In this document: positions 1-64,000 of the stretch, in pieces
Numbering within the stretch: the first letter of the stretch is position 1
Layout of the letters: each line of letters opens with the position of its first letter
DNA from: Massilia sp. Root335
Lineage (GTDB): Bacteria; Pseudomonadota; Gammaproteobacteria; Burkholderiales; Burkholderiaceae_D
Direction: 5' to 3'
Assembly (NCBI RefSeq): GCF_001425685.1
Contig: NZ_LMCY01000026.1
Location: 277,590 to 341,589, forward strand
DNA length: 64,000 bases
The notes under the pieces: generated by a model
Database searches by the model: none
What the model saw: only the letters and a program-made list of their open reading frames with translations
Told to the model about the DNA's origin: nothing
Position numbers and translations under genes: made by a program

Positions 1-541
1 TAGGATAAAACGAGTAAACCGCGAAATCACCGGCTAGACCGACGTTCTCATCGTCACGTCGGGCGCAAAGAGCGTTGTCACAGTCTTCGATTAATGCGAT
101 ACCGCGTTCCTTGCAGAGCTTTGACAGCTCCCGCGCCGGTCCCGGGTAACCCGCCAAATGATACAAAATAAGAGCCTTTGTAGCCGGCCCGATCTTACGC
201 ACAACGTCCTCTATGTCAATTTCGACGCTGTACGGTTTGACGTCAACCCAACGCGGCATGGCGCCACATTGTGCAATGGCGGAATTAGTCGCCAAGCATG
301 CAAATGCCGTGGTCAATACTTCGTCGCCAGGGCCGACGTCGGCCAAACGAAGGGCGAGCAGCATTGAGCTTGTCATGTCGACAGTCGATACCATATGCGA
401 ATGCCCGGTCAAGGCAGCCAGCCCCTGTTCGAATTTCGTGACATATTCGCCATTTGCGACCCGCCCTGACCGCAGAACGTCGAGCATGACCGCCTCCATC
501 TGCTCGGTACGTACGACACCGAAAAGTGGGATCTGTTTCAC
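1..541 (-). CDS. DegT/DnrJ/EryC1/StrS-family sugar aminotransferase, partial at window edge
   Basis: About 180 N-terminal residues are visible from a GTG start at 541; the rest lies beyond position 1. The translation begins VKQIPLFGVVRTEQ and contains the family's SSMLLALRLADVGPGDEV block and an IEDCDNAL motif, as in PLP-dependent nucleotide-sugar aminotransferases. The catalytic lysine would fall outside the window. The GTG follows the TGA of the upstream aminotransferase (550-552) by 8 bases, with GAGGTAAG in front as ribosome-binding site, so translation is probably coupled. These enzymes transfer an amino group from glutamate to a keto-sugar nucleotide. The polysaccharide-locus context suggests an amino sugar for O-antigen or exopolysaccharide; the exact substrate is unknown. 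Confidence 0.85.
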   Translation of the reverse strand, partial: MKQIPLFGVVRTEQMEAVMLDVLRSGRVANGEYVTKFEQGLAALTGHSHMVSTVDMTSSMLLALRLADVGPGDEVLTTAFACLATNSAIAQCGAMPRWVDVKPYSVEIDIEDVVRKIGPATKALILYHLAGYPGPARELSKLCKERGIALIEDCDNALCARRDDENVGLAGDFAVYSFYP

Positions 542-549
542 AGCTTACC

Positions 550-1635
550 TCAACCTTTTTTGATGATCGAAACGATCTGTTCGCGCACGGCGTCGTCGAC
601 CCACCAGCCGCATGGAATATGCAACAGACGGCTATAGAACTGAGCCAGGCCCGGCAAGGCCACGTGGGACGATTTGAAAATACTATGCAGATTATTAGGC
701 CGATGCAGCTTTGAAGCGGAAATACCGGCACCAACAAGCGCTTTTTCCAGGTCGGCCGAACTGTCAGTCAACAATGTATATAACCAATAACTGCTTTGGC
801 CGTGTGCATCGCAAACCGCAAAATCGACTCCCGGAGCGCTGATTAGTTCGTTGTCATAATAGCGACCATTTTCGATGTGACGTTCAATAACACGATCCAC
901 ATAGTCCAATTGCGTCAAACCGATCGTCGCGCTAACATTATTCATATTATATTTATAACCGACGCTGTCGATATCGACTTCGGTCCGAGGCACTCCTTTG
1001 AGCATGCCGAACCAACGAAATTTTTTTGCAGCGGTCATGTGCTTCTCATCCTTAATGGCGAGCACGCCGCCATCGACCGTAGTCATATGCTTAATGGCCT
1101 GGAAGGAAAAGATCGCGAAATCTCCGACGTTACCGATAGTATTACCGTCGTATGTAGATCCCAATGCATGCGCGCAATCCTCAATGAGCGCAATACCGTA
1201 TTCATCCGCAACGGCTCGCAGTTCCGCGAGGCGCGCCGGATAGCCGGCATAATGAACGCAAATGATGGCCTTAGTTCTTGGAGTGATGCAGTCGCGCACC
1301 GATTGAGGGTCCAGATTGCCGCTTGCAGGATCAACGTCGGCCCACACAACCTTAGCCCCTAGATATAATGGCGAGGTATTAGTCGGCTCTGCGGTCATAG
1401 GTGTACTGATGACTTCCGCGTCAGGGCCGACGCCCGACAACTTCAAGGCGGCATGCAAAGCCGCAGTGCCGCTACTGAGCGCCAGCACGTTTTTCAGTCC
1501 AAAGTGATTGCCGAAGGCCGCTTCAAAACGATAAACGGCTTCTCCTTCAGCGATCATCCCGCTATACAAGATATCTTCCAATGCCGGCATCAAAACGTTT
1601 CTCGGCGGCATGGCAACTTTGACTAATGGAATCAT
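550..1635 (-). CDS. DegT/DnrJ/EryC1/StrS-family sugar aminotransferase
   Basis: 361 residues, normal length for the family. The start MIPLVKVAMPP, the substrate-loop block LALSSGTAALHAAL (about 51-64) and IEDCAHALGS (151-160) are all present. The PLP-lysine motif is SFQAIKHMTTVDGG, which places the catalytic lysine at about residue 182. The enzyme probably aminates a 4-keto or 3-keto nucleotide sugar in the cytoplasm. It is the second of two different aminotransferases in tandem, and its start lies 4 bases after the stop of the acyltransferase gene. Amino transfer followed by N-acylation would fit a step making an N-acylated amino sugar; that pathway is inferred from adjacency. Base composition is AT-richer than in most of the window. 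Confidence 0.9.
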   Translation of the reverse strand: MIPLVKVAMPPRNVLMPALEDILYSGMIAEGEAVYRFEAAFGNHFGLKNVLALSSGTAALHAALKLSGVGPDAEVISTPMTAEPTNTSPLYLGAKVVWADVDPASGNLDPQSVRDCITPRTKAIICVHYAGYPARLAELRAVADEYGIALIEDCAHALGSTYDGNTIGNVGDFAIFSFQAIKHMTTVDGGVLAIKDEKHMTAAKKFRWFGMLKGVPRTEVDIDSVGYKYNMNNVSATIGLTQLDYVDRVIERHIENGRYYDNELISAPGVDFAVCDAHGQSSYWLYTLLTDSSADLEKALVGAGISASKLHRPNNLHSIFKSSHVALPGLAQFYSRLLHIPCGWWVDDAVREQIVSIIKKG

Positions 1636-1638
1636 AAG

Positions 1639-2511
1639 TTATTCAGACAGATTAATAAAACGGGCTTTGTTTCCAGCGAGATTCTTCAGCACAATTGCCT
1701 CGATATCCGATAGTCGTTTCGAATATGTTTTATTTGTGATGTCGCAAACGGTAGCCTGCGGAATCTCTTTCAGCAAGTCCTGTGCGGAATTCTGATCAAT
1801 CGCAAATCCGATGCGCTCGACGTTCATACCGTTCGAGCGACTCAATACCGTCGTAAACTCGTCACGGCGGATATCAAAACCATTTGTTTGCGAAATTTCA
1901 TTTAACCAGCCATTCAACAACGTCCATTTCTCATCTAACGAAATTTCTCGATAGAACGAAAGATTGGACTTGGGCGCTGCGGGTGAGCCCGCTAAAACGG
2001 TGTTCGCGGGCCAAGATTTTGTGATGTTGGACGCAATCAAAGCAACCAGCTTTTTCCCGAGCGTTACACCAGAAGCCACGATGCAAGACCCTACGAGCCA
2101 AACGTCATCCTCAAGCACGACCGGACGTTCGCCGTACAGGGTACACCCTTCGATCTGTTCGCCGGCCGCCACATGAGACCAAATCTGCGAATACATACCG
2201 ACGCGAACGCCATTCCCAATGGTAAGACCTCCAGAACCGTCAAGAATGCAGTGTTGACCGAACCAGCCATGCTGACCAATCTGGACACCAACGGTCGACA
2301 ACACCAACGAGCGATCATGAATACTTGTCCAATCACCGACAGCGACGTCCCCTCCGTTACATACGAATTTTACGCCACTGCCTATGACACAATAGTCCCC
2401 GATGACAACTTGAGACGGTTCGTGAAATATAAATTGGACGTCTGGCGCTACTCGGGTACGCTCTCCCAAGATCACCTTTCCAGGTCCAATAATATTCAAA
2501 TTATTCGACAT
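1639..2511 (-). CDS. Left-handed beta-helix (hexapeptide repeat) acyltransferase
   Basis: 290 residues from the ATG at 2511. A GTG at 2523 in frame is possible, but the ATG has a better-spaced GGAA upstream. Residues 10-185 are imperfect hexapeptide repeats of [LIV]-G-x(4) type, for example VVIGDYCVIGSGV and GLTIGNGVRVGMYSQIWSH, ending in a NTVLAGSPAAP motif typical of LbH O- or N-acetyltransferases. The C-terminal 100 residues are not a recognised domain. Such enzymes form trimers and use acetyl-CoA or another acyl-CoA on a sugar. The position just upstream of two sugar aminotransferases suggests acylation of an amino sugar or decoration of the repeat unit. Confidence 0.8.
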   Translation of the reverse strand: MSNNLNIIGPGKVILGERTRVAPDVQFIFHEPSQVVIGDYCVIGSGVKFVCNGGDVAVGDWTSIHDRSLVLSTVGVQIGQHGWFGQHCILDGSGGLTIGNGVRVGMYSQIWSHVAAGEQIEGCTLYGERPVVLEDDVWLVGSCIVASGVTLGKKLVALIASNITKSWPANTVLAGSPAAPKSNLSFYREISLDEKWTLLNGWLNEISQTNGFDIRRDEFTTVLSRSNGMNVERIGFAIDQNSAQDLLKEIPQATVCDITNKTYSKRLSDIEAIVLKNLAGNKARFINLSE

Positions 2512-2629
2512 ATTGTATTCCACTCTTCTTTCAAGTTATTAAGGAGTCAGCAGGACGAGGCATGATTTTCTCTCTGCCTCATCTTTTCCGACAGAAACAC
2601 TTGAAAATCCCGCACACACCAAATTGCAA

Positions 2630-3856
2630 TTAATTTTTGAGCAAATTCTTCAGTTCGTCCCATTTGGCCGCACCTCCTGGCAGTTTTCTCAGGCTGCGCA
2701 CGGCTTCGACCCCGAAAATCCAAAGTAAAGTCAAAAATAATCCGCCCATTGCAGAAACGATTGTAATCAACACGCGCTTGGGCGACGCTTTTCGCTCGGG
2801 CTCGATAGCGGGATCGAGCACCTGGACCACCACACTCTCTTTCGCCTCGTCCAAACGCGCCACTTCATATTGCTTGGCCAACAATTCGTAAAGCATCTGG
2901 TTATACTTTACGTCACGCAAGAGTTTAATATTTTCTAAGCCAACCGATTTTTGAGCAGTACCTTCATTAATTTCAGGGCGTCCGTTTTCGAACTTTGAGA
3001 GTTCTGCACGCAAACTAGTGAGCTCCTCCTGCGCACGACGGTATTCCGGGTTGACGCTTGTCACAAATGCATTCATCGAACTCAACTCGATCTGCTTAGC
3101 AGAAATTTCCGCCCTGAGCCGGACGATATTTTCCAGCATCGCCCGACTTTCGACATCGACGCTAACCACTCCACGAGCATCCAGTGCTGATTTCAATGCC
3201 TGTTCAGCAGTTGCAAGATTGTCTTTAGCGCGCTCCAGTTGGCGCTCGTAAAACATGCGGCGCTGGGATGCCTCGGTAACCGCTAAGGTATTCGTGAGTT
3301 TGACTAACTCATCAACATAAGAGTTTGCCAACTTCGCGACCAGTGTCTTGTCTTTGTCAGCAACGGTAATTGTGATCATCCCGTCCTTGCCCGCTGCCAC
3401 TGCGGTATTTTCCTCGAGTTTATTTCGGATACGCTCCTGAGAGCTAAAACCGTAGACCTTCTTCAAGTCATACTTTGCAATAATCGCGTCGGCAACAGTC
3501 CGGCTGTGAAGCATGCCGATGTATATGTCATTAGGGCTCTTGATGCCCGCACCGCCTGCGACCGCCCCTGCCACGCCACCGAGTTGCGACAATAGCGCGG
3601 CTGCACTCGATTGCTGCTGCTGGGGCGGCAGTAATTTTGCGCTAGCCTGATACATATTAGGCAAAGCGAAAGCGATGGCGGCTCCGGCCAATGCACATGC
3701 AAATGGAACGCCGAGCAGCTTCCTCTTGTGTCTCGCCAGCACGATCAAGCCTTTGACGACACTCAGCTCTGGAGCATCCGTCACTTTGCTGTCGCTCGAC
3801 GACTCTTTCGATTGATGCAGGACGTTCGTCTCAGCACTTTGTTCAGTGATACTCAT
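2630..3856 (-). CDS. Wzz/GNVR-type polysaccharide chain-length determinant
   Basis: 408 residues from the ATG at 3856 (MSITEQSAETNVLHQS), chosen because GAGAGCGGA precedes it; an upstream extension would run into the export gene. There is one transmembrane helix near residues 48-68 and a second at the C terminus (LITIVSAMGGLFLTLLWIF), with a periplasmic region between them rich in predicted coiled coil (about 200-330). The Pro-rich stretch before the last helix (PERKASPKRVL) is typical of the family. No BY-kinase domain is fused. The protein would sit in the inner membrane and control polymer length or couple polymerisation to export. It starts 34 bases after the export-protein gene, the usual wza-wzz order. 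Confidence 0.9.
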   Translation of the reverse strand: MSITEQSAETNVLHQSKESSSDSKVTDAPELSVVKGLIVLARHKRKLLGVPFACALAGAAIAFALPNMYQASAKLLPPQQQQSSAAALLSQLGGVAGAVAGGAGIKSPNDIYIGMLHSRTVADAIIAKYDLKKVYGFSSQERIRNKLEENTAVAAGKDGMITITVADKDKTLVAKLANSYVDELVKLTNTLAVTEASQRRMFYERQLERAKDNLATAEQALKSALDARGVVSVDVESRAMLENIVRLRAEISAKQIELSSMNAFVTSVNPEYRRAQEELTSLRAELSKFENGRPEINEGTAQKSVGLENIKLLRDVKYNQMLYELLAKQYEVARLDEAKESVVVQVLDPAIEPERKASPKRVLITIVSAMGGLFLTLLWIFGVEAVRSLRKLPGGAAKWDELKNLLKN

Positions 3857-3890
3857 TCCGCTCTCAAGACAATAATGAATGATGAGACAT

Positions 3891-6278
3891 TTAATCGCGT
3901 AGCGTCTTGACTGCCGCGGCGCCCAAGCCGAAATTAGCCAAGATTTGCGTCCACTCGCGCGCACCCTGCGTAAACTTGCTCCAGGCCGTCTGGCGGTCGA
4001 ATTTTTCAGGCACGACGATGGTGTCGCCCGGCATCACTTCAACTCCCCCAATTTTGCCGAAGAACCAACCTTGCGAATCTGTCGACACGACGGTGCCATC
4101 GACGCGCAGTACAAATACGTTATCGACGTCAGCGTCGACAGCGATGCCGGCCATTTTCAGGTAGTCGCTGACGCGAGTATTCGGTTTCCATAACGGCGAA
4201 GCCTCGACATTGACCGCGCCGAACACGTGAACGAAGGCCGGCTTCGAAGGCACGACCAAGCGATCGCCATTCTGTAGTGTGACCTGAGGCAGATGGGCAA
4301 ACGAGCGGTCATCCGGATTCAGGCCGAATGCGATACGACCGGATGGCTGAAGCTTGCGGAAGCGGGCAATGCGTTCTTGAGCAATCCTGCGCTCGGCTTC
4401 GAGTTGCGCACTGGCTGCAGCGGCATCTGTCGTACTCATCGCACGTAGATTGGACGCTTGCGTGGATTCCTCGCTCCGAATCTGCGCTTCGAGACGATCG
4501 GCTGCACGCTGCAGATTGTCCAACTGCTCTTTGCGTACCTCTTCACGATAAAACGCGGTACCAAACAGATAAGCATTAGAAGTTAGACCTCCGGCTTTCG
4601 CAACCAAGGTCTGCAATGTGTCGCCGGCGGTCATCTGGTATACACCAGGAACTCTAACCTCGCCTTCGACCCGAACGAATACTTGGCGTTTATCCATCGG
4701 GACAGCCACATCGTTCTGAGAGAAGATCGTTACCGTGTCGCCGGGCTGTAGCTGCAGGTTGTCGGCGCCGTTAGGATTATTGAACATATTGCCCAGATTA
4801 AACGGGATCAACTGGACACTCAGGTCAGAACGATTTACACGTTCGACGACGGCATAATCCCAGTTGATCTCGTCGATCAACCCGCCAATACGTGCGGCAA
4901 TGCCACTGGCATTTTCGGTGGTATCTTTCTTGTCGTCACCGATCGCGACCACATTATTCTGGCGCTTGATCGAATTACGAGTCATCAGGTATTCGCGGCT
5001 CGGAATCAGATCGCTAACGCGCATACCTGATTTGAACGGCGCACGAACCGGTTGGTCAACGTTACCGCGGAGCACCACTGCATTAGAGAAGTCCGGCGTG
5101 ATCGACGTAATATTGAGAACATCGCCATTCTTCAACAAATGTTTCAATCCTTCGCTATTCAACGCAAACTCTTCCACACTGCGCGGACGGTTCTTGTTCG
5201 AGTCAATACGCTCGAGGAATGCGCGACGCGGATCCGCTACGACAGGCAGACCACCGGCGAAGTCCAACAAGGACGCGATAGTTTCGCCGTTGTTTTTCAA
5301 TTCATAAACTGCAGGGCTGTTGACCTTGCCCACCAGCGCAACGAAGCCGCCTGCGGGCGGGATATAGATCGTGTCGCCATCCTGCAGTTTGATATCCGCA
5401 GACTTGTCGCCCTTGGCGATGAAGGCGTACAGGTCGAGTTCTGCAACGACTTTGCCGCTGCGCTTGACCTGCACGTGACGCATGCTGCCGTTCGCGTTCG
5501 GACCGCCGCTGGCGAACAGCGCGGTCACCAACGTCGACAGGCTCGACACGGTGTAGGTGCCCGGATGATTTGCCTGGCCCACCATGTACACGGTAATCGC
5601 ACGCAACTGACCGAAAGTTACGTTGACGGTGACGCCTTTGTACAAGCGGCCGACGGCGGCGCGAATGACATTCTCCGCGTCGCCGGCTTTCACGCCAGCC
5701 AGCGGCACGTTGCCGATGGTCGGAATCGAGATCGTGCCATTACGGTCGATGGTGGCGCGATAATCGATATCGATCGTACCCCAGCCGCGAATCATCAGTT
5801 CGTCGCCCGGACCCAGGGGATAATCGGACGGGACCGGGGCATTGGAGATTGGCGCAAATGTGGACGGCGTATTGGCAAAAAACTCGGAACCGAAAATCGG
5901 AAGCAGCTTACCGGTGTTGTCAGCAATGAATTTCTGGAATTCGCTCGGCTCTTTGTCCGCGTCGTTTTGCGTCTTCTGCTGCAGGCCTGCGATCTGGCGA
6001 CGTTGCGCGTCGCGGTCGGTAACCGCGCCGACACGGTCGGTGAGACCGTTACCACCACGCCCGCCCGCCCCCAGATCACCGACCTGGCCATTGGTGATGC
6101 GGGTCTTGCGCGCAGTCCCTGTCAGCCCTGCTGCATCGCCCATAGTCGGCGTTGCAGACATAGACGTGGCAGAGGACTCTTGATTGAAGAGATCGGACTT
6201 GCTCGTATCCTGCGCGGAAGCTGCAATGGAAGCGACGGCCAAGGCCACGGCCGCGAAACTCTTGTTGAACTTGAACAT
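3891..6278 (-). CDS. Polysaccharide export protein (Wza-like, poly_export and SLBB domains)
   Basis: 795 residues, about twice the length of classical Wza. A signal peptide covers residues 1-22 (MFKFNKSFAAVALAV...ASA). There is no lipobox cysteine, so it is probably not a lipoprotein. The poly_export domain starts near 150 with YPLGPGDELMIRGWG, followed by several SLBB beta-grasp modules (for example TVYMVGQANHPGTY and FVRVEGEVRVPGVYQ). A coiled-coil insertion lies at about 585-640 (NLQRAADRLEAQIR). It forms the outer-membrane export channel for the polysaccharide made by this locus. It is the first visible gene of a minus-strand operon running to the window edge. No clear Shine-Dalgarno sequence precedes the ATG. 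Confidence 0.9.
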   Translation of the reverse strand: MFKFNKSFAAVALAVASIAASAQDTSKSDLFNQESSATSMSATPTMGDAAGLTGTARKTRITNGQVGDLGAGGRGGNGLTDRVGAVTDRDAQRRQIAGLQQKTQNDADKEPSEFQKFIADNTGKLLPIFGSEFFANTPSTFAPISNAPVPSDYPLGPGDELMIRGWGTIDIDYRATIDRNGTISIPTIGNVPLAGVKAGDAENVIRAAVGRLYKGVTVNVTFGQLRAITVYMVGQANHPGTYTVSSLSTLVTALFASGGPNANGSMRHVQVKRSGKVVAELDLYAFIAKGDKSADIKLQDGDTIYIPPAGGFVALVGKVNSPAVYELKNNGETIASLLDFAGGLPVVADPRRAFLERIDSNKNRPRSVEEFALNSEGLKHLLKNGDVLNITSITPDFSNAVVLRGNVDQPVRAPFKSGMRVSDLIPSREYLMTRNSIKRQNNVVAIGDDKKDTTENASGIAARIGGLIDEINWDYAVVERVNRSDLSVQLIPFNLGNMFNNPNGADNLQLQPGDTVTIFSQNDVAVPMDKRQVFVRVEGEVRVPGVYQMTAGDTLQTLVAKAGGLTSNAYLFGTAFYREEVRKEQLDNLQRAADRLEAQIRSEESTQASNLRAMSTTDAAAASAQLEAERRIAQERIARFRKLQPSGRIAFGLNPDDRSFAHLPQVTLQNGDRLVVPSKPAFVHVFGAVNVEASPLWKPNTRVSDYLKMAGIAVDADVDNVFVLRVDGTVVSTDSQGWFFGKIGGVEVMPGDTIVVPEKFDRQTAWSKFTQGAREWTQILANFGLGAAAVKTLRD

Positions 6279-6672
6279 GGGACGTTAGGAAAGGAGGCGT
6301 GAATGCTTGTGGACCAATCCAGCATTTTAACTGAGGGCAACGAAGACTGGGAATTTTTTGTTGCGCTCGCGACCATAAATTGTGCTATGCAATATCGTTA
6401 CGGGAGGCATATCTGCCACAGTAAGGACGTCGAAGTAGAAAAACGCTGATCAAAGGAAACGACAGTTATCTTTTTGTTAGATATCTTGCCTGAGGAGTGC
6501 AATCATTGCGTGGTTTTTCGTGATAATTAGAAGAAACCTTTTCATGAACTCGCCAGCCTTTCATCCTGACTTTGCCCAAAAAAGCAATAAACGTATGCCG
6601 GCTTCGCATGCGCAGCCACCCGCCGAATTGTGTCGCCGCGTAAGAAACGGGCCCAACCGGACAGGCGTCGGT
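6279..6672. promoter_or_regulatory. 394-base spacer, probable promoter region of the polysaccharide operon
   Basis: No coding potential was recognised. The stretch is AT-rich compared with the flanking genes, especially 6340-6545. Transcription of the export gene must start here on the minus strand. A TAAAAT hexamer on that strand (plus positions about 6326-6331) could be a -10 element, but I see no convincing -35. No terminator hairpin for the FAH-like gene's neighbour was found. Confidence 0.4.
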
Positions 6673-7587
6673 TCACCGCTCCAACCTCACAACCTTCTGT
6701 TCGATCGCCCCGAACACCGACCTGCCCTTCTCATCCAGCATCTCGATCCGGACCATATCCCCGAAACGCATGAACTGGGTCACCGCCTGCCCATGCTCAG
6801 CCATTTCCCGGCTGCGTTGCTCCGCGATGGACGCATACCCTCGCGACGGGTCACGGTTCGTCACGACGCCCGACCCGACGATACTGCCGGCCCGCACGTT
6901 GCGCGTTTTTGCCAGATGCGCGATCAGCTGCGCAAAATTGAATGTCATGTCCGCGCCGGCGTCCGGCTGACCGACCAGATGTCCGTTCCAGCTCGCGCGC
7001 AGCGGCAGGTGCACCTTGGCGTCGCGCCAGGCGTCACCCAACTCGTCCGGCGTCACGGCGACGGGCGAAAAACCGGTCGCCGGCCGGGATTGCGGCAATC
7101 CGAGGTTACGCAGCGACACCTCGTTGGCCAGCATTACCAGGCGGATCTGCTGATGGGCGTCGTCCGGCGTGGCACCCATGGCGACATCGCCCGTCACCGC
7201 CGCCACGCCCGCGCCGAAATCGATGCCCCATTCCTCGTGGACCACCACGATATCGTCGGTCGGACCGAGCAGATCGTCGCTGGCGCACTGCGCCATCCGC
7301 GGCCCGTCGTCGACCTGATCGCCATAAGCCGCGCCGACGGCCAGCTGGCAGGCACGCGGCAACGGCGCCATGCAGCGGCCAGGCTCGAAATCGAATGGAC
7401 GGCGGGCACGGCCCGCGTTCAGGTCCGCATACAGCGCGGCCAGTTGCGGCGCGATGAAATGCCAGTCGTCCAGCGCCGCCTGCAGGGTGGGCGCGATGCC
7501 GTCCGCGATGTGGGCGGTCTTGAGGTCGCGCGCGACGACGGCCAGCTGGCCGTCGCGCGTGCCGTCGTTGAGGGTGGCGAGTTTCAT
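6673..7587 (-). CDS. Fumarylacetoacetate hydrolase-family protein, probably degenerate
   Basis: 304 residues from MKLATLNDGTRDGQL; the start is set by conservation of this N terminus in the family, and longer open frame upstream looks non-coding. The C-terminal blocks SPVAVTPDELGDAW and TRNVRAGSIVGSGVV identify the FAH fold. The conserved metal-ligand block, normally FEAEVAVVTGDV, here reads FGAGVAAVTGDV (about 124-135), so both Glu ligands are Gly. Relative to the family pattern as I know it, roughly 20 residues are missing near residue 90-100 and about ten near 162-166. The frame is open throughout. It may be a pseudo-enzyme or a decaying gene. It lies 59 bases downstream of pldA on the same strand. 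Confidence 0.75.
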   Translation of the reverse strand: MKLATLNDGTRDGQLAVVARDLKTAHIADGIAPTLQAALDDWHFIAPQLAALYADLNAGRARRPFDFEPGRCMAPLPRACQLAVGAAYGDQVDDGPRMAQCASDDLLGPTDDIVVVHEEWGIDFGAGVAAVTGDVAMGATPDDAHQQIRLVMLANEVSLRNLGLPQSRPATGFSPVAVTPDELGDAWRDAKVHLPLRASWNGHLVGQPDAGADMTFNFAQLIAHLAKTRNVRAGSIVGSGVVTNRDPSRGYASIAEQRSREMAEHGQAVTQFMRFGDMVRIEMLDEKGRSVFGAIEQKVVRLER

Positions 7588-7646
7588 GGCGGGAACGCTC
7601 GGGATCGGGCCGCTATTGTAGTGCAGCGCGGGCATCCCGTCCCGAT

Positions 7647-8753
7647 TCAGAATGTGCCGAGCAGGCCGACCCCTAACGTGTTCTGGTAATAGTTGTAGTC
7701 GATCAGGCTTTGCCCGTAGCCCGAGAACAGGTGAGCGTATCCCTTGATGTGTCCGGCCAGCGGAAACGCCCAGCTGAGCTGGACGGCACCGCGGTCGGTC
7801 GAGAAATTGCGCCGCAACAGGGCCGAGTAATCGTTGCCATTGCTGCGATAGGTGACGACGACGTCGCCGCGTCCCAAGTAATCGACGATGTCGCGGTTGT
7901 CGTCGTTGGCGGCCGCTTCGTTGACGCGTTTCCACACGCGTCCGACCACGGTCCACCCGGCCCGCTCGAGCCCGACCTGCGCATAGACTCGATTCCAGCT
8001 GCGCGACAACGTCGAGGCCTGACCGTTCGATTGGTGCACCAGACCGAGATTAAGAAAGCGCGCGTTCATTCCCAGTACACTGAAATGCAGTGGAGTGACG
8101 GCCATCAGCTCGGGCTGATAGTTCGTCTCGCGGAACGGGCTGGACGCCTCGTGATTGCCGGCTTGCCAAAAGCTGTTCTGGGTATAGCCGAACCACAAAT
8201 CGATGGGCTTGTCGAAGGCGTTTTCGACGAGCTTCATCTTGAATCCCAGCTGGAACACGAGTTCCGAATGCGCGAGGTCGCTCGTCAGGACGTCGAGACG
8301 ACGGAACGGCCGGTAGGGCTCGTTGTTGGGATGCGCCGTGCGGGTCAGCATCAGGTAATTCACTTGGTGCGGACGGAAATTGAAGACGCCACGCTTGTGT
8401 TCCTGGTCCAGCTCCCAATGATCGGCGAGGCTGAAATCCCGCATCGTCTCGGGTGATGCGTCAACTGCGGCGGGCACCGGTGGCGTGTCGGCGGCGGTTG
8501 GTGCAGCGGCAACAGCGACAGCCGGGGCGGACGCTGGGGCAGGCCGGACTGTCGCAGGCACGACGACAGGCGTATTCGACGCAGGCGTCGGGGGCCGCCC
8601 CGCCAACGCGTCATAACAGCCGAGGCGCTTTCCGGTATCGGCAATGCGCGCACATCCGGCCAGGCCCGGATCGGGCTGCTGGGCGATTGCTGGACTAAAC
8701 GCAAGAAAAAGAACCAGTGGCAGGAAACGGAGATTTGTTGCGAGCATCGTCAT
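7647..8753 (-). CDS. pldA: Outer-membrane phospholipase A1 (PldA)
   Basis: 368 residues from the ATG at 8753; another ATG two codons on is equally plausible. Residues 1-24 form a signal peptide ending SPAIAQ. A Pro/Ala-rich linker follows (about 50-115), then a beta-barrel domain with the OMPLA catalytic signature LVHQSNGQ (His and Ser of the active site, with SRSWNR supplying Asn). The protein ends in a phenylalanine (VGLLGTF), as expected for a barrel recognised by BAM. It hydrolyses mislocalised phospholipids in the outer leaflet, a response to membrane stress. The long Pro/Ala linker is an addition seen in betaproteobacterial members. Confidence 0.92.
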   Translation of the reverse strand: MTMLATNLRFLPLVLFLAFSPAIAQQPDPGLAGCARIADTGKRLGCYDALAGRPPTPASNTPVVVPATVRPAPASAPAVAVAAAPTAADTPPVPAAVDASPETMRDFSLADHWELDQEHKRGVFNFRPHQVNYLMLTRTAHPNNEPYRPFRRLDVLTSDLAHSELVFQLGFKMKLVENAFDKPIDLWFGYTQNSFWQAGNHEASSPFRETNYQPELMAVTPLHFSVLGMNARFLNLGLVHQSNGQASTLSRSWNRVYAQVGLERAGWTVVGRVWKRVNEAAANDDNRDIVDYLGRGDVVVTYRSNGNDYSALLRRNFSTDRGAVQLSWAFPLAGHIKGYAHLFSGYGQSLIDYNYYQNTLGVGLLGTF

Positions 8754-8836
8754 CGTTGATATTAAACTGATCCAAGTCAATAAAATATTGACAAGATTCG
8801 AATGACGAGTGTCTCGGAAATCTCCTATACATGTCG

Positions 8837-8861
8837 CACGACAGCGCACTGTCGTGTGTTT
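8837..8861. terminator. Strong hairpin between rsuA and pldA
   Basis: CACGACAG-CGCA-CTGTCGTG forms a perfect 8-base-pair stem at 8837-8856. On the plus strand it is followed by TGTTTTT. On the minus strand, where both flanking genes are coded, it lacks a T-run, so termination in that direction is uncertain. Confidence 0.45.
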
Positions 8862-8867
8862 TTAATA

Positions 8868-9584
8868 TCAGCCCGGCACCAGCAGCGCCAACTGCGCCTG
8901 CTCCAGATAACACCACTCTCCTTCCTGCAACCCGAGCGCCTCGAGCGTCAAGCCACCGACCTGCGAACGATGCAAGGCGGCGCAATGGTTGCCGGCCGCC
9001 GCCAGCATGCGCTTGACCTGGTGATATTTCCCCTGCTCTAGCACAATCTCCAGCTGATGATCGCCCCGCTGCACGCACGACTGGGCGGCCAGCGGCGCCG
9101 GCTCGTCGTGCAATTGCACTCCCGACAACAGCTGATCGACAAGCGCCTGAGTAACAGGTTCCTGGGTCGTGGCCTGGTAAACCTTGGGAATATGGCGCTT
9201 CGGTGAAGACTGCGCATGAATGAACGGACCGTCATCCGACATCAGCAAGAGGCCTGTCGTGTCGTGATCGAGCCGGCCGACGGGCTGGACGTCGCGCCAG
9301 GTAAACTGTTCCGGCAACAAGGTCAGGACGCCGGGATGGTGGCTGGGCTTGCGCGAACACTCGAAGTCGGACGGTTTGTACAAGGCAATATAGACGTGCT
9401 CGCGATACGTCCACTCCTCGTCGAAGACGGTCAGGACGAGGCCATCCGTTTCCACCAGGGTCTTGTAGTTGTCGTAGACGTCGCCGTTGATCGTGACGTC
9501 GCCGTCCTCGATCAAGGCCCGGCAATACTTGCGCGTACCAAAGCCTTGCGATTGGAGAACGCGGTCGAGGGATAATTTACTCAT
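8868..9584 (-). CDS. rsuA: Ribosomal small subunit pseudouridine synthase (RsuA family)
   Basis: 238 residues from MSKLSLDRVLQSQG (ATG at 9584). An N-terminal S4 RNA-binding domain covers about 1-60. The catalytic core carries VGRLDHDTTGLLL, with the nucleophilic aspartate at about 106. The C-terminal block QGKYHQVKRMLAAAGNH is typical of the RsuA/RluB/RluE branch. It isomerises a uridine of 16S rRNA (U516 in E. coli). Family membership is clear; specificity for U516 rather than another position is inferred from overall resemblance to RsuA. Confidence 0.88.
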   Translation of the reverse strand: MSKLSLDRVLQSQGFGTRKYCRALIEDGDVTINGDVYDNYKTLVETDGLVLTVFDEEWTYREHVYIALYKPSDFECSRKPSHHPGVLTLLPEQFTWRDVQPVGRLDHDTTGLLLMSDDGPFIHAQSSPKRHIPKVYQATTQEPVTQALVDQLLSGVQLHDEPAPLAAQSCVQRGDHQLEIVLEQGKYHQVKRMLAAAGNHCAALHRSQVGGLTLEALGLQEGEWCYLEQAQLALLVPG

Positions 9585-9751
9585 GGGGCGAGACTGTAGC
9601 AGAAGGATTGCAAGCGTCAAAGTTCAGTAATCTCAGCGTTTCAACTCGAAGCAAGAACTCGTTTGACACATCTCAAGAATTGACTGTGTCCCGTTGATAC
9701 ACTGAAACCTGATTAGGAATCGACCTACAGTTACTGAGTGTAGGACTAAAG

Positions 9752-10351
9752 GTGGGCCGCACCATCTGGCACATCAGATCGAAAACCCCCAACCACGAGG
9801 CAAAAGTGCAGATCGAAAAAAAGCAGAACCACAGCACCCCGTCTTCGTTTGCAGCCAAAAGCAGCGGAACGAAGGTGGCCCAGGAATATGCCGCAACTTT
9901 CCCAACCCGGCTTGCGCTGGCGCGCTGGACGCGCGGTGGCGACATCCCGCATGTACATTGTTTCGAACACCAGCTACCGATGCGCGCCGCTTGGTATGAG
10001 CAGGCACAACGCCGCTTCCAGGCGTGGCTCGAGGCCGGTGGCTTTCATGAGCCCGAACCGGGTTCGCTTGATAGCGTTATCGCCGACACGCCGCAGGAAG
10101 CCAACAAGAACACCGTGCTCAGCAGGAAGTTCGTCGTGCATGGCGGTCCGCGTTCGGCCTCGCGGCCGTCGGACACATCGTCCGGCGACTTTCCATCCAC
10201 GTCGCCCGCTCGGCATGCCGCCCCGGATACGAACGGCCCGGCACTCGAAGGCGACGACACGCATCACCGTCAGGACACGTCCGGCATGACGCCGCCTTCG
10301 CGCCCTGACATGCAATCGTTTTCAACTGGATCCGGCGGCACCCAAAAATGA
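9752..10351 (+). CDS. Hypothetical protein, 199 residues, unknown function
   Basis: An isolated plus-strand frame that opens with GTG at 9752, preceded by AGGA six bases upstream. Third-position GC is high in this frame, especially in the C-terminal half. The stop codon is immediately followed by a perfect terminator (10352-10375), which is the best evidence that it is a real gene. The N-terminal third is basic (IRSKTPNHEAKVQIEKK). The middle contains RAAWYEQAQRRFQAWLEAGG, a probable amphipathic helix. The last 70 residues are low in complexity and rich in Ser, Thr, Pro, Gly and His (probably disordered). I recognise no domain, signal peptide or membrane segment. The true start may be at the internal MRAAWYEQ. 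Confidence 0.5.
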   Translation: MGRTIWHIRSKTPNHEAKVQIEKKQNHSTPSSFAAKSSGTKVAQEYAATFPTRLALARWTRGGDIPHVHCFEHQLPMRAAWYEQAQRRFQAWLEAGGFHEPEPGSLDSVIADTPQEANKNTVLSRKFVVHGGPRSASRPSDTSSGDFPSTSPARHAAPDTNGPALEGDDTHHRQDTSGMTPPSRPDMQSFSTGSGGTQK

Positions 10352-10375
10352 AAACGACGGCGTATGCCGTCGTTT
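10352..10375 (+). terminator. Rho-independent terminator after the hypothetical gene
   Basis: AAACGACGGC-GTAT-GCCGTCGTTT is a perfect 10-base-pair stem with a 4-base loop, starting one base after the TGA at 10349-10351. The T-run is short (TTT then CCTTCC). Confidence 0.75.
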
Positions 10376-10574
10376 CCTTCCCGATTGGGACTCCAGCTTG
10401 AGGAATTGAATTCTCTCGAAACCGCACGGATGCGGGTCTGAAGCGGTTCCGACAACGACAGGAACAGGCTGGTTTCCTTGTCGTTCGCGCCGAAACAGCT
10501 ACACACCAACTATAGACTACGGCCCGTAAGTTTCAAGCCAAATATTGAGACTGGGCCTTGTTCGACGCTCGTGC

Positions 10575-11576
10575 TCAGCGCAAGCTGGGCACGGGCCCCC
10601 GGTAGATCGAGTGCACCGCACCAGCGCCCACCGACGCGCCAAATTTCTTCAACACCCGTTCCGGCAAACCTTCGTGTGCCGTGTAATCGATGATGTCTTC
10701 CGCCTTCACGACGTCGCGCGCGACAGTGTCGACCGTACCGAAACCATCCGCCAGACCCATCTCGACCGCCTTTGCGCCGGTCCAGTAGAGACCGGAAAAG
10801 ATGTCCGGGGTCTCCTTGAGGCGCTTGCCGCGGCCGGCACGCACGACGGCAATGAATTGCTCGTGGATCTCGTTAAGCATCTCGAGTGCATGCTGCTTCT
10901 GCTTGTCGGACTGCGGGCTGAACGGATCGAGGAAGCCCTTGTTCTCGCCGGCCGTCAACAGGCGGCGCTCGATGCCGAGCTTGTCCATCAGGCCCGTGAA
11001 GCCGAAACCATCCATCAGGACGCCGACCGACCCGACGATGCTGGCCTTGTTGACATAAATCTTGTCGGCTGCGGCTGCGATGTAATAGCCGCCCGATGCG
11101 CAGATCTCGTCCACGACCACGTACAGAGGCTTGTTCGGATAGCCCTTCTTCAGACGCTGGATTTCATCGACGATGATGCCGGCCTGCACCGGGCTGCCGC
11201 CCGGGCTGTTGATACGCAGCACGACGGCCGCCGAACCCGGATCGGAAAATGCCTTGTTCAGTGACGGGATCACCGTGTCGGCCGCGCCGCTGCCCTCGTC
11301 GTCGATCGCGCCGTCGATCTCGATCAACGCCGTGTGGCGGCCCAGTGCCTCGATGTCCGAACTGCCGAAGTTGAAATCGAAATAGGCCCAGATCGCGAAA
11401 AATGCCAGCAAGAGAAAGGACAGTTTAAAGAAGATGCCCCAGCGGCGGGCGGCACGCTGTTCGCGCACGGTGGCGAACACGAGCCGCTCCAGGGTCTCGC
11501 GTTCCCAATTGTTGAAGGTCGCCGGAGCGGCCGCTCGGTTGTCGTTCGGATTGTCGTTCCTGATGTTGTCGCTCAT
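10575..11576 (-). CDS. sppA: Signal peptide peptidase SppA, S49 family, single-domain form
   Basis: 333 residues, the short bacterial form. One transmembrane anchor lies at about 47-66 (WGIFFKLSFLLLAFFAIWAYF). The peptidase domain contains NSPGGSPVQAG (about 123-133), the nucleophile motif EICASGGYYIA with Ser at about 161, and the general-base lysine at about 213 in TAGENKGFLDPF. It degrades signal peptides left in the inner membrane after secretion, with its active site on the periplasmic side. The gene ends a likely operon rluC-HAD-Rieske-sppA, starting 16 bases after the Rieske stop. The spacer 10376-10574 shows no gene; it contains an imperfect dyad with AACGACAGGAA and TTCCTTGTCGTT arms near 10453-10488. 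Confidence 0.92.
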   Translation of the reverse strand: MSDNIRNDNPNDNRAAAPATFNNWERETLERLVFATVREQRAARRWGIFFKLSFLLLAFFAIWAYFDFNFGSSDIEALGRHTALIEIDGAIDDEGSGAADTVIPSLNKAFSDPGSAAVVLRINSPGGSPVQAGIIVDEIQRLKKGYPNKPLYVVVDEICASGGYYIAAAADKIYVNKASIVGSVGVLMDGFGFTGLMDKLGIERRLLTAGENKGFLDPFSPQSDKQKQHALEMLNEIHEQFIAVVRAGRGKRLKETPDIFSGLYWTGAKAVEMGLADGFGTVDTVARDVVKAEDIIDYTAHEGLPERVLKKFGASVGAGAVHSIYRGPVPSLR

Positions 11577-11592
11577 AAATGCCTGGTGATGG

Positions 11593-12003
11593 TTACCCCG
11601 TTTGGCTGTCGGTCACGCCGTTTATCTGCCCTGGCGCCGGCGGGCGGATGTGCTGGTCCGGCTGCCAGTAGACGCGGTCGTCGGCCTCGCGCACGACGAT
11701 CGGCCGCAGCTTGCCGCCGCGGCAAGGTCCACCCGCGCAAGCGCCGCTTTCGGGTGCGTAGATGGCACCGTGCGTCGAGCACATGAGGTAAAGCTTGCTC
11801 GACTCGAAAAACTCGCCTTTCGACCAGTCGAGTTCGATGGGTACATGGGCGCAGCGGTTCAGGTATGCGTAGACCCTGCCCCGAAAGCGCACGACGAAAC
11901 CTGTCGCGTCCTCGCCAAATGCGCGCACCGGAAAACGGATGCCCTCGCCACCATCCTCGACGGTGGCCGATTCGCAAATATAGACGTCTTCGGTATCGCT
12001 CAT
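11593..12003 (-). CDS. Rieske [2Fe-2S] ferredoxin-like protein
   Basis: 136 residues. The ATG at 12003 overlaps the TGA of the HAD gene as ATGA, so the two are translationally coupled. Both Rieske cluster boxes are present: RCAHVPIELDW (Cys-x-His) and LMCSTHGAIYAPESG (Cys-x-x-His), the latter extended by ACAGGPCRGG. There is no membrane segment, so it is a soluble ferredoxin-like protein rather than a bc1 subunit. It probably transfers electrons to an unidentified oxygenase or reductase. Its place between a phosphatase and SppA is a common betaproteobacterial arrangement and says little about function. Confidence 0.88.
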   Translation of the reverse strand: MSDTEDVYICESATVEDGGEGIRFPVRAFGEDATGFVVRFRGRVYAYLNRCAHVPIELDWSKGEFFESSKLYLMCSTHGAIYAPESGACAGGPCRGGKLRPIVVREADDRVYWQPDQHIRPPAPGQINGVTDSQTG

Positions 12004-12659
12004 GCGTTCTCGACCAGCCACTGATGCAGCTCAGGCACGTTCTTTGCCGTAAAGACGGGATGACATGCCTGCAATTGCTGGACCGGATGGGCGCCGTATT
12101 CGACGGCAATGCCGGAGGCGCCGGCATTGTTTGCCATAAGCAAGTCATGCGTCGTGTCGCCGATCATAACGGTACGCCGCATGTCCTGGCCGAGTTCCCT
12201 TGTCAATTCTTGCAACATTGCGGGGTGCGGTTTAGAAAATGTCTCGTCCGCGCAACGGGTCGCATCGAACACGGAAAGCAGGCCAGCCGCATTCAGGGCG
12301 CGGTTCAGGCCGACCCGGCTTTTGCCCGTCGCAACCGCCAGGAAATAGCCCTCTTGAGACAGTTCGTCGAGCATCGTCCGCACCCCCTTGAACAGGACCA
12401 GTTCATGGTCCTTCGTCAGAAAGTGGTAGCGATAGCGCTCGATCATGCGCGGGTGCATGGCCGGATCGATGTCCGGCATGACGGCTTGCATGGCTTCGCC
12501 CAGGCCGAGGCCGATCACGTGCGAAGCCGCGGCGTCGCTCGGTACCGCCAGGCCCAGGTCCTTGGCGGCGGACTGTATACATTTGACGATGGTGGCGGTG
12601 CTGTCCATCAGCGTTCCGTCCCAGTCGAAGACAATCAGATCGAATTGCTTTCTTGCCAT
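12000..12659 (-). CDS. HAD-superfamily phosphatase, phosphoglycolate phosphatase-like
   Basis: 219 residues. HAD motif I is FDWDGTLMDS (Asp nucleophile and acid), motif II lies in AVATGKSR, motif III is the SKPHP lysine, and motif IV is MIGDTTHDLLMA. The helical C1-type cap between motifs I and II (about 20-95) resembles Gph and PpaX. The substrate is probably a small phosphate ester, perhaps 2-phosphoglycolate arising from DNA damage, but the motifs alone do not fix it. Its stop overlaps the Rieske start. The upstream spacer to rluC contains a GC-rich dyad at about 12713-12740. Confidence 0.88.
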   Translation of the reverse strand: MARKQFDLIVFDWDGTLMDSTATIVKCIQSAAKDLGLAVPSDAAASHVIGLGLGEAMQAVMPDIDPAMHPRMIERYRYHFLTKDHELVLFKGVRTMLDELSQEGYFLAVATGKSRVGLNRALNAAGLLSVFDATRCADETFSKPHPAMLQELTRELGQDMRRTVMIGDTTHDLLMANNAGASGIAVEYGAHPVQQLQACHPVFTAKNVPELHQWLVENA

Positions 12660-12761
12660 GTCTTGCGGCGCTCGTGGCGCCGGCTCCTCATTTCCGCCTG
12701 CAAGAACCCAGGCCCGCCGGCAGGATCTGCCGCTGGCGGGACCGGGTTCCCGGTTGGCGCG

Positions 12762-13784
12762 TTATCGATTGGTGATGCGTGCTTTGGCTTCCTGCGCTGG
12801 CCCCAAGCTTACCAAGAAACGGTCGCATTCCGCCGGCAACGGGGCCTTCAAGGTCATCGGCTTGCCCGTATCCGGATGCTGGAACGTGATCTGGTATGCA
12901 TGCAGGAACATCCGGCGCAATGCGCCGCGCGTGTCGGTTGCCTTCTGAAGCTGCTTGTTGAGTGCAAAATCGCCGTATTTCTCATCACCGAGGATCGGAA
13001 AGCCGGAGGACGCCAGGTGCACGCGGATCTGGTGCGTGCGCCCCGTCTTGAGTTCCGCCTCGAGCAACGCGTAGTCCGGCCACTTGCGCAGCAAATTGAA
13101 CACGGTATGCGATTCCTGGCCGCCGGCCTGCACGACGACGCGGCGCTCGCCGTCCGGCGTCGTGTATTTATGCAGCGGCAGCTTGACGTGCTGGCGCGGA
13201 TTACGCCAGTCGCCTGCGACCATGGTCAGGTAGCGCTTGTCGGTCTTGCCGTCGCGCATTTGCTCGTGCAAGCTGGTCAGCGCGGAACGTTTCTTTGCGA
13301 GCAATAGTAGTCCGGACGTTTCGCGGTCCAGGCGGTGCACCAGTTCCAGGAATTTCGCATCCGGCCGGGATGCGCGCAATTGTTCGATGACACCGTACGA
13401 CACGCCCGAGCCGCCGTGCACGGCCACGCCGGACGGCTTGTCGATCACGAGCAGGTGGGTGTCTTCGTGGACGATGCGGAACTCGGCCCCGGGAACGGGG
13501 GCGGCGCCAGGAGGCTTCTCGGCCATGCGCACGGGCGGGATGCGGACGATGTCGCCCGTCGCCAGACGGTACAACTGATCGATACGACCTTTGTTCACGC
13601 GCACTTCGCCGGAGCGAAGGATGCGGTAAATGTGGCTTTTCGGGACACCCTTGCAGACGCGCAGCAGGTAATTATCGATGCGCTGACCTGCTTCTTCCTC
13701 GGTAATTGTGACAAACTTGGCGGTAGCAGCGGGGCGGCTATCTGTCTGTGATGAAGGGGGAACAACATCGTTTTGCAAGGTCAT
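12762..13784 (-). CDS. rluC: 23S rRNA pseudouridine synthase RluC
   Basis: 340 residues from the ATG at 13784 (MTLQNDVVPPSS). An in-frame ATG at 13823 adds 13 residues, but it has no ribosome-binding site and directly abuts a TATATT sequence that may be the promoter. The S4 domain spans about 30-90. The catalytic block is LELVHRLDRETSGLLLL with Asp at about 153, and RTHQIRVHLASSG follows. RluC modifies U955, U2504 and U2580 of 23S rRNA in E. coli. Divergent arrangement with rne is the same as in enterobacteria, which supports RluC rather than RluD. Confidence 0.9.
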   Translation of the reverse strand: MTLQNDVVPPSSQTDSRPAATAKFVTITEEEAGQRIDNYLLRVCKGVPKSHIYRILRSGEVRVNKGRIDQLYRLATGDIVRIPPVRMAEKPPGAAPVPGAEFRIVHEDTHLLVIDKPSGVAVHGGSGVSYGVIEQLRASRPDAKFLELVHRLDRETSGLLLLAKKRSALTSLHEQMRDGKTDKRYLTMVAGDWRNPRQHVKLPLHKYTTPDGERRVVVQAGGQESHTVFNLLRKWPDYALLEAELKTGRTHQIRVHLASSGFPILGDEKYGDFALNKQLQKATDTRGALRRMFLHAYQITFQHPDTGKPMTLKAPLPAECDRFLVSLGPAQEAKARITNR

Positions 13785-13823
13785 TCGCTCTGTCTTCCCA
13801 GAAATTCTCTCTAAGTCCTTCAT

Positions 13824-14681
13824 TTTGAATATATAATCGACAGGCGGCGGTCAAACCTCTGCTGGTGTAAGAATTAAAACGATATTTTACACAGGGGCGT
13901 CTCCATCGGCCCCGCCAAAATGCAAATTCGATGGAAAAAAACGGAATCTCAAAGAATCGTCGCAAGCGGCAGCGGTCGCGGCATCGCAGCGACAATGCGA
14001 ACGCGCAGCGGCGGATTTCTCGGGATTTCTAGACGTGTACGCACATTCCTGTGCGAACCTGGGTTGCACCGCAGTTGCAACCGGGTAGCCGCACAGGATG
14101 CAGGATTGGATTGTTTGGAATTGTAAGGATAAGTACCGGCAAGCCGGCCCCAGGGTCGGCTCGCCGGGTGATGGTGTCGATAACGCTTGCCGTTTCGCCC
14201 GACCCGAAGTTAGAACCTCGAAACCGTCGTGAGCGGTAGCAGTGTTGTTGGAGACAGTGATCCGGGAAGGTCATGCGGGTGCGCAGTGCGCATCGCAATC
14301 TTCAAGGTCCGGATCGCGCACCCCGGCAGCATCGCATTGCCCGGCTGTTCCAGGGTTCCACAGGCAGCAGGCCCGGCTTGGGATCAAGGCTGATATTCGC
14401 CTGATTCGCAACCGGGTATGCATGCCGACTGAAAGTCTGGCTGCGTCGCACCGCTTGCCTGCCCCTGCGCCGCCCCGATCGGGCCGCCCGGGCCGAGCAA
14501 GACGTCGTGCGCGCGGCAATTACGTTCGACGCCACTGCGCCCTGTGGCCGGCAATGCCGTGCCACACCTCGGGCATACCACCGCCAACACTCCCTTCCCG
14601 CGTACATCCCTGTACTTGCGCCGCCCTGTACCTCTGTACAAGACGGCATGAAACGGCCCATGGGTCGCGGAGTTTATAAAA
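13824..14681 (+). promoter_or_regulatory. 858-base rluC/rne spacer containing the long rne leader
   Basis: No convincing gene is seen; short frames here are poorly biased. The AT-rich part (13830-13900) is the likely site of divergent promoters. The rest is GC-rich with several dyads, for example GCAAGCCGGCCC and GGGTCGGCTCGCC near 14131-14160. In E. coli the rne messenger has a 361-nucleotide leader through which RNase E controls its own level. The equivalent position and length here suggest the same kind of control; the sequence alone does not prove it. Confidence 0.5.
13829..13855 (-). promoter_or_regulatory. Candidate promoter for rluC
   Basis: On the minus strand TTGACC (13850-13855) is followed 15 bases later by TATATT (13829-13834). 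The spacing is shorter than the usual 17, so the call is tentative. It would place the transcript start close to 13822, making the ATG at 13784 the better start codon. Confidence 0.35.
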
Positions 14682-17600
14682 ATGAAACGTATGTTGTTTA
14701 ACGCTACGCAGCAAGAGGAGCTGCGCGTAGCGATTGTCGACGGCCAGAAACTGATCGACATCGATATCGAGACCGCCGGCCGTGAGCAGCGAAAATCGAA
14801 TATCTACAAAGGCGTCATCACCCGCATCGAACCCTCCCTCGAGGCCTGCTTCGTCAGCTACGGCGAAGAGCGCCACGGTTTCCTCCCCTTCAAAGAAGTT
14901 GCGCGCACCTATTTCCGCGACGGCGTCGACGTCCGGAATTGCACCATCAAGGAAGCCCTGCGCGAAGGCCAGGAAATCATGGTCCAGGTGGAAAAGGAAG
15001 AGCGCGGCAACAAGGGCGCGGCCCTGACCTCGTTCATTTCGCTGGCCGGCCGCTACCTGGTCCTGATGCCGAACAATCCGCGCGGCGGCGGCGTGTCGCG
15101 CCGCGTCGAGGGCGAAGAGCGCCAGGAACTGCGCGAGACGATGGACAAGCTGGACCTGCCGCAGGGCATGTCCGTCATCGCCCGCACGGCCGGCATCGGC
15201 CGCAATGTGGAAGAACTCCAGTGGGACCTGAACTACCTGATGCAGCTGTGGCGCGCGATCGAAGGCGCCGGCAAGTCGGCGCCGGGTCCGTTCCTGATCT
15301 ACCAGGAGTCCTCGCTGGTCATCCGCGCCATCCGCGACTATTTCCAGCCTGACATCGGCGAAGTCCTGATCGACACCGACGAGATCTTCGACCAGGCCCA
15401 GCAGTTCATGAGCCACGTGATGCCCGACATGGCGCACCGCGTGAAGCGCTACACGGACGACGTGCCGCTGTTCTCCCGTTTCCAGATCGAACACCAGATC
15501 GAGACCGCGTATTCGCGTACCGTCCCGCTGCCGTCGGGCGGCGCGATCGTGATCGACCACACGGAAGCCCTCGTCTCCATCGACGTCAACTCGGCGCGCG
15601 CGACGCGCGGTTCGGACATCGAGACCACCGCCTTCAACACCAACTGCGAAGCGGCCGACGAAGTGGCCCGCCAGTTGCGCCTGCGCGACCTGGGCGGCCT
15701 GATCGTCATCGACTTCATCGACATGGAAGTCGCCAAGAACCAGCGCGAAGTGGAACAGCGCCTGAAGGATGCCCTGCACCATGACCGTGCACGCGTCCAG
15801 ATGGGCAAGATCTCGCGCTTCGGCCTGATGGAACTGTCGCGCCAGCGCCTGCGTCCGTCGCTGTCGGAAGGTTCGCACGTGACATGCCCGCGTTGCTCGG
15901 GCACCGGCCACATCCGCGATACGGAATCCTCGGCACTGCAAGTCCTGCGCATCATCCAGGAAGAGGCGATGAAGGAGAACTCGGCCGCGATCCACGTCCA
16001 GGTCCCGGTCGACGTCGCCGCCTTCCTGCTGAACGAAAAGCGCGGCGAAGTGCTCAAGATCGAGACGCGCCACCGCATCACGGTCATCCTGGTCCCGAAC
16101 AAGCACCTGGAAACCCCGCACTACAAGCTCGAGCGCATCAAGCACGACGATCCGCGCCTGGACGACGACGCCGCCAGTTACACGATGGCCGAATCGGCCG
16201 ACACGGACATGGCCTTCGCCAAGCGCCAGAAGGAAGAAGCCAAGCCGCGCCAGGAAGCCGTCGTCAAGACCATCACCCCGGCCCAGCCGGCGCCGCTGGT
16301 CGAGCGCCAGCCGGCCAAGCCGGTCGAAGCGCCGGCGCCCGCCCCTGCTCCGGTCGCCGCCGTTCCGGTCGCACCGGCCGCGGATGACGGTTTCTTTGCC
16401 AAGCTGCGCAATTTCTTCTTCGGCCGTCCGGCCCCGATCGCACCGCCGCCCGCGCCGGCAGCCCCGGCCAAGCCCGCTGAAGCGGCCCCGGCCGCCGGCG
16501 AACGCGGCGACCGCAATGGCCGCGGCCAGCGCGCCCGCGGCGGCCGCAACGGCACCGGCACCGGTAAAAACCGCCCCGAACGCGAAGACCGCGAGCTGAA
16601 ATCCGCTGGCGCCGAGGACGGCGCCAAGCCGGTCGAGGCCGAAGGCAAGCCGGCACGTCCGCCGCGCCAGCCGCGTCAACCGCGCGAAGCCCGCGAGCCG
16701 CGCGAACAGGCCGCCGCCACGGCGGACGGCCAGCCGCAAGCCCCGCGCGCCGAGCGTGCGGAACGTGGCGAACGTCCGGAGCGCGGCGAGCGCCCGGAAC
16801 GCGCACCGCGCCAGCCGCGCCCGCCGCGCGAGGGTGGTGAGCGTACCGAACGTGCCGAGCGCGTCCCGGTCGCCGAGGCGAAGAGCGAAGAGCTGAACGC
16901 GGCCCAGGCCGTGGCGGCCCAGGCGGCGATCACGCTGGCCGGCGAGCCGGAGATCCCCGAAGCGCTCAAGCCGGTGGCGACCACCCCGGCGGCGACAGCC
17001 GCGGTGGCGACCGGCGCGGTGGCGACCGCCGGCCCTGACAGCGACGAACTCGATACCGACGCACAAGGCGACGAACCGCGCCGCCGTCGCCGTCGTGGTG
17101 GCCGCAACCGTAACCGTCGCGACCGCGACCAGATCGAAGGCGCCGAACACGACGCCGTCGAAGGCGAGGCCGCTCCAGCCTTCACGCCGGTGGCCGACGA
17201 GGAAGCCGCCAAGGTCCAGGCCGAAGCCAAGGCCGCGAAGACGACCAAGCCGGCCAAGGCCGTCGCACTGGGCCCGTGGCCGTTCCCGACCACGGAATCG
17301 GTCAAGGCCGCGGCCGTGAAAGCCGCCGCCGAGCACGCTGCGGCCGAGCAGGCCGAAGCTGCCCGTGTGCACGCCGAGAAGGCGAAGGCCGAGCAGGCCG
17401 CCGCCGCGGCAGCAGCAGAAGCGGCGCCGGTCGAAACGGCCGTGCAGGCCGAGCCCGCCGTTGAAGCCAGCGCGGCCGTCCAGACGCCGTGGCCGTTCCC
17501 GACCACCGAGTCGGTCACCGCCGCCGTCGTCCGCAAGGCTGAGCTCGATGCCGCCGCACAGCCGACCGAGGAGCCGGTTGCGGCAACCGCGCCGGCACCC

Positions 17601-17903
17601 GCTCCGGCACCCGCTCCGGCACCGGCTCCGGCTCCGGCACCCGCTCCGGCGCCCGCTCCGGTCGAGACCGTGCAGCCTGCCGTTGCGCAAGCGCCGGTCG
17701 CGGCGACGCCGGCCCCGGCGGCCGACCTCAACGAGCTGCTGGAACAAGCCGGCCTGACGCTGGCCTCGACGGATCCCGAAAAGCTGCGCGCCGCCCAGGA
17801 AGCGGCCGCGCAGGCGGAACCGCAGGCACGTCCGCGCCGCACGCGCAAATCGGCCCCGCCGCCGGTCAACGAGCCGCTGATCCAGGTCGATACGCGTCAA
17901 TAA
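14682..17903 (+). CDS. rne: Ribonuclease E
   Basis: 1073 residues from [20 protein letters not shown], preceded by GGAG nine bases upstream. The catalytic half (1-500) has the S1 domain (about 37-118), the DNase I-like site with Asp301 in [12 protein letters not shown] and Asp344 in IVIDFIDM, and the zinc-link CPRC at 402-405 that joins two dimers. The C-terminal half is disordered scaffold: Ala/Pro linkers, a GRPAP-containing segment, Arg-rich RNA-binding stretches ([11 protein letters not shown] and [17 protein letters not shown]), two copies of [10 protein letters not shown], and a long Ala-Pro run. RNase E starts decay of most messengers and matures rRNA and tRNA as core of the degradosome. 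Confidence 0.97.
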
Positions 17904-17926
17904 GCAGCGCGACACGGCCTTGACGT

Positions 17927-17957
17927 AAAAAAGGAAGCTTCGGCTTCCTTTTTTTTT
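17927..17957 (+). terminator. Rho-independent terminator of rne
   Basis: GGAAGC-TTCG-GCTTCC with flanking A6 and T9 runs gives a 12-base-pair stem (including A-T pairs) and a stable TTCG tetraloop, 23 bases after the rne stop. Confidence 0.93.
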
Positions 17958-18133
17958 GCTAAGATCACGACGTCGAAAAAGGCAGGATCGGTTTTGGTAA
18001 GCCCGATCCCTTCGCGCCAGCTTTGCCGCGAAGCTCTGTTCCGTGCGTGCGCGCATGAGTACCCCCGACGAACCGTCCGGCGCCCTTGCGCCCAACGGGT
18101 TCGTTCGCCCGGGCCCACTCATCGGAGCATGCC

Positions 18134-18502
18134 ATGCAACTCAACCATCTCGACCTTCCCGTCCCCGACGTCGCGGCCACCGCCGCCTTCTTCACGACGC
18201 ATTTCGGCTTCCGCCTGTGCGAAACGCGCGGCAACAACGGCTTCGCCCTGCTGCAAGGCATCGGCGGGTTCGCGCTCGTCCTCACCCGGCGCCGCGCCGA
18301 AGGCGTCCAGGACTTCCCGGACACGTTCCACATCGGCTTCCTCGTCGAATCCGAAGCGGCCGTGCACGCCGCCCACGCGCGGCTGCAGGCAGCGGGCGTG
18401 TCCGGCCTGCCGCCCGTCTCGTTCCAGCGCGGCGCGACGCTGTTCTATGTGCACGCACCGGGCGGCATCCTCGTCGAAGTGAGCCATCGCTCATCCGTTT
18501 GA
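18134..18502 (+). CDS. VOC-family (glyoxalase/bleomycin-resistance fold) protein
   Basis: 122 residues from MQLNHLDLPVPDVAATAAFF, with GGAG six bases before the ATG; a longer frame upstream has no ribosome-binding site. The N-terminal histidine of NHLDLPV and the C-terminal glutamate of GGILVEVSH are typical metal ligands of vicinal-oxygen-chelate proteins, with a central HIGFLVESE strand. Length and layout fit a two-beta-alpha-beta-beta-beta-module subunit acting as a dimer. The substrate is unknown. It sits between the rne terminator and chrA, 10 bases before chrA, so it may be cotranscribed with chrA. Confidence 0.8.
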   Translation: MQLNHLDLPVPDVAATAAFFTTHFGFRLCETRGNNGFALLQGIGGFALVLTRRRAEGVQDFPDTFHIGFLVESEAAVHAAHARLQAAGVSGLPPVSFQRGATLFYVHAPGGILVEVSHRSSV

Positions 18503-18512
18503 TGCGTGTAAG

Positions 18513-19854
<1,342 letters not shown>

Positions 19855-19862
<8 letters not shown>

Positions 19863-20973
19863 AAAAATCATCATGATGGCCGATGCGCGTGCGCCCGCGC
19901 TGGCCGTCCCCGACACGCTGGAGACACCGAACGGCCTGCTCGCCGACGCCCTCGGGCGCCCCCTGCACGACCTGCGCATCTCGGTCACCGACCGCTGCAA
20001 TTTCCGCTGCGTGTACTGCATGCCGAAGGAAGTCTTCGACAAGGACTACGCGTACCTGCCCCACGCCGCCCTGCTGAACTTCGAGGAAATCGCGCGGGTG
20101 GCGCGGCTGTTCGTCGCCCACGGCGTCGAAAAGATCCGCCTGACGGGCGGCGAACCGCTGCTGCGCAAGAACCTGGAGCGCCTGGTCGAACAGTTGCGCG
20201 CCATCGAGACGCCGTCCGGCCGCCCGCTCGACCTGACGCTGACGACGAACGGCTCGCTGCTCGCGCGCAAGGCGCAGACGCTGAAGGATGCGGGCCTGGA
20301 CCGCGTGACGGTCTCGCTCGACGCCATCGACGACGCCGTGTTCAAGCGCATGAACGACGTCGACTTCGCCGTGTCGGACGTCCTGGACGGCATCGCCGCC
20401 GCCCATGCCGCCGGCCTCGGACCCATCAAGGTCAACATGGTCGTCAAGGGCGGCATGAACGACGACCAGATCCTGCCGATGGCGCGCCACTTCAAGGGCA
20501 CGCCTGCGATCCTGCGCTTCATCGAATACATGGACGTGGGTGCGTCGAACGGCTGGAACATGGCGGAAGTGGTCCCGTCGAGTGAAGTCGTGCGCCGCAT
20601 CGCGGCCGAGATGCCGCTCGAACCCGTCGGCGCCAACTACGCGGGCGAGACGGCGGCACGCTGGCGCTACGTGGACGGCGGCGGCGAAGTCGGCATGATC
20701 TCCAGCGTGACGCAAGCCTTTTGCCACGACTGCTCGCGCATCCGCCTGTCGACCGAGGGCAAGCTGTACACCTGCCTGTTCGCGACGCGCGGCCACGACC
20801 TGCGCGAGCTGCTGCGCGGCGGACGCACGGACCTGGAGATGCAAACCGCCATCGCCCGGCTCTGGCGCGCGCGCGACGACCGCTATTCCGAGACCCGCAC
20901 CGTCAACACGGCGGGCCTGTCCCCGCGGGCGGAGAGCGCACAAAAAATCGAAATGTCCTACATCGGCGGATAA
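19855..20973 (+). CDS. moaA: GTP 3',8-cyclase MoaA
   Basis: 372 residues from the ATG at 19855, overlapping the chrA stop by 8 bases. The radical-SAM cluster is CNFRCVYC (Cys48, Cys52, Cys55), followed by [13 protein letters not shown]. The second [4Fe-4S] site is [11 protein letters not shown] plus the cysteine in GKLYTCLF. The C terminus ends in the conserved GG (MSYIGG) that inserts into the active site. It converts GTP to the precursor of cyclic pyranopterin phosphate, the first step of molybdenum-cofactor synthesis. It is followed after 4 bases by the fused mobA-moeA, so early and late steps of the pathway are cotranscribed. Confidence 0.95.
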
Positions 20974-20977
20974 CAAC

Positions 20978-22852
20978 ATGAACAAGGAATCCATCAGCGG
21001 CCTGATTCTCGCCGGCGGCCGCGGCACGCGCATGGGCCACGTCGACAAGGGACTGCAGCCCTTCGGCGGCACGACGATGGCGGCACACGTGCTGGCGCGC
21101 CTCGCGCCCCAGGTCGCGACCGTCGCCATCAACGCCAACCGCAATCAGGACGCGTACGCCGGCTACGGCGTGCCCGTCTGGCCGGACGACACGCCCGACT
21201 ACGCGGGCCCGCTGGCCGGCCTGCAGGCGGGGCTGCGCCGCTGCGCGACCACTTACCTGCTCACGGCGCCATGCGACTCGCCGTTCCTGCCCGCGGACCT
21301 GGGCGCACGCCTGGAGGACGGCCTGCGCGCGAACGACGCCGACCTCGCCGTCGCCGTCACCGAGGAAAACGGCCGGCGCCAGGTGCACCCCGTGTTCTGC
21401 CTGCTCAAGGCGAGCCTGGAACCGGTACTGTCGGCCTACCTGGACGGCGGCGGACGGCGCATGGACGGCTGGTACCCGCAGATCAAGGTGGCGGAAGTGC
21501 TGTTCGACGACGCCGACGCCTTCCGCAACATCAACACGCTGGACGAGCTGCGCCAGCTGGACATTGCGCCGTCCGCCGTCCCGCGGCTGGCGGACGTCGT
21601 CAGCTGCCTGTCGGCCTACGATCCGGACGCCCTGCCCGTGCGCGACGCCCAGCGCATCATCCGCGAATTCGTCGCGCCCGTGCGCGCGACCGAGATGGTG
21701 GCGCTGCGTGCCGCGCTGGGCCGCGTGCTGGCGGCCGACATCACCTCGCCGATCGACGTGCCGTCGCACGACAACTCCGCGATGGACGGCTATGCCCTGC
21801 GCGGCGCCGACCTGCCCGCCGGCGCGCCCGCGCGCCTGCGCGTGATCGGCACCGCCTACGCGGGCCGCGCGTTCGCCGGCAGCCCGGAGCCGGGCGAATG
21901 CGTGCGCATCATGACGGGCGCCGTGATGCCCGCCGGCTGCGACAGCGTCGTCCCGCAGGAATTCGTCACGGCCGACGGCGACACGATGACCATCGCCCCC
22001 GGCACCATCCGCACGGGCGACAACCGCCGCCTGGCCGGCGAAGACCTCAAGGCCGGCAGCGCGGCCCTCCGCCGCGGCAGGATCGTGCGCCCGGCCGACC
22101 TCGGGCTGCTCGCGTCGCTGGGCGTGGCCGAAGTGCCCGTGCAGCGCCGCCTGCGCGTGGCCTTCTTCTCGACCGGCGACGAACTGCGTTCGATCGGCCA
22201 GCCGCTCGACGCAGGCTGCGTCTACGACAGCAACCGCTACACGATCTACGGCATGCTGCAGCGCCTGGGCTGCGACCTGATCGACATGGGCGTCGTGCGC
22301 GACGATCCGCAGGCGCTGGAACAGGCCCTGCGCGACGCCTGCGAGAACGCCGACGCCATCATCACGTCGGGCGGCGTGTCGGTGGGCGCGGCCGACTACA
22401 CGAAGCAGATCATGGCGCGGCTGGGCGACGTCACGTTCTGGAAGATCGGCATGCGCCCGGGCCGCCCGCTGGCCTTCGGCCGCATTGCATCGAACGGCCG
22501 GAGCGCCTTTCTATTCGGCCTGCCGGGCAATCCGGTGGCCGTGATGGTCTCGTTCTACTTCTTCGCCCGCGACGCGCTGCTGCGCATGATGGGCGCCGAA
22601 GCGCCGCTCGAACTGATGCGCGCGCGCTCGGCCGGCACGATCCGCAAGAAGCCGGGCCGCACGGAATACCAGCGCGGGCTGCTCGAGCGCGGCGCCGACG
22701 GCCAGCCGACGGTCGCCATCACGGGCGCGCAGGGGTCGGGCATCCTGCGGTCGATGTCGGAGGCGAATTGCATGGTGGTGCTGCATGATGAGCAAGGCAC
22801 CGTGCAGGCGGGCGACATGGTGGACGTGCTGCTGTTCGAAGGCCTGATTTAA
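20978..22852 (+). CDS. MobA-MoeA fusion: molybdenum cofactor guanylyltransferase and molybdopterin molybdenumtransferase
   Basis: 624 residues. Residues 1 to about 195 are MobA: nucleotide motif LILAGGRGTRMGHVDKGLQP (9-28) and TAPCDSPFLPADL. From about 205 to the end the protein is MoeA: NSAMDGYALRG (about 266), TGAVMPAGCDSVV, SGGVSVGAADY (about 464) and GLPGNPVAVMVSF (about 514). There is no stop or frameshift at the junction, which lies in the LRQLDIAPSAVPRLADVVSCL region. MoeA inserts molybdate into adenylated molybdopterin; MobA then adds GMP. A fusion would allow direct hand-over of the unstable Moco. Fused forms exist in some bacteria, but separate genes are the rule. Confidence 0.93.
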   Translation: MNKESISGLILAGGRGTRMGHVDKGLQPFGGTTMAAHVLARLAPQVATVAINANRNQDAYAGYGVPVWPDDTPDYAGPLAGLQAGLRRCATTYLLTAPCDSPFLPADLGARLEDGLRANDADLAVAVTEENGRRQVHPVFCLLKASLEPVLSAYLDGGGRRMDGWYPQIKVAEVLFDDADAFRNINTLDELRQLDIAPSAVPRLADVVSCLSAYDPDALPVRDAQRIIREFVAPVRATEMVALRAALGRVLAADITSPIDVPSHDNSAMDGYALRGADLPAGAPARLRVIGTAYAGRAFAGSPEPGECVRIMTGAVMPAGCDSVVPQEFVTADGDTMTIAPGTIRTGDNRRLAGEDLKAGSAALRRGRIVRPADLGLLASLGVAEVPVQRRLRVAFFSTGDELRSIGQPLDAGCVYDSNRYTIYGMLQRLGCDLIDMGVVRDDPQALEQALRDACENADAIITSGGVSVGAADYTKQIMARLGDVTFWKIGMRPGRPLAFGRIASNGRSAFLFGLPGNPVAVMVSFYFFARDALLRMMGAEAPLELMRARSAGTIRKKPGRTEYQRGLLERGADGQPTVAITGAQGSGILRSMSEANCMVVLHDEQGTVQAGDMVDVLLFEGLI

Positions 22853-22868
22853 CGTTCGCTTCGCCTCG

Positions 22869-22894
22869 TTGGGTGGGCACCCCGTGCCCACGCG
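22869..22894. repeat. REP hairpin, left flank of the RAYT
   Basis: TTGGGTGGGCACCCCGTGCC followed by CACGCG. The stem GTGGGCAC pairs with GTGCCCAC around a CCC core. It is the inverted partner of the copy at 23566-23593. Confidence 0.8.
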
Positions 22895-22920
22895 GGACGT
22901 TTGCGTCATGCCGACGTTCG

Positions 22921-22969
22921 TGTGGGCTCGTTTCATTTGAAGCCCCCCGGCCTCAAATGCCCACTCTAC
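22921..22969. repeat. Divergent REP-like hairpin next to the RAYT stop
   Basis: Outer arms GTGGGC and GCCCAC enclose a 7-base-pair stem, CATTTGA pairing with TCAAATG, with a GC-rich loop. The tail CTCTAC resembles the CCCTAC tail of the standard REP copies. Confidence 0.5.
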
Positions 22970-22970
22970 A

Positions 22971-23509
22971 TTATTCAAAATCGCCCCACGCCGGATCCGC
23001 CCCACCTGCCCAATCGGCCGGATATACGCCGTCGCGCACATACCGATGGATCGTGGAATACGGCCAATCGACCGCACGCGCAACGTATCGATGCCGCACC
23101 GGGTTGTAATGGATGTAGTCGAGATGCCGCTCGAAATCGACGTCGTCACGGATCAGATGTTCCCAAACCGTCGTTGCCAGATCGTCGATTCGCGATGCTT
23201 GCGTGCGGACGCACCACGCAGATTTGGATTAAGCGCGGCATCCGGCGAAAAACGCGAGACGGAACGTTTGATCAGCGACCAGCGCGTGGAAAAATCGGAG
23301 TCGCCATCGGGCAGAGTCCAGATACAGTGCAGATGATCAGGCATCGATACCCGGGCGTCGATCGAGAACGGACGCGTTTTTCGCACATCATCGATCGCAC
23401 GCCGTAACGACAGCCGGATCGCCGGATCACACAGGATGGGGCGCCGGTGGAAGGAAACGAGTGTGAAGAAGAATGTATTGCCCGTCCGGGCACGACGATA
23501 ATAGGTCAT
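22971..23509 (-). pseudogene. REP-associated tyrosine transposase (RAYT, TnpA_REP), frameshifted
   Basis: The first frame from ATG at 23509 reads MTYYRRARTGNTFFFTLVSF and contains the family's HUH-like motif MPDHLHCIWTLP with the downstream WSLIKRSVSRF block. It ends after WQRRFGNI at about 23153. Shifting frame at about 23165 gives EHLIRDDVDFERHLDYIHYN, then PVRHRYVARAVDWPYSTIHR and a TAA at 22971. Family members read WQRRFWEHLIRDD, so exactly one base (a T before GGG) is missing. The intact protein would be about 179 residues. RAYTs process REP hairpins as single strands. REP copies flank the gene in inverted orientation. A sequencing error is the alternative explanation. Confidence 0.88.
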
Positions 23510-23565
23510 GATCCGGCGATCGTACGCCGGCGGTCATCAACCGAGCAGGAGGCCGGTCAAGCGTA

Positions 23566-23593
23566 CGCGTGGGCACGGGGTGCCCACCCAACG
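23566..23593. repeat. REP hairpin, right flank of the RAYT
   Basis: CGCGTGGGCACGGGGTGCCC followed by ACCCAACG, the reverse complement of the left-flank copy. It ends 8 bases before the rmuC stop codon. Confidence 0.8.
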
Positions 23594-23600
23594 GCAACGT

Positions 23601-24926
23601 TCATTCGTCCGTATCGGTTGCGGTCCCACCCAACATCAACTGCGCCGCCTCGGTCGGCAACGCCTCCACCGACTTGAGCTTGCGCGCCATCTGGCGGCTG
23701 CGCACCTCGGCATTCTCGATGTTCTTGGCGGCGCGCTCCAGCGTCAACTTGGTCTGCGCCAGCACGTCGCCGAACTTGCCGAACTCCGTCTTCACGGCGC
23801 CCAGCACCTGCCACACTTCGGACGAGCGCTTTTCCAGCGCCAGCGTGCGGAAGCCCATCTGCAGGCTGCTGAGCAGCGCCGCCAACGTCGACGGCCCCGC
23901 GATCGTCACGCGCAAGGTGCGCTGCAGGTCGTCGGCGAGGCCCGGACGGCGCATCACTTCCGCGTACAGGCCCTCGGTGGGCAGGAACAGGATGGCGAAA
24001 TCCGTCGTCGCCGGCGGCGCGAGGTATTTGTCGCAGATGGTCTTCGCCTCGCCGCGCACGGCGCGTTCCAGCTCCGCGCCTGAGCGCGCGACGCCGTCGG
24101 CATCGCCCTGCTCGGCCGCTTCCAGCAGGCGTTCGTATTGCTCTTTCGGGAACTTGGCGTCGATGGGCAGCCACAGCGGCGGGCCGCCGTCGATTGAGCC
24201 CGGCAGCTTGATCGCGAATTCCACGCGCGCGTTCGAGCCCCGCACCGTCTCGACGTTCTTGGCGTACTGGTCGACGGTCAGCACCTGCTCGAGCAGCATC
24301 TCCAGCTGTACTTCGCCCCACGTGCCGCGCGTCTTCACGTTGACGAGCACGCGTTTCAGGTCGCCCACGCCCACGGCCAGCTGCTGCATCTCGCCCAGGC
24401 CCTGGTGCACTTTTTCCAGGCGGTCGGACACTTGGCGGAACGATTCCGTCAGGCGTGTCTCGAGCGTCGCGTGCAGCTTTTCGTCGACGGTCTGGCGCAT
24501 CTCTTCGAGGCGCTGCGCGTTGTCGTTCTGCAGGTCGCGGATCTTGGCCTCGAGCGTCGCGCGCACCTCCAGCATGCGCTGTGCGTTCGACTCCGTCAGG
24601 TTCGCCAGCGCGCCGTTCAGCGTGTCGGAAAAGCGCTTCAGCGCGCGCGCCTGTTCTTCGCGGCCGCCCTGCGAATTCAACTGGATCTGCTGGCGCATGC
24701 CGTCCAGCTGCTGCACGGTGGCGGCCTGGTTCTGCGCGAGATGCGCTGCCAGTTCCTGGCGCGTCGCCTGGGCGCTGGTCTGCAGTTCCTGGCGCAGCTC
24801 GCGCTCCAGGCGTTCGAAGGCATGGCGTTCGTCGCCACCGCGCCGCGCACGGCTCAAGAGGACGACCTGCAGGCCGAGCACGGCCAGCAGCGCCAGCGCG
24901 AGCACGATGAATTCGAGAGTCGACAT
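23601..24926 (-). CDS. rmuC: RmuC-family DNA recombination protein
   Basis: 441 residues from MSTLEFIVLALALLAVLGLQ; longer upstream frame is the antisense shadow of the globin gene. One N-terminal transmembrane helix (about 5-22) is followed by a long coiled coil (about 35-170, with many Glu/Gln/Arg heptads). The RmuC nuclease-like domain contains KTRGTWGEVQLEMLLEQVL, WLPIDAKFPKEQYERLL and AILFLPTEGLYAEVMRRPGL. The Asp/Lys of LPIDAKFP resembles a PD-(D/E)xK catalytic site. RmuC limits recombination at inverted repeats, and recent work links relatives to phage defence. Its presence beside a REP pair is probably coincidental. Confidence 0.92.
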   Translation of the reverse strand: MSTLEFIVLALALLAVLGLQVVLLSRARRGGDERHAFERLERELRQELQTSAQATRQELAAHLAQNQAATVQQLDGMRQQIQLNSQGGREEQARALKRFSDTLNGALANLTESNAQRMLEVRATLEAKIRDLQNDNAQRLEEMRQTVDEKLHATLETRLTESFRQVSDRLEKVHQGLGEMQQLAVGVGDLKRVLVNVKTRGTWGEVQLEMLLEQVLTVDQYAKNVETVRGSNARVEFAIKLPGSIDGGPPLWLPIDAKFPKEQYERLLEAAEQGDADGVARSGAELERAVRGEAKTICDKYLAPPATTDFAILFLPTEGLYAEVMRRPGLADDLQRTLRVTIAGPSTLAALLSSLQMGFRTLALEKRSSEVWQVLGAVKTEFGKFGDVLAQTKLTLERAAKNIENAEVRSRQMARKLKSVEALPTEAAQLMLGGTATDTDE

Positions 24927-24940
24927 GTCAGTGCGCGCGC

Positions 24941-25378
24941 TCAGTGTGCCCGATTTCGCATCCAGTCGGCCGTCTGGTAGAACGATTGCATCAACTTGAG
25001 GCGCAGATCGTAGTCGTAGCCGAGATCTTCCAGCGCCATCGCCATGCAGCGCAGCCACTGGTCGCGCTCGGACGTGCCGATCGCGAACGGCAGGTGGCGC
25101 GCGCGCAGCATCGGATGGCCGTAGCGCTCGATGAAGAGGTTCGGCCCGCCCATCCAGCCGGACAGGAACATGAACAGCTTGTCGCGCGAACTGTCGTTGG
25201 GGACGGGGTGCATCGCGTGGATGCCGGCGAAATCCGGCTCCAGTTGCATGAGGTCGTAGAAACGGTCGACCAGTTCGCGCAGGCGGGTTTCGCCGCCGAT
25301 GACTTCGTACAGGGTGCGGGTCTCTTCCTGCTGCTCCTGCGCGTCCTGGGAATCTTGGGGTGCGTGGGGTTGTGACAT
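24941..25378 (-). CDS. Group II truncated haemoglobin-like protein
   Basis: 145 residues from MSQPHAPQDSQDAQEQQEET. After a Gln/Glu-rich tail of about 20 residues, the globin core starts at TLYEVIGGETRLRELVDRFY, the TrHbII signature. RDKLFMFLSGWMGGPNLFIE and GHPMLRARHLPFAIG contain the proximal histidine and the Trp of group II globins. It probably binds oxygen or NO in the cytoplasm. The stop is 14 bases before the rmuC start. An in-frame extension to 25537 runs through two REP hairpins and is not credible as coding. Confidence 0.88.
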   Translation of the reverse strand: MSQPHAPQDSQDAQEQQEETRTLYEVIGGETRLRELVDRFYDLMQLEPDFAGIHAMHPVPNDSSRDKLFMFLSGWMGGPNLFIERYGHPMLRARHLPFAIGTSERDQWLRCMAMALEDLGYDYDLRLKLMQSFYQTADWMRNRAH

Positions 25379-25461
25379 CCATCCATGATAGCGCAGCGGA
25401 AGCAACACGTGGGAAGGCGGTTTGCCGCGGGTCAGCGATATGCAACACGTCTTGCGATGAT

Positions 25462-25486
25462 GGTGGGCACAGGGTGCCCACCCTAC
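25462..25486. repeat. REP hairpin, first of a close inverted pair
   Basis: GGTGGGCACAGGGTGCCCAC followed by CCTAC. Same orientation as the copy at 23566. It lies upstream of the globin gene and downstream of the FtsX-type gene. Confidence 0.75.
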
Positions 25487-25500
25487 TGCGATCCGGTCAT

Positions 25501-25526
25501 CGTAGGGTGGGCACCCCGTGCCCACG
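25501..25526. repeat. REP hairpin, second of a close inverted pair
   Basis: CGTAGGGTGGGCACCCCGTG followed by CCCACG, inverted relative to the copy 14 bases to its left, forming a BIME-like pair. It ends 8 bases before the stop of the permease gene. Confidence 0.78.
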
Positions 25527-25533
25527 GAGGACG

Positions 25534-28065
25534 TCACGCTTCACGAAGGGTTTGTAGCGGCGGCTGCCGCAACACATTGCGCAGGCCGAACCAGCCGCCC
25601 GCCAGCGCGCACACGATCCCCACGACCAGCCCCGCCACCCACACCTGCGGATCGAACGTCCACGGAAACTTGAACTGGTACCTGGCCAGCGCCCAGCCCA
25701 GTGCCGCCGCGCCCGACGCCGCCAGCAGGCCGGACAGGCTGCCGACCAGCACGAACTCGATGCGCTGCGCCTGCGCCAGCTGGCCGCGCGTCGCGCCCAG
25801 CGCGCGCAGCAGGCCCGCTTCGCGCGTACGCTCGCCCTGCGATCCCATCAGCGCGGCGTACAGCACGAGCACACCCGATGCGAGCGTGAACAGGAACAGG
25901 AATTCCACCGCGACGACGACCTGGTCGAGCACCTCCTGCAACTGGCGGATGATGCCGCTGACGTCGATGACCGTGAGATTCGGCCACGCGCGCGTCAGCG
26001 CGTTGGCCAGGCCGATGCCGCGCGCCGGCATGTGGAACGCCGTCATGTACGTCGTCGGCGCGTTCTCCATCGCGGCCGGGTTGATGATGACGAAGAAGTT
26101 GGCGCGCATCGATCCCCATTCCAGCTTGCGCAGGCTCGTGATCCTGGCCTCGACGATCTGGCCGCCCATGTCGAAGCGCATCGTGTCGCCCAGCTTCAGG
26201 CGCAGCGTGCGCGCGAGGCCCTGCTCGACGGACGCCTCGGCCACGCCCGGCGCGTCGTGATACCAGCGGCCCGCCGCGATCTCGTTCGACGCCGGCAGGT
26301 CGCGCGTGCTCGAGAGGTTGAACTCGCGCTCCGCGAGGCTTTTCGCGCGCTCGTCCGTGTACGTGCCGGCCGTGACGGCGCTGCCGTTCACCGCGACGAG
26401 GCGGCCGCGGATCATCGGATACAAGGTCACGTCGCGCACCCCGGCAGCGCGGATCGTGCGCGCGACGCCGTCGCGCTGGTCGGGCTGGATATTGATGATG
26501 AAGCGGTTCGGCGCATCGGGCGGCGTGGCCATGCGCCACGCGGACATCAGATCGCCGCGCACGACGGTCAGCACGAGCAGCGCCATCAGGCCGAGCGACA
26601 GCGCGACGATCTGCACGACCGTCGCGCCGGGCCGCCGCTGCAGCGACGTGATCGCGAAGCGCCAGGCCTGGTGGCGGAACACGCCGCGCAGATGACGCAG
26701 GCCGCGCAGCGCGCCCCAGCCGACGAGCGCGAACAGGCCGAACGCGCCGACGAAGCCGCCGGCAGTGAGCAGCGCGAGCTGCAGGTCGCCGGCCTGCCAC
26801 AGCAGCAGGCCGACGAAGACGGCCGTGCCGAGGCCGTACGTGGCCAGCGCGAGCGGCTTCGGCGCCGCCTGTTCGCGCCGGATCACGCGGTTGTGCGGCA
26901 CGTTGCGCAGCTGGAGCACGGGCGGCAGCGCGAAGCCCACGAGCAGCAGCATGCCGGTGGCGACACCCTGCAGCGCGGGCAGCAGCGACACGGGCGGCAA
27001 CTCGGCCGGAATGAGATTCTTGACCATCTCGAGCAGCACGAAGTGGGCGCCGAAACCGACGAGCACCCCGAGCACGCTGCCCGCGAGGCCGACGATGGCG
27101 AATTCGATGAGGAACAGGAGCCCGACCTCGCTCTGCGTCATGCCGAGGCAGCGCAGCATGGCACAGGCGTCCAGGTGGCGCTGCATGAAGCGGCGCGCGG
27201 CCATCGCGACGGCCACCGCGGCCAGCATCGCCGACAACAGGCCGACGAGCGACAGGAAACGCTCGGCGCGGTCGATCGTCGAGCGCATCTCGGGCCGGCC
27301 GTTTTCCAGCGTCTCGATGCGCACGCCGCGCACGTTGGCCTCCGCGATCCGGGCGCGCAGCCAGCGCTCGTAATCCGCGACCGCGGCCTGGTCGTTCGGC
27401 GATTTCGCCGCGACCTGCATGCGGTACGTGACGCGCGCGTAGGCGTCCACGAGTCCCGTCGCCTTGAGGTCGGCGAGCGCCAGCATCACGCGCGGCGCGA
27501 AGTTGGCGAACGACGCGCCGCGGTCGGGCTCCGATGCGATCAGGCGCGCAATTTTGAACGTCTTGTCGCCCAGCTGGATCGTCGAGCCGACCTTCACCCG
27601 CAGCGGCGGCAGCAGGTTGACGTCGACCCATACCGTGCCGGGGGCGGGCGTGTCGTGCGTGATGTCGCCGAGGGCTTCGCTGGCGTCGGTCGGGCTCGTC
27701 GTGACGCGCATCGCGCCGCGCAGCGGATAGTCCGCCGACACGGCCTTCACGGAGGCGAGCAGCGCCTGCGACGCGTCGCCCTGTCCCGCCTGCGCCATGC
27801 TGGGAAACGTCACCGTGTCGGCCAGCAGCAGGCCGCGCCGGGTCGCCTCGTCGCGCCAGTCCTGGCGCAGCGGCTGGTCGGCGTTCACGAGGAGGTCGGC
27901 GCCGAGCAGCTGGCGGGCGTCGCGGTTCAGGCCCGCGCGCATGCGGTCGACGAAGAAGCCGACCGCCGCCAGGGCCGCCACCGCGACGACGAGCGCCACC
28001 AGCAGGAAGCGCAACTCGCCGGCGCGCCAGTCGCGCGCGGTCATGCGCAGGGAGTGCATCAGCAT
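25534..28065 (-). CDS. FtsX-family ABC transporter permease (YbbP-like)
   Basis: 843 residues. An N-terminal helix (FLLVALVVAVAALAAVGFFV) is followed by a large periplasmic MacB-type domain (about 45-260). Then come two blocks of FtsX membrane segments (about 265-430 and 720-830), separated by a further periplasmic domain. The second block has FTLASGVLVLYAALMGSQGERTREAGLLRALGA, a typical FtsX signature, quoted in two parts: FTLASGVLVLYAALMGSQGE and TREAGLLRALGA. Such double-FtsX permeases work with a LolD/YbbA-type ATPase in lipoprotein, lipid or toxin export. No ATPase gene adjoins it here, so its partner must be elsewhere. It ends 8 bases from a REP hairpin and starts 30 bases after the deaminase stop. 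Confidence 0.87.
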   Translation of the reverse strand: MLMHSLRMTARDWRAGELRFLLVALVVAVAALAAVGFFVDRMRAGLNRDARQLLGADLLVNADQPLRQDWRDEATRRGLLLADTVTFPSMAQAGQGDASQALLASVKAVSADYPLRGAMRVTTSPTDASEALGDITHDTPAPGTVWVDVNLLPPLRVKVGSTIQLGDKTFKIARLIASEPDRGASFANFAPRVMLALADLKATGLVDAYARVTYRMQVAAKSPNDQAAVADYERWLRARIAEANVRGVRIETLENGRPEMRSTIDRAERFLSLVGLLSAMLAAVAVAMAARRFMQRHLDACAMLRCLGMTQSEVGLLFLIEFAIVGLAGSVLGVLVGFGAHFVLLEMVKNLIPAELPPVSLLPALQGVATGMLLLVGFALPPVLQLRNVPHNRVIRREQAAPKPLALATYGLGTAVFVGLLLWQAGDLQLALLTAGGFVGAFGLFALVGWGALRGLRHLRGVFRHQAWRFAITSLQRRPGATVVQIVALSLGLMALLVLTVVRGDLMSAWRMATPPDAPNRFIINIQPDQRDGVARTIRAAGVRDVTLYPMIRGRLVAVNGSAVTAGTYTDERAKSLAEREFNLSSTRDLPASNEIAAGRWYHDAPGVAEASVEQGLARTLRLKLGDTMRFDMGGQIVEARITSLRKLEWGSMRANFFVIINPAAMENAPTTYMTAFHMPARGIGLANALTRAWPNLTVIDVSGIIRQLQEVLDQVVVAVEFLFLFTLASGVLVLYAALMGSQGERTREAGLLRALGATRGQLAQAQRIEFVLVGSLSGLLAASGAAALGWALARYQFKFPWTFDPQVWVAGLVVGIVCALAGGWFGLRNVLRQPPLQTLREA

Positions 28066-28095
28066 CGTCGTCGGTCCTCGTGCCTGATTACTGGG

Positions 28096-29770
<1,675 letters not shown>

Positions 29771-31693
29771 ATGACCATTTTTGATAACTACGCAGCCCGC
29801 TACGAGCGTACCCGGGAAGAGGAATACTCCCTGTCTGAGTACCTTCAGCTTTGCAAAAAAGATCCCCTGACTTACGCCAGCGCTCCCGAGCGCATGCTGG
29901 CCGCAATCGGCGAACCCACCCTGGTCGACACCCGCCTCGACCCGCGCCTGTCGCGCATCTTCGCCAACAAGGTCATCAAGGTTTATCCCGCTTTCCGCGA
30001 GTTCTACGGCATGGAGGAAGTGATCGAACAGGTCGTTTCCTATTTCCGCCACGCGGCCCAGGGCCTGGAAGAGCGCAAGCAGATTCTTTATCTGCTCGGG
30101 CCGGTCGGCGGCGGTAAATCGTCCATCGCGGAAAAACTCAAGCACCTGATGGAGCAAGTGCCGTTCTTTGCGCTGAAAGGCTCGCCGGTGAACGAATCGC
30201 CGCTCGGCCTGTTCAACGAAGAAGAGGATGGCGCCATCCTTGAAGAAGACTACGGCATCCCGCGCCGTTTCCTGCGCGCGATCCCGAGCCCGTGGGCCGT
30301 CAAGCGGCTGCACGAGTACGGCGGCGACATCAACAAGTTCCGCGTCGTCAAACGCTATCCGTCGATCCTCAAGCAGATCGCGATCTCGAAGACGGAGCCG
30401 GGCGACGAAAACAACCAGGACATCTCTTCGCTGGTCGGCAAGGTCGACATCCGCAAGCTCGAGGACTACGCGCAGGACGACCCGGACGCCTACAGCTATT
30501 CCGGCGGCCTGTGCCTGGCGAACCAGGGCCTGATGGAATTCGTCGAGATGTTCAAGGCGCCCATCAAAGTGCTGCACCCGCTGCTGACGGCAACGCAGGA
30601 AGGCAATTACAAGGGCACCGAGGGCTTCGGCGCGATCCCGTTCGAAGGCATCATCCTGGCGCACTCGAACGAATCGGAGTGGAAGACCTTCCGCAACAAC
30701 CGCAACAACGAGGCATTCCTCGACCGTATCTATATCGTCAAGGTGCCTTACTGCCTGCGGGTGTCGGACGAGGTCAAGATCTACGACAAGCTGCTGCGCA
30801 ATTCCTCGCTCGACAAGGCGCCCTGCGCGCCGGGCACGCTGCGCATGATGGCCCAGTTCGCGATCCTGTCGCGCCTGAAGGATCCGGAGAACTCGAGCGT
30901 CTATTCGAAGATGCTCGTGTACGACGGCGAAAACCTCAAGGACACCGATCCGAAGGCCAAGTCGCTGCACGAATACGTCGACTATGCCGGCGTGGACGAA
31001 GGCATGAACGGCCTGTCGACCCGCTTCGCCTTCAAGATCCTGTCCAAGGTCTTCAACTTCGACAACACCGAAGTGGCGGCGAACCCCGTGCACCTGCTGT
31101 ACGTGCTGGAGCAGCAGATCGAGCGCGAGCAGTTCCCGGGCGAGACCGAGCAGCGCTACATGTCGTACATCAAGGAACACCTGGCGAACCGCTACGTCGA
31201 CTTCATCGGCAAGGAGATCCAGACGGCCTACCTGGAAAGCTATTCCGAGTACGGCCAGAACATCTTCGACCGCTACGTCACGTTTGCCGACTTCTGGATC
31301 CAGGACCAGGAATTCCGCGATCCGGACACGGGCGAAAGCTTCGACCGCGAGACGCTGAACGCCGAGCTCGAGAAGATCGAGAAGCCGGCCGGCATCTCGA
31401 ACCCGAAGGATTTCCGCAACGAAATCGTCAACTTCGCGCTGCGCGCCCGGGCGACGAACGGCGGCAAGAATCCTGCGTGGACCAGCTATGAGAAGTTCCG
31501 TTCGGTGATCGAGAAGAAGATGTTCTCGAATACCGAGGAATTGCTGCCGGTAATTTCGTTCAACGCGAAGGCCAGTGCCGAAGATGCCACCAAGCACGCC
31601 GACTTCGTTGCCCGTATGGTCGAGAAAGGCTATACGCCCAAGCAGGTCCGTTTGCTGTGCGAATGGTATCTGCGTGTCAGGAAGTCCTCGTAA
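29771..31693 (+). CDS. prkA: PrkA/YeaG serine protein kinase (AAA-type)
   Basis: 640 residues, standard family length, with AGAGGA upstream of the ATG. The N-terminal AAA-like domain has a P-loop GPVGGGKS at 110-117 and the conserved EDYGIPRRFLRAIPSPWAVK block. GLMEFVEMFKAPIKVLHPLL and ILAHSNESEWKTFRNN follow. The C-terminal third is the PrkA kinase-like domain. PrkA proteins act in stationary-phase, starvation and sporulation responses. In enterobacteria yeaG is cotranscribed with yeaH and paired functionally with the SpoVR-like ycgB. Here all three are consecutive, with 182 and 12 bases between them. Confidence 0.95.
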   Translation: MTIFDNYAARYERTREEEYSLSEYLQLCKKDPLTYASAPERMLAAIGEPTLVDTRLDPRLSRIFANKVIKVYPAFREFYGMEEVIEQVVSYFRHAAQGLEERKQILYLLGPVGGGKSSIAEKLKHLMEQVPFFALKGSPVNESPLGLFNEEEDGAILEEDYGIPRRFLRAIPSPWAVKRLHEYGGDINKFRVVKRYPSILKQIAISKTEPGDENNQDISSLVGKVDIRKLEDYAQDDPDAYSYSGGLCLANQGLMEFVEMFKAPIKVLHPLLTATQEGNYKGTEGFGAIPFEGIILAHSNESEWKTFRNNRNNEAFLDRIYIVKVPYCLRVSDEVKIYDKLLRNSSLDKAPCAPGTLRMMAQFAILSRLKDPENSSVYSKMLVYDGENLKDTDPKAKSLHEYVDYAGVDEGMNGLSTRFAFKILSKVFNFDNTEVAANPVHLLYVLEQQIEREQFPGETEQRYMSYIKEHLANRYVDFIGKEIQTAYLESYSEYGQNIFDRYVTFADFWIQDQEFRDPDTGESFDRETLNAELEKIEKPAGISNPKDFRNEIVNFALRARATNGGKNPAWTSYEKFRSVIEKKMFSNTEELLPVISFNAKASAEDATKHADFVARMVEKGYTPKQVRLLCEWYLRVRKSS

Positions 31694-31875
31694 AAGGCCA
31701 TCGCAAAACCAGGAGCGTGGGGCGGGCGCCGGAGCGCCCGCCGGCAGGAGCGGTGGCAGACTGACAAGGCCGGCCACCGAAATCCGCGACGCCAACCACG
31801 TTACGACGCGGCGCGTTAATATACAGGGACCGGGAAGGAATCCGGCCCGCCGCGACTTTCAGCAGGAGGCCTGTT

Positions 31876-33147
31876 TTGACTTACCTCATCGACCGACGCT
31901 TGCAAAGCAAGAACAAGTCTGCGGTCAACCGCGAACGATTCTTGCGTCGCTATAAGGCGCAAATCAAGGATGCGGTGGGCCGGGCGATCAAGGGTCGCTC
32001 GATCACCGACGTCGAAAATGGCGAAAAGGTTTCGATTCCCGTCAAGGACGTGAGCGAACCGCATTTCGGACACGCCCATGGCGGCGTCTGGGAGACCGTC
32101 AACCCCGGCAATACGGAATACCAGAAAGGCGACACGATCAACCGTCCCCGCAGCGGTGGCGGCGGCGCCGGACGTGGCAAGGCCGGCAACAGCGAGCAGA
32201 CGACCGAAGACGATTTCATCTTCGAGCTCAGCCGCGAAGAATTCATGAACTATTTCTTCGAAGACCTCGAGCTGCCGAACATGGTGAAGACGCAGCTCAC
32301 CCAGGTCGTCGAATACAAGAACCAGCGCGCCGGCTACAACATTTCCGGCACGCCGTCGAACATCCACGTGCTGCGCTCCCTGCGCGGCGCGCTCGGCCGG
32401 CGCATCGCGGTGGGCGGTCCGTCCCGCAAGCAGCTGACGGCCCTCGAACACCAGTTGCGCGAACTGCAGGAACAGGGTGTGGAAGACGACGACCCGCAGG
32501 TGATCGAGCTCAAGCACAAGATCCATCACCTTCATACGCGCCTGCTGGCAATTCCGTTCATCGATCCAATCGACTTGCGCTACAGCAACCGGATCAAGAT
32601 CCCGAAGCCGTCGACGGCGGCCGTCATGTTCTGCATCATGGACGTGTCGGGATCGATGGACGAAAGCCGCAAGGACACCGCCAAGCGTTTCTTCATCCTG
32701 CTGTACCTGTTCCTCAAGCGGGTCTACGAACGGATCGACGTCGTCTTCATCCGCCACCACACGGCGGCGGCCGAGGTCGACGAAAACGAGTTCTTCCACT
32801 CGCGCGAGTCGGGCGGCACCGTCGTGTCGTCCGCGCTGCACCTGCTGAACAAGGTCATCAGCGAGCGCTACAGCAGCGGCGACTGGAACAGCTATGTCGC
32901 TCAGGCCTCGGACGGCGACAACTGGGACAACGATTCCGTGCTGTGCAGGCAGATCCTGAGCAGCGCGATCATGCCCAGGGTCCAGTATTACACGTATGTC
33001 GAGATCACCGACGGACCGCCCCAGAACCTGTGGGAGCAGTACGCGGAGGTGGCGGCCACGCACCAGAACTTCGCCATGCAGAAGATCGTGACGCCGGCCG
33101 ACATCTATCCGGTGTTCCGCGAATTGTTCAAGAAGCAGCCAAAGTAG
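31876..33147 (+). CDS. yeaH: YeaH family protein (DUF444, von Willebrand A-like)
   Basis: 423 residues. Translation appears to start at TTG (31876), placed 7 bases after AGGAGG; the next residues TYLIDRRLQSKNKSAVNRER match the family N terminus, so the rare start is credible. The N-terminal half contains a Gly-rich segment (RSGGGGAGRGKAGN) and DFIFELSREEFMNYFFEDL. The C-terminal half is a VWA-like domain whose MIDAS motif DVSGSM starts at Asp256. It is the partner of PrkA in the general stress response. The 182-base spacer after prkA has no recognisable gene. Confidence 0.93.
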   Translation: MTYLIDRRLQSKNKSAVNRERFLRRYKAQIKDAVGRAIKGRSITDVENGEKVSIPVKDVSEPHFGHAHGGVWETVNPGNTEYQKGDTINRPRSGGGGAGRGKAGNSEQTTEDDFIFELSREEFMNYFFEDLELPNMVKTQLTQVVEYKNQRAGYNISGTPSNIHVLRSLRGALGRRIAVGGPSRKQLTALEHQLRELQEQGVEDDDPQVIELKHKIHHLHTRLLAIPFIDPIDLRYSNRIKIPKPSTAAVMFCIMDVSGSMDESRKDTAKRFFILLYLFLKRVYERIDVVFIRHHTAAAEVDENEFFHSRESGGTVVSSALHLLNKVISERYSSGDWNSYVAQASDGDNWDNDSVLCRQILSSAIMPRVQYYTYVEITDGPPQNLWEQYAEVAATHQNFAMQKIVTPADIYPVFRELFKKQPK

Positions 33148-33159
33148 CGAGGCCCGCTC

Positions 33160-34686
33160 ATGCCAAGAGATCCCAACAACCCGCGCGCCCTGCCCGAGCA
33201 GTCCGAGTGGACGTTCGACCTGATCGAACAGGCGCACGAGGAAATCCGCCGGGTGGCCAGGAAGTTCGGCCTGGATACCTACCCCAACCAGCTCGAAATC
33301 ATCACGGCCGAGCAAATGATGGACGCGTACACGTCCGTCGGCATGCCCGTCTCGTACAACCACTGGTCGTTCGGCAAGCATTTCCTGACGACGGAAAAGA
33401 GCTATAAGCGGGGCCAGATGGGCCTCGCCTATGAAATCGTCATCAACTCGAATCCCTGCATCGCCTACCTGATGGAGGAAAACAGCCTGACGATGCAGGC
33501 CCTCGTGATTGCCCACGCGGCCTATGGCCATAATTCCTTCTTCAAGGGCAATTATCTGTTCCGGACCTGGACCGATGCCGACGCCATCGTCGACTATATG
33601 GTCTTCGCGAAGAACTATATTGCCGAGTGCGAACAGCGCCACGGCATCGACGCCGTCGAAGAGCTGCTCGATTCCTGCCATGCGATCCAGAACTACGGCG
33701 TCGACCGCTACAAGCGGCCCGCCAAGTTGTCGGTGGCACAGGAAGCGGCGCGCCAGAAGGAGCGCGAGGAGTACATGCAGTCGCAGGTCAACGAGCTGTG
33801 GCGTACCCTGCCGCGGCGCGAGGAACAGATCCGCGACCAGCCGCCGCCGCGCTTCCCGCTCGAGCCCGAGGAAAACCTGCTCTACTTTATAGAGAAGTAC
33901 GCACCCCTGCTCGAACCGTGGCAGCGCGAACTCGTACGGATCACGCGCAAGATCTCGCAATATTTCTATCCGCAGCGCCAGACCCAGGTCATGAACGAAG
34001 GCTGGGCGACCTTCTGGCACTACACGATCCTGCAGGAGCTCTATAAGGAAGGGATCGTCGGCGACGGCTTCATGCTGGAATTCCTGCAGAGCCATACGAA
34101 CGTCGTCTACCAGCCGCCGGCCACGAGCCCCTATTACAACGGCATTAATCCGTATGCGCTCGGTTTCGCGATGATGACGGACATCAAGCGGATCTGCGAA
34201 GAGCCGACGGACGAGGACCGCGCCTGGTTCCCCGACATCGCGGGCAGCGACTGGCTCAAAACGCTCGATTTTGCCATGCGCAATTTCAAGGATGAGAGCT
34301 TCATCGCCCAGTACCTGTCGCCCAAGCTGATCCGGGAATTCCACTTCTTCGCCGTGCTGGACGACGACCGCAGCGACAAGCTGACGATTTCAGCCATCCA
34401 CGACGAAGCCGGATACCGTTACGTTCGCCAGCAACTGGCCGATCAATATAATATCGGCAACCGCGAGCCGAACATCCAGGTCTGGCAGGTCAATACGCGG
34501 GACGACCGGGCGCTGACGCTGCGTCATAGCCAGTTCCAGCGCCGCCCGCTGAACCAGCAGGCCCATGAGGTTCTGAAGCACGTTGCACGTCTGTGGGGCT
34601 TCGATGTACGCCTCGAGACCGTTGACCCATCCGGGCGCGTCGTCAGCAGCCTGGAGTGCCGTCGCGAGAAGCGCGCACGTTACTGA
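33160..34686 (+). CDS. SpoVR family protein (YcgB-like)
   Basis: 508 residues, full length. Conserved blocks are VSYNHWSFGKHFLTTEKSYK, AHAAYGHNSFFKGNYLF, MNEGWATFWHYTILQ and LGFAMMTDIKRICEEPT. SpoVR was named for a spore-cortex role in Bacillus, but in Gram-negative bacteria it always travels with prkA and yeaH. The biochemical function is not known. The ATG is 12 bases after the yeaH stop, so the two are probably translated from one messenger. The operon is closed by a strong terminator 8 bases after its stop. Confidence 0.93.
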   Translation: MPRDPNNPRALPEQSEWTFDLIEQAHEEIRRVARKFGLDTYPNQLEIITAEQMMDAYTSVGMPVSYNHWSFGKHFLTTEKSYKRGQMGLAYEIVINSNPCIAYLMEENSLTMQALVIAHAAYGHNSFFKGNYLFRTWTDADAIVDYMVFAKNYIAECEQRHGIDAVEELLDSCHAIQNYGVDRYKRPAKLSVAQEAARQKEREEYMQSQVNELWRTLPRREEQIRDQPPPRFPLEPEENLLYFIEKYAPLLEPWQRELVRITRKISQYFYPQRQTQVMNEGWATFWHYTILQELYKEGIVGDGFMLEFLQSHTNVVYQPPATSPYYNGINPYALGFAMMTDIKRICEEPTDEDRAWFPDIAGSDWLKTLDFAMRNFKDESFIAQYLSPKLIREFHFFAVLDDDRSDKLTISAIHDEAGYRYVRQQLADQYNIGNREPNIQVWQVNTRDDRALTLRHSQFQRRPLNQQAHEVLKHVARLWGFDVRLETVDPSGRVVSSLECRREKRARY

Positions 34687-34693
34687 CATCCCG

Positions 34694-34723
34694 GCCCGCG
34701 CTACTCGGCGCGGGCATTTTTTC
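34694..34723 (+). terminator. Rho-independent terminator of the prkA-yeaH-spoVR operon
   Basis: GCCCGCGC-TACTCG-GCGCGGGC, an 8-bp GC stem, followed by ATTTTTTC. Confidence 0.93.
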
Positions 34724-35255
34724 TTCCATCCTGTTGACACCCTTCTCCCCTTGTGATGTAGTTCAACTAACCTTGGACGTGGTTAGTGAGCCATATCAAT
34801 CGCCTGTAACCACATAAGATCTTGTTATGGCCGAGCCCTCTGATCTAGGGGGAAAACCGTTTCAACAGTACGCCCTCGCGCATGGAATTTCGATATAGTT
34901 GGCAGAAACGCCATGATGCTTTCTTATGAAATTTGCTGAGCTGCAAAATCGGCATCGAAAATTCGGCATTCCGGCGTTCGCGGCCTTATCTTCCACACAT
35001 TACGAAAGGGGTCCACTCGACATTGCAAAACAACTAACTTCCACCTCCATCGGCATGCCTGCGCCGGTACTTTCTTGATCACTTTCTTTGCCTGTTTTCA
35101 CAGACAAATAGCCTCTCTTTGAGGGTGTAAAAATGTATGTGCAAAAAAGAATTCGTAGGTATAATTCGCCGATGTCCCGGATGCGGCTCTTAGCTTTTTG
35201 TCGTGTTTTGTGGGTTTAGTAGCAACAAAAAAAGGTTGGTATTGGAGAAAGCAGG
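34724..35255 (+). promoter_or_regulatory. 530-base AT-rich spacer upstream of tonB with two promoter candidates
   Basis: No gene is recognised. TTGACA at 34734-34739 is followed 17 bases later by TGTAGT (34757-34762), and just downstream is the dyad ACTAACC-8-GGTTAGT (34766-34787). A perfect TATAAT lies at 35160-35165, 90 bases before the tonB ATG, with no good -35. The region between could be a long leader, a small RNA or an iron-responsive control region. I see no clear Fur box. Confidence 0.45.
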
Positions 35256-35912
35256 ATGAATTTTTCGCATGAGAAGAACCCCGGGAAGAATTTGACTGGT
35301 ATCGCCATTGTCATCGTCTTGCACCTGATCGTTGCTTACGGGATCGTGACTGGTCTCGGCAAACGAATGGTCAGCAAGATGGCCGAGGCAGTGGAGACCA
35401 AGATCATTGAAGACGTAAAACCGCCGCCACCTCCGGAGACGCCGCCCCCGCCGCCGCCGCCGGAAATGAAGGCGCCGCCTCCGCCGTTCATCCCGCCGGT
35501 GGAAGTGCAAGTACAAACCCCGCCGCCGCAGCAGAATGTGATCGCTAACGCGACCCAGACGAAACCGGCGACGACGGAAATCATCAAGGCGCCGCCGGCA
35601 CCTCCGGCTCCGGTCGCCAAGCCGGCCGGTCCGGCCCGGACCCCGGCAGTCGCGGACTTCAATACGTGCTCGAAGCCGGAGTATCCGAAATCGTCGCTGC
35701 GTAACGAAGAAACGGGTGTGTCGACGATCTCGTTCCTGATTGGTTCGGATGGCGGCGTGAAGGATTCCAAGGTCACGAAGTCCAGCGGCTTCCGCGACCT
35801 GGATAAGGCTGCTCAGGTGGCACTGGGCAAGTGCCGGTTTAAACCGGCGACTGAGAACGGCCAGGCCATCGAGTCCTGGCAGCCGGTACAGTACGTCTGG
35901 ACGCTGGAATAA
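35256..35912 (+). CDS. tonB: Energy transducer TonB
   Basis: 218 residues with GGAGA and CAGGA upstream of the ATG. One N-terminal transmembrane helix (about 13-33, LTGIAIVIVLHLIVAYGIV) is followed by a Pro-rich periplasmic spacer (about 55-125, runs of PPPPP alternating with Glu and Lys). The TonB C-terminal domain starts near 135 with CSKPEYPKSSLRNEETGV and contains GGVKDSKVTKSSGF and QPVQYVWTLE. TonB carries energy from the ExbB-ExbD complex to outer-membrane receptors for siderophores, vitamin B12 and, in these bacteria, sugars. It heads the operon tonB-exbB-exbD-exbD. Confidence 0.95.
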   Translation: MNFSHEKNPGKNLTGIAIVIVLHLIVAYGIVTGLGKRMVSKMAEAVETKIIEDVKPPPPPETPPPPPPPEMKAPPPPFIPPVEVQVQTPPPQQNVIANATQTKPATTEIIKAPPAPPAPVAKPAGPARTPAVADFNTCSKPEYPKSSLRNEETGVSTISFLIGSDGGVKDSKVTKSSGFRDLDKAAQVALGKCRFKPATENGQAIESWQPVQYVWTLE

Positions 35913-35996
35913 CCAGAGGCAGCGTATCGTCTCAACGCATGATTTTCGTTGTCATTAAGTTCAGCGAACTGTTCATTTTAAATTTTTGGAGGAAGC

Positions 35997-36929
35997 ATGT
36001 TTAAGAATACCCGTTTGTCCGCTACCGTAGCGGCTCTCCTGTTCTCGGTCACTGCGGCATCGGCACTGGTGTCCGCTCCGGCCTTCGCCGACGCTCCGGC
36101 TTCGGCGGCAGCGAGCGCCCCGGCAGCGGCACCGGCGGCTGACGCAGCAGCACCGGCAGCGGATGCTGCTGCTCCGGCAGCGGCTCCGGCTCCGGCAGCT
36201 GGCGGCGAAGCCAAGAAAGAAGAAGTCGAGAACCCGTTCGGTATCTCGGCTGTCTGGGAAGGCGGCGTCGTCTCGCGCGGCACCCTGATCATCCTGGCCA
36301 TCATGTCGATGGGTTCCTGGTACATCATGATCACCAAGCTGATCGACCAGATGAAGATCTTCAAGCAGTCGAAGGAAACCAACCAGAAGTTCTGGAAAGC
36401 ACCGTCGATCGCCGCTGGTTCGTCGCAACTGACCGACGGCTCGCCGTTCCGCTTCATCGCTGAAACCGGCACCAAGGCAACCCAGCACCACGACGGCGCC
36501 CTGCTCGAGCAGATCGACCTGTCGACCTGGGTGACCATGCAGATCCAGCGCGCCGTGGACAAAGTCCAGTCGCGTCTGCAAGATGGCCTGTCGTTCCTGG
36601 CAACCGTCGGCTCGACCGCACCGTTCATCGGTCTGTTCGGTACCGTCTGGGGTATCTACAACGCACTGACCAACATCGGTATGACCGGTAACGCATCGAT
36701 CGACAAGGTCGCAGGTCCGGTGGGTGAAGCACTGATCATGACCGCCTTCGGTCTGTTCGTCGCAGTTCCGGCCGTTCTGGGCTACAACTGGCTGGTCCGT
36801 CGCAACAAGTCGGCAATGGAAGACGTCCGCTCGTTCGGCGCTGACGTGCACTCGGTCCTGATCTCGGGCGCGATGCACACTTCGGAAGCTGCACGTGCCG
36901 CCGGCGCTGCCGCTAAAAAGGTTGGCTAA
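35997..36929 (+). CDS. exbB: ExbB proton-channel subunit with cleavable N-terminal extension
   Basis: 310 residues with GGAGGA seven bases before the ATG. Residues 1-31 form a signal peptide (ending SAPAFA) followed by an Ala/Pro-rich linker (about 32-72). The MotA/TolQ/ExbB core then has three membrane helices: ISAVWEGG...ILAIMSMGSWYIMI (about 85-115), GLSFLATVGSTAPFIGLFGT (about 198-218) and GEALIMTAFGLFVAVPAVLG (about 243-262). The TAPFIGLFGTVWGI motif is invariant. It forms the pentameric inner-membrane stator core with ExbD. The next exbD starts 3 bases after its stop. Confidence 0.95.
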   Translation: MFKNTRLSATVAALLFSVTAASALVSAPAFADAPASAAASAPAAAPAADAAAPAADAAAPAAAPAPAAGGEAKKEEVENPFGISAVWEGGVVSRGTLIILAIMSMGSWYIMITKLIDQMKIFKQSKETNQKFWKAPSIAAGSSQLTDGSPFRFIAETGTKATQHHDGALLEQIDLSTWVTMQIQRAVDKVQSRLQDGLSFLATVGSTAPFIGLFGTVWGIYNALTNIGMTGNASIDKVAGPVGEALIMTAFGLFVAVPAVLGYNWLVRRNKSAMEDVRSFGADVHSVLISGAMHTSEAARAAGAAAKKVG

Positions 36930-36932
36930 ACC

Positions 36933-37361
36933 ATGAGCATGAGTGTTGGCTCCGATAGCGGAGATGAAGATGCAGTGATGTCAGAGATCAACACCACGCC
37001 CCTCGTGGACGTGATGCTGGTTCTTCTGATCATCTTCCTGATCACCAGCCCGGTTGTCCTCCACCTGCAGAAGATTAAGCTGCCAGTCGAGACCAACCAG
37101 GCTGCCAAGACCACGCCGGAAGACGTGAACATCGTCGTCAACAAAGATGGCGAGATGTACTGGAACCAGCGGCACCTGAACAACACCGACGAACTGTTCG
37201 AATTCCTGGCCAAAGAATCGGTGAAAGTGCCGCAGCCGGAAGTGAAAATCCGTGGCGACCAAGAAACCCGCTACGAAGCCATCGGCAAGGTGCTCTACAC
37301 GGCCCAGCGTGCCGGGATTCAGAAGGTCGGTTTCATCACCGAACCGCCTGATAAGGGCTGA
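36933..37361 (+). CDS. exbD: ExbD biopolymer transport protein, first copy
   Basis: 142 residues. The single transmembrane helix carries the proton-relay Asp in the motif INTTPLVDVMLVLLIIFLIT (about 23-42). The periplasmic domain ends with YEAIGKVLYTAQRAGIQKVG. ExbD forms the proton-driven rotor or plug inside the ExbB pentamer. It starts 3 bases after exbB. A long hairpin separates it from the second exbD. Confidence 0.95.
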   Translation: MSMSVGSDSGDEDAVMSEINTTPLVDVMLVLLIIFLITSPVVLHLQKIKLPVETNQAAKTTPEDVNIVVNKDGEMYWNQRHLNNTDELFEFLAKESVKVPQPEVKIRGDQETRYEAIGKVLYTAQRAGIQKVGFITEPPDKG

Positions 37362-37380
37362 TCCTTCAGGACACAACCCG

Positions 37381-37427
37381 CCAGCGTGATAGCGGCGAGC
37401 CTCGCGGCTCCGCCGTTATCGCGCTGG
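37381..37427 (+). terminator. Long hairpin between the two exbD genes
   Basis: CCAGCG-T-GATA-G-CGGCG-AGCC pairs with GGCT-C-CGCCG-T-TATC-G-CGCTGG over about 20 base pairs (two G-U pairs, one bulge) around a TCGC loop. There is no T-run, so a role in messenger stability or partial termination is likelier than full termination. Confidence 0.6.
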
Positions 37428-37452
37428 TTCCCAAGATTTGAAAGGAAACACC

Positions 37453-37884
37453 ATGGGTATGAACGTTGGTTCGTCCGGTGCTAAATCGGCAGATCCGGAA
37501 CCGATGATGGAAATGAACATGACGCCGCTGATCGACGTCATGCTGGTGCTGATCATCATGATGATCATTACCATTCCAAAACAAAACCATTCGGTCAACT
37601 TGAACATGCCGGTTGGCAATCCGCCGCCGCCGACCAAGGAACCGGTAGTGATCACGATCGACGTGGACTTCGACGGTACGATCCTCTGGGATAACACCCC
37701 GGTCCCGGATCGTGCCACCCTCGAAGCAAAGCTGGCCAATGTGGCAGCCCAGGCTGATCAGCCGGAAGTGCACCTCCGTCCGAACAAGCTGGTCGAGTAC
37801 AAGGTTGTCGCTGGCGTGATGGCATCGGCCCAGCGTCTTGGCGTGACCAAGATCGGTATGGTCGGTAACGAACAGTTCCAGTAA
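37453..37884 (+). CDS. ExbD biopolymer transport protein, second copy
   Basis: 143 residues from the ATG at 37453 (AAAGGA upstream). The membrane helix has MNMTPLIDVMLVLIIMMIIT, with the essential Asp conserved but different flanks from the first copy, and the next segment KQNHSVNLNMPVG. The periplasmic domain contains VKVVAGVMASAQRLG-type residues (EYKVVAGVMASAQRLGVTKI). Tandem divergent ExbD proteins occur in Xanthomonas, where exbD2 is needed for pectin-induced functions but not for iron uptake. Here it probably alternates with, or specialises from, ExbD1. Confidence 0.93.
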   Translation: MGMNVGSSGAKSADPEPMMEMNMTPLIDVMLVLIIMMIITIPKQNHSVNLNMPVGNPPPPTKEPVVITIDVDFDGTILWDNTPVPDRATLEAKLANVAAQADQPEVHLRPNKLVEYKVVAGVMASAQRLGVTKIGMVGNEQFQ

Positions 37885-37895
37885 ATCGCTTTGGC

Positions 37896-37935
37896 TATAA
37901 TGAACACGGCAGGGTTTCCCTGCCGTGTCTATTTT
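37896..37935 (+). terminator. TATAAT followed by an 11-bp hairpin between exbD2 and the TPR gene
   Basis: ACACGGCAGGG-TTT-CCCTGCCGTGT (37904-37928) is followed by CTATTTT and looks like a Rho-independent terminator for the ton operon. A perfect TATAAT lies just ahead at 37896-37901. If it is an active -10, the hairpin would sit at the very start of the TPR messenger. Confidence 0.7.
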
Positions 37936-37954
37936 GAATGAAAGAATTTCGCTA

Positions 37955-39187
37955 ATGTCCAAATTCCGCCTCGCACACCTCGGCCTCGTTCTGGCCGCAC
38001 TCGGATTCACCGCCGCAGCTCCGGTCGTTGGCCTGGCTCCCGCCTACGCGGCCGAAGTCCTTCGTCCAGAAATCGGCAAGCCCCTGCAGGAAGCCCAGCA
38101 GATGATGAAGTCGGGCAGAAACAAGGAAGCCCTGGCCAAGCTGCGCGAGCTCGACAAGGTCGGCGGCAAGTCGGCAAACGAAACGTACCTGATCGAACGC
38201 ACCCGTGCCGGTGCCGCGTCGGCTGCCGGCGATTACGACACCGCCGCCAAGGCCTTCGAATACCTGATCGGTTCGGGCAAGCTGTCGGCCACTGAAAAAG
38301 CCCAGTTCTCGGAAGGCCTGATCGGCATCTACATGCGTGCCGGCGACCTGGGCAAGGCAAACGCCGCCATCGAACGCCAGCTGAAGGAGCACGACGATCC
38401 CAAGCTGCGCGCCTACCTGATGCAGAACTATTACAAGCAGGGCAATATCCAGGCACTGGAAAACGAACTGCGCACGGCCGAGAAAAGCGGCCGCCTGAGC
38501 GAAGACCAGTTGGGCATGCTGGCCAACATCCAGCTCAAGAAGAACGACAAGGCCGGCTACGTCAACACCATCGAGAAGCTGGCGGCCAACTATCCGAATG
38601 CCCGGTACTGGACCGACCTGCTGAACCGCGTGCAGGGCAAGCCGGGCTTCTCGGGCCGCCTGGCCGTGGACGTCTACCGTCTGAAGCTGGCCAACAACCT
38701 GATGAAGAAGCCGAGCGAGTTCATGGAAATGGCCCAGCTCGTGCTGCAGGCCGGCGCGCCGGCCGAAGCGCTCAAGGTCATCGACAAAGGCTACAAGGCA
38801 GGCGCACTGGGCACCGGTCCGGACGCCGCCCGTCACCAGCGCCTGAAGGACCTGGCCGAGAAGACCCTGGCCGACCAGAACAAGACCCTGGCCGCCACCG
38901 AAGCGCAGCTGATCAAGGACGGCGACAACGACGGCCTGGCCGCGCTCGGTTACGCACTGGTCCAGTCGGGCCAGGCCGACAAGGGCCTGAAGATGCTGAT
39001 CGAGGCTTCCAAGGCCAAGGACCTGAAGCATCCGGAAGACGTCAAGCTGCACCTGGGCGAAGCGTATGCCGTCGCCGGCAAGAAGCAGCAGGCCATCAAC
39101 ACGTTCAAGGCCGTCGGCGGTACCGATGGCGCCGCGGACCTGGCCCGTTACTTCATCATGGCGATCAACAAGCCGATCTCCGGCTGA
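37955..39187 (+). CDS. Tetratricopeptide-repeat protein with signal peptide, associated with the TonB system
   Basis: 410 residues from the ATG at 37955; an upstream GTG at 37925 lies inside the terminator hairpin and is rejected. Signal peptide 1-32 ends in LAPAYA. The rest is alpha-helical with TPR-like units: KPLQEAQQMMKSGRNKEALA, YDTAAKAFEYLIGSGKLS, and LKMLIEASKAKDLKHPEDVK near the C terminus. It is probably periplasmic. Similar proteins follow exbD genes in related bacteria, suggesting a structural or assembly role for TonB-dependent transport, but that is inference from position. A strong terminator follows 44 bases after its stop. Confidence 0.8.
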   Translation: MSKFRLAHLGLVLAALGFTAAAPVVGLAPAYAAEVLRPEIGKPLQEAQQMMKSGRNKEALAKLRELDKVGGKSANETYLIERTRAGAASAAGDYDTAAKAFEYLIGSGKLSATEKAQFSEGLIGIYMRAGDLGKANAAIERQLKEHDDPKLRAYLMQNYYKQGNIQALENELRTAEKSGRLSEDQLGMLANIQLKKNDKAGYVNTIEKLAANYPNARYWTDLLNRVQGKPGFSGRLAVDVYRLKLANNLMKKPSEFMEMAQLVLQAGAPAEALKVIDKGYKAGALGTGPDAARHQRLKDLAEKTLADQNKTLAATEAQLIKDGDNDGLAALGYALVQSGQADKGLKMLIEASKAKDLKHPEDVKLHLGEAYAVAGKKQQAINTFKAVGGTDGAADLARYFIMAINKPISG

Positions 39188-39231
39188 GCCACCGTGCTCC
39201 CTGCATGACGACCGCCTGCGGGCGGTCCGAC

Positions 39232-39270
39232 AAAGCGCAGCCCGCTCCATGCCGGCTGCGCTTTTTTCTT
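39232..39270 (+). terminator. Rho-independent terminator after the TPR gene
   Basis: AAAGCGCAGCC (39232-39242) pairs with GGCTGCGCTTT (39254-39264), followed by TTTCTT. Confidence 0.93.
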
Positions 39271-39329
39271 GTGGTCTCCAGGGCGGACACCACTCTGCCC
39301 GCGAGAACGCCAGCGTGATGCAAACGTTA

Positions 39330-39355
39330 CGCGTGGGCACCGGTGCCCACCCTAC
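39330..39355. repeat. Solitary REP hairpin upstream of ribF
   Basis: CGCGTGGGCACCGGTGCCCA followed by CCCTAC. The stem core is GGGCACC-GGTGCCC, fully paired without the CCCC loop of other copies. Confidence 0.75.
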
Positions 39356-39393
39356 CAACCAAGGCATTGCGCTGTGCAACATGACCTTTGCCG

Positions 39394-39399
39394 TATAAT
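39394..39399 (+). promoter_or_regulatory. Candidate -10 element for the ribF-ileS-lspA operon
   Basis: Perfect TATAAT 33 bases before the ribF ATG. No good -35 at 16-18 bases; TTGCGC lies too far upstream (21-base spacer). Confidence 0.45.
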
Positions 39400-39431
39400 C
39401 TGGTATTTCGCCTAGAAGCACGAACCATCCA

Positions 39432-40403
39432 ATGAAGGTATTTCGCGGACTTCCCAACGACAGGGCACGCGCGCCTTGCGCACTCACGATCGGCAACTTC
39501 GACGGTGTCCACCGCGGCCATCAAGCGCTGTTGTCCCACGTGACCGCGAGCGCCCGCAAGCTCGGACTGGAAGCCGCCGTGATGACGTTCGAGCCCCATC
39601 CGCGCGAATATTTCGCCGGCCGCAGCGGCGATATGTCCAAGGCCCCGGCGCGCATCGCCAACCTGCGCGACAAGCTCGAATCGCTGGAAAATGCCGGTGT
39701 CGACCGCGTCATCGTCGAACACTTCAACGAGCATTTCGCGTCGATGTCGCCGGATGAATTCACGCAACGCGTGCTCGTCGACGGCCTGCACGTGAAATGG
39801 CTGATGGTCGGCGACGACTTCTGCTATGGCGCCCGCCGCGCCGGCAACGTCGCCCTGCTGGCCGAGGCCGGCAAGCATTATGGCTTCGAAGTGCACAGCC
39901 TGCCGGCCGTGCTGCACGACTCCACCCGCATCTCGTCCTCGGCCGTGCGCGCGGCGCTCGCGGCCGGCGATTTCGACGCCACCCGCGCCCTGCTCGGCCA
40001 CCCGTATTCGATGTCCGGCCACGTGATCCATGGCCAGAAACTGGGCCGCACGCTGGGCTTTCCCACCTTGAACCTGCGCGTCGCCCACCGTCCCGCGCTG
40101 GCCGGCATCTTCGTCGTGCAGGTGCATGGCCTGGCCGATCGGCCGCTGCCGGCCGTCGCCAGCCTGGGCGTCCGTCCGACCGTCGAGGACGCGGGCCGCA
40201 TGCTGCTGGAAGTCCACGTGTTCGACTGGAACACGCCGTGCTACGGCAAGCTCGTGCGCGTGGAATTCCTCACCAAGCTGCGCGACGAGGAAAAATACAT
40301 CGACCTGCCGACGCTCACGGCCGCCATCGAGCGCGACGCCGAGCAGGCGCGCGCCTGGTTCGCCCGACGCGCCGGCGCCCTCACGGCCACCGACCGAATT
40401 TGA
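39432..40403 (+). CDS. ribF: Bifunctional riboflavin kinase / FAD synthetase
   Basis: 323 residues. The N-terminal FAD-synthetase (nucleotidyltransferase) domain has [14 protein letters not shown] (21-34), the class signature, plus [14 protein letters not shown] and SSSAVRAAL. The C-terminal riboflavin-kinase domain contains [20 protein letters not shown] and [20 protein letters not shown] (about 195-265). It makes FMN and FAD from riboflavin. It heads the conserved cluster ribF-ileS-lspA-coaBC-dut. Confidence 0.96.
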
Positions 40404-40495
40404 CCGGGACGTCGGCGGTCTTACCGCCCGCCTGTCCCGACGGCCGCGCGCCGTCCCGTCATCACGAACAACAGCAGTCCACTTTAGAAACCACC

Positions 40496-43387
40496 ATGTC
40501 CGATACCAAGCAGGGCCAAAAAGCAGGCCAACAAGGCAATAAGAAGCCGGAGAGCAAATACCCGGTCAACATGACCGACACCCCCTTCCCGATGCGCGGC
40601 GACCTCGCCAAGCGCGAACCGGGCTGGGTCAAGCAGTGGCAGGACAAGAAGCTCTACCAGCGCATCCGCAAGGCGGCCGCCGGCCGGCCGAAATTCATCC
40701 TGCACGACGGTCCGCCGTACGCGAACGGCGACATCCACCTGGGCCACTCCGTCAATAAGATCCTCAAGGACATGGTCGTGAAATCGCGCACCATGGCCGG
40801 CTACGACGCGCCCTATGTGCCGGGCTGGGACTGCCACGGCATGCCGATCGAGATCCAGATCGAAAAACTGTACGGCAAGAACCTACCGACGGCCGAGGTG
40901 TTGCAAAAGGCGCGCGCCTATGCGCTCGAACAGGTCGACCGCCAGCGCACCGGCTTCATCCGCCTGGGTGTGCTGGGCGAGTGGGATAATCCGTACCTGA
41001 CCATGAACTTCAGTAACGAGGCCGACGAACTGCGCGCCCTCGGCACGATGCTCGACAAGGGTTATGTCTACCGCGGCCTGAAGCCCGTGAACTGGTGCTT
41101 CGACTGCGGCTCGGCGCTGGCCGAAGCGGAAGTCGAATACCAGGACAAGCGCGACCCGGCGATCGACGTCGGCTTCCCGTTCGCGGAACCGGAGAAGCTG
41201 GCGCAGGCGTTCGGCCTCGACAAGCTGCCCGCCGGCGACGGCTTCATCGTGATCTGGACGACGACGCCGTGGACCATCCCGTCGAACCAGGCGTTGAACG
41301 TGCATCCGGAAGTGACGTACGCATTGGTCAGGGCCGAGCGCAACGGCAAGCCGGTGCTGCTGATCGTCGCGCAGGACCTGGCCGAAGCCGTCCTGCAGCG
41401 CTACAAGCTCGAAGGCGACATCGTCGCGACGGCGACCGGCGAGCAGCTCGCCGGCATCCGCTTCAAGCACCCGCTGCACGCGGCCGATCCGTTCTACGAC
41501 CGCACGTCGCCCGTCTACCTGGCCGACTACGTGACCACCGACAGCGGCACCGGCGTCGTCCACTCGGCACCGGCCTACGGCCTGGAAGACTTCCAGTCGT
41601 GCAAGGCGCACGGCATGAAGGACGACGAGATCCTGAAACCCGTGATGGGCGACGGCCGCTTTGCGAGCACGCTGCCGCTGTTCGGCGGCATGACGATCTG
41701 GGAAGCGTCCAAGCCGATCTGCAACGCGCTCACCGAAGCGGGCGCGCTGTTCGAACTCAAGATGTTCGACCACAGCTACATGCACTGCTGGCGCCACAAG
41801 ACGCCGATCGTCTACCGCGCAACGTCGCAGTGGTTCGCCGGCATGGACGTCACGCCGAAGGACGGCGGCCCGACCCTGCGCGAATCCGCGCTGGCCGGCA
41901 TCGCCGACACGCAGTTCTTCCCCGACTGGGGCCAGGCGCGCCTGCAGGGCATGATCGCCAACCGTCCGGACTGGACCCTGTCGCGCCAGCGCCAGTGGGG
42001 CGTCCCGATGGCCTTCTTCCTGCACAAGGAAACGGGCGACCTGCACCCGCGCACGCCGGAACTGCTGGAACAGGTGGCCAAACTGATCGAACAGGGCGGC
42101 ATCGACGCCTGGCACAAGCTCGACCCGCGCGACCTGCTGGGCGATGACGCGTCGCTGTACGAAAAGAACCGCGACACGCTGGACGTGTGGTTCGACTCCG
42201 GCACGACGCACCAGACCGTGCTGCGCGGCTCGCACGCGCAGCAGTCGCACTTCCCGGCCGACCTGTACCTGGAAGGTTCGGACCAGCACCGCGGCTGGTT
42301 CCACTCGTCGCTGCTGACGTCGTCGATGCTGAACGGCCGCCCGCCGTACAAGGCGCTGCTGACGCACGGCTTCACGGTCGACGAGCATGGCAAGAAGATG
42401 TCGAAGTCGCTGGGCAACACGCTGGCGCCGCAAAAAATCTCCGACACGCTGGGCGCCGACATCCTGCGCCTGTGGGTCGCGTCGACCGATTACACGGGCG
42501 AGCTGGCGATCAGCGAAGAAATCCTGAAGCGCGTGACGGAGGCATATCGCCGCATCCGCAACACGCTGCGCTTCCTGCTCGCGAACACGTCGGACTTCGA
42601 CCCGGCCACGAACGCCGTGCCGGTGGCCGAGCTGCTCGAGATCGACCGCTACGCGCTGGCCGAGACGGCGCGCCTGCAGGACGACGTGGCCAGGCATTTC
42701 GAGCGCTACGAATTCCACCCGGTCGTCTCCCGCCTGCAGAACTTCTGCTCGGAAGACCTGGGCGGCTTCTACCTCGACATCCTCAAGGACCGCCTGTACA
42801 CGACCGGCGTGAACTCGCACGCGCGCCGCTCCGCGCAGACCGCGCTGTGGCACGTCGCGCACGCGCTGCTGCGCATCATGGCGCCGATCCTGTCGTTCAC
42901 CGCCGAGGAAGCCTGGGCCGTGTTCGCGGGCGAGCAGGCCTACAAGGACAGCGACGAAACGATCTTCACGCAGACGCTGTGGCAATTCCCGGCGATCCCG
43001 GACGCCGCCGCCCTGCTGGACAAGTACGCGCTGCTGCGCGCCGTCCGCGCCGACGTCACCAAGCAGCTGGAAGAAGTGCGCGCGTCCGGCGCGATCGGCT
43101 CGTCGCTGCAGGCGGAACTGGCCATCAAGGCCGCCGGCGACAAGTACGCCGCGCTGGCAAGCCTGGACGACGACCTGAAGTTCGTGTTCATCACGTCGCA
43201 GGCCGCCGTCGAACAGGTGCGTGACGCGGACGCGGAAGCCGTCGCCGTGACGCCGTCCGACGCCGCCAAGTGCGAGCGCTGCTGGCACTACCGCCGCGAC
43301 GTGGGCCACGACCATGCCCATCCGGGCCTGTGCGGCCGCTGCACGAGCAATCTGTTCGGCAGCGGCGAAAGCCGCCGCTTCGCCTGA
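40496..43387 (+). CDS. ileS: Isoleucyl-tRNA synthetase
   Basis: 963 residues from [20 protein letters not shown]; the long frame upstream overlaps ribF and is discarded. The N-terminal 22 residues are a Lys/Gln/Gly-rich extension before the conserved [14 protein letters not shown]. Class I signatures are HLGH at 81-84 and KMSKS at 634-638. The CP1 editing domain has the [16 protein letters not shown] block. The C-terminal zinc finger is CERCWHYR...[10 protein letters not shown]. It charges tRNA-Ile. The 92-base gap after ribF holds no separate signal I can recognise. Confidence 0.97.
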
Positions 43388-43398
43388 CGCACGGACGT

Positions 43399-43422
43399 CC
43401 CGGGCCGCGCGGCCCGGGTTTT
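43399..43422 (+). terminator. GC-rich hairpin between ileS and lspA
   Basis: CCCGGGCC-GCGC-GGCCCGGG followed by TTTT, 11 bases after the ileS stop. It may attenuate expression of lspA; the T-run is short. Confidence 0.65.
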
Positions 43423-43440
43423 CACTTCACCACCATCGAC

Positions 43441-43962
43441 ATGGCCAGCAAAAAAAAACCAACATTCTCCGCCGTCCCGTCGCGTTCCGGCGGGAGTCTC
43501 ATCCCGTGGCTCGGCATCGCCTTCATCGTCATCCTGCTCGACCAGATCAGCAAGATCACCATCACGCGCACCTTCATGCATGGCGAAGAGAAGCCGGTCA
43601 CGGGCTTCTTCAACCTGGTGCTCGCGTATAACCCGGGCGCGGCGTTCAGCTTCCTGTCGACCCAGGGCGGCTGGCAGCGCTACCTGTTCGCGGGCATCGC
43701 CATCGCCGCCGTCTGCTTCATCATCTACCTGCTGCGCAAGCACGCGGGCCAGCGCCTGTTCTGCTGGGCCCTCGCGCTGATCATGGGCGGCGCGCTGGGC
43801 AACCTGATCGACCGCATCGCGTACGGCCACGTGATCGACTTCCTCGATTTCTACTGGCGCGGCCTCGGCCACTTCCCGGCCTTCAATATCGCCGATACGG
43901 GCATCACGATCGGCGCGTTTTTATTCATCGTGGACGAACTGCGCCGCGTGAACAAGCACTGA
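43441..43962 (+). CDS. lspA: Lipoprotein signal peptidase (signal peptidase II)
   Basis: 173 residues from [20 protein letters not shown]. Four transmembrane helices: [19 protein letters not shown] (about 20-38), [38 protein letters not shown], and [16 protein letters not shown] at the end. The catalytic aspartates are in [18 protein letters not shown] and [10 protein letters not shown]. It cleaves prolipoprotein signal peptides after diacylglyceryl transfer. The last codons and the stop are directly repeated (43950-43971). Confidence 0.95.
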
Positions 43963-43982
43963 ACAAGCACTGAGCAAGAACG
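43950..43982 (+). repeat. 11-base tandem duplication across the lspA stop codon
   Basis: GAACAAGCACT occurs twice back to back (43950-43960 and 43961-43971), then a decayed third unit GAGCAAGAACG. The first unit codes the end of LspA (NK-H) and runs into its TGA. Confidence 0.85.
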
Positions 43983-43990
43983 GAGGATTC

Positions 43991-45217
43991 ATGAGCATGG
44001 ACCTGAAGGGCAAGAAGATCGTCCTCGGCCTGTCCGGCGGCGTGGCCTGCTACAAGGCCGCGGAACTGTGCCGCGCCCTCGCCAAGGAAGGCGCGCACGT
44101 GCAGGTCGTGATGACCGAAGCGGCCACCCACTTCATCGGCACCGTGACGATGCAGGCCCTGTCCGGCCGGCCCGTCTTCACGGACCAGTGGGACGGCCGC
44201 GTCCACAACAACATGGCGCACATCGACCTCACGCGCGATGCCGACGCCATCCTCGTCGCGCCCTGCTCGGCCGACTTCCTGTTCAAGCTTGCGCACGGCG
44301 CCACCGACGACCTGCTGTCGACCTTGTGCCTCGCGCGTCCGCACCGGGTGCCGCTGCTGGTGGCGCCCGCGATGAACGTCGAGATGTGGGAAAAGGCGCC
44401 CACGCAGCGCAACGTCGCGCAGCTGCGCGAGGACGGCCTGTGCATCCTCGGTCCGGCCGCCGGCTCGCAGGCCTGCGGCGAGACGGGCATGGGCCGCATG
44501 CTGGAACCGGACGAGCTGCTGGCCGAACTGGTCGCCTCGTTCCAGCCCAAGCTCCTCGCCGGCAAACGCGTGCTGATCACGGCCGGCCCGACCTATGAAG
44601 CGATCGACCCCGTGCGCGGCATCACCAATCTCTCGTCGGGCAAGATGGGCTATGCGATCGCGCGCGCCGCGCGCGAGGCCGGCGCCGACGTCACGCTCGT
44701 CTCCGGCCCGACCGCGCTGCCGACGCCGCACGGCGTGCGCCGCATCGACGTGCAGAGCGCACGCCAGATGCTGGACGCCGTCGTGGGGGCCGTCGCCGGC
44801 CAGCACGTGTTCGTGGGCGTGGCTGCCGTCGCCGACTGGCGCGTCGACAATGCCAGCGATCGCAAGATCAAGAAGGACGGCAGCGGCGACGCCCCGCACC
44901 TGCAGTTCGCGGAAAACCCGGACATCCTCGCGACCGTCGCCTCGACCACGTCGCTGAACGGCTGGCCGTACTGCGTCGGCTTCGCGGCCGAATCCGAGAA
45001 CCTGATCGAATACGGCGCCGTCAAGCGCGAGAAAAAAGGCATTCCTCTGCTCGTGGGCAATATCGGCCCGCAGACGTTCGGGCAGGATGAGAATGCGATC
45101 GTGCTGTTCGACGAAAGCGGCCACACGGTGCTCCCGCGCGCGACCAAGCTGGAACTGGCGCGCCAGCTCATCTCCGAGATCGCCAAGCGCCTGGAACGGC
45201 GTTCGCTGCTGGCCTGA
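43991..45217 (+). CDS. coaBC: Bifunctional CoaBC: phosphopantothenoylcysteine decarboxylase / phosphopantothenate-cysteine ligase
   Basis: 408 residues with GGAGGA before the ATG. The N-terminal flavoprotein (CoaC) has [17 protein letters not shown] and the active-site histidine in [13 protein letters not shown], with the substrate-clamp cysteine in [14 protein letters not shown]. The C-terminal ligase (CoaB) has [20 protein letters not shown] and [11 protein letters not shown]. It makes 4'-phosphopantetheine, two steps of coenzyme A synthesis. The gene follows lspA by 28 bases, and dut follows after 43. Confidence 0.95.
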
Positions 45218-45260
45218 ATCATCCCGCACCATCCAAAGCATCCGACACACTGAAGCATCC

Positions 45261-45710
45261 ATGAAGAACATCGACCTGAAAATCCTCGACCCGCGCATGA
45301 AGGACTTCCTGCCGGCCTACGCCACCGCCGGCAGCGCGGGCCTCGACCTGCGCGCATGCATCGAGGCGCCCATGACCATCGAGCCCGGCCAGACCGTGCT
45401 CGTGCCGACCGGCCTCGCCATCCACATCGGCGATCCGGGCTATGCGGCGATGATCCTGCCGCGTAGCGGACTCGGCCATAAGAACGGCATCGTTCTGGGT
45501 AATCTGGTAGGCTTGATCGACTCCGATTACCAGGGCCCGTTGATGGTCTCGACCTGGAATCGCGGCCAGACCGCGTTCAACCTGCAACCGATGGACCGCC
45601 TGGCGCAGCTGATCGTGGTGCCTGTCATGCAGGTGGGCTTCAACGTCGTGGAGGATTTCGCAACGAGCGACCGGGGCGCTGGAGGATTCGGCTCCACCGG
45701 CAAACATTAA
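45261..45710 (+). CDS. dut: dUTP diphosphatase
   Basis: 149 residues. The five trimeric dUTPase motifs are present: [43 protein letters not shown], and [10 protein letters not shown] at the C terminus. It cleaves dUTP to dUMP, preventing uracil in DNA and feeding dTMP synthesis. The dfp/coaBC-dut pair is a widely conserved arrangement. Confidence 0.96.
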
Positions 45711-45722
45711 AATGAGGAGCAC

Positions 45723-46820
45723 ATGACCGGCATTCATCGTCAGCGCCCCGCGGGCATCAGGACTGCCGCGCTGGGCATCACCGCAGCCTTGCTGCTGTCG
45801 GCCTGCGCCACGCAGGCACCGCGTCAACCGTCGGGCACACCGCGCATCGTCGAACGTCCCGTGGAGGCCCCGGGCCTGACGCCGCAAATGGCCGCCGCGG
45901 CCGACACGCTGACGAAGATGGCGGACCTGCAGCACCGCCTGTACAAGGTCGCCGCGCCGCTGCTGATCCAGAATGCCGAGTTGTGCAAGGGCCAGGCCCG
46001 CAACCTGCTGGGCTTCACGGCGAAGAACCGCTGGTCCTACCCGGGCGACTACAACGAAGCCGCCCACGTCGCCTTCGGCATGGACGAACGCCTCCAGGTG
46101 ACGGGCGTGCTCGCCGGCAGCGGCGCCGCGCGCGCGGGCCTGCAGACGGGCGACGTCCTGCTCGCCGCCGGCGGCAAACCGCTGCCGGCCGGCGAACACG
46201 CGCTGTCCCAGGCCGGCGCCATCTTCGGCAAGATCATCGCGTCGCAGGCGAGCCTGCCGATGACGGTCGAGCGGCGCCGGAGCGAGCGCCAGCTGACGAT
46301 CCCCGTCACGCGCGCGTGCGCCTTCGCGATCGAACTGGGCAACGCGGACAACGTCAACGCCTACGGCGACGGTTCGCGCGTGCTCGTCACGCGCGGCATG
46401 ATCAACTTCACGCACGACGACGATGAACTGGCCTTCGTGCTGGCCAAGACGATGGCCCACAACATGCTGGGCCACCCGGCCATGCAGCGCAACAGCGCGA
46501 CGATCGGCAGCATCATCGACAACCTCAAGAGCATCGTGCCCGATACGTCGATGCTGATCGGCAGCGGCGGCATCAAGGCCATGCCGGCCGACGCCGACGC
46601 CGCCGCGGATCGCCTCGGCATCTACCTGGCCGCACGGGCCGGCTACGACATCGAGGAAGCGCCCGCGTTCTGGAAGCGTCTGGCCGAAGCGTATCCGCCG
46701 ACCGTGTTGAACGGCTACAGCGCCAATCATCCGGCGTTGCCGCAGCGGCTGGCGGCGGTGGAAAAAGCGACCGCCGAAATCAAGAGCAAGCGGTCGGGCA
46801 AGCGGCCGTTGCTGCCTTGA
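45723..46820 (+). CDS. M48 peptidase-like lipoprotein with PDZ-like domain and lost zinc motif
   Basis: 365 residues. The signal peptide ends in a lipobox LLSACA (Cys about 27). After a linker comes a PDZ-like region (about 128-185, GVLAGSGAARAGLQTGDVLL). The peptidase-like core follows. In active M48 relatives the zinc motif is HExxH (HEMAHN); here the aligned segment is KTMAHN (Lys242 to Asn247), so the first His and the catalytic Glu are replaced. The third-ligand segment, normally E-x-x-AD, reads DADAAADRLG. It is therefore probably not a zinc protease. It sits 12 bases after dut and may act as a chaperone or scaffold in the envelope. Confidence 0.8.
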   Translation: MTGIHRQRPAGIRTAALGITAALLLSACATQAPRQPSGTPRIVERPVEAPGLTPQMAAAADTLTKMADLQHRLYKVAAPLLIQNAELCKGQARNLLGFTAKNRWSYPGDYNEAAHVAFGMDERLQVTGVLAGSGAARAGLQTGDVLLAAGGKPLPAGEHALSQAGAIFGKIIASQASLPMTVERRRSERQLTIPVTRACAFAIELGNADNVNAYGDGSRVLVTRGMINFTHDDDELAFVLAKTMAHNMLGHPAMQRNSATIGSIIDNLKSIVPDTSMLIGSGGIKAMPADADAAADRLGIYLAARAGYDIEEAPAFWKRLAEAYPPTVLNGYSANHPALPQRLAAVEKATAEIKSKRSGKRPLLP

Positions 46821-47057
46821 GCGGCAGCGGATTGGCGTGATCGACGGGGCCGCGTTCGCGGCCCTGTTCATTTGCGTTGCACCGGATGGCGCGACATATC
46901 ATCCGCCTGCCGGCCGCCAGCAGCACTCGCGCGCTTTTTGTATCATGACCGATTCCCCGCCTCCGCCGCCCGATTCGGGCGCAAGAAACAGGAAGGCGGG
47001 GCAAGCGGCGCGCCCTATCATCCGGCGCCGGCCCGACCTGATACCGACCCAGGAACC

Positions 47058-47954
47058 ATGAACACTGCCAACCTTCTTCGCCTCATCCTGCTTGCCGCCA
47101 TCTGGGGCGGCTCCTTCCTGTTCATGCGCATCAGCGCACCGACACTGGGGCCCGCCGTGCTGATCGAATTCCGCGTGCTGTTCGCGGCCCTGTTCCTCGC
47201 CGCCGTCGGCGTCGTCCTCAAAAAACGCCTCGACCTGCGCGCCCACTGGAAGCACTACTTCATCCTCGGTTTCTTCAACTCGGCCTTCCCGTTCCTGCTG
47301 TTCGCGTTCGCGGCGCGCACGCTGCCAGCGTCCGTGCTGGCCGTCCTGAACGCCACCGCGCCGATGTGGGGCGCGCTGCTCGGCGCCGTGTGGGGCCGCC
47401 AGCCGATCCGCTCGCGCACGGCGCTCGGGCTCGTGCTGGGGACCGCCGGCGTCGCGCTGCTGGTCGGCTTCGACCACGCGGCCAGCCGCCCCGGCGCCGG
47501 CATCGCCGTCGCGGCCGCGCTGCTGGCCTCGTTCAGCTACAGCGTCGCGAGCCTGTACGCGCGCACCGCGAAAAGCGTCGAGCCGTTCGCCAACGCGCAC
47601 GGCACCATGTGGACGTCCGCGCTGATGGTGCTGCCCGCCCTGACCCTGTTCCCGCCCGCCGGCGCGCCGACCGCCGGCATCGTCGGCGCCGTGATCGCAC
47701 TGGGCGTGCTGTGCAGCGGCATCGCCTACATCCTGTACTTCCGCCTGATCGAACAGGTCGGCACCACGTCCGCCCTCACCGTCACGTTCCTGAGCCCCGT
47801 ATTCGGCATCCTGTGGGGCGCGCTGTTCCTGGGCGAGGCGATCGGCTGGTACACGATCGTAGGCTCCGGCATCGTGCTGGTCGGCACCGCGTTCGTCACC
47901 GGCGTCAACCTGCGCGTCGGCCGCGCGGCGCCGCAGCCGGCAGCGCACAAATGA
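47058..47954 (+). CDS. EamA/DMT-family permease
   Basis: 298 residues from MNTANLLRLILLAAIWGGSF. Ten transmembrane helices arranged as two EamA repeats (about 1-138 and 150-285), with IWGGSFLFMRI in the first and LSPVFGILWGALFLGEAI in the second. It probably exports a metabolite or amino acid, but the substrate cannot be told from sequence. Its TGA overlaps the next ATG as ATGA, so alkA is translationally coupled. A short GC-rich hairpin at 46847-46864 lies upstream. Confidence 0.85.
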   Translation: MNTANLLRLILLAAIWGGSFLFMRISAPTLGPAVLIEFRVLFAALFLAAVGVVLKKRLDLRAHWKHYFILGFFNSAFPFLLFAFAARTLPASVLAVLNATAPMWGALLGAVWGRQPIRSRTALGLVLGTAGVALLVGFDHAASRPGAGIAVAAALLASFSYSVASLYARTAKSVEPFANAHGTMWTSALMVLPALTLFPPAGAPTAGIVGAVIALGVLCSGIAYILYFRLIEQVGTTSALTVTFLSPVFGILWGALFLGEAIGWYTIVGSGIVLVGTAFVTGVNLRVGRAAPQPAAHK

Positions 47955-48832
47955 GCCGCCACGCCGCGATCGCGCTGCCGGCCGGCTACCGCCACGCGGA
48001 CGCCTTCACCTTCCACGGCCGCGACGCCGATGCGCTGGCCGAAAGCGTCGACACGCACACGGGCCGCATCCGCAAGGGCGTGCTGCTGGACGGCGTGCCG
48101 GCCGTGCTCGACATCACGCTGCATGCGGATCGCGCCGAGTGCGTCGTCGCCAGCGACGGCACGGTCGCGGACGATGCCGTGCACGACGCCCTCGTGAACA
48201 TGCTGGGCCTGCGCATCGATCCCGCGCCGTTCGAACGGGCGATGCGGGACGATCCGCTGTTCGGGCCCGTCGTCGCGCGCCAGCCGGGCCTGCGCGTGAT
48301 CCAGTCCGCCACCGTGTTCGAGGCGCTGACGTGGGCCATCATCGGCCAGCAGATCAACCTGCCGTTCGCGATCGCGCTGCGCCGCACGTTCATCGGCCTG
48401 GCCGGGCGTGCCCATTCGGGCGGCCTGTGGTGCTATCCGGAGGCGGCCGATGTCGCCCGCCTCGACATCGAGCAACTGACCAGCCGCAAATTCTCCGGCG
48501 CAAAGGCCGAGACCCTGCTGCGCTTCGCCCGCCTCGTCGCCGACGGCGCGCTGTCGCTGGCGCGCGCGAGCGACGCCGCCGACGTGAGCGAGCGCCTGCT
48601 TGCGGTCAAGGGCATCGGTCCGTGGACCGTCAACTATGGCTTGCTGCGCGGCTGGGGCTATGCGGACTGCTCGCTGCACGGCGACGTGGCCGTGCGCAAC
48701 GCCATCGGCCGGCTGCGCGGCACGGAACGTCCCGACATGCGCGCGGCGGAAGCGTTCCTGGCAACTTATCGCCCGCACCGCACGATGGCCGCGGCCTATC
48801 TCTGGGCCAGCCTGGGCCAGCCTGCCGGCTGA
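47951..48832 (+). CDS. alkA: DNA-3-methyladenine glycosylase II (AlkA family)
   Basis: 293 residues. An N-terminal AlkA-type beta domain (about 1-100) precedes the HhH-GPD fold. The helix-hairpin-helix is LLAVKGIGPWTVNYGLLRGW (about 216-235), followed by the catalytic aspartate in SLHGDVAVRNAIGR. SATVFEALTWAIIGQQINL is the conserved entry helix. It removes alkylated purines from DNA. Fusion with the Ada regulator is absent. The gene is coupled to the EamA gene by the ATGA overlap, a pairing I have no explanation for. Confidence 0.92.
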   Translation: MSRHAAIALPAGYRHADAFTFHGRDADALAESVDTHTGRIRKGVLLDGVPAVLDITLHADRAECVVASDGTVADDAVHDALVNMLGLRIDPAPFERAMRDDPLFGPVVARQPGLRVIQSATVFEALTWAIIGQQINLPFAIALRRTFIGLAGRAHSGGLWCYPEAADVARLDIEQLTSRKFSGAKAETLLRFARLVADGALSLARASDAADVSERLLAVKGIGPWTVNYGLLRGWGYADCSLHGDVAVRNAIGRLRGTERPDMRAAEAFLATYRPHRTMAAAYLWASLGQPAG

Positions 48833-48920
48833 CGCACGCAATCGATGACTTGTGCCGCCACAAGGCATCGCTGCTCCGCTTGTCCAGACTGCTCCTAGCC
48901 GGACTCGAGTGGAGATAGCA

Positions 48921-49955
48921 ATGAAAGCGAAAACGTGCATGGCGGCAGTGCTGATGGTCCACGCCGCCGTCGCCCAGGCGGACACGACCGCCGACACCAT
49001 CGCCCCCGACGATCACGGCGCGTATCTGTCGGTCGCATTCGGCAACGGCCGCATCTACGGCGGCAACGCGAGCGGCTACCGCTGGATGCGCGGGCGCACG
49101 TTCGAAGTCCGCGCCGGGCGCCAGCAGGACGAGGTGTTCGGCCTCGCCCTGCCGTCCGGCTGGACCATGCGCGTCGACTTCGTCCATTACAACGAAGGCC
49201 ATCCGGACAACAACCACCGCGACGGCTTCGCGCTGCAATGGCTGGCCGTGCACCGTTTTTCCCCCATGTGGACGGGAGAGCTCGGTGCCGGTCCCTACCT
49301 GAGCATGAACACGACGGAAATCGCGACGCCGACGGGCAATACGCAAATCGACGACGCGCGTCTCGGCGTCCTGCTCAGTGCCGGCCTGCGCCTGGCCGTG
49401 CCCGGGCCGTCCGGCACGCACGTGCGGCTCGGCTACAACCACGTGGCCATGCACACCGTGCACCGGTCGGACGCGCTGGTGCTGGGCATCGGACGCCAGT
49501 TCGGCGCCGCAGAGCCCGCGCCCGACGTCGTGCCGGACGGCCGGCTATGGCTCGGCGGCACGTTCGGCACGTCGATCACGAATATGGCGGGCACCCACGG
49601 CGCCCACGCCGGCGTGCTGGAGGCCAGGCAGTATGCCGAGCGGTGGGGCATCGGCTACAAATTCCTGTTCGAAGGCGACGATGGCGCGCGCGTCGACCGG
49701 CGCGGGCTCGCGGGGCAGCTGTGGTACGTGCAGCCGGTGACGCCGCGTTTGTCGATGAGCGCCGGCCTCGGGCCTTATGTCGCCGCGAACCGGCGCGACG
49801 GCAATCGGACGGCCACGAATCTCCTGATCAGCTTCCAGGCCGAACGTGCGCTGTCCGCGCGCACGCGGGCCATCGTCAACTTCAACCGCATCAAGACCTT
49901 CCGCAAGACGAACGACCGCGACCTGTTCCAGATCGGCCTGCTGCGCCGCTTCTAA
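48921..49955 (+). CDS. Outer-membrane beta-barrel-like protein with two modules
   Basis: 344 residues from MKAKTCMAAVLMVHAAVAQA, with GGAGA before the ATG. The signal peptide ends around residue 20. Two similar beta-rich segments follow: about 30-192, ending GIGRQFG, and about 203-344, ending IGLLRRF. Both contain alternating hydrophobic strands and aromatic girdles, and both end in Phe or a Phe-Gly pair, like OmpA/OMP_b-brl barrels. No enzyme motif is apparent. Either it folds as one large barrel of about 16 strands, or as two small barrels in tandem. The family is not recognised by name. Confidence 0.7.
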   Translation: MKAKTCMAAVLMVHAAVAQADTTADTIAPDDHGAYLSVAFGNGRIYGGNASGYRWMRGRTFEVRAGRQQDEVFGLALPSGWTMRVDFVHYNEGHPDNNHRDGFALQWLAVHRFSPMWTGELGAGPYLSMNTTEIATPTGNTQIDDARLGVLLSAGLRLAVPGPSGTHVRLGYNHVAMHTVHRSDALVLGIGRQFGAAEPAPDVVPDGRLWLGGTFGTSITNMAGTHGAHAGVLEARQYAERWGIGYKFLFEGDDGARVDRRGLAGQLWYVQPVTPRLSMSAGLGPYVAANRRDGNRTATNLLISFQAERALSARTRAIVNFNRIKTFRKTNDRDLFQIGLLRRF

Positions 49956-49962
49956 CCCGCCT

Positions 49963-50385
49963 CTAACCGTGCCCTTCCCAGCGCGGCAGCCCGTCGAACT
50001 GCTGGGCGCCTTCGCCGGCGAAACGGATCAGCTCGTGCAAGGGCACCATGGCCAGGTTGTCGCGCCCGTAGTGCCCGCCCAGCGCACTGGGTATCTTCAG
50101 ACAATACTTGCGCCCGGCCGTCAGGGGGCCCAGCGTCGTCTCGGCCAGGCGCACCTGGTCGGGCATGTACCAGCCGTCGAGGAATTCCTGGTTGTACGAC
50201 AGGGCATCGAGGGCGGCGCGGTCTTCGGCAACCGGCTCGCACCTGAGGTCTTGCGGGGACAGGCGCCAGTACATGCCGTCCTCGTCGCGGACGATCAGAT
50301 TGCCGAAGGCGTTCTCGCCCAGCACCTCCACCGCGTTCAGGCCGGTCCAGCCCCACGCGTCGTTGATGTCTTCCACAGTAATCAT
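49963..50385 (-). CDS. T6SS Tdi1-like immunity protein C-terminal domain (DUF1851)
   Basis: 140 residues from MITVEDINDAWGWTG; an ATG six codons earlier is less likely because GGAG sits six bases before this one. The conserved core is NAFGNLIVRDEDGMYWRLSP followed by a QDLRCEP strand, as in DUF1851/Tdi1 C-terminal domains. Relatives of this domain protect against type VI secretion toxins, and others are solitary housekeeping proteins. No T6SS or toxin gene is in this window, so a role as an orphan immunity protein is inference. It converges on the outer-membrane protein gene with 8 bases between stops. Confidence 0.7.
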   Translation of the reverse strand: MITVEDINDAWGWTGLNAVEVLGENAFGNLIVRDEDGMYWRLSPQDLRCEPVAEDRAALDALSYNQEFLDGWYMPDQVRLAETTLGPLTAGRKYCLKIPSALGGHYGRDNLAMVPLHELIRFAGEGAQQFDGLPRWEGHG

Positions 50386-50504
50386 CGTTAGCTCCGCTTT
50401 CAACGCAGTCCCTGTCTTCGACCGGGCTGGGCGGGGCGCGTTGCGGGGAGAGTGGGAATGCTTGAGCCGGGTCGAATGGGCGAATCCGGGCGGCCCAAAA
50501 CGAA

Positions 50505-50538
50505 AAAACCGCTGATCCGGAACAGGATCAGCGGTTTT
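50505..50538. terminator. Bidirectional terminator downstream of tRNA-fMet
   Basis: AAAACCGCTGATCC-GGAACA-GGATCAGCGGTTTT, a perfect 14-bp stem with A- and T-runs at both ends. It ends the tRNA transcript on the minus strand. Confidence 0.92.
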
Positions 50539-50544
50539 GGAATC

Positions 50545-50621
50545 TGGTTGCGGGGACAGGATTTGAACCTGTGACCTTCGGGTTATGAGCCCGACGAGCT
50601 GCCAGACTGCTCCACCCCGCG
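50545..50621 (-). tRNA. tRNA-fMet (initiator, CAU anticodon)
   Basis: 77 bases with the CCA encoded. The minus strand begins CGCGGGG and ends CCCCGCAACCA. The first base C faces A at position 72, the unpaired C1-A72 signature of bacterial initiator tRNA. The anticodon arm GTCGGGCTCATAACCCGAA has CAT in the loop and the three G-C pairs needed for initiation. The T arm is ACAGGTTCAAATCCTGT. It stands alone with its own promoter and terminator. Confidence 0.97.
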
Positions 50622-50634
50622 TCTGATGCTTTGC

Positions 50635-50663
50635 ATTATACGCACCTTCGGCACTTTAGGCAA
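50635..50663 (-). promoter_or_regulatory. Promoter of tRNA-fMet
   Basis: On the minus strand TTGCCT (50658-50663), a 17-base spacer, and a perfect TATAAT (50635-50640), 13 bases before the mature tRNA 5' end. The spacer 50664-50793 to the Nudix gene contains nothing else I can name. Confidence 0.85.
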
Positions 50664-50793
50664 TCACGGTTCTCCGACTCCCCAATATCGCAGCATAAGT
50701 TGCCTCCGCCATGGTGCGAACCGCTGGCGGATTGCGGTACAGCCGACACCAATACGGTGGTAAAGTAAAGGCAATTCAATTCATCCGTTCCCT

Positions 50794-51375
50794 ATGAAAT
50801 TCTGCTCCGAGTGCGCCCACCCGGTCACGGTGGCCATCCCCGAAGGCGACAACCGTCCGCGTTTCGTGTGCACCAATTGCGGCACCATCCACTACCAGAA
50901 CCCGAAGATGGTGATCGGCTCGATCCCCGTGTGGGAACAGGACGGCGAGCTCAAAGTCCTGCTGTGCAAGCGCGCCATCGAGCCGCGCTACGGCTACTGG
51001 ACGCTGCCGGCCGGCTTCATGGAAAACGGCGAGACCACCAGCGCCGCCGCCGCGCGCGAGACCGAGGAAGAAGCCGGCGCCAACGTCGAGCTGGGCAATC
51101 TGTTCACGCTGCTGAACGTCGTGCACGTGCACCAGGTCCACCTGTTCTACCTGGCGCGCCTCGTCGACCTCGATTTCGCGCCGGGCATCGAAAGCCTGGA
51201 CGTGCAATTGTTCAGCGAAAACGAGATCCCGTGGAGCGACCTGGCCTTCCCCACCATCCGCACCACGCTCGAACTGTTCTTCGCCGACCAGCACAAGGTC
51301 CGCGCAGGCGGCACCTACGGATTCCACACCCACGACATCGTGGGTCCAATGCGCGCCCCCGTCCAACCCGATTGA
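50794..51375 (+). CDS. Nudix hydrolase with N-terminal zinc ribbon
   Basis: 193 residues. A zinc ribbon is formed by Cys4, Cys7, Cys26 and Cys29 (CSEC and CTNC). The Nudix box spans about 74-95: [10 protein letters not shown] followed by [10 protein letters not shown], which matches Gx5Ex7REUxEExGU. The family hydrolyses nucleoside diphosphates linked to another moiety, such as NADH or ADP-ribose. NudC also has a zinc ribbon, but it has a longer N-terminal domain, so this is probably a different member. It precedes aat by 10 bases. Confidence 0.9.
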
Positions 51376-51385
51376 CCGCCTGACC

Positions 51386-52108
51386 ATGATTCCCTGGCTC
51401 GAGGCCCATACGCCGTTCCCCGACGTGTCCGAAGCGTTGACGACCGACGCGCCGGGCCTGCTGGCGGCCGGGGCGGACCTCTCGCCGCAACGCCTGCTGC
51501 AGGCGTACCGGCACGGCATCTTTCCCTGGTTTTCCGAGGGCCAGCCCATCCTCTGGTGGAGCACCGACCCGCGCATGGTGCTGTACACCGACCGCTTCAA
51601 GGTCAGCGACAGCCTCAGGAAGACGCTGCGCCGCATCGAGCGCAGCCGCCAGGCCGGCGGGCCCTGGGTCGTGCGCTTCGACGGCGCCTTCGAGGCCGTG
51701 ATGCGCGCCTGCGCCGCGCCGCGCAAGGACGGGCCCGGCACATGGATCTCGGAAGACATCATCGCCGGCTACACGGGCCTGCATCGCATGGGTTACGCGC
51801 ACTCGTCCGAAGTCTGGCTGGACGGCGAACTGGTCGGCGGCGCCTATGGCGTGTGCATCGGCCGCATGTTCTATGGCGAATCGATGTTCGCGCGCGTGCC
51901 CGACGCGTCGAAGGCGGCACTGGCCTACCTGGTCGCCTTCTTGCGCAGCCAGGGCGTGACGATGGTCGACTGCCAGCAGGAGACGGGCCACCTGGCCTCG
52001 CTGGGAGCCGCCCCGATCCCGCGCCGGGATTTCCTGCGTCACCTGCGCCAGGCGATCGACGAGCCCGCCATCGAACGCTGGGAAGTCGCGCCACCGTTGA
52101 CCACCTAA
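51386..52108 (+). CDS. aat: Leucyl/phenylalanyl-tRNA-protein transferase
   Basis: 240 residues. The conserved N-terminal region has [20 protein letters not shown] and [20 protein letters not shown]. The catalytic core has [35 protein letters not shown] and [15 protein letters not shown]. It adds Leu or Phe to N-terminal Arg or Lys, marking proteins for ClpS-ClpAP degradation. It lies 61 bases before bpt, the second N-degron transferase. Confidence 0.96.
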
Positions 52109-52169
52109 CGGTGCGCGCCGCCGTCTTTGGCTACAATGGGTTCCACACACGTCGTTCCGAGAGCTTTGC

Positions 52170-52898
52170 ATGACGCACCTGAATGATCTGCCATTTTCCA
52201 CGCTGCAGTTCTATACGACTGCACCGTATCCTTGCAGCTACCTCGATGCACGCCAGGCCCGTTCGCAGGTCGCCACCCCGTCGCACCTGATCAATGCGGA
52301 CGTGTATTCGGAACTCGTGCGCAACGGCTTCCGCCGCAGCGGCATCTTCACGTACCGCCCGTATTGCGACGGCTGCCGGGCCTGCATCCCCGTGCGCGTG
52401 GCGGCCGAGCGCTTCACGCCCAACCGCAGCCAGCGGCGCGCCTGGACGCGCCACGACGACCTGACGGCGATGGTGGCCAACCTGTCGTTCTCCGACGAGC
52501 ACTATGCGCTGTACCTGCGCTACCAGACGACGCGCCATGTGGGCGGCGGCATGGACCAGGACAGCCGCGACCAGTACGCGCAATTCCTGCTGCAGAGCCG
52601 CGTCAACACGCGCCTCGTGGAGTTCCGCGAGCCCGACGGAACGCTGCGCATGGTGTCGATCATCGACGTGCTGTCGGACGGCCTGTCGTCGGTCTACACC
52701 TTCTTCGACCCGGACGTGCCCGGCGCCTCGTTCGGCACGTACAACGTGATGTGGCAGATCGGCCAGGCGCGCGAACTGGGGCTGTCCTACGTCTACCTGG
52801 GCTACTGGATCGAACAGAGCCCCAAGATGGCGTACAAGATCAATTTCCGGCCGCTGGAGGCACGTATCGACGGCGTGTGGGGTGTGCTGGAACGGTGA
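52170..52898 (+). CDS. bpt: Aspartate/glutamate leucyl-tRNA-protein transferase
   Basis: 242 residues. An N-terminal cysteine cluster (Cys66, Cys69, Cys72 in [11 protein letters not shown]) is followed by [18 protein letters not shown] and a GNAT-like C-terminal half with [19 protein letters not shown] and [20 protein letters not shown]. Bpt transfers leucine to N-terminal Asp and Glu (eukaryotic ATE1 homologue, but using Leu-tRNA). Together with Aat it completes the bacterial Leu N-degron input. Confidence 0.94.
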
Positions 52899-52975
52899 AG
52901 GGCCCCGGGCGGCGGCGAAACTGCGGCATTGCCTCCACACAAGGTAAAATGTCGCGAATTCCGAATTAGGCCATC

Positions 52976-54019
52976 ATGTCCGACAAACTCCTGTACGCCC
53001 TCGCCCGCCCCCTGCTGTTCTCCCTCGATCCCGAAACGGCCCACAACGTCACCCTGCCCGCCCTGCGCCGCGCGGCGGCCCTGGGGCTGACGGGCATCGT
53101 CAGGAAGCCGAAGCCGGATCCGCGCACGGTGATGGGCATCACGTTCCCGAACCCGGTCGGCCTGGCCGCCGGCCTGGACAAGGACGGCGCGTACATCGAC
53201 GGCCTGGCCGCCCTCGGCTTCGGCTCCATCGAGATCGGCACCGTGACGCCGCGCGCCCAGCCGGGCAACCCGCGGCCGCGCATGTTCCGCCTGCCGGCCG
53301 CGCGCGGCATCATCAACCGCATGGGCTTCAACAACGGCGGCGTCGACGCCTTCGTCGCCAACGTCCAGGCCTCGCGCTTCTACCAGGAACGGCAAGGCGT
53401 GCTGGGCCTGAACATCGGCAAGAACGCCGACACGCCCATCGAACGCGCCGCCGACGATTACGTGGCCTGCCTGCGCAAGGTGTATCCGTACGCCAGCTAT
53501 GTCACCGTGAATATTTCGTCGCCGAATACGAAGAACCTGCGCCAGTTGCAGGGCGCGTCCGAACTGGATGCCCTGCTGTCCCAGCTCAAGGAAGAGCAGT
53601 CGCGCCTGGCCGACAAATATGGCCACTACGTGCCGCTGGCGCTCAAGATCGCGCCGGACGTCGATGGCGACCAGATCCGCAACATCGGCGGCGCCCTCGT
53701 CCGCCACGGCATCGACGGCGTGATCGCCACCAACACGACCTTGGCCCGCCGCGACGTGGAAGGCATGCGCCACGCGGCCGAAACGGGCGGCCTGTCGGGC
53801 GCGCCCGTGTTCGAACAGTCGACCATCGTGATCCGTGCGCTGAAGGCCGAAGTCGGCGACGCCGTGCCGATCATCGGCGTGGGCGGCATCCTGAGCGGTG
53901 CGGACGCGAAGGCCAAGATCGCGGCCGGCGCCCGGCTCGTGCAGTTGTACAGCGGCCTCATCTACCGCGGGCCGGCCCTCGTGCGCGAGTGCGCGGACGC
54001 GCTGCGCGAGAAGCGCTGA
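52976..54019 (+). CDS. pyrD: Dihydroorotate dehydrogenase (quinone), class 2
   Basis: 347 residues. A short N-terminal membrane-associating segment (about 1-40, with [15 protein letters not shown]) precedes the FMN-binding barrel. [20 protein letters not shown] and [20 protein letters not shown] lead to the catalytic serine in [34 protein letters not shown] is the phosphate-binding loop. It oxidises dihydroorotate in pyrimidine synthesis and passes electrons to the quinone pool. It is the last gene of the nudix-aat-bpt-pyrD row. Confidence 0.96.
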
Positions 54020-54047
54020 ACGTTCGATCTGATCGTTAACGTGTAAA

Positions 54048-54131
54048 CGTCGTCCCTGCGAAGGCAGGGACCCAAGTTCGTTCGCGCAGCCGATACGCAA
54101 AAATTGGGTCCCCGCCTGCGCGGGGATGACG
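54048..54131. repeat. Paired-palindrome dispersed repeat, copy 1
   Basis: An 84-base element. The left half CGTCGTCCCTGCGAAGGCAG and right half ending CTGCGCGGGGATGACG are inverted with respect to each other. Each half also has an internal hairpin (GTCCCTGC/GCAGGGAC; CCCCGC/GCGGGG). It is related to the copy at 61160. It lies between the convergent ends of pyrD and cysB, where it may end transcription from both sides. Confidence 0.75.
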
Positions 54132-54153
54132 TTGATTGAGTGTGCGAGGACTT

Positions 54154-55086
54154 TTACTCCGCCGCCACCGGATGCAGCGCCTTCTCGATATCCGACTTGG
54201 TAAAACCCTGGGCGAAACGCTCGATGAAATCGTAGGCATACGCGCGCAGATAGGCGCCGCGGCGCACCGCCAGCCGCGTCACGTTCGGCGCGAACAGATG
54301 CGACGATTCGATCGCGCGCAGGCCGCGGTCGCGGCCGTGGTCGAACGCCATCGAGGCGACGATGCCGACGCCCATCCCCAGCGACACGTATTGCTTGATG
54401 ACGTCGGAATCCATCGCCGTCAGCATGATGTCGGGACTCACGCCGGCGGCGGCGAACGCAGCATCGATGTGGCTGCGGCCGGTAAAACCCACGTCGTACG
54501 TGATCAACGGATGTTCGGCGAGGTCGGACAGCTTGATCGGCGACTGCGACAGCAGCGCATGGCCGTCCGGCACGACGACGAGGTGGCTCCAGCGATAGCA
54601 CGGGAATGACACGAGGCCGGGGAACGCGGACAGGCCCTCGGTCGCGATGCCGATGTCGGCGCGGCCCGACAGCACCCATTCGGCGATGTGTTCCGGCGCA
54701 CTCTGCTGCAGGGCGATGCGCACGCCCGGGAACGCCGTACGGAACGCCTGCACGACCTGCGGCAGCGCGTAGCGCGCCTGCGTGTGGGTGACGGCGACCG
54801 TGAGCGTGCCGCTGTCCTGCGCGGCGTATTCGCTGCTGGCCTGCTGCAGGTTCTCGGCCTCGACGAGCAGGCGCTCGACGATCCTGAGGATGCCCTTGCC
54901 CGGGTCCGTGAGACCGGTCAGGCGCTTGCCGTTGCGCTCGAAGATGACGACGCCCAGCTCGTCCTCCAGTTCGCGGATCTGGCGCGACACGCCCGGCTGC
55001 GACGTGAACAGGGCATTGGCCACGTCGGTCAGGTTGAAATTGCGGCGCGCGGCTTCGCGCACCGAGCGCAACTGCTGGAAATTCAT
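54154..55086 (-). CDS. cysB: LysR-type regulator of sulfur assimilation (CysB/Cbl type)
   Basis: 310 residues. The N-terminal winged helix ([20 protein letters not shown], then [20 protein letters not shown]) matches CysB more closely than generic LysR. The effector domain has the [12 protein letters not shown] motif for the sulfate or O-acetylserine site. It overlaps the end of cysA (ATGA), so the regulator is in the operon it presumably activates. CysB activates sulfate-uptake and sulfur-assimilation genes when sulfur is limiting, with N-acetylserine as inducer. Cbl is a possible alternative name. Confidence 0.9.
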
Positions 55087-56156
55087 ATGCCGTCTCCCTG
55101 GTCGACGAATACGTGCATGCGCCTGGGTTTGACGAGCAGCGTCTCGCCGTCGCGCAGGCCGAGTTCGCGGTAGCGCTCGTTGGGAATCACCGCCTCGATG
55201 ATCTGGGCATTGTCGGCGCGCTCCAGGTCGAGCTGGGCCAGCGGGCCGATCGCGTGCGCGCGGCGCAGTTTCACCGCGACGCCCTCGCCGCCGGGCACGT
55301 AACGCTCGACGTCGAGGTCGTGCGGACGGACGTAGGCGATGCCTTCACCGTTCTGCACGTTGGCGTACTGGGGCGCGTGGAACGTGGCGTCGCCGCTGGC
55401 CAGCACGCCTTCGTGCACGCGGCCGTGGAACAGGTTGACGTTGCCCAGGAAGCCGTAGACGAATGGCGACGCGGGGTGGTTGTAGACGTCGGCCGGCGTG
55501 CCCAGCTGCTCGACGTGGCCCTTGTTCATCAGCACGACCTGGTCCGCCACTTCGAGCGCTTCTTCCTGGTCGTGGGTGACGAAGATCGACGTCACGTGCA
55601 ATTCGTCGTGCAGCTGGCGCAGCCAGCGCCGCAACTCCTTGCGCACCTTGGCGTCGAGCGCGCCGAACGGTTCGTCCAGCAGCAGCACGCGCGGCTCCAC
55701 GGCGAGCGCGCGCGCGAGGGCGATGCGCTGGCGCTGGCCGCCCGAGAGCTGCGGCGGGTAGCGGTCGGCGATCCAGTCCAGCTGCACGAGCTCCAGCAGC
55801 TTTTTCACTTTTTCGCGGATCTGCGCTTCGGACGGGCGCTCCTTGCGCGGTTTTACGCGCAGGCCGAACGCGACGTTCTCGAACACCGTCATGTGCTTGA
55901 ACAGCGCGTAATGCTGGAACACGAAGCCGACCTGGCGCTCGCGCACGTGGCGTGCCGACGCATCGTCGCCGTCGAGCAGCACGCGGCCCGCGTCCGGGAA
56001 TTCGAGGCCGGCGATGATGCGCAGCAGCGTGGTCTTGCCGCAACCGGACGGGCCGAGCAGCGCCGTCAGCTCGCCGTCGGCGAACTTCAGCGAGACGTCG
56101 TCCAGGGCCGTGAACTGGCCGAACTGCTTGCGGATATGTTGGACTTCGATCGTCAT
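55083..56156 (-). CDS. cysA: Sulfate/thiosulfate ABC transporter ATPase CysA
   Basis: 357 residues from [20 protein letters not shown]. Walker A is GPSGCGKTT (35-43), the ABC signature is [16 protein letters not shown], and Walker B is [11 protein letters not shown]. The C-terminal TOBE-like domain (about 240-357) is characteristic of the CysA/MalK class. It starts 2 bases after the cysW stop and overlaps cysB at its end. Confidence 0.95.
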
Positions 56157-56158
56157 GT

Positions 56159-57073
56159 TCAATGCTCCGTGGTGTGACCCTGCACGCTGGCCTTGTGGGC
56201 CCGGTGCATGCGCCATTCGATAAAGGTTTTCACGGCCAGGGTCACGAGGGCCAGCAGCGCCAGCAGCGACGCGATCGCGAACGCGGCCGTGAAGTTGTAT
56301 TCGTTGTAGAGGATCTCGACCTGCAGCGGCATCGTGTTCGTTTCGCCGCGGATGTGGCCGGAGACGACGGACACGGCGCCGAACTCGCCCATCGCGCGGG
56401 CGTTACACAGGATCACGCCGTACAGCAGGCCCCATTTGATGTTCGGGAGCGTGACCTTGAAGAAGGTCTTCCAGCCGGACGCGCCCAGCACGAGGGCCGC
56501 CTCTTCCTCCTCGCTGCCCTGCGCCTGCATCAGCGGGATCAGTTCGCGCGCGACGAACGGGAACGTGACGAAGACGGTCGCCAGCACGATGCCGGGCACG
56601 GCGAACAGGATCTTGATGTCGTGGTCCATCAGCCAGGGGCCGAACCAGCCCTGCGAACCGAACAGCAGCACGTAGATCAGGCCCGCGATCACGGGCGAGA
56701 CGGAGAACGGCAGGTCGATCAGCGACAGCAGGATGCTCTTGCCGGGAAAGTCGAACTTGGCGATGGTCCAGGCCGCGGCCACGCCGAACACGAGGTTCAG
56801 CGGCACCGCGATGCCGGCCGCGATGAACGTCAGTTTGATGGCGGACAGCGCGTCCGGATCGAGGACGGCTTCCTTGTACGTGTCCCAGCCTTTCCTGAGC
56901 GCTTCCGTGAACACGGCGACGAGCGGCACGAACAGGAACAGCGTGAGGAAGGCCAGCGCCACGAAGATCAGCGCGTAGCGCACCCAGGACGGCTCCAGCG
57001 CATTGGTCGCCTTGCGCGGCGCCGGTGCGGCGGCGGCCTTGTCTTTCAGTTGATTGTCGAGGACGGCACTCAT
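56159..57073 (-). CDS. cysW: Sulfate ABC transporter permease CysW
   Basis: 304 residues from [20 protein letters not shown]. Six predicted membrane helices (about 30-285) with the EAA loop [20 protein letters not shown]. The N-terminal helix is [19 protein letters not shown]. It pairs with CysT in the inner membrane. It starts one base after the cysT stop. Confidence 0.95.
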
Positions 57074-57074
57074 G

Positions 57075-57917
57075 TCACTTCCCCGCACGCTTGCGCGCCC
57101 AGGCCTGCAGCAGGTTGATCGTCAGCAGCAGCAGGAACGAGACGAGCAGCATCACGACGGCGATGGCCGTGGCGCCCGTGTAGTCGTACTGCTCCAGCTT
57201 GGTGATGATGAACAGCGGCGTGATCTCGGACACCATCGGCATATTCCCCGCGATGAAGATCACGGAGCCGTATTCGCCGGTGGCGCGCGCGAACGCGAGG
57301 GCGAAGCCCGTCAGCAGCGCGGGCACGATGCTCGGCAGGATGACGCGGACAAACGTCTGCCACGGGCCGGCGCCCAGGCTGGCGGCGGCCTCTTCCAGCT
57401 CGCGTTCGGCGTCTTCCAGCACCGGCTGCACCGTGCGCACGACGAACGGCAGGCCGATGAAGGTCAGCGCGATGACGACGCCCAGCGGCGTGAACGCGAC
57501 CTTGATGCCGGCCTTTTCCAGGTATTGCCCGATCCAGCCGTTGGACGAATACAGCGCCGTCAGCGTGATGCCGGCGACCGCCGTCGGCAGCGCGAACGGC
57601 AGGTCGACCAGGGCGTCGACGAAGCGCTTGCCGGGGAACTGGTAGCGCACGAGCACCCACGCGACGATGCCGCCGAACACGACGTTGATCGCGGCGCCGA
57701 TCAGCGCGGCGCCGAAGCTCAGCCGGTACGACGCCATCACGCGGTCGGACGTGACGGCGCCGACGAATGCATCCCAGCTCATCGTGAACGTCTTGAGGAA
57801 GATCGCCGACAGCGGGATCAGCACCAGCAGCGCCAGATAGAAAATCGTGAACCCGAGCGACAGTCCGAAACCGGGAATCACCCGGTTGGCGCTGTTACGG
57901 GATAGTAAATTGGTCAT
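57075..57917 (-). CDS. cysT: Sulfate ABC transporter permease CysT
   Basis: 280 residues with AAGG six bases before the ATG. Six membrane helices, with the EAA loop [20 protein letters not shown]. It is the first gene of cysT-cysW-cysA-cysB. No periplasmic sulfate-binding protein (Sbp/CysP) gene precedes it, so the receptor must be coded elsewhere. The upstream element at 57974-58005 is shared with the exporter gene. Confidence 0.95.
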
Positions 57918-57973
57918 CGCACGCCTTATTACAATTTCTTCTAACGGAACGAGATCATCGCACTGGAATCGAA

Positions 57974-58005
57974 TATTACAAACGAAACATTCCTCATTTG
58001 CATAG
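57974..58005 (-). promoter_or_regulatory. Shared 32-base element upstream of cysT, candidate CysB site
   Basis: On the minus strand the core is GCAAAT-G-AGGAA-T-GT-T-TCGTTTGT. It matches the element at 58880-58911 at 25 of 32 positions in the same orientation, and lies 57 bases upstream of the cysT ATG. CysB binding is inferred from the genes it precedes. Confidence 0.6.
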
Positions 58006-58036
58006 ACGATTCCCGTATTAGCGATCCCAGAAGCAG

Positions 58037-58060
58037 GAAAGGCGCCTTGCGGCGCCTTTC
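58037..58060 (-). terminator. Terminator between the TauE-type gene and cysT
   Basis: GAAAGGCGCC-TTGC-GGCGCCTTTC, a perfect 10-bp stem just after the exporter stop. No strong T-run on the minus strand. Confidence 0.7.
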
Positions 58061-58062
58061 GT

Positions 58063-58836
58063 TCAGTGGAGCAGCTTGACCGCCACTCCCGCCAGCGTCA
58101 TCGCCAGCACGCCCCGTAATACCTTTTCCGGTACGGCCCGGGCCGCCCAGGAACCGAGTGTGATCCCTGGCAACGAGCCGATCAGCAGGGTCAGCAGCAG
58201 GGCCCAGTTGATCGACCCCAGCCACCAATGGCCGACCGCGGCGATGGCGGTCAGCGGCACGGCATAGGCGATGTCGGTACCGGCGACCTCGGCCGGTGTC
58301 AGGCGCGGATACAGCATGACGAGCAACGTGGCCCCGATGGCGCCCGCGCCGATCGACGAGATCGTCACCAGCGTGCCCAGCAGCGCCCCGGACGCGACCG
58401 TGGCCGCGACCAGGCCGCGCCCCTGCAGCTGGCGCGACGGGCTCGCGTTGACCCAGGCAAGCATCTTGCCGCGGAACAGGATGGCGACGACGGTCAGCAG
58501 CACGGACACGGCGATCGAATAGCGGATGATCTTGCCGATCGCGGCATTGAGCGGGCCGAAGTACTGCAGCGCCAGGGTGGCGACGAGTGCCGCGGGCAGC
58601 GCGCCCAGGCACAGGCGGCCGACGATATCCCAGTGGACGGTGCCGCGCGAACGGTGGGTGACGGTGCCGGCGCTCTTGGTGATCGAGGCGAAGGCGAGGT
58701 CGGTGCCGACGGCGACGGACGGCGCGACGCCGAACATCAGCGTCAGCAGCGGCGTCATCAGCGAACCGCCGCCGACGCCGGTCATGCCGACCAGGACGCC
58801 AACGGCGAATCCCGACAAAATGTATGTAATGGACAT
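58063..58836 (-). CDS. TauE/SafE-family sulfite or sulfur-compound exporter
   Basis: 257 residues with GGGGG upstream of the ATG. About eight membrane helices. The two family motifs are VGMTGVGGGSLMTPLLTLMF (about 16-35) and the second, less conserved repeat ISSIGAGAIGATLLVMLYPR (about 160-180). TauE/SafE proteins export sulfite, sulfoacetate or other organosulfonates. Association with the cys genes and the shared upstream element suggest that it handles sulfur in sulfur-limited cells; the direction of transport cannot be fixed from sequence. Confidence 0.88.
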   Translation of the reverse strand: MSITYILSGFAVGVLVGMTGVGGGSLMTPLLTLMFGVAPSVAVGTDLAFASITKSAGTVTHRSRGTVHWDIVGRLCLGALPAALVATLALQYFGPLNAAIGKIIRYSIAVSVLLTVVAILFRGKMLAWVNASPSRQLQGRGLVAATVASGALLGTLVTISSIGAGAIGATLLVMLYPRLTPAEVAGTDIAYAVPLTAIAAVGHWWLGSINWALLLTLLIGSLPGITLGSWAARAVPEKVLRGVLAMTLAGVAVKLLH

Positions 58837-58879
58837 GCTTTACCCCCAGGTTGGCTCCAAGGGTAATGGTCCTCAACCG

Positions 58880-58911
58880 TAAAACAAACGACACGTTCCT
58901 TATTTGCTTAT
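58880..58911 (-). promoter_or_regulatory. Shared 32-base element upstream of the TauE-type gene, candidate CysB site
   Basis: On the minus strand the core is ATAAGCAAATAAGGAACGTG followed by TCGTTTGT. It lies 44 bases upstream of the exporter ATG and is the counterpart of the element at 57974. Confidence 0.6.
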
Positions 58912-58936
58912 GCGGGCCGTGCGTGATCCCGGCGTT

Positions 58937-58964
58937 ACGCGTGGGCTCGGGGAGCCCACCCTAC
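58937..58964. repeat. REP hairpin with compensatory stem change, left of pair
   Basis: CGCGTGGGCTCGGGGAGCCC followed by ACCCTACG. Stem GGGCTC/GAGCCC replaces GGGCAC/GTGCCC of other copies, with both strands changed. Confidence 0.75.
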
Positions 58965-59023
58965 GTGGCCGTGACTTACGATCGAATGCGGCGGCGAATT
59001 CGGTCCCCAGGTTTCATCCGGGC

Positions 59024-59049
59024 CGTAGGGTGGGCGGCCTCCGCCCACG
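59024..59049. repeat. REP hairpin with compensatory stem change, right of pair
   Basis: CGTAGGGTGGGCGGCCTCCG followed by CCCACG, inverted relative to 58937. Stem GGGCGG/CCGCCC. It lies 20 bases downstream of the peroxiredoxin stop. Confidence 0.75.
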
Positions 59050-59069
59050 ATGCATGCCGTGTACGCCGA

Positions 59070-59708
59070 TTATTTGTTCGGCTGCGGCGTCAGACGCAGA
59101 TACGGCTTCGGCGCGCTGAAACCTTTCGGATATTTCTGCTTGAGCTGCTCCGGATCCTGAATGGTCATCGGGATGATCACGTCGTCGCCATCCTTCCAGT
59201 TGCCCGGCGTCGCCACGGTGTAGCCGTCGGTCAGTTGCAGGGCGTCGATCACGCGCAGCACCTCGTCGAAGTTGCGGCCGGTGCTCATCGGGTAGGTGAT
59301 GGTCAGGCGGATCTTCTTGGCCGGATCGATCACGAACAGCGAGCGCACGGTCGCCGTGGCCGACTGGTTCGGGTGGATCATGTCGTACAGTTGCGAGACC
59401 GATTTATCGGCGTCGGCGATGATCGGGAAGCCGACGACGGTCTGCTGGGTTTCCTCGATATCCTTGATCCATGCCTTGTGCTGGTCGGCCGGGTCGACGG
59501 ACAGCGCGATCGCCTTGACGTTGCGCTTGTCGAATTCCGGCTTGAGTTTCGCGGTCAGGCCCAGTTCGGTCGTGCACACCGGCGTGAAGTCGGCCGGGTG
59601 CGAGAACAGCACGACCCACGAATCGCCCGCCCACTCGTGGAAACGGAGTCGGCCGATGGTGGAATCCTGTTCGAAATCCGGAGCCGTGTCGCCCAGGCGT
59701 AAAGTCAT
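59070..59708 (-). CDS. Prx6-type (1-Cys) peroxiredoxin
   Basis: 212 residues with a perfect AAGGAG before the ATG. The active-site motif HPADFTPVCTTELG has the peroxidatic cysteine at 45. The long C-terminal domain (about 165-212, GYTVATPGNWKDGDDVIIPM, then PKGFSAPKPYLRL) is typical of the Prx6 group. No conserved resolving cysteine is apparent. It reduces hydrogen peroxide and organic peroxides. It is 56 bases upstream of the REP-containing spacer and lies after dgkA on the same strand. Confidence 0.93.
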   Translation of the reverse strand: MTLRLGDTAPDFEQDSTIGRLRFHEWAGDSWVVLFSHPADFTPVCTTELGLTAKLKPEFDKRNVKAIALSVDPADQHKAWIKDIEETQQTVVGFPIIADADKSVSQLYDMIHPNQSATATVRSLFVIDPAKKIRLTITYPMSTGRNFDEVLRVIDALQLTDGYTVATPGNWKDGDDVIIPMTIQDPEQLKQKYPKGFSAPKPYLRLTPQPNK

Positions 59709-59764
59709 AATGATCTCCTTTGGTTGAGAGTTGGCCCGCCGCGCCGGCGCGGCGTGCCGATACG

Positions 59765-60151
59765 TCAAAAAAAGCGGTTGTACAGCACGACGGCCCAGGT
59801 GGCGGCCGCCATCGTGATCGCCAGCGCCACCGCCGCGCTGCCCAGGTCCTTGGCGGCCTTGGACAGCGGATGGCGCTCCAGCGATACGCGGTCGACGACG
59901 GCCTCGATGGCCGCATTGATCAATTCCACGAGCAGCACGAGGCCCAGCACGCCGATCAGCGCCAGCTTCTCGAACGCGGAAATCTTCAGCAGCAGCGCGA
60001 CGACGGCGGCCGGCACGGCCACCATCACCTCCTGGCGGAACGCGTGTTCGTGCTCCCACGCCGCGCGGAATCCCGCCATCGAATAGCGGAAGGCACCCAC
60101 GATGCGGCCCAGGCCGCCCTTACTCTTGAACTCGCTGCTCGGTTGATCCAT
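59765..60151 (-). CDS. dgkA: Diacylglycerol kinase DgkA
   Basis: 128 residues, three transmembrane helices. EHAFRQEVMVAV and ELINAAIEAVVDRVSLERHP are the family signature; SKAAKDLGSAAVALAI is the last catalytic segment. It phosphorylates diacylglycerol, recycling the by-product of membrane-derived oligosaccharide or lipid-modification reactions. The start lies 140 bases from the divergent regulator gene. Confidence 0.94.
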   Translation of the reverse strand: MDQPSSEFKSKGGLGRIVGAFRYSMAGFRAAWEHEHAFRQEVMVAVPAAVVALLLKISAFEKLALIGVLGLVLLVELINAAIEAVVDRVSLERHPLSKAAKDLGSAAVALAITMAAATWAVVLYNRFF

Positions 60152-60227
60152 GTATCTTCGACAATCTGTACAGAAACGCCATTATGCGCATACAGCTCCG
60201 CCCCCGCGCAACACCAAACTGACAGGA

Positions 60228-60272
60228 TTACCAATTCTTTTCACATTATGGTATAAAGTAGAGAAATATACC
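60228..60272 (+). promoter_or_regulatory. Promoter and overlapping dyad of the IclR-type gene
   Basis: TTACCA (60228-60233), 18-base spacer, TATAAA (60252-60257). The dyad GGTATA-11-TATACC (60250-60272) overlaps the -10 and start region, a good place for autorepression. Confidence 0.6.
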
Positions 60273-60291
60273 GCACTGCACCAACCACATC

Positions 60292-61077
60292 ATGAAAATG
60301 GAAACCCCAGAACCGGCCAAGACTTCCATCCAGGTGATCGAGCGCATGGTGGCGCTGCTCGACGTACTTGCCAGTTTTCCCGATCCCGTCAGCCTGAAAG
60401 AGTTGTCGAAGATCTCGGGCCTGCACCCGTCCACGGCGCACCGCATCCTGAACGACATGGTCGTGACGCGCTTCGTCGACCGCGTGGAACCGGGCACCTA
60501 CCGCCTCGGCATGCGCCTGCTCGAACTGGGCAACGTGGTCAAGAGCCGGCTGTCCGTGCGCGAAGCCGCCGTCGACCTGATGCGCGCGCTGCACAACAAG
60601 ACCAAGCAGACCGTCAACCTGTCGGTCCGCCAGGGCGACGAGATCGTCTACATCGACCGCGCCTTCTCCGAGCGCTCCGGGATGCAGGTCGTTCGCGCGA
60701 TCGGCGGCCGCGGCCCCCTGCACCTGACGTCGACCGGCAAGCTGTTCCTGTCGATCGACGAACCGAAGGCGATCCGCGCCTACGCCACGCGCACGGGCCT
60801 CGCGGGCCACAACAAGAATTCGATCACGGACCTCACGCGCCTGGAGCGCGAACTGTCGCTCGTGCGCGCACGCGGTTACGCGCGCGACAACGAGGAACTG
60901 GAACTGGGCGTGCGCTGCATGGCGGCCGGCATCCACGACGACAGCGGCAAGCTGGTGGCGGGGTTGTCGATCTCGGCGCCGGCGGACCGGTTGCAGGACG
61001 ATTGGCTGGAAGACCTGGTGACCACGGCGGCGCAGATTTCCGCGACGCTGGGCCACCGGGTGGGCGGCGCCAGCTGA
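60292..61077 (+). CDS. IclR-family transcription regulator
   Basis: 261 residues. The N-terminal winged helix (about 10-75) contains LKELSKISGLHPSTAHRILN. The C-terminal IclR ligand domain (about 90-255) has YIDRAFSERSGMQVVRAIGG, PLHLTSTGKLFLS and CMAAGIHDDSGKLVAGLSIS. It probably responds to a small aromatic or carboxylic acid, but no catabolic operon is near. No strong ribosome-binding site precedes the ATG. The last coding unit HRVGGAS plus stop is repeated downstream (61055-61158). Confidence 0.88.
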   Translation: MKMETPEPAKTSIQVIERMVALLDVLASFPDPVSLKELSKISGLHPSTAHRILNDMVVTRFVDRVEPGTYRLGMRLLELGNVVKSRLSVREAAVDLMRALHNKTKQTVNLSVRQGDEIVYIDRAFSERSGMQVVRAIGGRGPLHLTSTGKLFLSIDEPKAIRAYATRTGLAGHNKNSITDLTRLERELSLVRARGYARDNEELELGVRCMAAGIHDDSGKLVAGLSISAPADRLQDDWLEDLVTTAAQISATLGHRVGGAS

Positions 61078-61158
61078 TAGACCGGGTGGGCGGCGCCAGC
61101 TGAAAGACCGGGTGGGCGGCGCAAGCTGAAAGACCGGGTGGGCGGCGCAAGCTGAAAG
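61055..61158 (+). repeat. Four 26-base tandem repeats across the IclR stop codon
   Basis: Unit ACCGGGTGGGCGGCGCCAGC plus TGATAG or TGAAAG. Copies start at 61055, 61081, 61107 and 61133. The first codes the last residues of the regulator and its TGA; the later three are non-coding. Units 3 and 4 share a C-to-A change (GCGCAAGC). Confidence 0.92.
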
Positions 61159-61159
61159 C

Positions 61160-61240
61160 CGTCGTTCCCGCGCAGGCGGGAACCTAAGTTACGCTGGCGT
61201 ATCGCGACGTACTTGGGTTCCCGCCTCCGCGGGAACGACG
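61160..61240. repeat. Paired-palindrome dispersed repeat, copy 2
   Basis: An 81-base element. Outer arms CGTCGTTCCCGCGCAGGCGG and CCGCCTCCGCGGGAACGACG are inverted with near-perfect match. The inner boundary sequences AACCTAAGTT and ACTTGGGTT mirror those of the copy at 54048. Confidence 0.78.
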
Positions 61241-61255
61241 TATCGAACATTGCCG

Positions 61256-61394
61256 CACGACGGGTGCCGTTACTTCACCACGGGAGCCGTTACTGCACGA
61301 CGGGTGCCGTGACTGCACGACGGTCCCGCTACTACACGACAGGTGCCGCGGCTGCACCACGGTTGCCGCTAGCCGCTACTGCACCACGGGCGCC
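61256..61394. repeat. About seven 20-base tandem repeats across the pbpG stop codon
   Basis: Consensus CACGACGGGTGCCGTTACTG with units at 61256, 61276, 61296, 61316 (19 bases), 61335, 61355 (7-base insertion) and 61382. Read on the minus strand, units repeat the end of PbpG (APVVQ then a stop triplet). The last unit is inside the gene. Confidence 0.85.
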
Positions 61395-62500
61395 GCGGAG
61401 GCGGCAGACACGGTCGCCGGCACCGTCGCCGACACGGTCACGGGCACGCCTGCAGCCGCCGTGGCGGGAATGCCGGCCGGCTTGAGCGCTTCGAGCCAGC
61501 GGCGCATGCGTCCGGCGTCCGCCGTGCGCGACTGCTTGCCCTTCGAGTCGAGGAACACCATGATCACGTTGCGGCCCTGAATCATGGCCTGCATCACGAG
61601 GCAGCGCCCCGCTTCGTTGATGAAGCCCGTCTTCTGCAGGCCGATGTTCCAGTCGGGCGAGGCGACGAGGTAGTTGGTGTTGTGGTACTGCAGCGCCCGG
61701 CCGCCCGCCTGGACGACGTAACCCGGATCCGTCGTGTACTGGCGCAGCAGCGGTTCCTCGTGCGCCACCTTGACCAGCTTGGCCAGGTCGCGCGCGCTCG
61801 ACACGTTCTGGCTCGACAGGCCGCTCGAATCCACATAATGCGTATCGCTCATGCCGAGTTCGCGCGCCTTCGCGTTCATCGCCTCGACGAAGGCATCGAT
61901 ACCGCCCGGATAGTTGCGGCCCAGCGCCGCGGCGGCGCGGTTTTCCGAGCTCATCAGGGCGATGTGCAGCAGGTTCCCGCGCGTCATGCGGGCGCCGACG
62001 GGCAGGCGCGAGCTGGTGAACTTGTGGCGGTCGACGTCGGCCTCGGTAATCGTCAGCACCTCGTTCAGGTCCTGCTGGGCCTGCACGACGAGCAGACCCG
62101 TCATCAGCTTGGTGATGGACGCGATGGGCAGCGCGACGGCGGCGTTCTTTTCGAACAGCACTTCCGAGCTCGTCTGGTCCATCACGTAAGCGACGTTGGA
62201 GCGCAGGTCGAGCGGGTCGTGCGTGCGGTTCAGGCCGGCGATTTCGCCGGCGCTGAGCACGGCCACGGCGGGCGCGGCGCGGCGGATGCGCTGGTACACG
62301 ACGCGGCGCTTGCCGTGCACCATCTCGATCCGGCGCACCATGCGCTGGCGGTTGTCGGCCGCGATCACCTTGGCCAGGTCGGTGCGCTTGGCCTTGACCC
62401 GCTTGGCCGCGGCCGCGTGTCCCTTGTGCCTGGTCGCGGCTGCGGCGGGTTCCAGCACGAACATCATGGCAATGGCGGCGGCCAGCGCGAGCTTGAGCAT
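61376..62500 (-). CDS. pbpG: D-alanyl-D-alanine endopeptidase (PbpG/PBP7 family)
   Basis: 374 residues from MLKLALAAAIAMMFVLEPAA (ATG at 62500), a signal peptide ending AAAA. A basic linker (about 24-75) precedes the S11 penicillin-binding domain with SITK (Ser128 to Lys131), SSENRAAA for SxN, and LQKTGFINEAGR for KTG. The C-terminal tail is Ala/Val/Thr/Pro repeats (GVPVTVSATVPATVSAASAA). It cuts cross-links between peptidoglycan strands in the periplasm. The tail and the repeats beyond the stop seem to be products of the same duplications. Confidence 0.92.
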   Translation of the reverse strand: MLKLALAAAIAMMFVLEPAAAATRHKGHAAAAKRVKAKRTDLAKVIAADNRQRMVRRIEMVHGKRRVVYQRIRRAAPAVAVLSAGEIAGLNRTHDPLDLRSNVAYVMDQTSSEVLFEKNAAVALPIASITKLMTGLLVVQAQQDLNEVLTITEADVDRHKFTSSRLPVGARMTRGNLLHIALMSSENRAAAALGRNYPGGIDAFVEAMNAKARELGMSDTHYVDSSGLSSQNVSSARDLAKLVKVAHEEPLLRQYTTDPGYVVQAGGRALQYHNTNYLVASPDWNIGLQKTGFINEAGRCLVMQAMIQGRNVIMVFLDSKGKQSRTADAGRMRRWLEALKPAGIPATAAAGVPVTVSATVPATVSAASAAPVVQ

Positions 62501-62680
62501 CTGAAAATCCTTGAACGCGAACAGAAGAGCACTAAATGCAGTGTAGCGGAAGACGATTGGAGCGCAAGAGCGCACCAATCGAATGTACCACCTGCGCTCG
62601 CTTTTTTCTACAACGGAAAAAACGGTGCGTTGCAGAAATCTCTTGATTTTTCAATAGCTTGCCGGCGCACCCCGAACCTG

Positions 62681-63376
62681 CTAGTCGAGGAAACGGGTGA
62701 ACGCCGACACCGGTTCGCGTTCCGTCACGAGCGTGTTCTCGACCTTGTCCGGGTCGGCGTAGCCGAGCGCCATGCCGCACACGATCATCTCTTTATCGGA
62801 CAATCCGAGCTCCTCGGCAATGATGCGGTGGAACTGCGTGAACGCGGCCTGCGGACAGGTGTCGAGACCGCGTCCGCGCGCGGCGACCATGATGTTCTGC
62901 AGGAACATGCCATAGTCGAGCCAGGAGCCCTTCTCCATCACGCGGTCGATGGTGAAGATCATGCCGACGGGCGCGTCGAAGAAGCGGTAGTTGCGGCCGT
63001 GCTGGGCCGCCATGCCGGCCTTGTTCTCGCGCGTGAGGCCCAGCAGCGCATACAGGTCCCAGCCGACCTTGCGGCGCCGGTCGACGAACGGCGACACCCA
63101 CTCGCGCGGGTAGTACGCGTATTCCTCGACGTGCGCCCTGGCCTCGGACGGGTCGGCGTAGGCGGCCAGGATGCGGCCGGAGAGGCGTTCCTTCGCGGCG
63201 CCCGTCAGCACGTGGACCTTCCACGGCTGCGTGTTCGTGCCGGACGGCGCGCGCGCCGCCACTTCCAGGATGGCTTCCACGTCCTCGCGCGCGACCGGGG
63301 CCGGCAGGAAGGCGCGGATCGAACGCCGCGACGTGATGGCGGCGTCCACCGCGCGTTGTTGTTCGGTCGTGATCAT
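62681..63376 (-). CDS. Nitroreductase-family FMN oxidoreductase
   Basis: 231 residues. The N-terminal RRSIRAFLPAPVAREDVEAI and APSGTNTQPWKVHVL bind FMN. GSWLDYGMFLQNIMVAARGR and CPQAAFTQFHRIIAEELGL are the family's central helices. GMALGYADPDKVEN is the C-terminal motif. It uses NAD(P)H to reduce nitro or quinone compounds. The physiological substrate is unknown. It begins 9 bases after the stop of the EamA gene that starts outside the window. Confidence 0.9.
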   Translation of the reverse strand: MITTEQQRAVDAAITSRRSIRAFLPAPVAREDVEAILEVAARAPSGTNTQPWKVHVLTGAAKERLSGRILAAYADPSEARAHVEEYAYYPREWVSPFVDRRRKVGWDLYALLGLTRENKAGMAAQHGRNYRFFDAPVGMIFTIDRVMEKGSWLDYGMFLQNIMVAARGRGLDTCPQAAFTQFHRIIAEELGLSDKEMIVCGMALGYADPDKVENTLVTEREPVSAFTRFLD

Positions 63377-63385
63377 GTAGTCTCC

Positions 63386-64000
63386 TTATTTTTTGACGAC
63401 GAATGCGACGCCCAGCACCGCGACGGCCATGCCGGCCACGCCGAGGCTGCTCAACCGTTCGCCGAACAGCAGCCAGGCCATCACGGCCGTCGTCGGCGGG
63501 GTCAGGTACAAGAGGCTCGTCACGCGGGTCGCGTCGCTGCGGCTGATGAGGCGGAACAGCAGGAAGATGGCGCCGATCGACAGCGCCAGGATCGACCACA
63601 GCAGCGCGCCCGCGAACTGCGGCGTCCAGTGGATCGCGTCCATGCGCGGGCCGAAGCCTTCCAGCAGCACGGCGAACGGCAGCAGGGCCAGCGCCGTCGT
63701 CGCGTACTGGATCACGGTGCCGGTGCGCAGGTCGAATTGCGGACAGAAGCGCTTCTGGTACATCGTCCCCGCCGTGATCGACAGCAGGGCCAGCACGCAC
63801 AGCGCGATCGCCGCGGGCGCCAGGCCGTTCAGGTGGATTTTCGCCGCCACCACGAGGCCCACGCCGCACAGGCCCAGCATCAGCCCCAGCCATTGACGCG
63901 GCCGGACCCGTTCGCCGATCAGCGGCGCGGCGATGGCCGTCAGGATCGGCTGCATGCCCACGATCAGCGCGGACAGCCCGGCCGGCATGCCGAGCTTGAT
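63386..64000 (-). CDS. EamA/DMT-family permease, partial at window edge
   Basis: 204 residues visible, with the N terminus beyond 64000. Membrane segments include GLSALIVGMQPILTAIAAPL and GERVRPRQWLGLMLGLCGVG of the first EamA repeat and FAGALLWSILALSIGAIFLL, then LYLTPPTTAVMAWLLFGERL of the second. Substrate unknown. Unlike the EamA protein at 47058, it has the LIGERVRP loop of the RhaT-related branch. It would be cotranscribed with the nitroreductase. Confidence 0.85.
   Translation of the reverse strand: MKLGMPAGLSALIVGMQPILTAIAAPLIGERVRPRQWLGLMLGLCGVGLVVAAKIHLNGLAPAAIALCVLALLSITAGTMYQKRFCPQFDLRTGTVIQYATTALALLPFAVLLEGFGPRMDAIHWTPQFAGALLWSILALSIGAIFLLFRLISRSDATRVTSLLYLTPPTTAVMAWLLFGERLSSLGVAGMAVAVLGVAFVVKK

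Follow-up and report, generated by a model that had tools for sequence, protein, structure and literature searches.

A conserved upstream element links a TauE/SafE-type permease gene of Massilia to a putative CysB-type sulfur-assimilation regulon

The window analysed here, the whole 64,000-nucleotide stretch from Massilia sp. Root335, carries on its minus strand a gene for a TauE/SafE-type permease (hereafter TauE), followed by cysT, cysW, cysA and a gene for a CysB-family LysR regulator, these last four presumably being transcribed as one operon (Table 1). TauE scores 144 bits against PF01925, above the gathering score of 32.6, which places it in the TSUP (TauE/SafE) family. The three transporter genes pass the cut-offs of their models, and the cysA product scores 425.9 against the CysA equivalog NF008105, below the cut-off of 502. 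The original prediction had placed a CysB-type regulator in the operon adjacent to TauE, and the regulator indeed passes the cut-off of the CysB family model NF009327; against the CysB equivalog NF009326 it scores 376.2, below the cut-off of 436. PADLOC returned no match. Inspection by eye also revealed inverted GTAGGGTGGGC-type repeats at 58939-59050, in the stretch that separates the peroxiredoxin gene from TauE and possibly of a dispersed intergenic kind, and, at about 61056-61155, a unit of about 26 bases repeated in tandem about four times at and after the end of an IclR-type gene.

Table 1. Features of the TauE-cysTWA-cysB region, in window coordinates.
Feature	Position	Strand	Basis or remark
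CysB-family LysR regulator	54154..55086	-	NF009327 455.7 bits, cut-off 402
cysA	55083..56159	-	TIGR00968 (sulfate ABC ATPase subfamily) 395.1 bits, cut-off 342.75
cysW	56159..57073	-	TIGR02140 425.9 bits, cut-off 329.1
cysT, sulfate ABC permease	57075..57917	-	TIGR02139 422.7 bits, cut-off 246.1
Putative -10-like hexamer GATGAT, cysT leader	57954..57959	-	aligned leaders; inferred; spacing as in TauE leader
Shared 32-base element, cysT leader	57974..58005	-	matrix rank 1 in window
GC-rich hairpin of 10 pairs between TauE and cysT, terminator-like, poor T tract	58037..58060	-	fold z -3.49
TauE/SafE-type (TSUP, PF01925) permease, 257 aa	58063..58836	-	Pfam PF01925 E 7.6e-42
Putative -10-like hexamer TACCCT, TauE leader	58860..58865	-	aligned leaders; inferred; fixed spacing behind TauE box
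Shared 32-base element, TauE leader	58880..58911	-	25/32 identical to cysT copy; matrix rank 2 in window
1-Cys peroxiredoxin, adjoining TauE upstream in the cysT-type arrangement	59070..59708	-	own leader without box here

The leaders of cysT and TauE share a 32-base element in the same orientation. Counted by eye, the two copies are identical at 25 of 32 bases and end 57 (cysT) and 44 (TauE) bases before the start codons; a tied register four bases further upstream (57978-58009 against 58884-58915), found by script, likewise gives 25 of 32, with distances of 60 and 47 bases. The script also returns 25 of 32 as the top ungapped 32-mer match between the two leaders. None of 3000 dinucleotide-preserving shuffles of leader pairs reaches 25, the maximum being 23, and the original claim of a 25-of-32-identical element at 57 and 44 bases agrees with the recount. 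When the pattern proposed with that claim is searched with up to three mismatches through the 7.11-Mb genome, as the original prediction suggested, only these two leaders match, and a reversed control gives none.

Alignment of the leaders outlines a TauE box of roughly ATAAGCAAATAA-N7-GTCGTTTG and a cysT box of roughly CTATGCAAATGA-N7-TTCGTTTG, starting about 46 and ending about 18 bases ahead of the putative -10-like hexamer. A sigma-70 consensus scan finds no consensus promoter at these leaders, which fits, without proving, an activator-dependent promoter. The hairpin between TauE and cysT is strong, so the two genes may form separate transcripts; a terminator consensus scan called none between them. 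An Rfam search of positions 57700-59200 yielded a single sub-threshold miRNA match (E 0.3) outside the element, which therefore shows no sign of being an RNA element.

Other cys genes of the genome carry the element too. A cysI-DUF934-cysH-cysD-cysN-cysG cluster lies on contig C43, identified by family search and reading, with the middle gene names taken from sequence inspection. A matrix built without any site of this genome scores the cysI leader at 44.4 (next in its 20-kb stretch, 10.8) and the leaders of the two sbp genes at 32.3 (sbp1; next 20.0) and 27.3 (sbp2; next 14.4). With TauE leaders also removed from the matrix, the values are 28.5 (next 9.3), 24.8 (16.9) and 22.3 (6.5). The element is common to the cysT, cysI, sbp1, sbp2 and TauE leaders of one genome. 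The original reading implied that it should recur before further cys genes; it is present at the cysI operon and both sbp genes and, among relatives, in cysT and sbp leaders of other Oxalobacteraceae.

The TauE box of this genome is most like the cysI box. A TauE-box pattern, composed after the TauE and cysI leaders had been inspected, occurs at four places in the 7.1-Mb genome with up to three mismatches, exactly only before TauE and cysI; the remaining two, each with three mismatches, are the cysT leader and a site on contig C52, the latter possibly a chance match given that one is also obtained with the reversed control. With 150 of 457 candidates scored, a genome profile search with a 54-base sequence model from 25 of 51 collected leaders recovered nothing beyond the two sites of the window and passed over the boxes of cysI and sbp, so the cys-gene leaders were examined singly; this outcome speaks against easy genome-wide detection of the box. 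No clear box was seen in stretches of C18, C48 (near 12 kb) and C8 (two stretches) that hold SsuA-family or nitrite/sulfite-reductase matches. Elsewhere on C48, a weaker box (L100:7235-7288; score 17.3) precedes a flavoprotein gene (start 7352), which may be AprA-like, followed by a gene for an SsuA-family binding protein; this locus is a possible further regulon member.

The box was then sought across relatives: from 80 named loci that encode a close CysT, leaders of cysT, sbp and TauE were taken at 30 loci of Oxalobacteraceae type. A first matrix of 54 columns, which excludes the window, was built from 27 leaders of cysT and sbp genes whose loci lack this TauE neighbour. When both strands of the window are scanned with it, the top score falls on the cysT leader (41.5) and the next on the TauE leader (24.4), the third site scoring -7.9. 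One cysT leader in the training set (L036) has no box, scores -17.3 and was omitted from later matrices. Among 11 TauE leaders, the six of Massilia type, the window included, stand out at 1.7 to 24.4, and five Duganella leaders, at -10.8 to -16.4, do not. As a control, 15 of 16 peroxiredoxin leaders lack a site. The exception, in a Massilia genome (L006), has a similar box before its 1-Cys peroxiredoxin gene (score 2.5), so that the peroxiredoxin, too, seems able to enter the regulon.

A later matrix, blind to TauE leaders, includes cysT and sbp leaders from TauE-bearing loci. It places 41 of 47 distinct TauE leaders (60 minus 13 duplicates by protein) above the 99.99% background level, a level exceeded by 77 of 2350 shuffled leaders. 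Passing leaders comprise 20 of 20 before cysI, 19 of 24 before cysT and two of three elsewhere. Two Duganella TauE leaders (L022 and L061) were shifted by 7 bases by hand and are absent from the matrix without TauE leaders. The 54-base site, which comprises the box and the -10 region, ends 20-23 bases ahead of the ATG in 45 of the 47 distinct leaders, and in the aligned leaders the box is conserved across genera while its flanks differ. On sequence grounds, the shared element is real, is conserved as regulatory sites are and is part of what appear to be cys promoters; the original proposal of a regulator site is strengthened by this conservation and by its recurrence at several such promoters.

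Of 294 genomes of the family, 239 have a TauE match at E 1e-60 or better, and in the order Burkholderiales 57 of 150 genomes have one at E 1e-50 or better. Gene order was compared in 20 neighbourhoods from 19 genera of the family and in 20 outside it, hand-chosen among the matches listed rather than at random, one per genus or family where possible, and probed with cys, Sbp, Prx, DGK and IclR proteins. In 20 of the neighbourhoods retrieved, the TauE relatives are 74-88% identical and have cys genes next to them. Within the family, TauE stands directly before cysI in 15 of the 20 chosen neighbourhoods (a CysB-type gene lies divergently in 13 of these) and before cysT in the remaining five; the order before cysT also occurs in the window, where TauE precedes cysTWA instead of adjoining cysI or cysH, and in 10 of the 80 named CysT loci. 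Outside the family, TauE adjoins cysI or cysH in 18 of the 20 chosen neighbourhoods and a divergent CysB-type gene is found in 15; in 10 of these 20 loci, no site scores higher with the matrix than the one directly before TauE.

TauE appears more strongly tied to the cys regulon than the original prediction could see, because it lies directly before cysI in many relatives. It has the look of a long-standing gene of the cys regulon, controlled by an activator of CysB type. Its history is not simple: the best tree of 47 TauE proteins requires five changes of location, which suggests that TauE or its promoter probably moved more than once. Of these changes, well-supported branches force only two, which concern the cysT group; as to the cysI group, 26% of bootstrap trees show a single change. 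On these figures we do not propose one clean transfer of TauE. Two further loci show related arrangements. At L139, a box scoring 27.9 (10162-10215, minus strand) precedes what appears by eye to be an alpha/beta hydrolase-like gene, located between a diacylglycerol-kinase-like gene and peroxiredoxin, a place taken by sbp in other loci. L114 (1441-1500) holds, again by eye, a rearranged cluster (the end of a CysB-like gene, peroxiredoxin and TauE) whose TauE leader resembles the cysT type.

The search of the genome yielded two CysB-family proteins, which share 55% identity overall and 71% over the first 65 residues. The window's protein is 44% and the other paralogue 45% identical to E. coli CysB. 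Both keep T100, T102, T149, E150, Y164, W166 and Y197, residues linked to N-acetylserine in a CysB structure paper (PMC11329422); they differ at positions 202 and 227, the window's protein having S for A at 227. According to the same paper, E. coli CysB activates from sites that lie upstream of the -35 region and have their centre 50-60 bp ahead of the start; the consensus of its sites is very weak, and LysR regulators often act on a divergent neighbour (PMC11329422). When the box core was compared with known E. coli CysB promoters over about 155,000 positions, the cysK leader ranked 1 and tsuA 9, and the other seven leaders (including cysJ, cysP, cysD, sbp, tcyP and tauA) were not outstanding, the E. 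coli consensus itself being weak. As the E. coli promoters match the box only weakly, we name the binder CysB-type rather than CysB. No report of TauE as a CysB target in these bacteria was found in titles and abstract openings among the matches listed, and a term search of PMC10179380 gives no mention of TauE or sulfite.

Several other accounts of the box can be weighed against this evidence. That it is a chance likeness or a dispersed repeat has nothing in its favour except the short length of the element, and the shuffled pairs, the two places matched in 7.1 Mb and the conservation across genera together make this extremely improbable. The box before TauE might also be a passive leftover of a move between operons, its regulatory function since lost. 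The five location changes in the best tree, two of them forced, do indicate that the gene and pieces of its promoter have moved; the fixed distance between site and start codon in 45 of the 47 distinct leaders, amid differing flanks, nonetheless renders such a relic very unlikely. An alternative compatible with our preferred explanation is that the second CysB paralogue, encoded divergently from cysI, binds the box, alone or together with the window's CysB and perhaps in response to other effectors. The divergent CysB-type gene at 13 of the 15 TauE-cysI neighbourhoods, the resemblance of the TauE box to the cysI box, the differences at residues 202 and 227 and the habit of LysR regulators of acting on divergent neighbours (PMC11329422) make this quite possible, if somewhat less than probable. 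However, DNA-binding regions that are 71% identical over 65 residues, together with cysT and TauE boxes identical at 25 of 32 bases, leave shared binding as likely as a division of labour.

No solved structure among those searched has a usable sequence relationship to TauE (best E 0.065), Foldseek returned nothing at E 0.001 or better for the TauE model, and no solved TSUP structure appeared among the matches listed in the structure searches. In a second look, the predicted fold of TauE (58063-58836) matched BacA/UppP at Z 11.6 and 10.8, the next match being 4.5; the match at Z 11.6 has an rmsd of 4.4 over 226 residues with 8% identity. This likeness of a predicted model may be an arrangement common among helical proteins.

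The distribution of sulfur carriers bears on the direction of transport, for which the original prediction had allowed both a sulfite safety valve and an importer. CysT above its family cut-off is absent from 26 of the 57 TauE-bearing Burkholderiales genomes, and 11 of the 57 have neither CysT nor a SulP match. In all 11, TauE lies beside cysH and cysN; a CysI match is strong in two, weak (28-30% identity) in eight and missing in one, and EI24, the family of E. coli CysZ, has no match in five. The carriers searched for in these genomes were CysT, SulP and EI24/CysZ. Given the lack of CysT and SulP, sulfur must enter these 11 organisms by another carrier, and TauE is a candidate at hand; its position by cysH and cysN there favours import over export. 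Two observations count against import. The Massilia genome is already equipped with SulT, two sbp genes and three SulP matches, so that an extra importer is not obviously needed; and TauE and CysT co-occur (odds ratio 2.9, p 0.003), a result that also rules out mutual exclusion of the two.

TauE/SafE proteins of sulfonate-degrading bacteria are, as the family name says, sulfite exporters. The same regulon could accordingly be read in the opposite direction, with TauE as a safety valve through which sulfite would leave the cell whenever more of it is made than sulfite reductase can handle. Besides the family name, the position of TauE beside cysI, whose product uses sulfite as substrate, and the SulT and SulP carriers already present in this genome agree with such a role. 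Against it, activation under sulfur shortage would, by simple reasoning, waste sulfur; the genomes without CysT and SulP, in which TauE lies beside cysH and cysN, need an importer; and a TSUP protein of a cys operon is reported to import sulfate (PMC5840216). We consider the safety valve unlikely, at a level that still deserves attention.

Import under a cys-type promoter is the account we prefer. Direct computation gave the box and its conservation, its occurrence at several cys promoters and the order of neighbouring genes. From these we infer that the shared element would form the upstream portion of a promoter that belongs to the sulfur-assimilation (cys) regulon and depends on an activator. 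A LysR regulator of CysB type would most likely bind the box just upstream of the -35 position and recruit RNA polymerase to the -10 sequence at fixed spacing, presumably on sulfur limitation. TauE would be an old member of this regulon, directly before cysI in many relatives; in the Massilia/Duganella group it stands before cysTWA-cysB with its own promoter box. The cys-type box and the position before cysI in many relatives suggest that TauE is probably a sulfur-assimilation transporter, perhaps an importer, most likely of sulfate (or sulfite) under sulfur shortage, and its label as an exporter appears doubtful. Taken together, it is probable that the element marks a cys-regulon activator promoter with a CysB-type binder, and that TauE is an old member whose permease brings in sulfate or sulfite rather than exporting waste.

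Beyond the original prediction, the analysis adds two points: TauE has long been a neighbour of cysI, and there is reason to doubt its label as an exporter. A wider proposal is tentative, and we would place it just short of even: that, throughout Burkholderiales, the 'sulfite exporter TauE/SafE' beside cysI imports sulfate or sulfite under CysB control and, where SulT and SulP are missing, is the chief route by which inorganic sulfur enters the cell, and that in the Massilia group the gene switched cys clusters and kept a CysB-type box. Across a bacterial order, these results connect a defined regulon and pathway step with members of a transporter family that is large and poorly characterised, and they call a common annotation (sulfite exporter TauE/SafE) into question. 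They also pinpoint 11 genomes where TauE may be the importer of inorganic sulfur, and provide a box that can be used to list the regulon of this bacterial group.

The arrangement described here shares features with three known systems. With the TauE/SafE sulfite exporters of sulfonate-degrading bacteria it shares the Pfam family PF01925, and unlike them TauE here lies beside assimilatory cys genes. In contrast to the E. coli CysB regulon, where no TauE/SafE-named gene is annotated in the K-12 stretches examined and where the sites, of very weak consensus (PMC11329422), offer no clear match to the Massilia box, TauE appears to be a regulon member here. The likeness to the CysB regulon of E. coli and Salmonella, as described in PMC11329422, lies in a LysR regulator with N-acetylserine pocket residues, in putative targets that include sulfate uptake and sulfite reductase genes, and in a putative site upstream of the -35 region. 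A further parallel may be CysZ of C. glutamicum, which PMC5840216 presents as a TSUP-classed sulfate importer encoded in an assimilatory sulfate-reduction operon; TauE is like it in class and, in many relatives, in its gene context. The regulation differs, in that C. glutamicum cysI is listed under McbR and CysR, not CysB, in PMC2580772. Unlike CysZ, the TauE gene of the window precedes cysTWA and has a box of its own.
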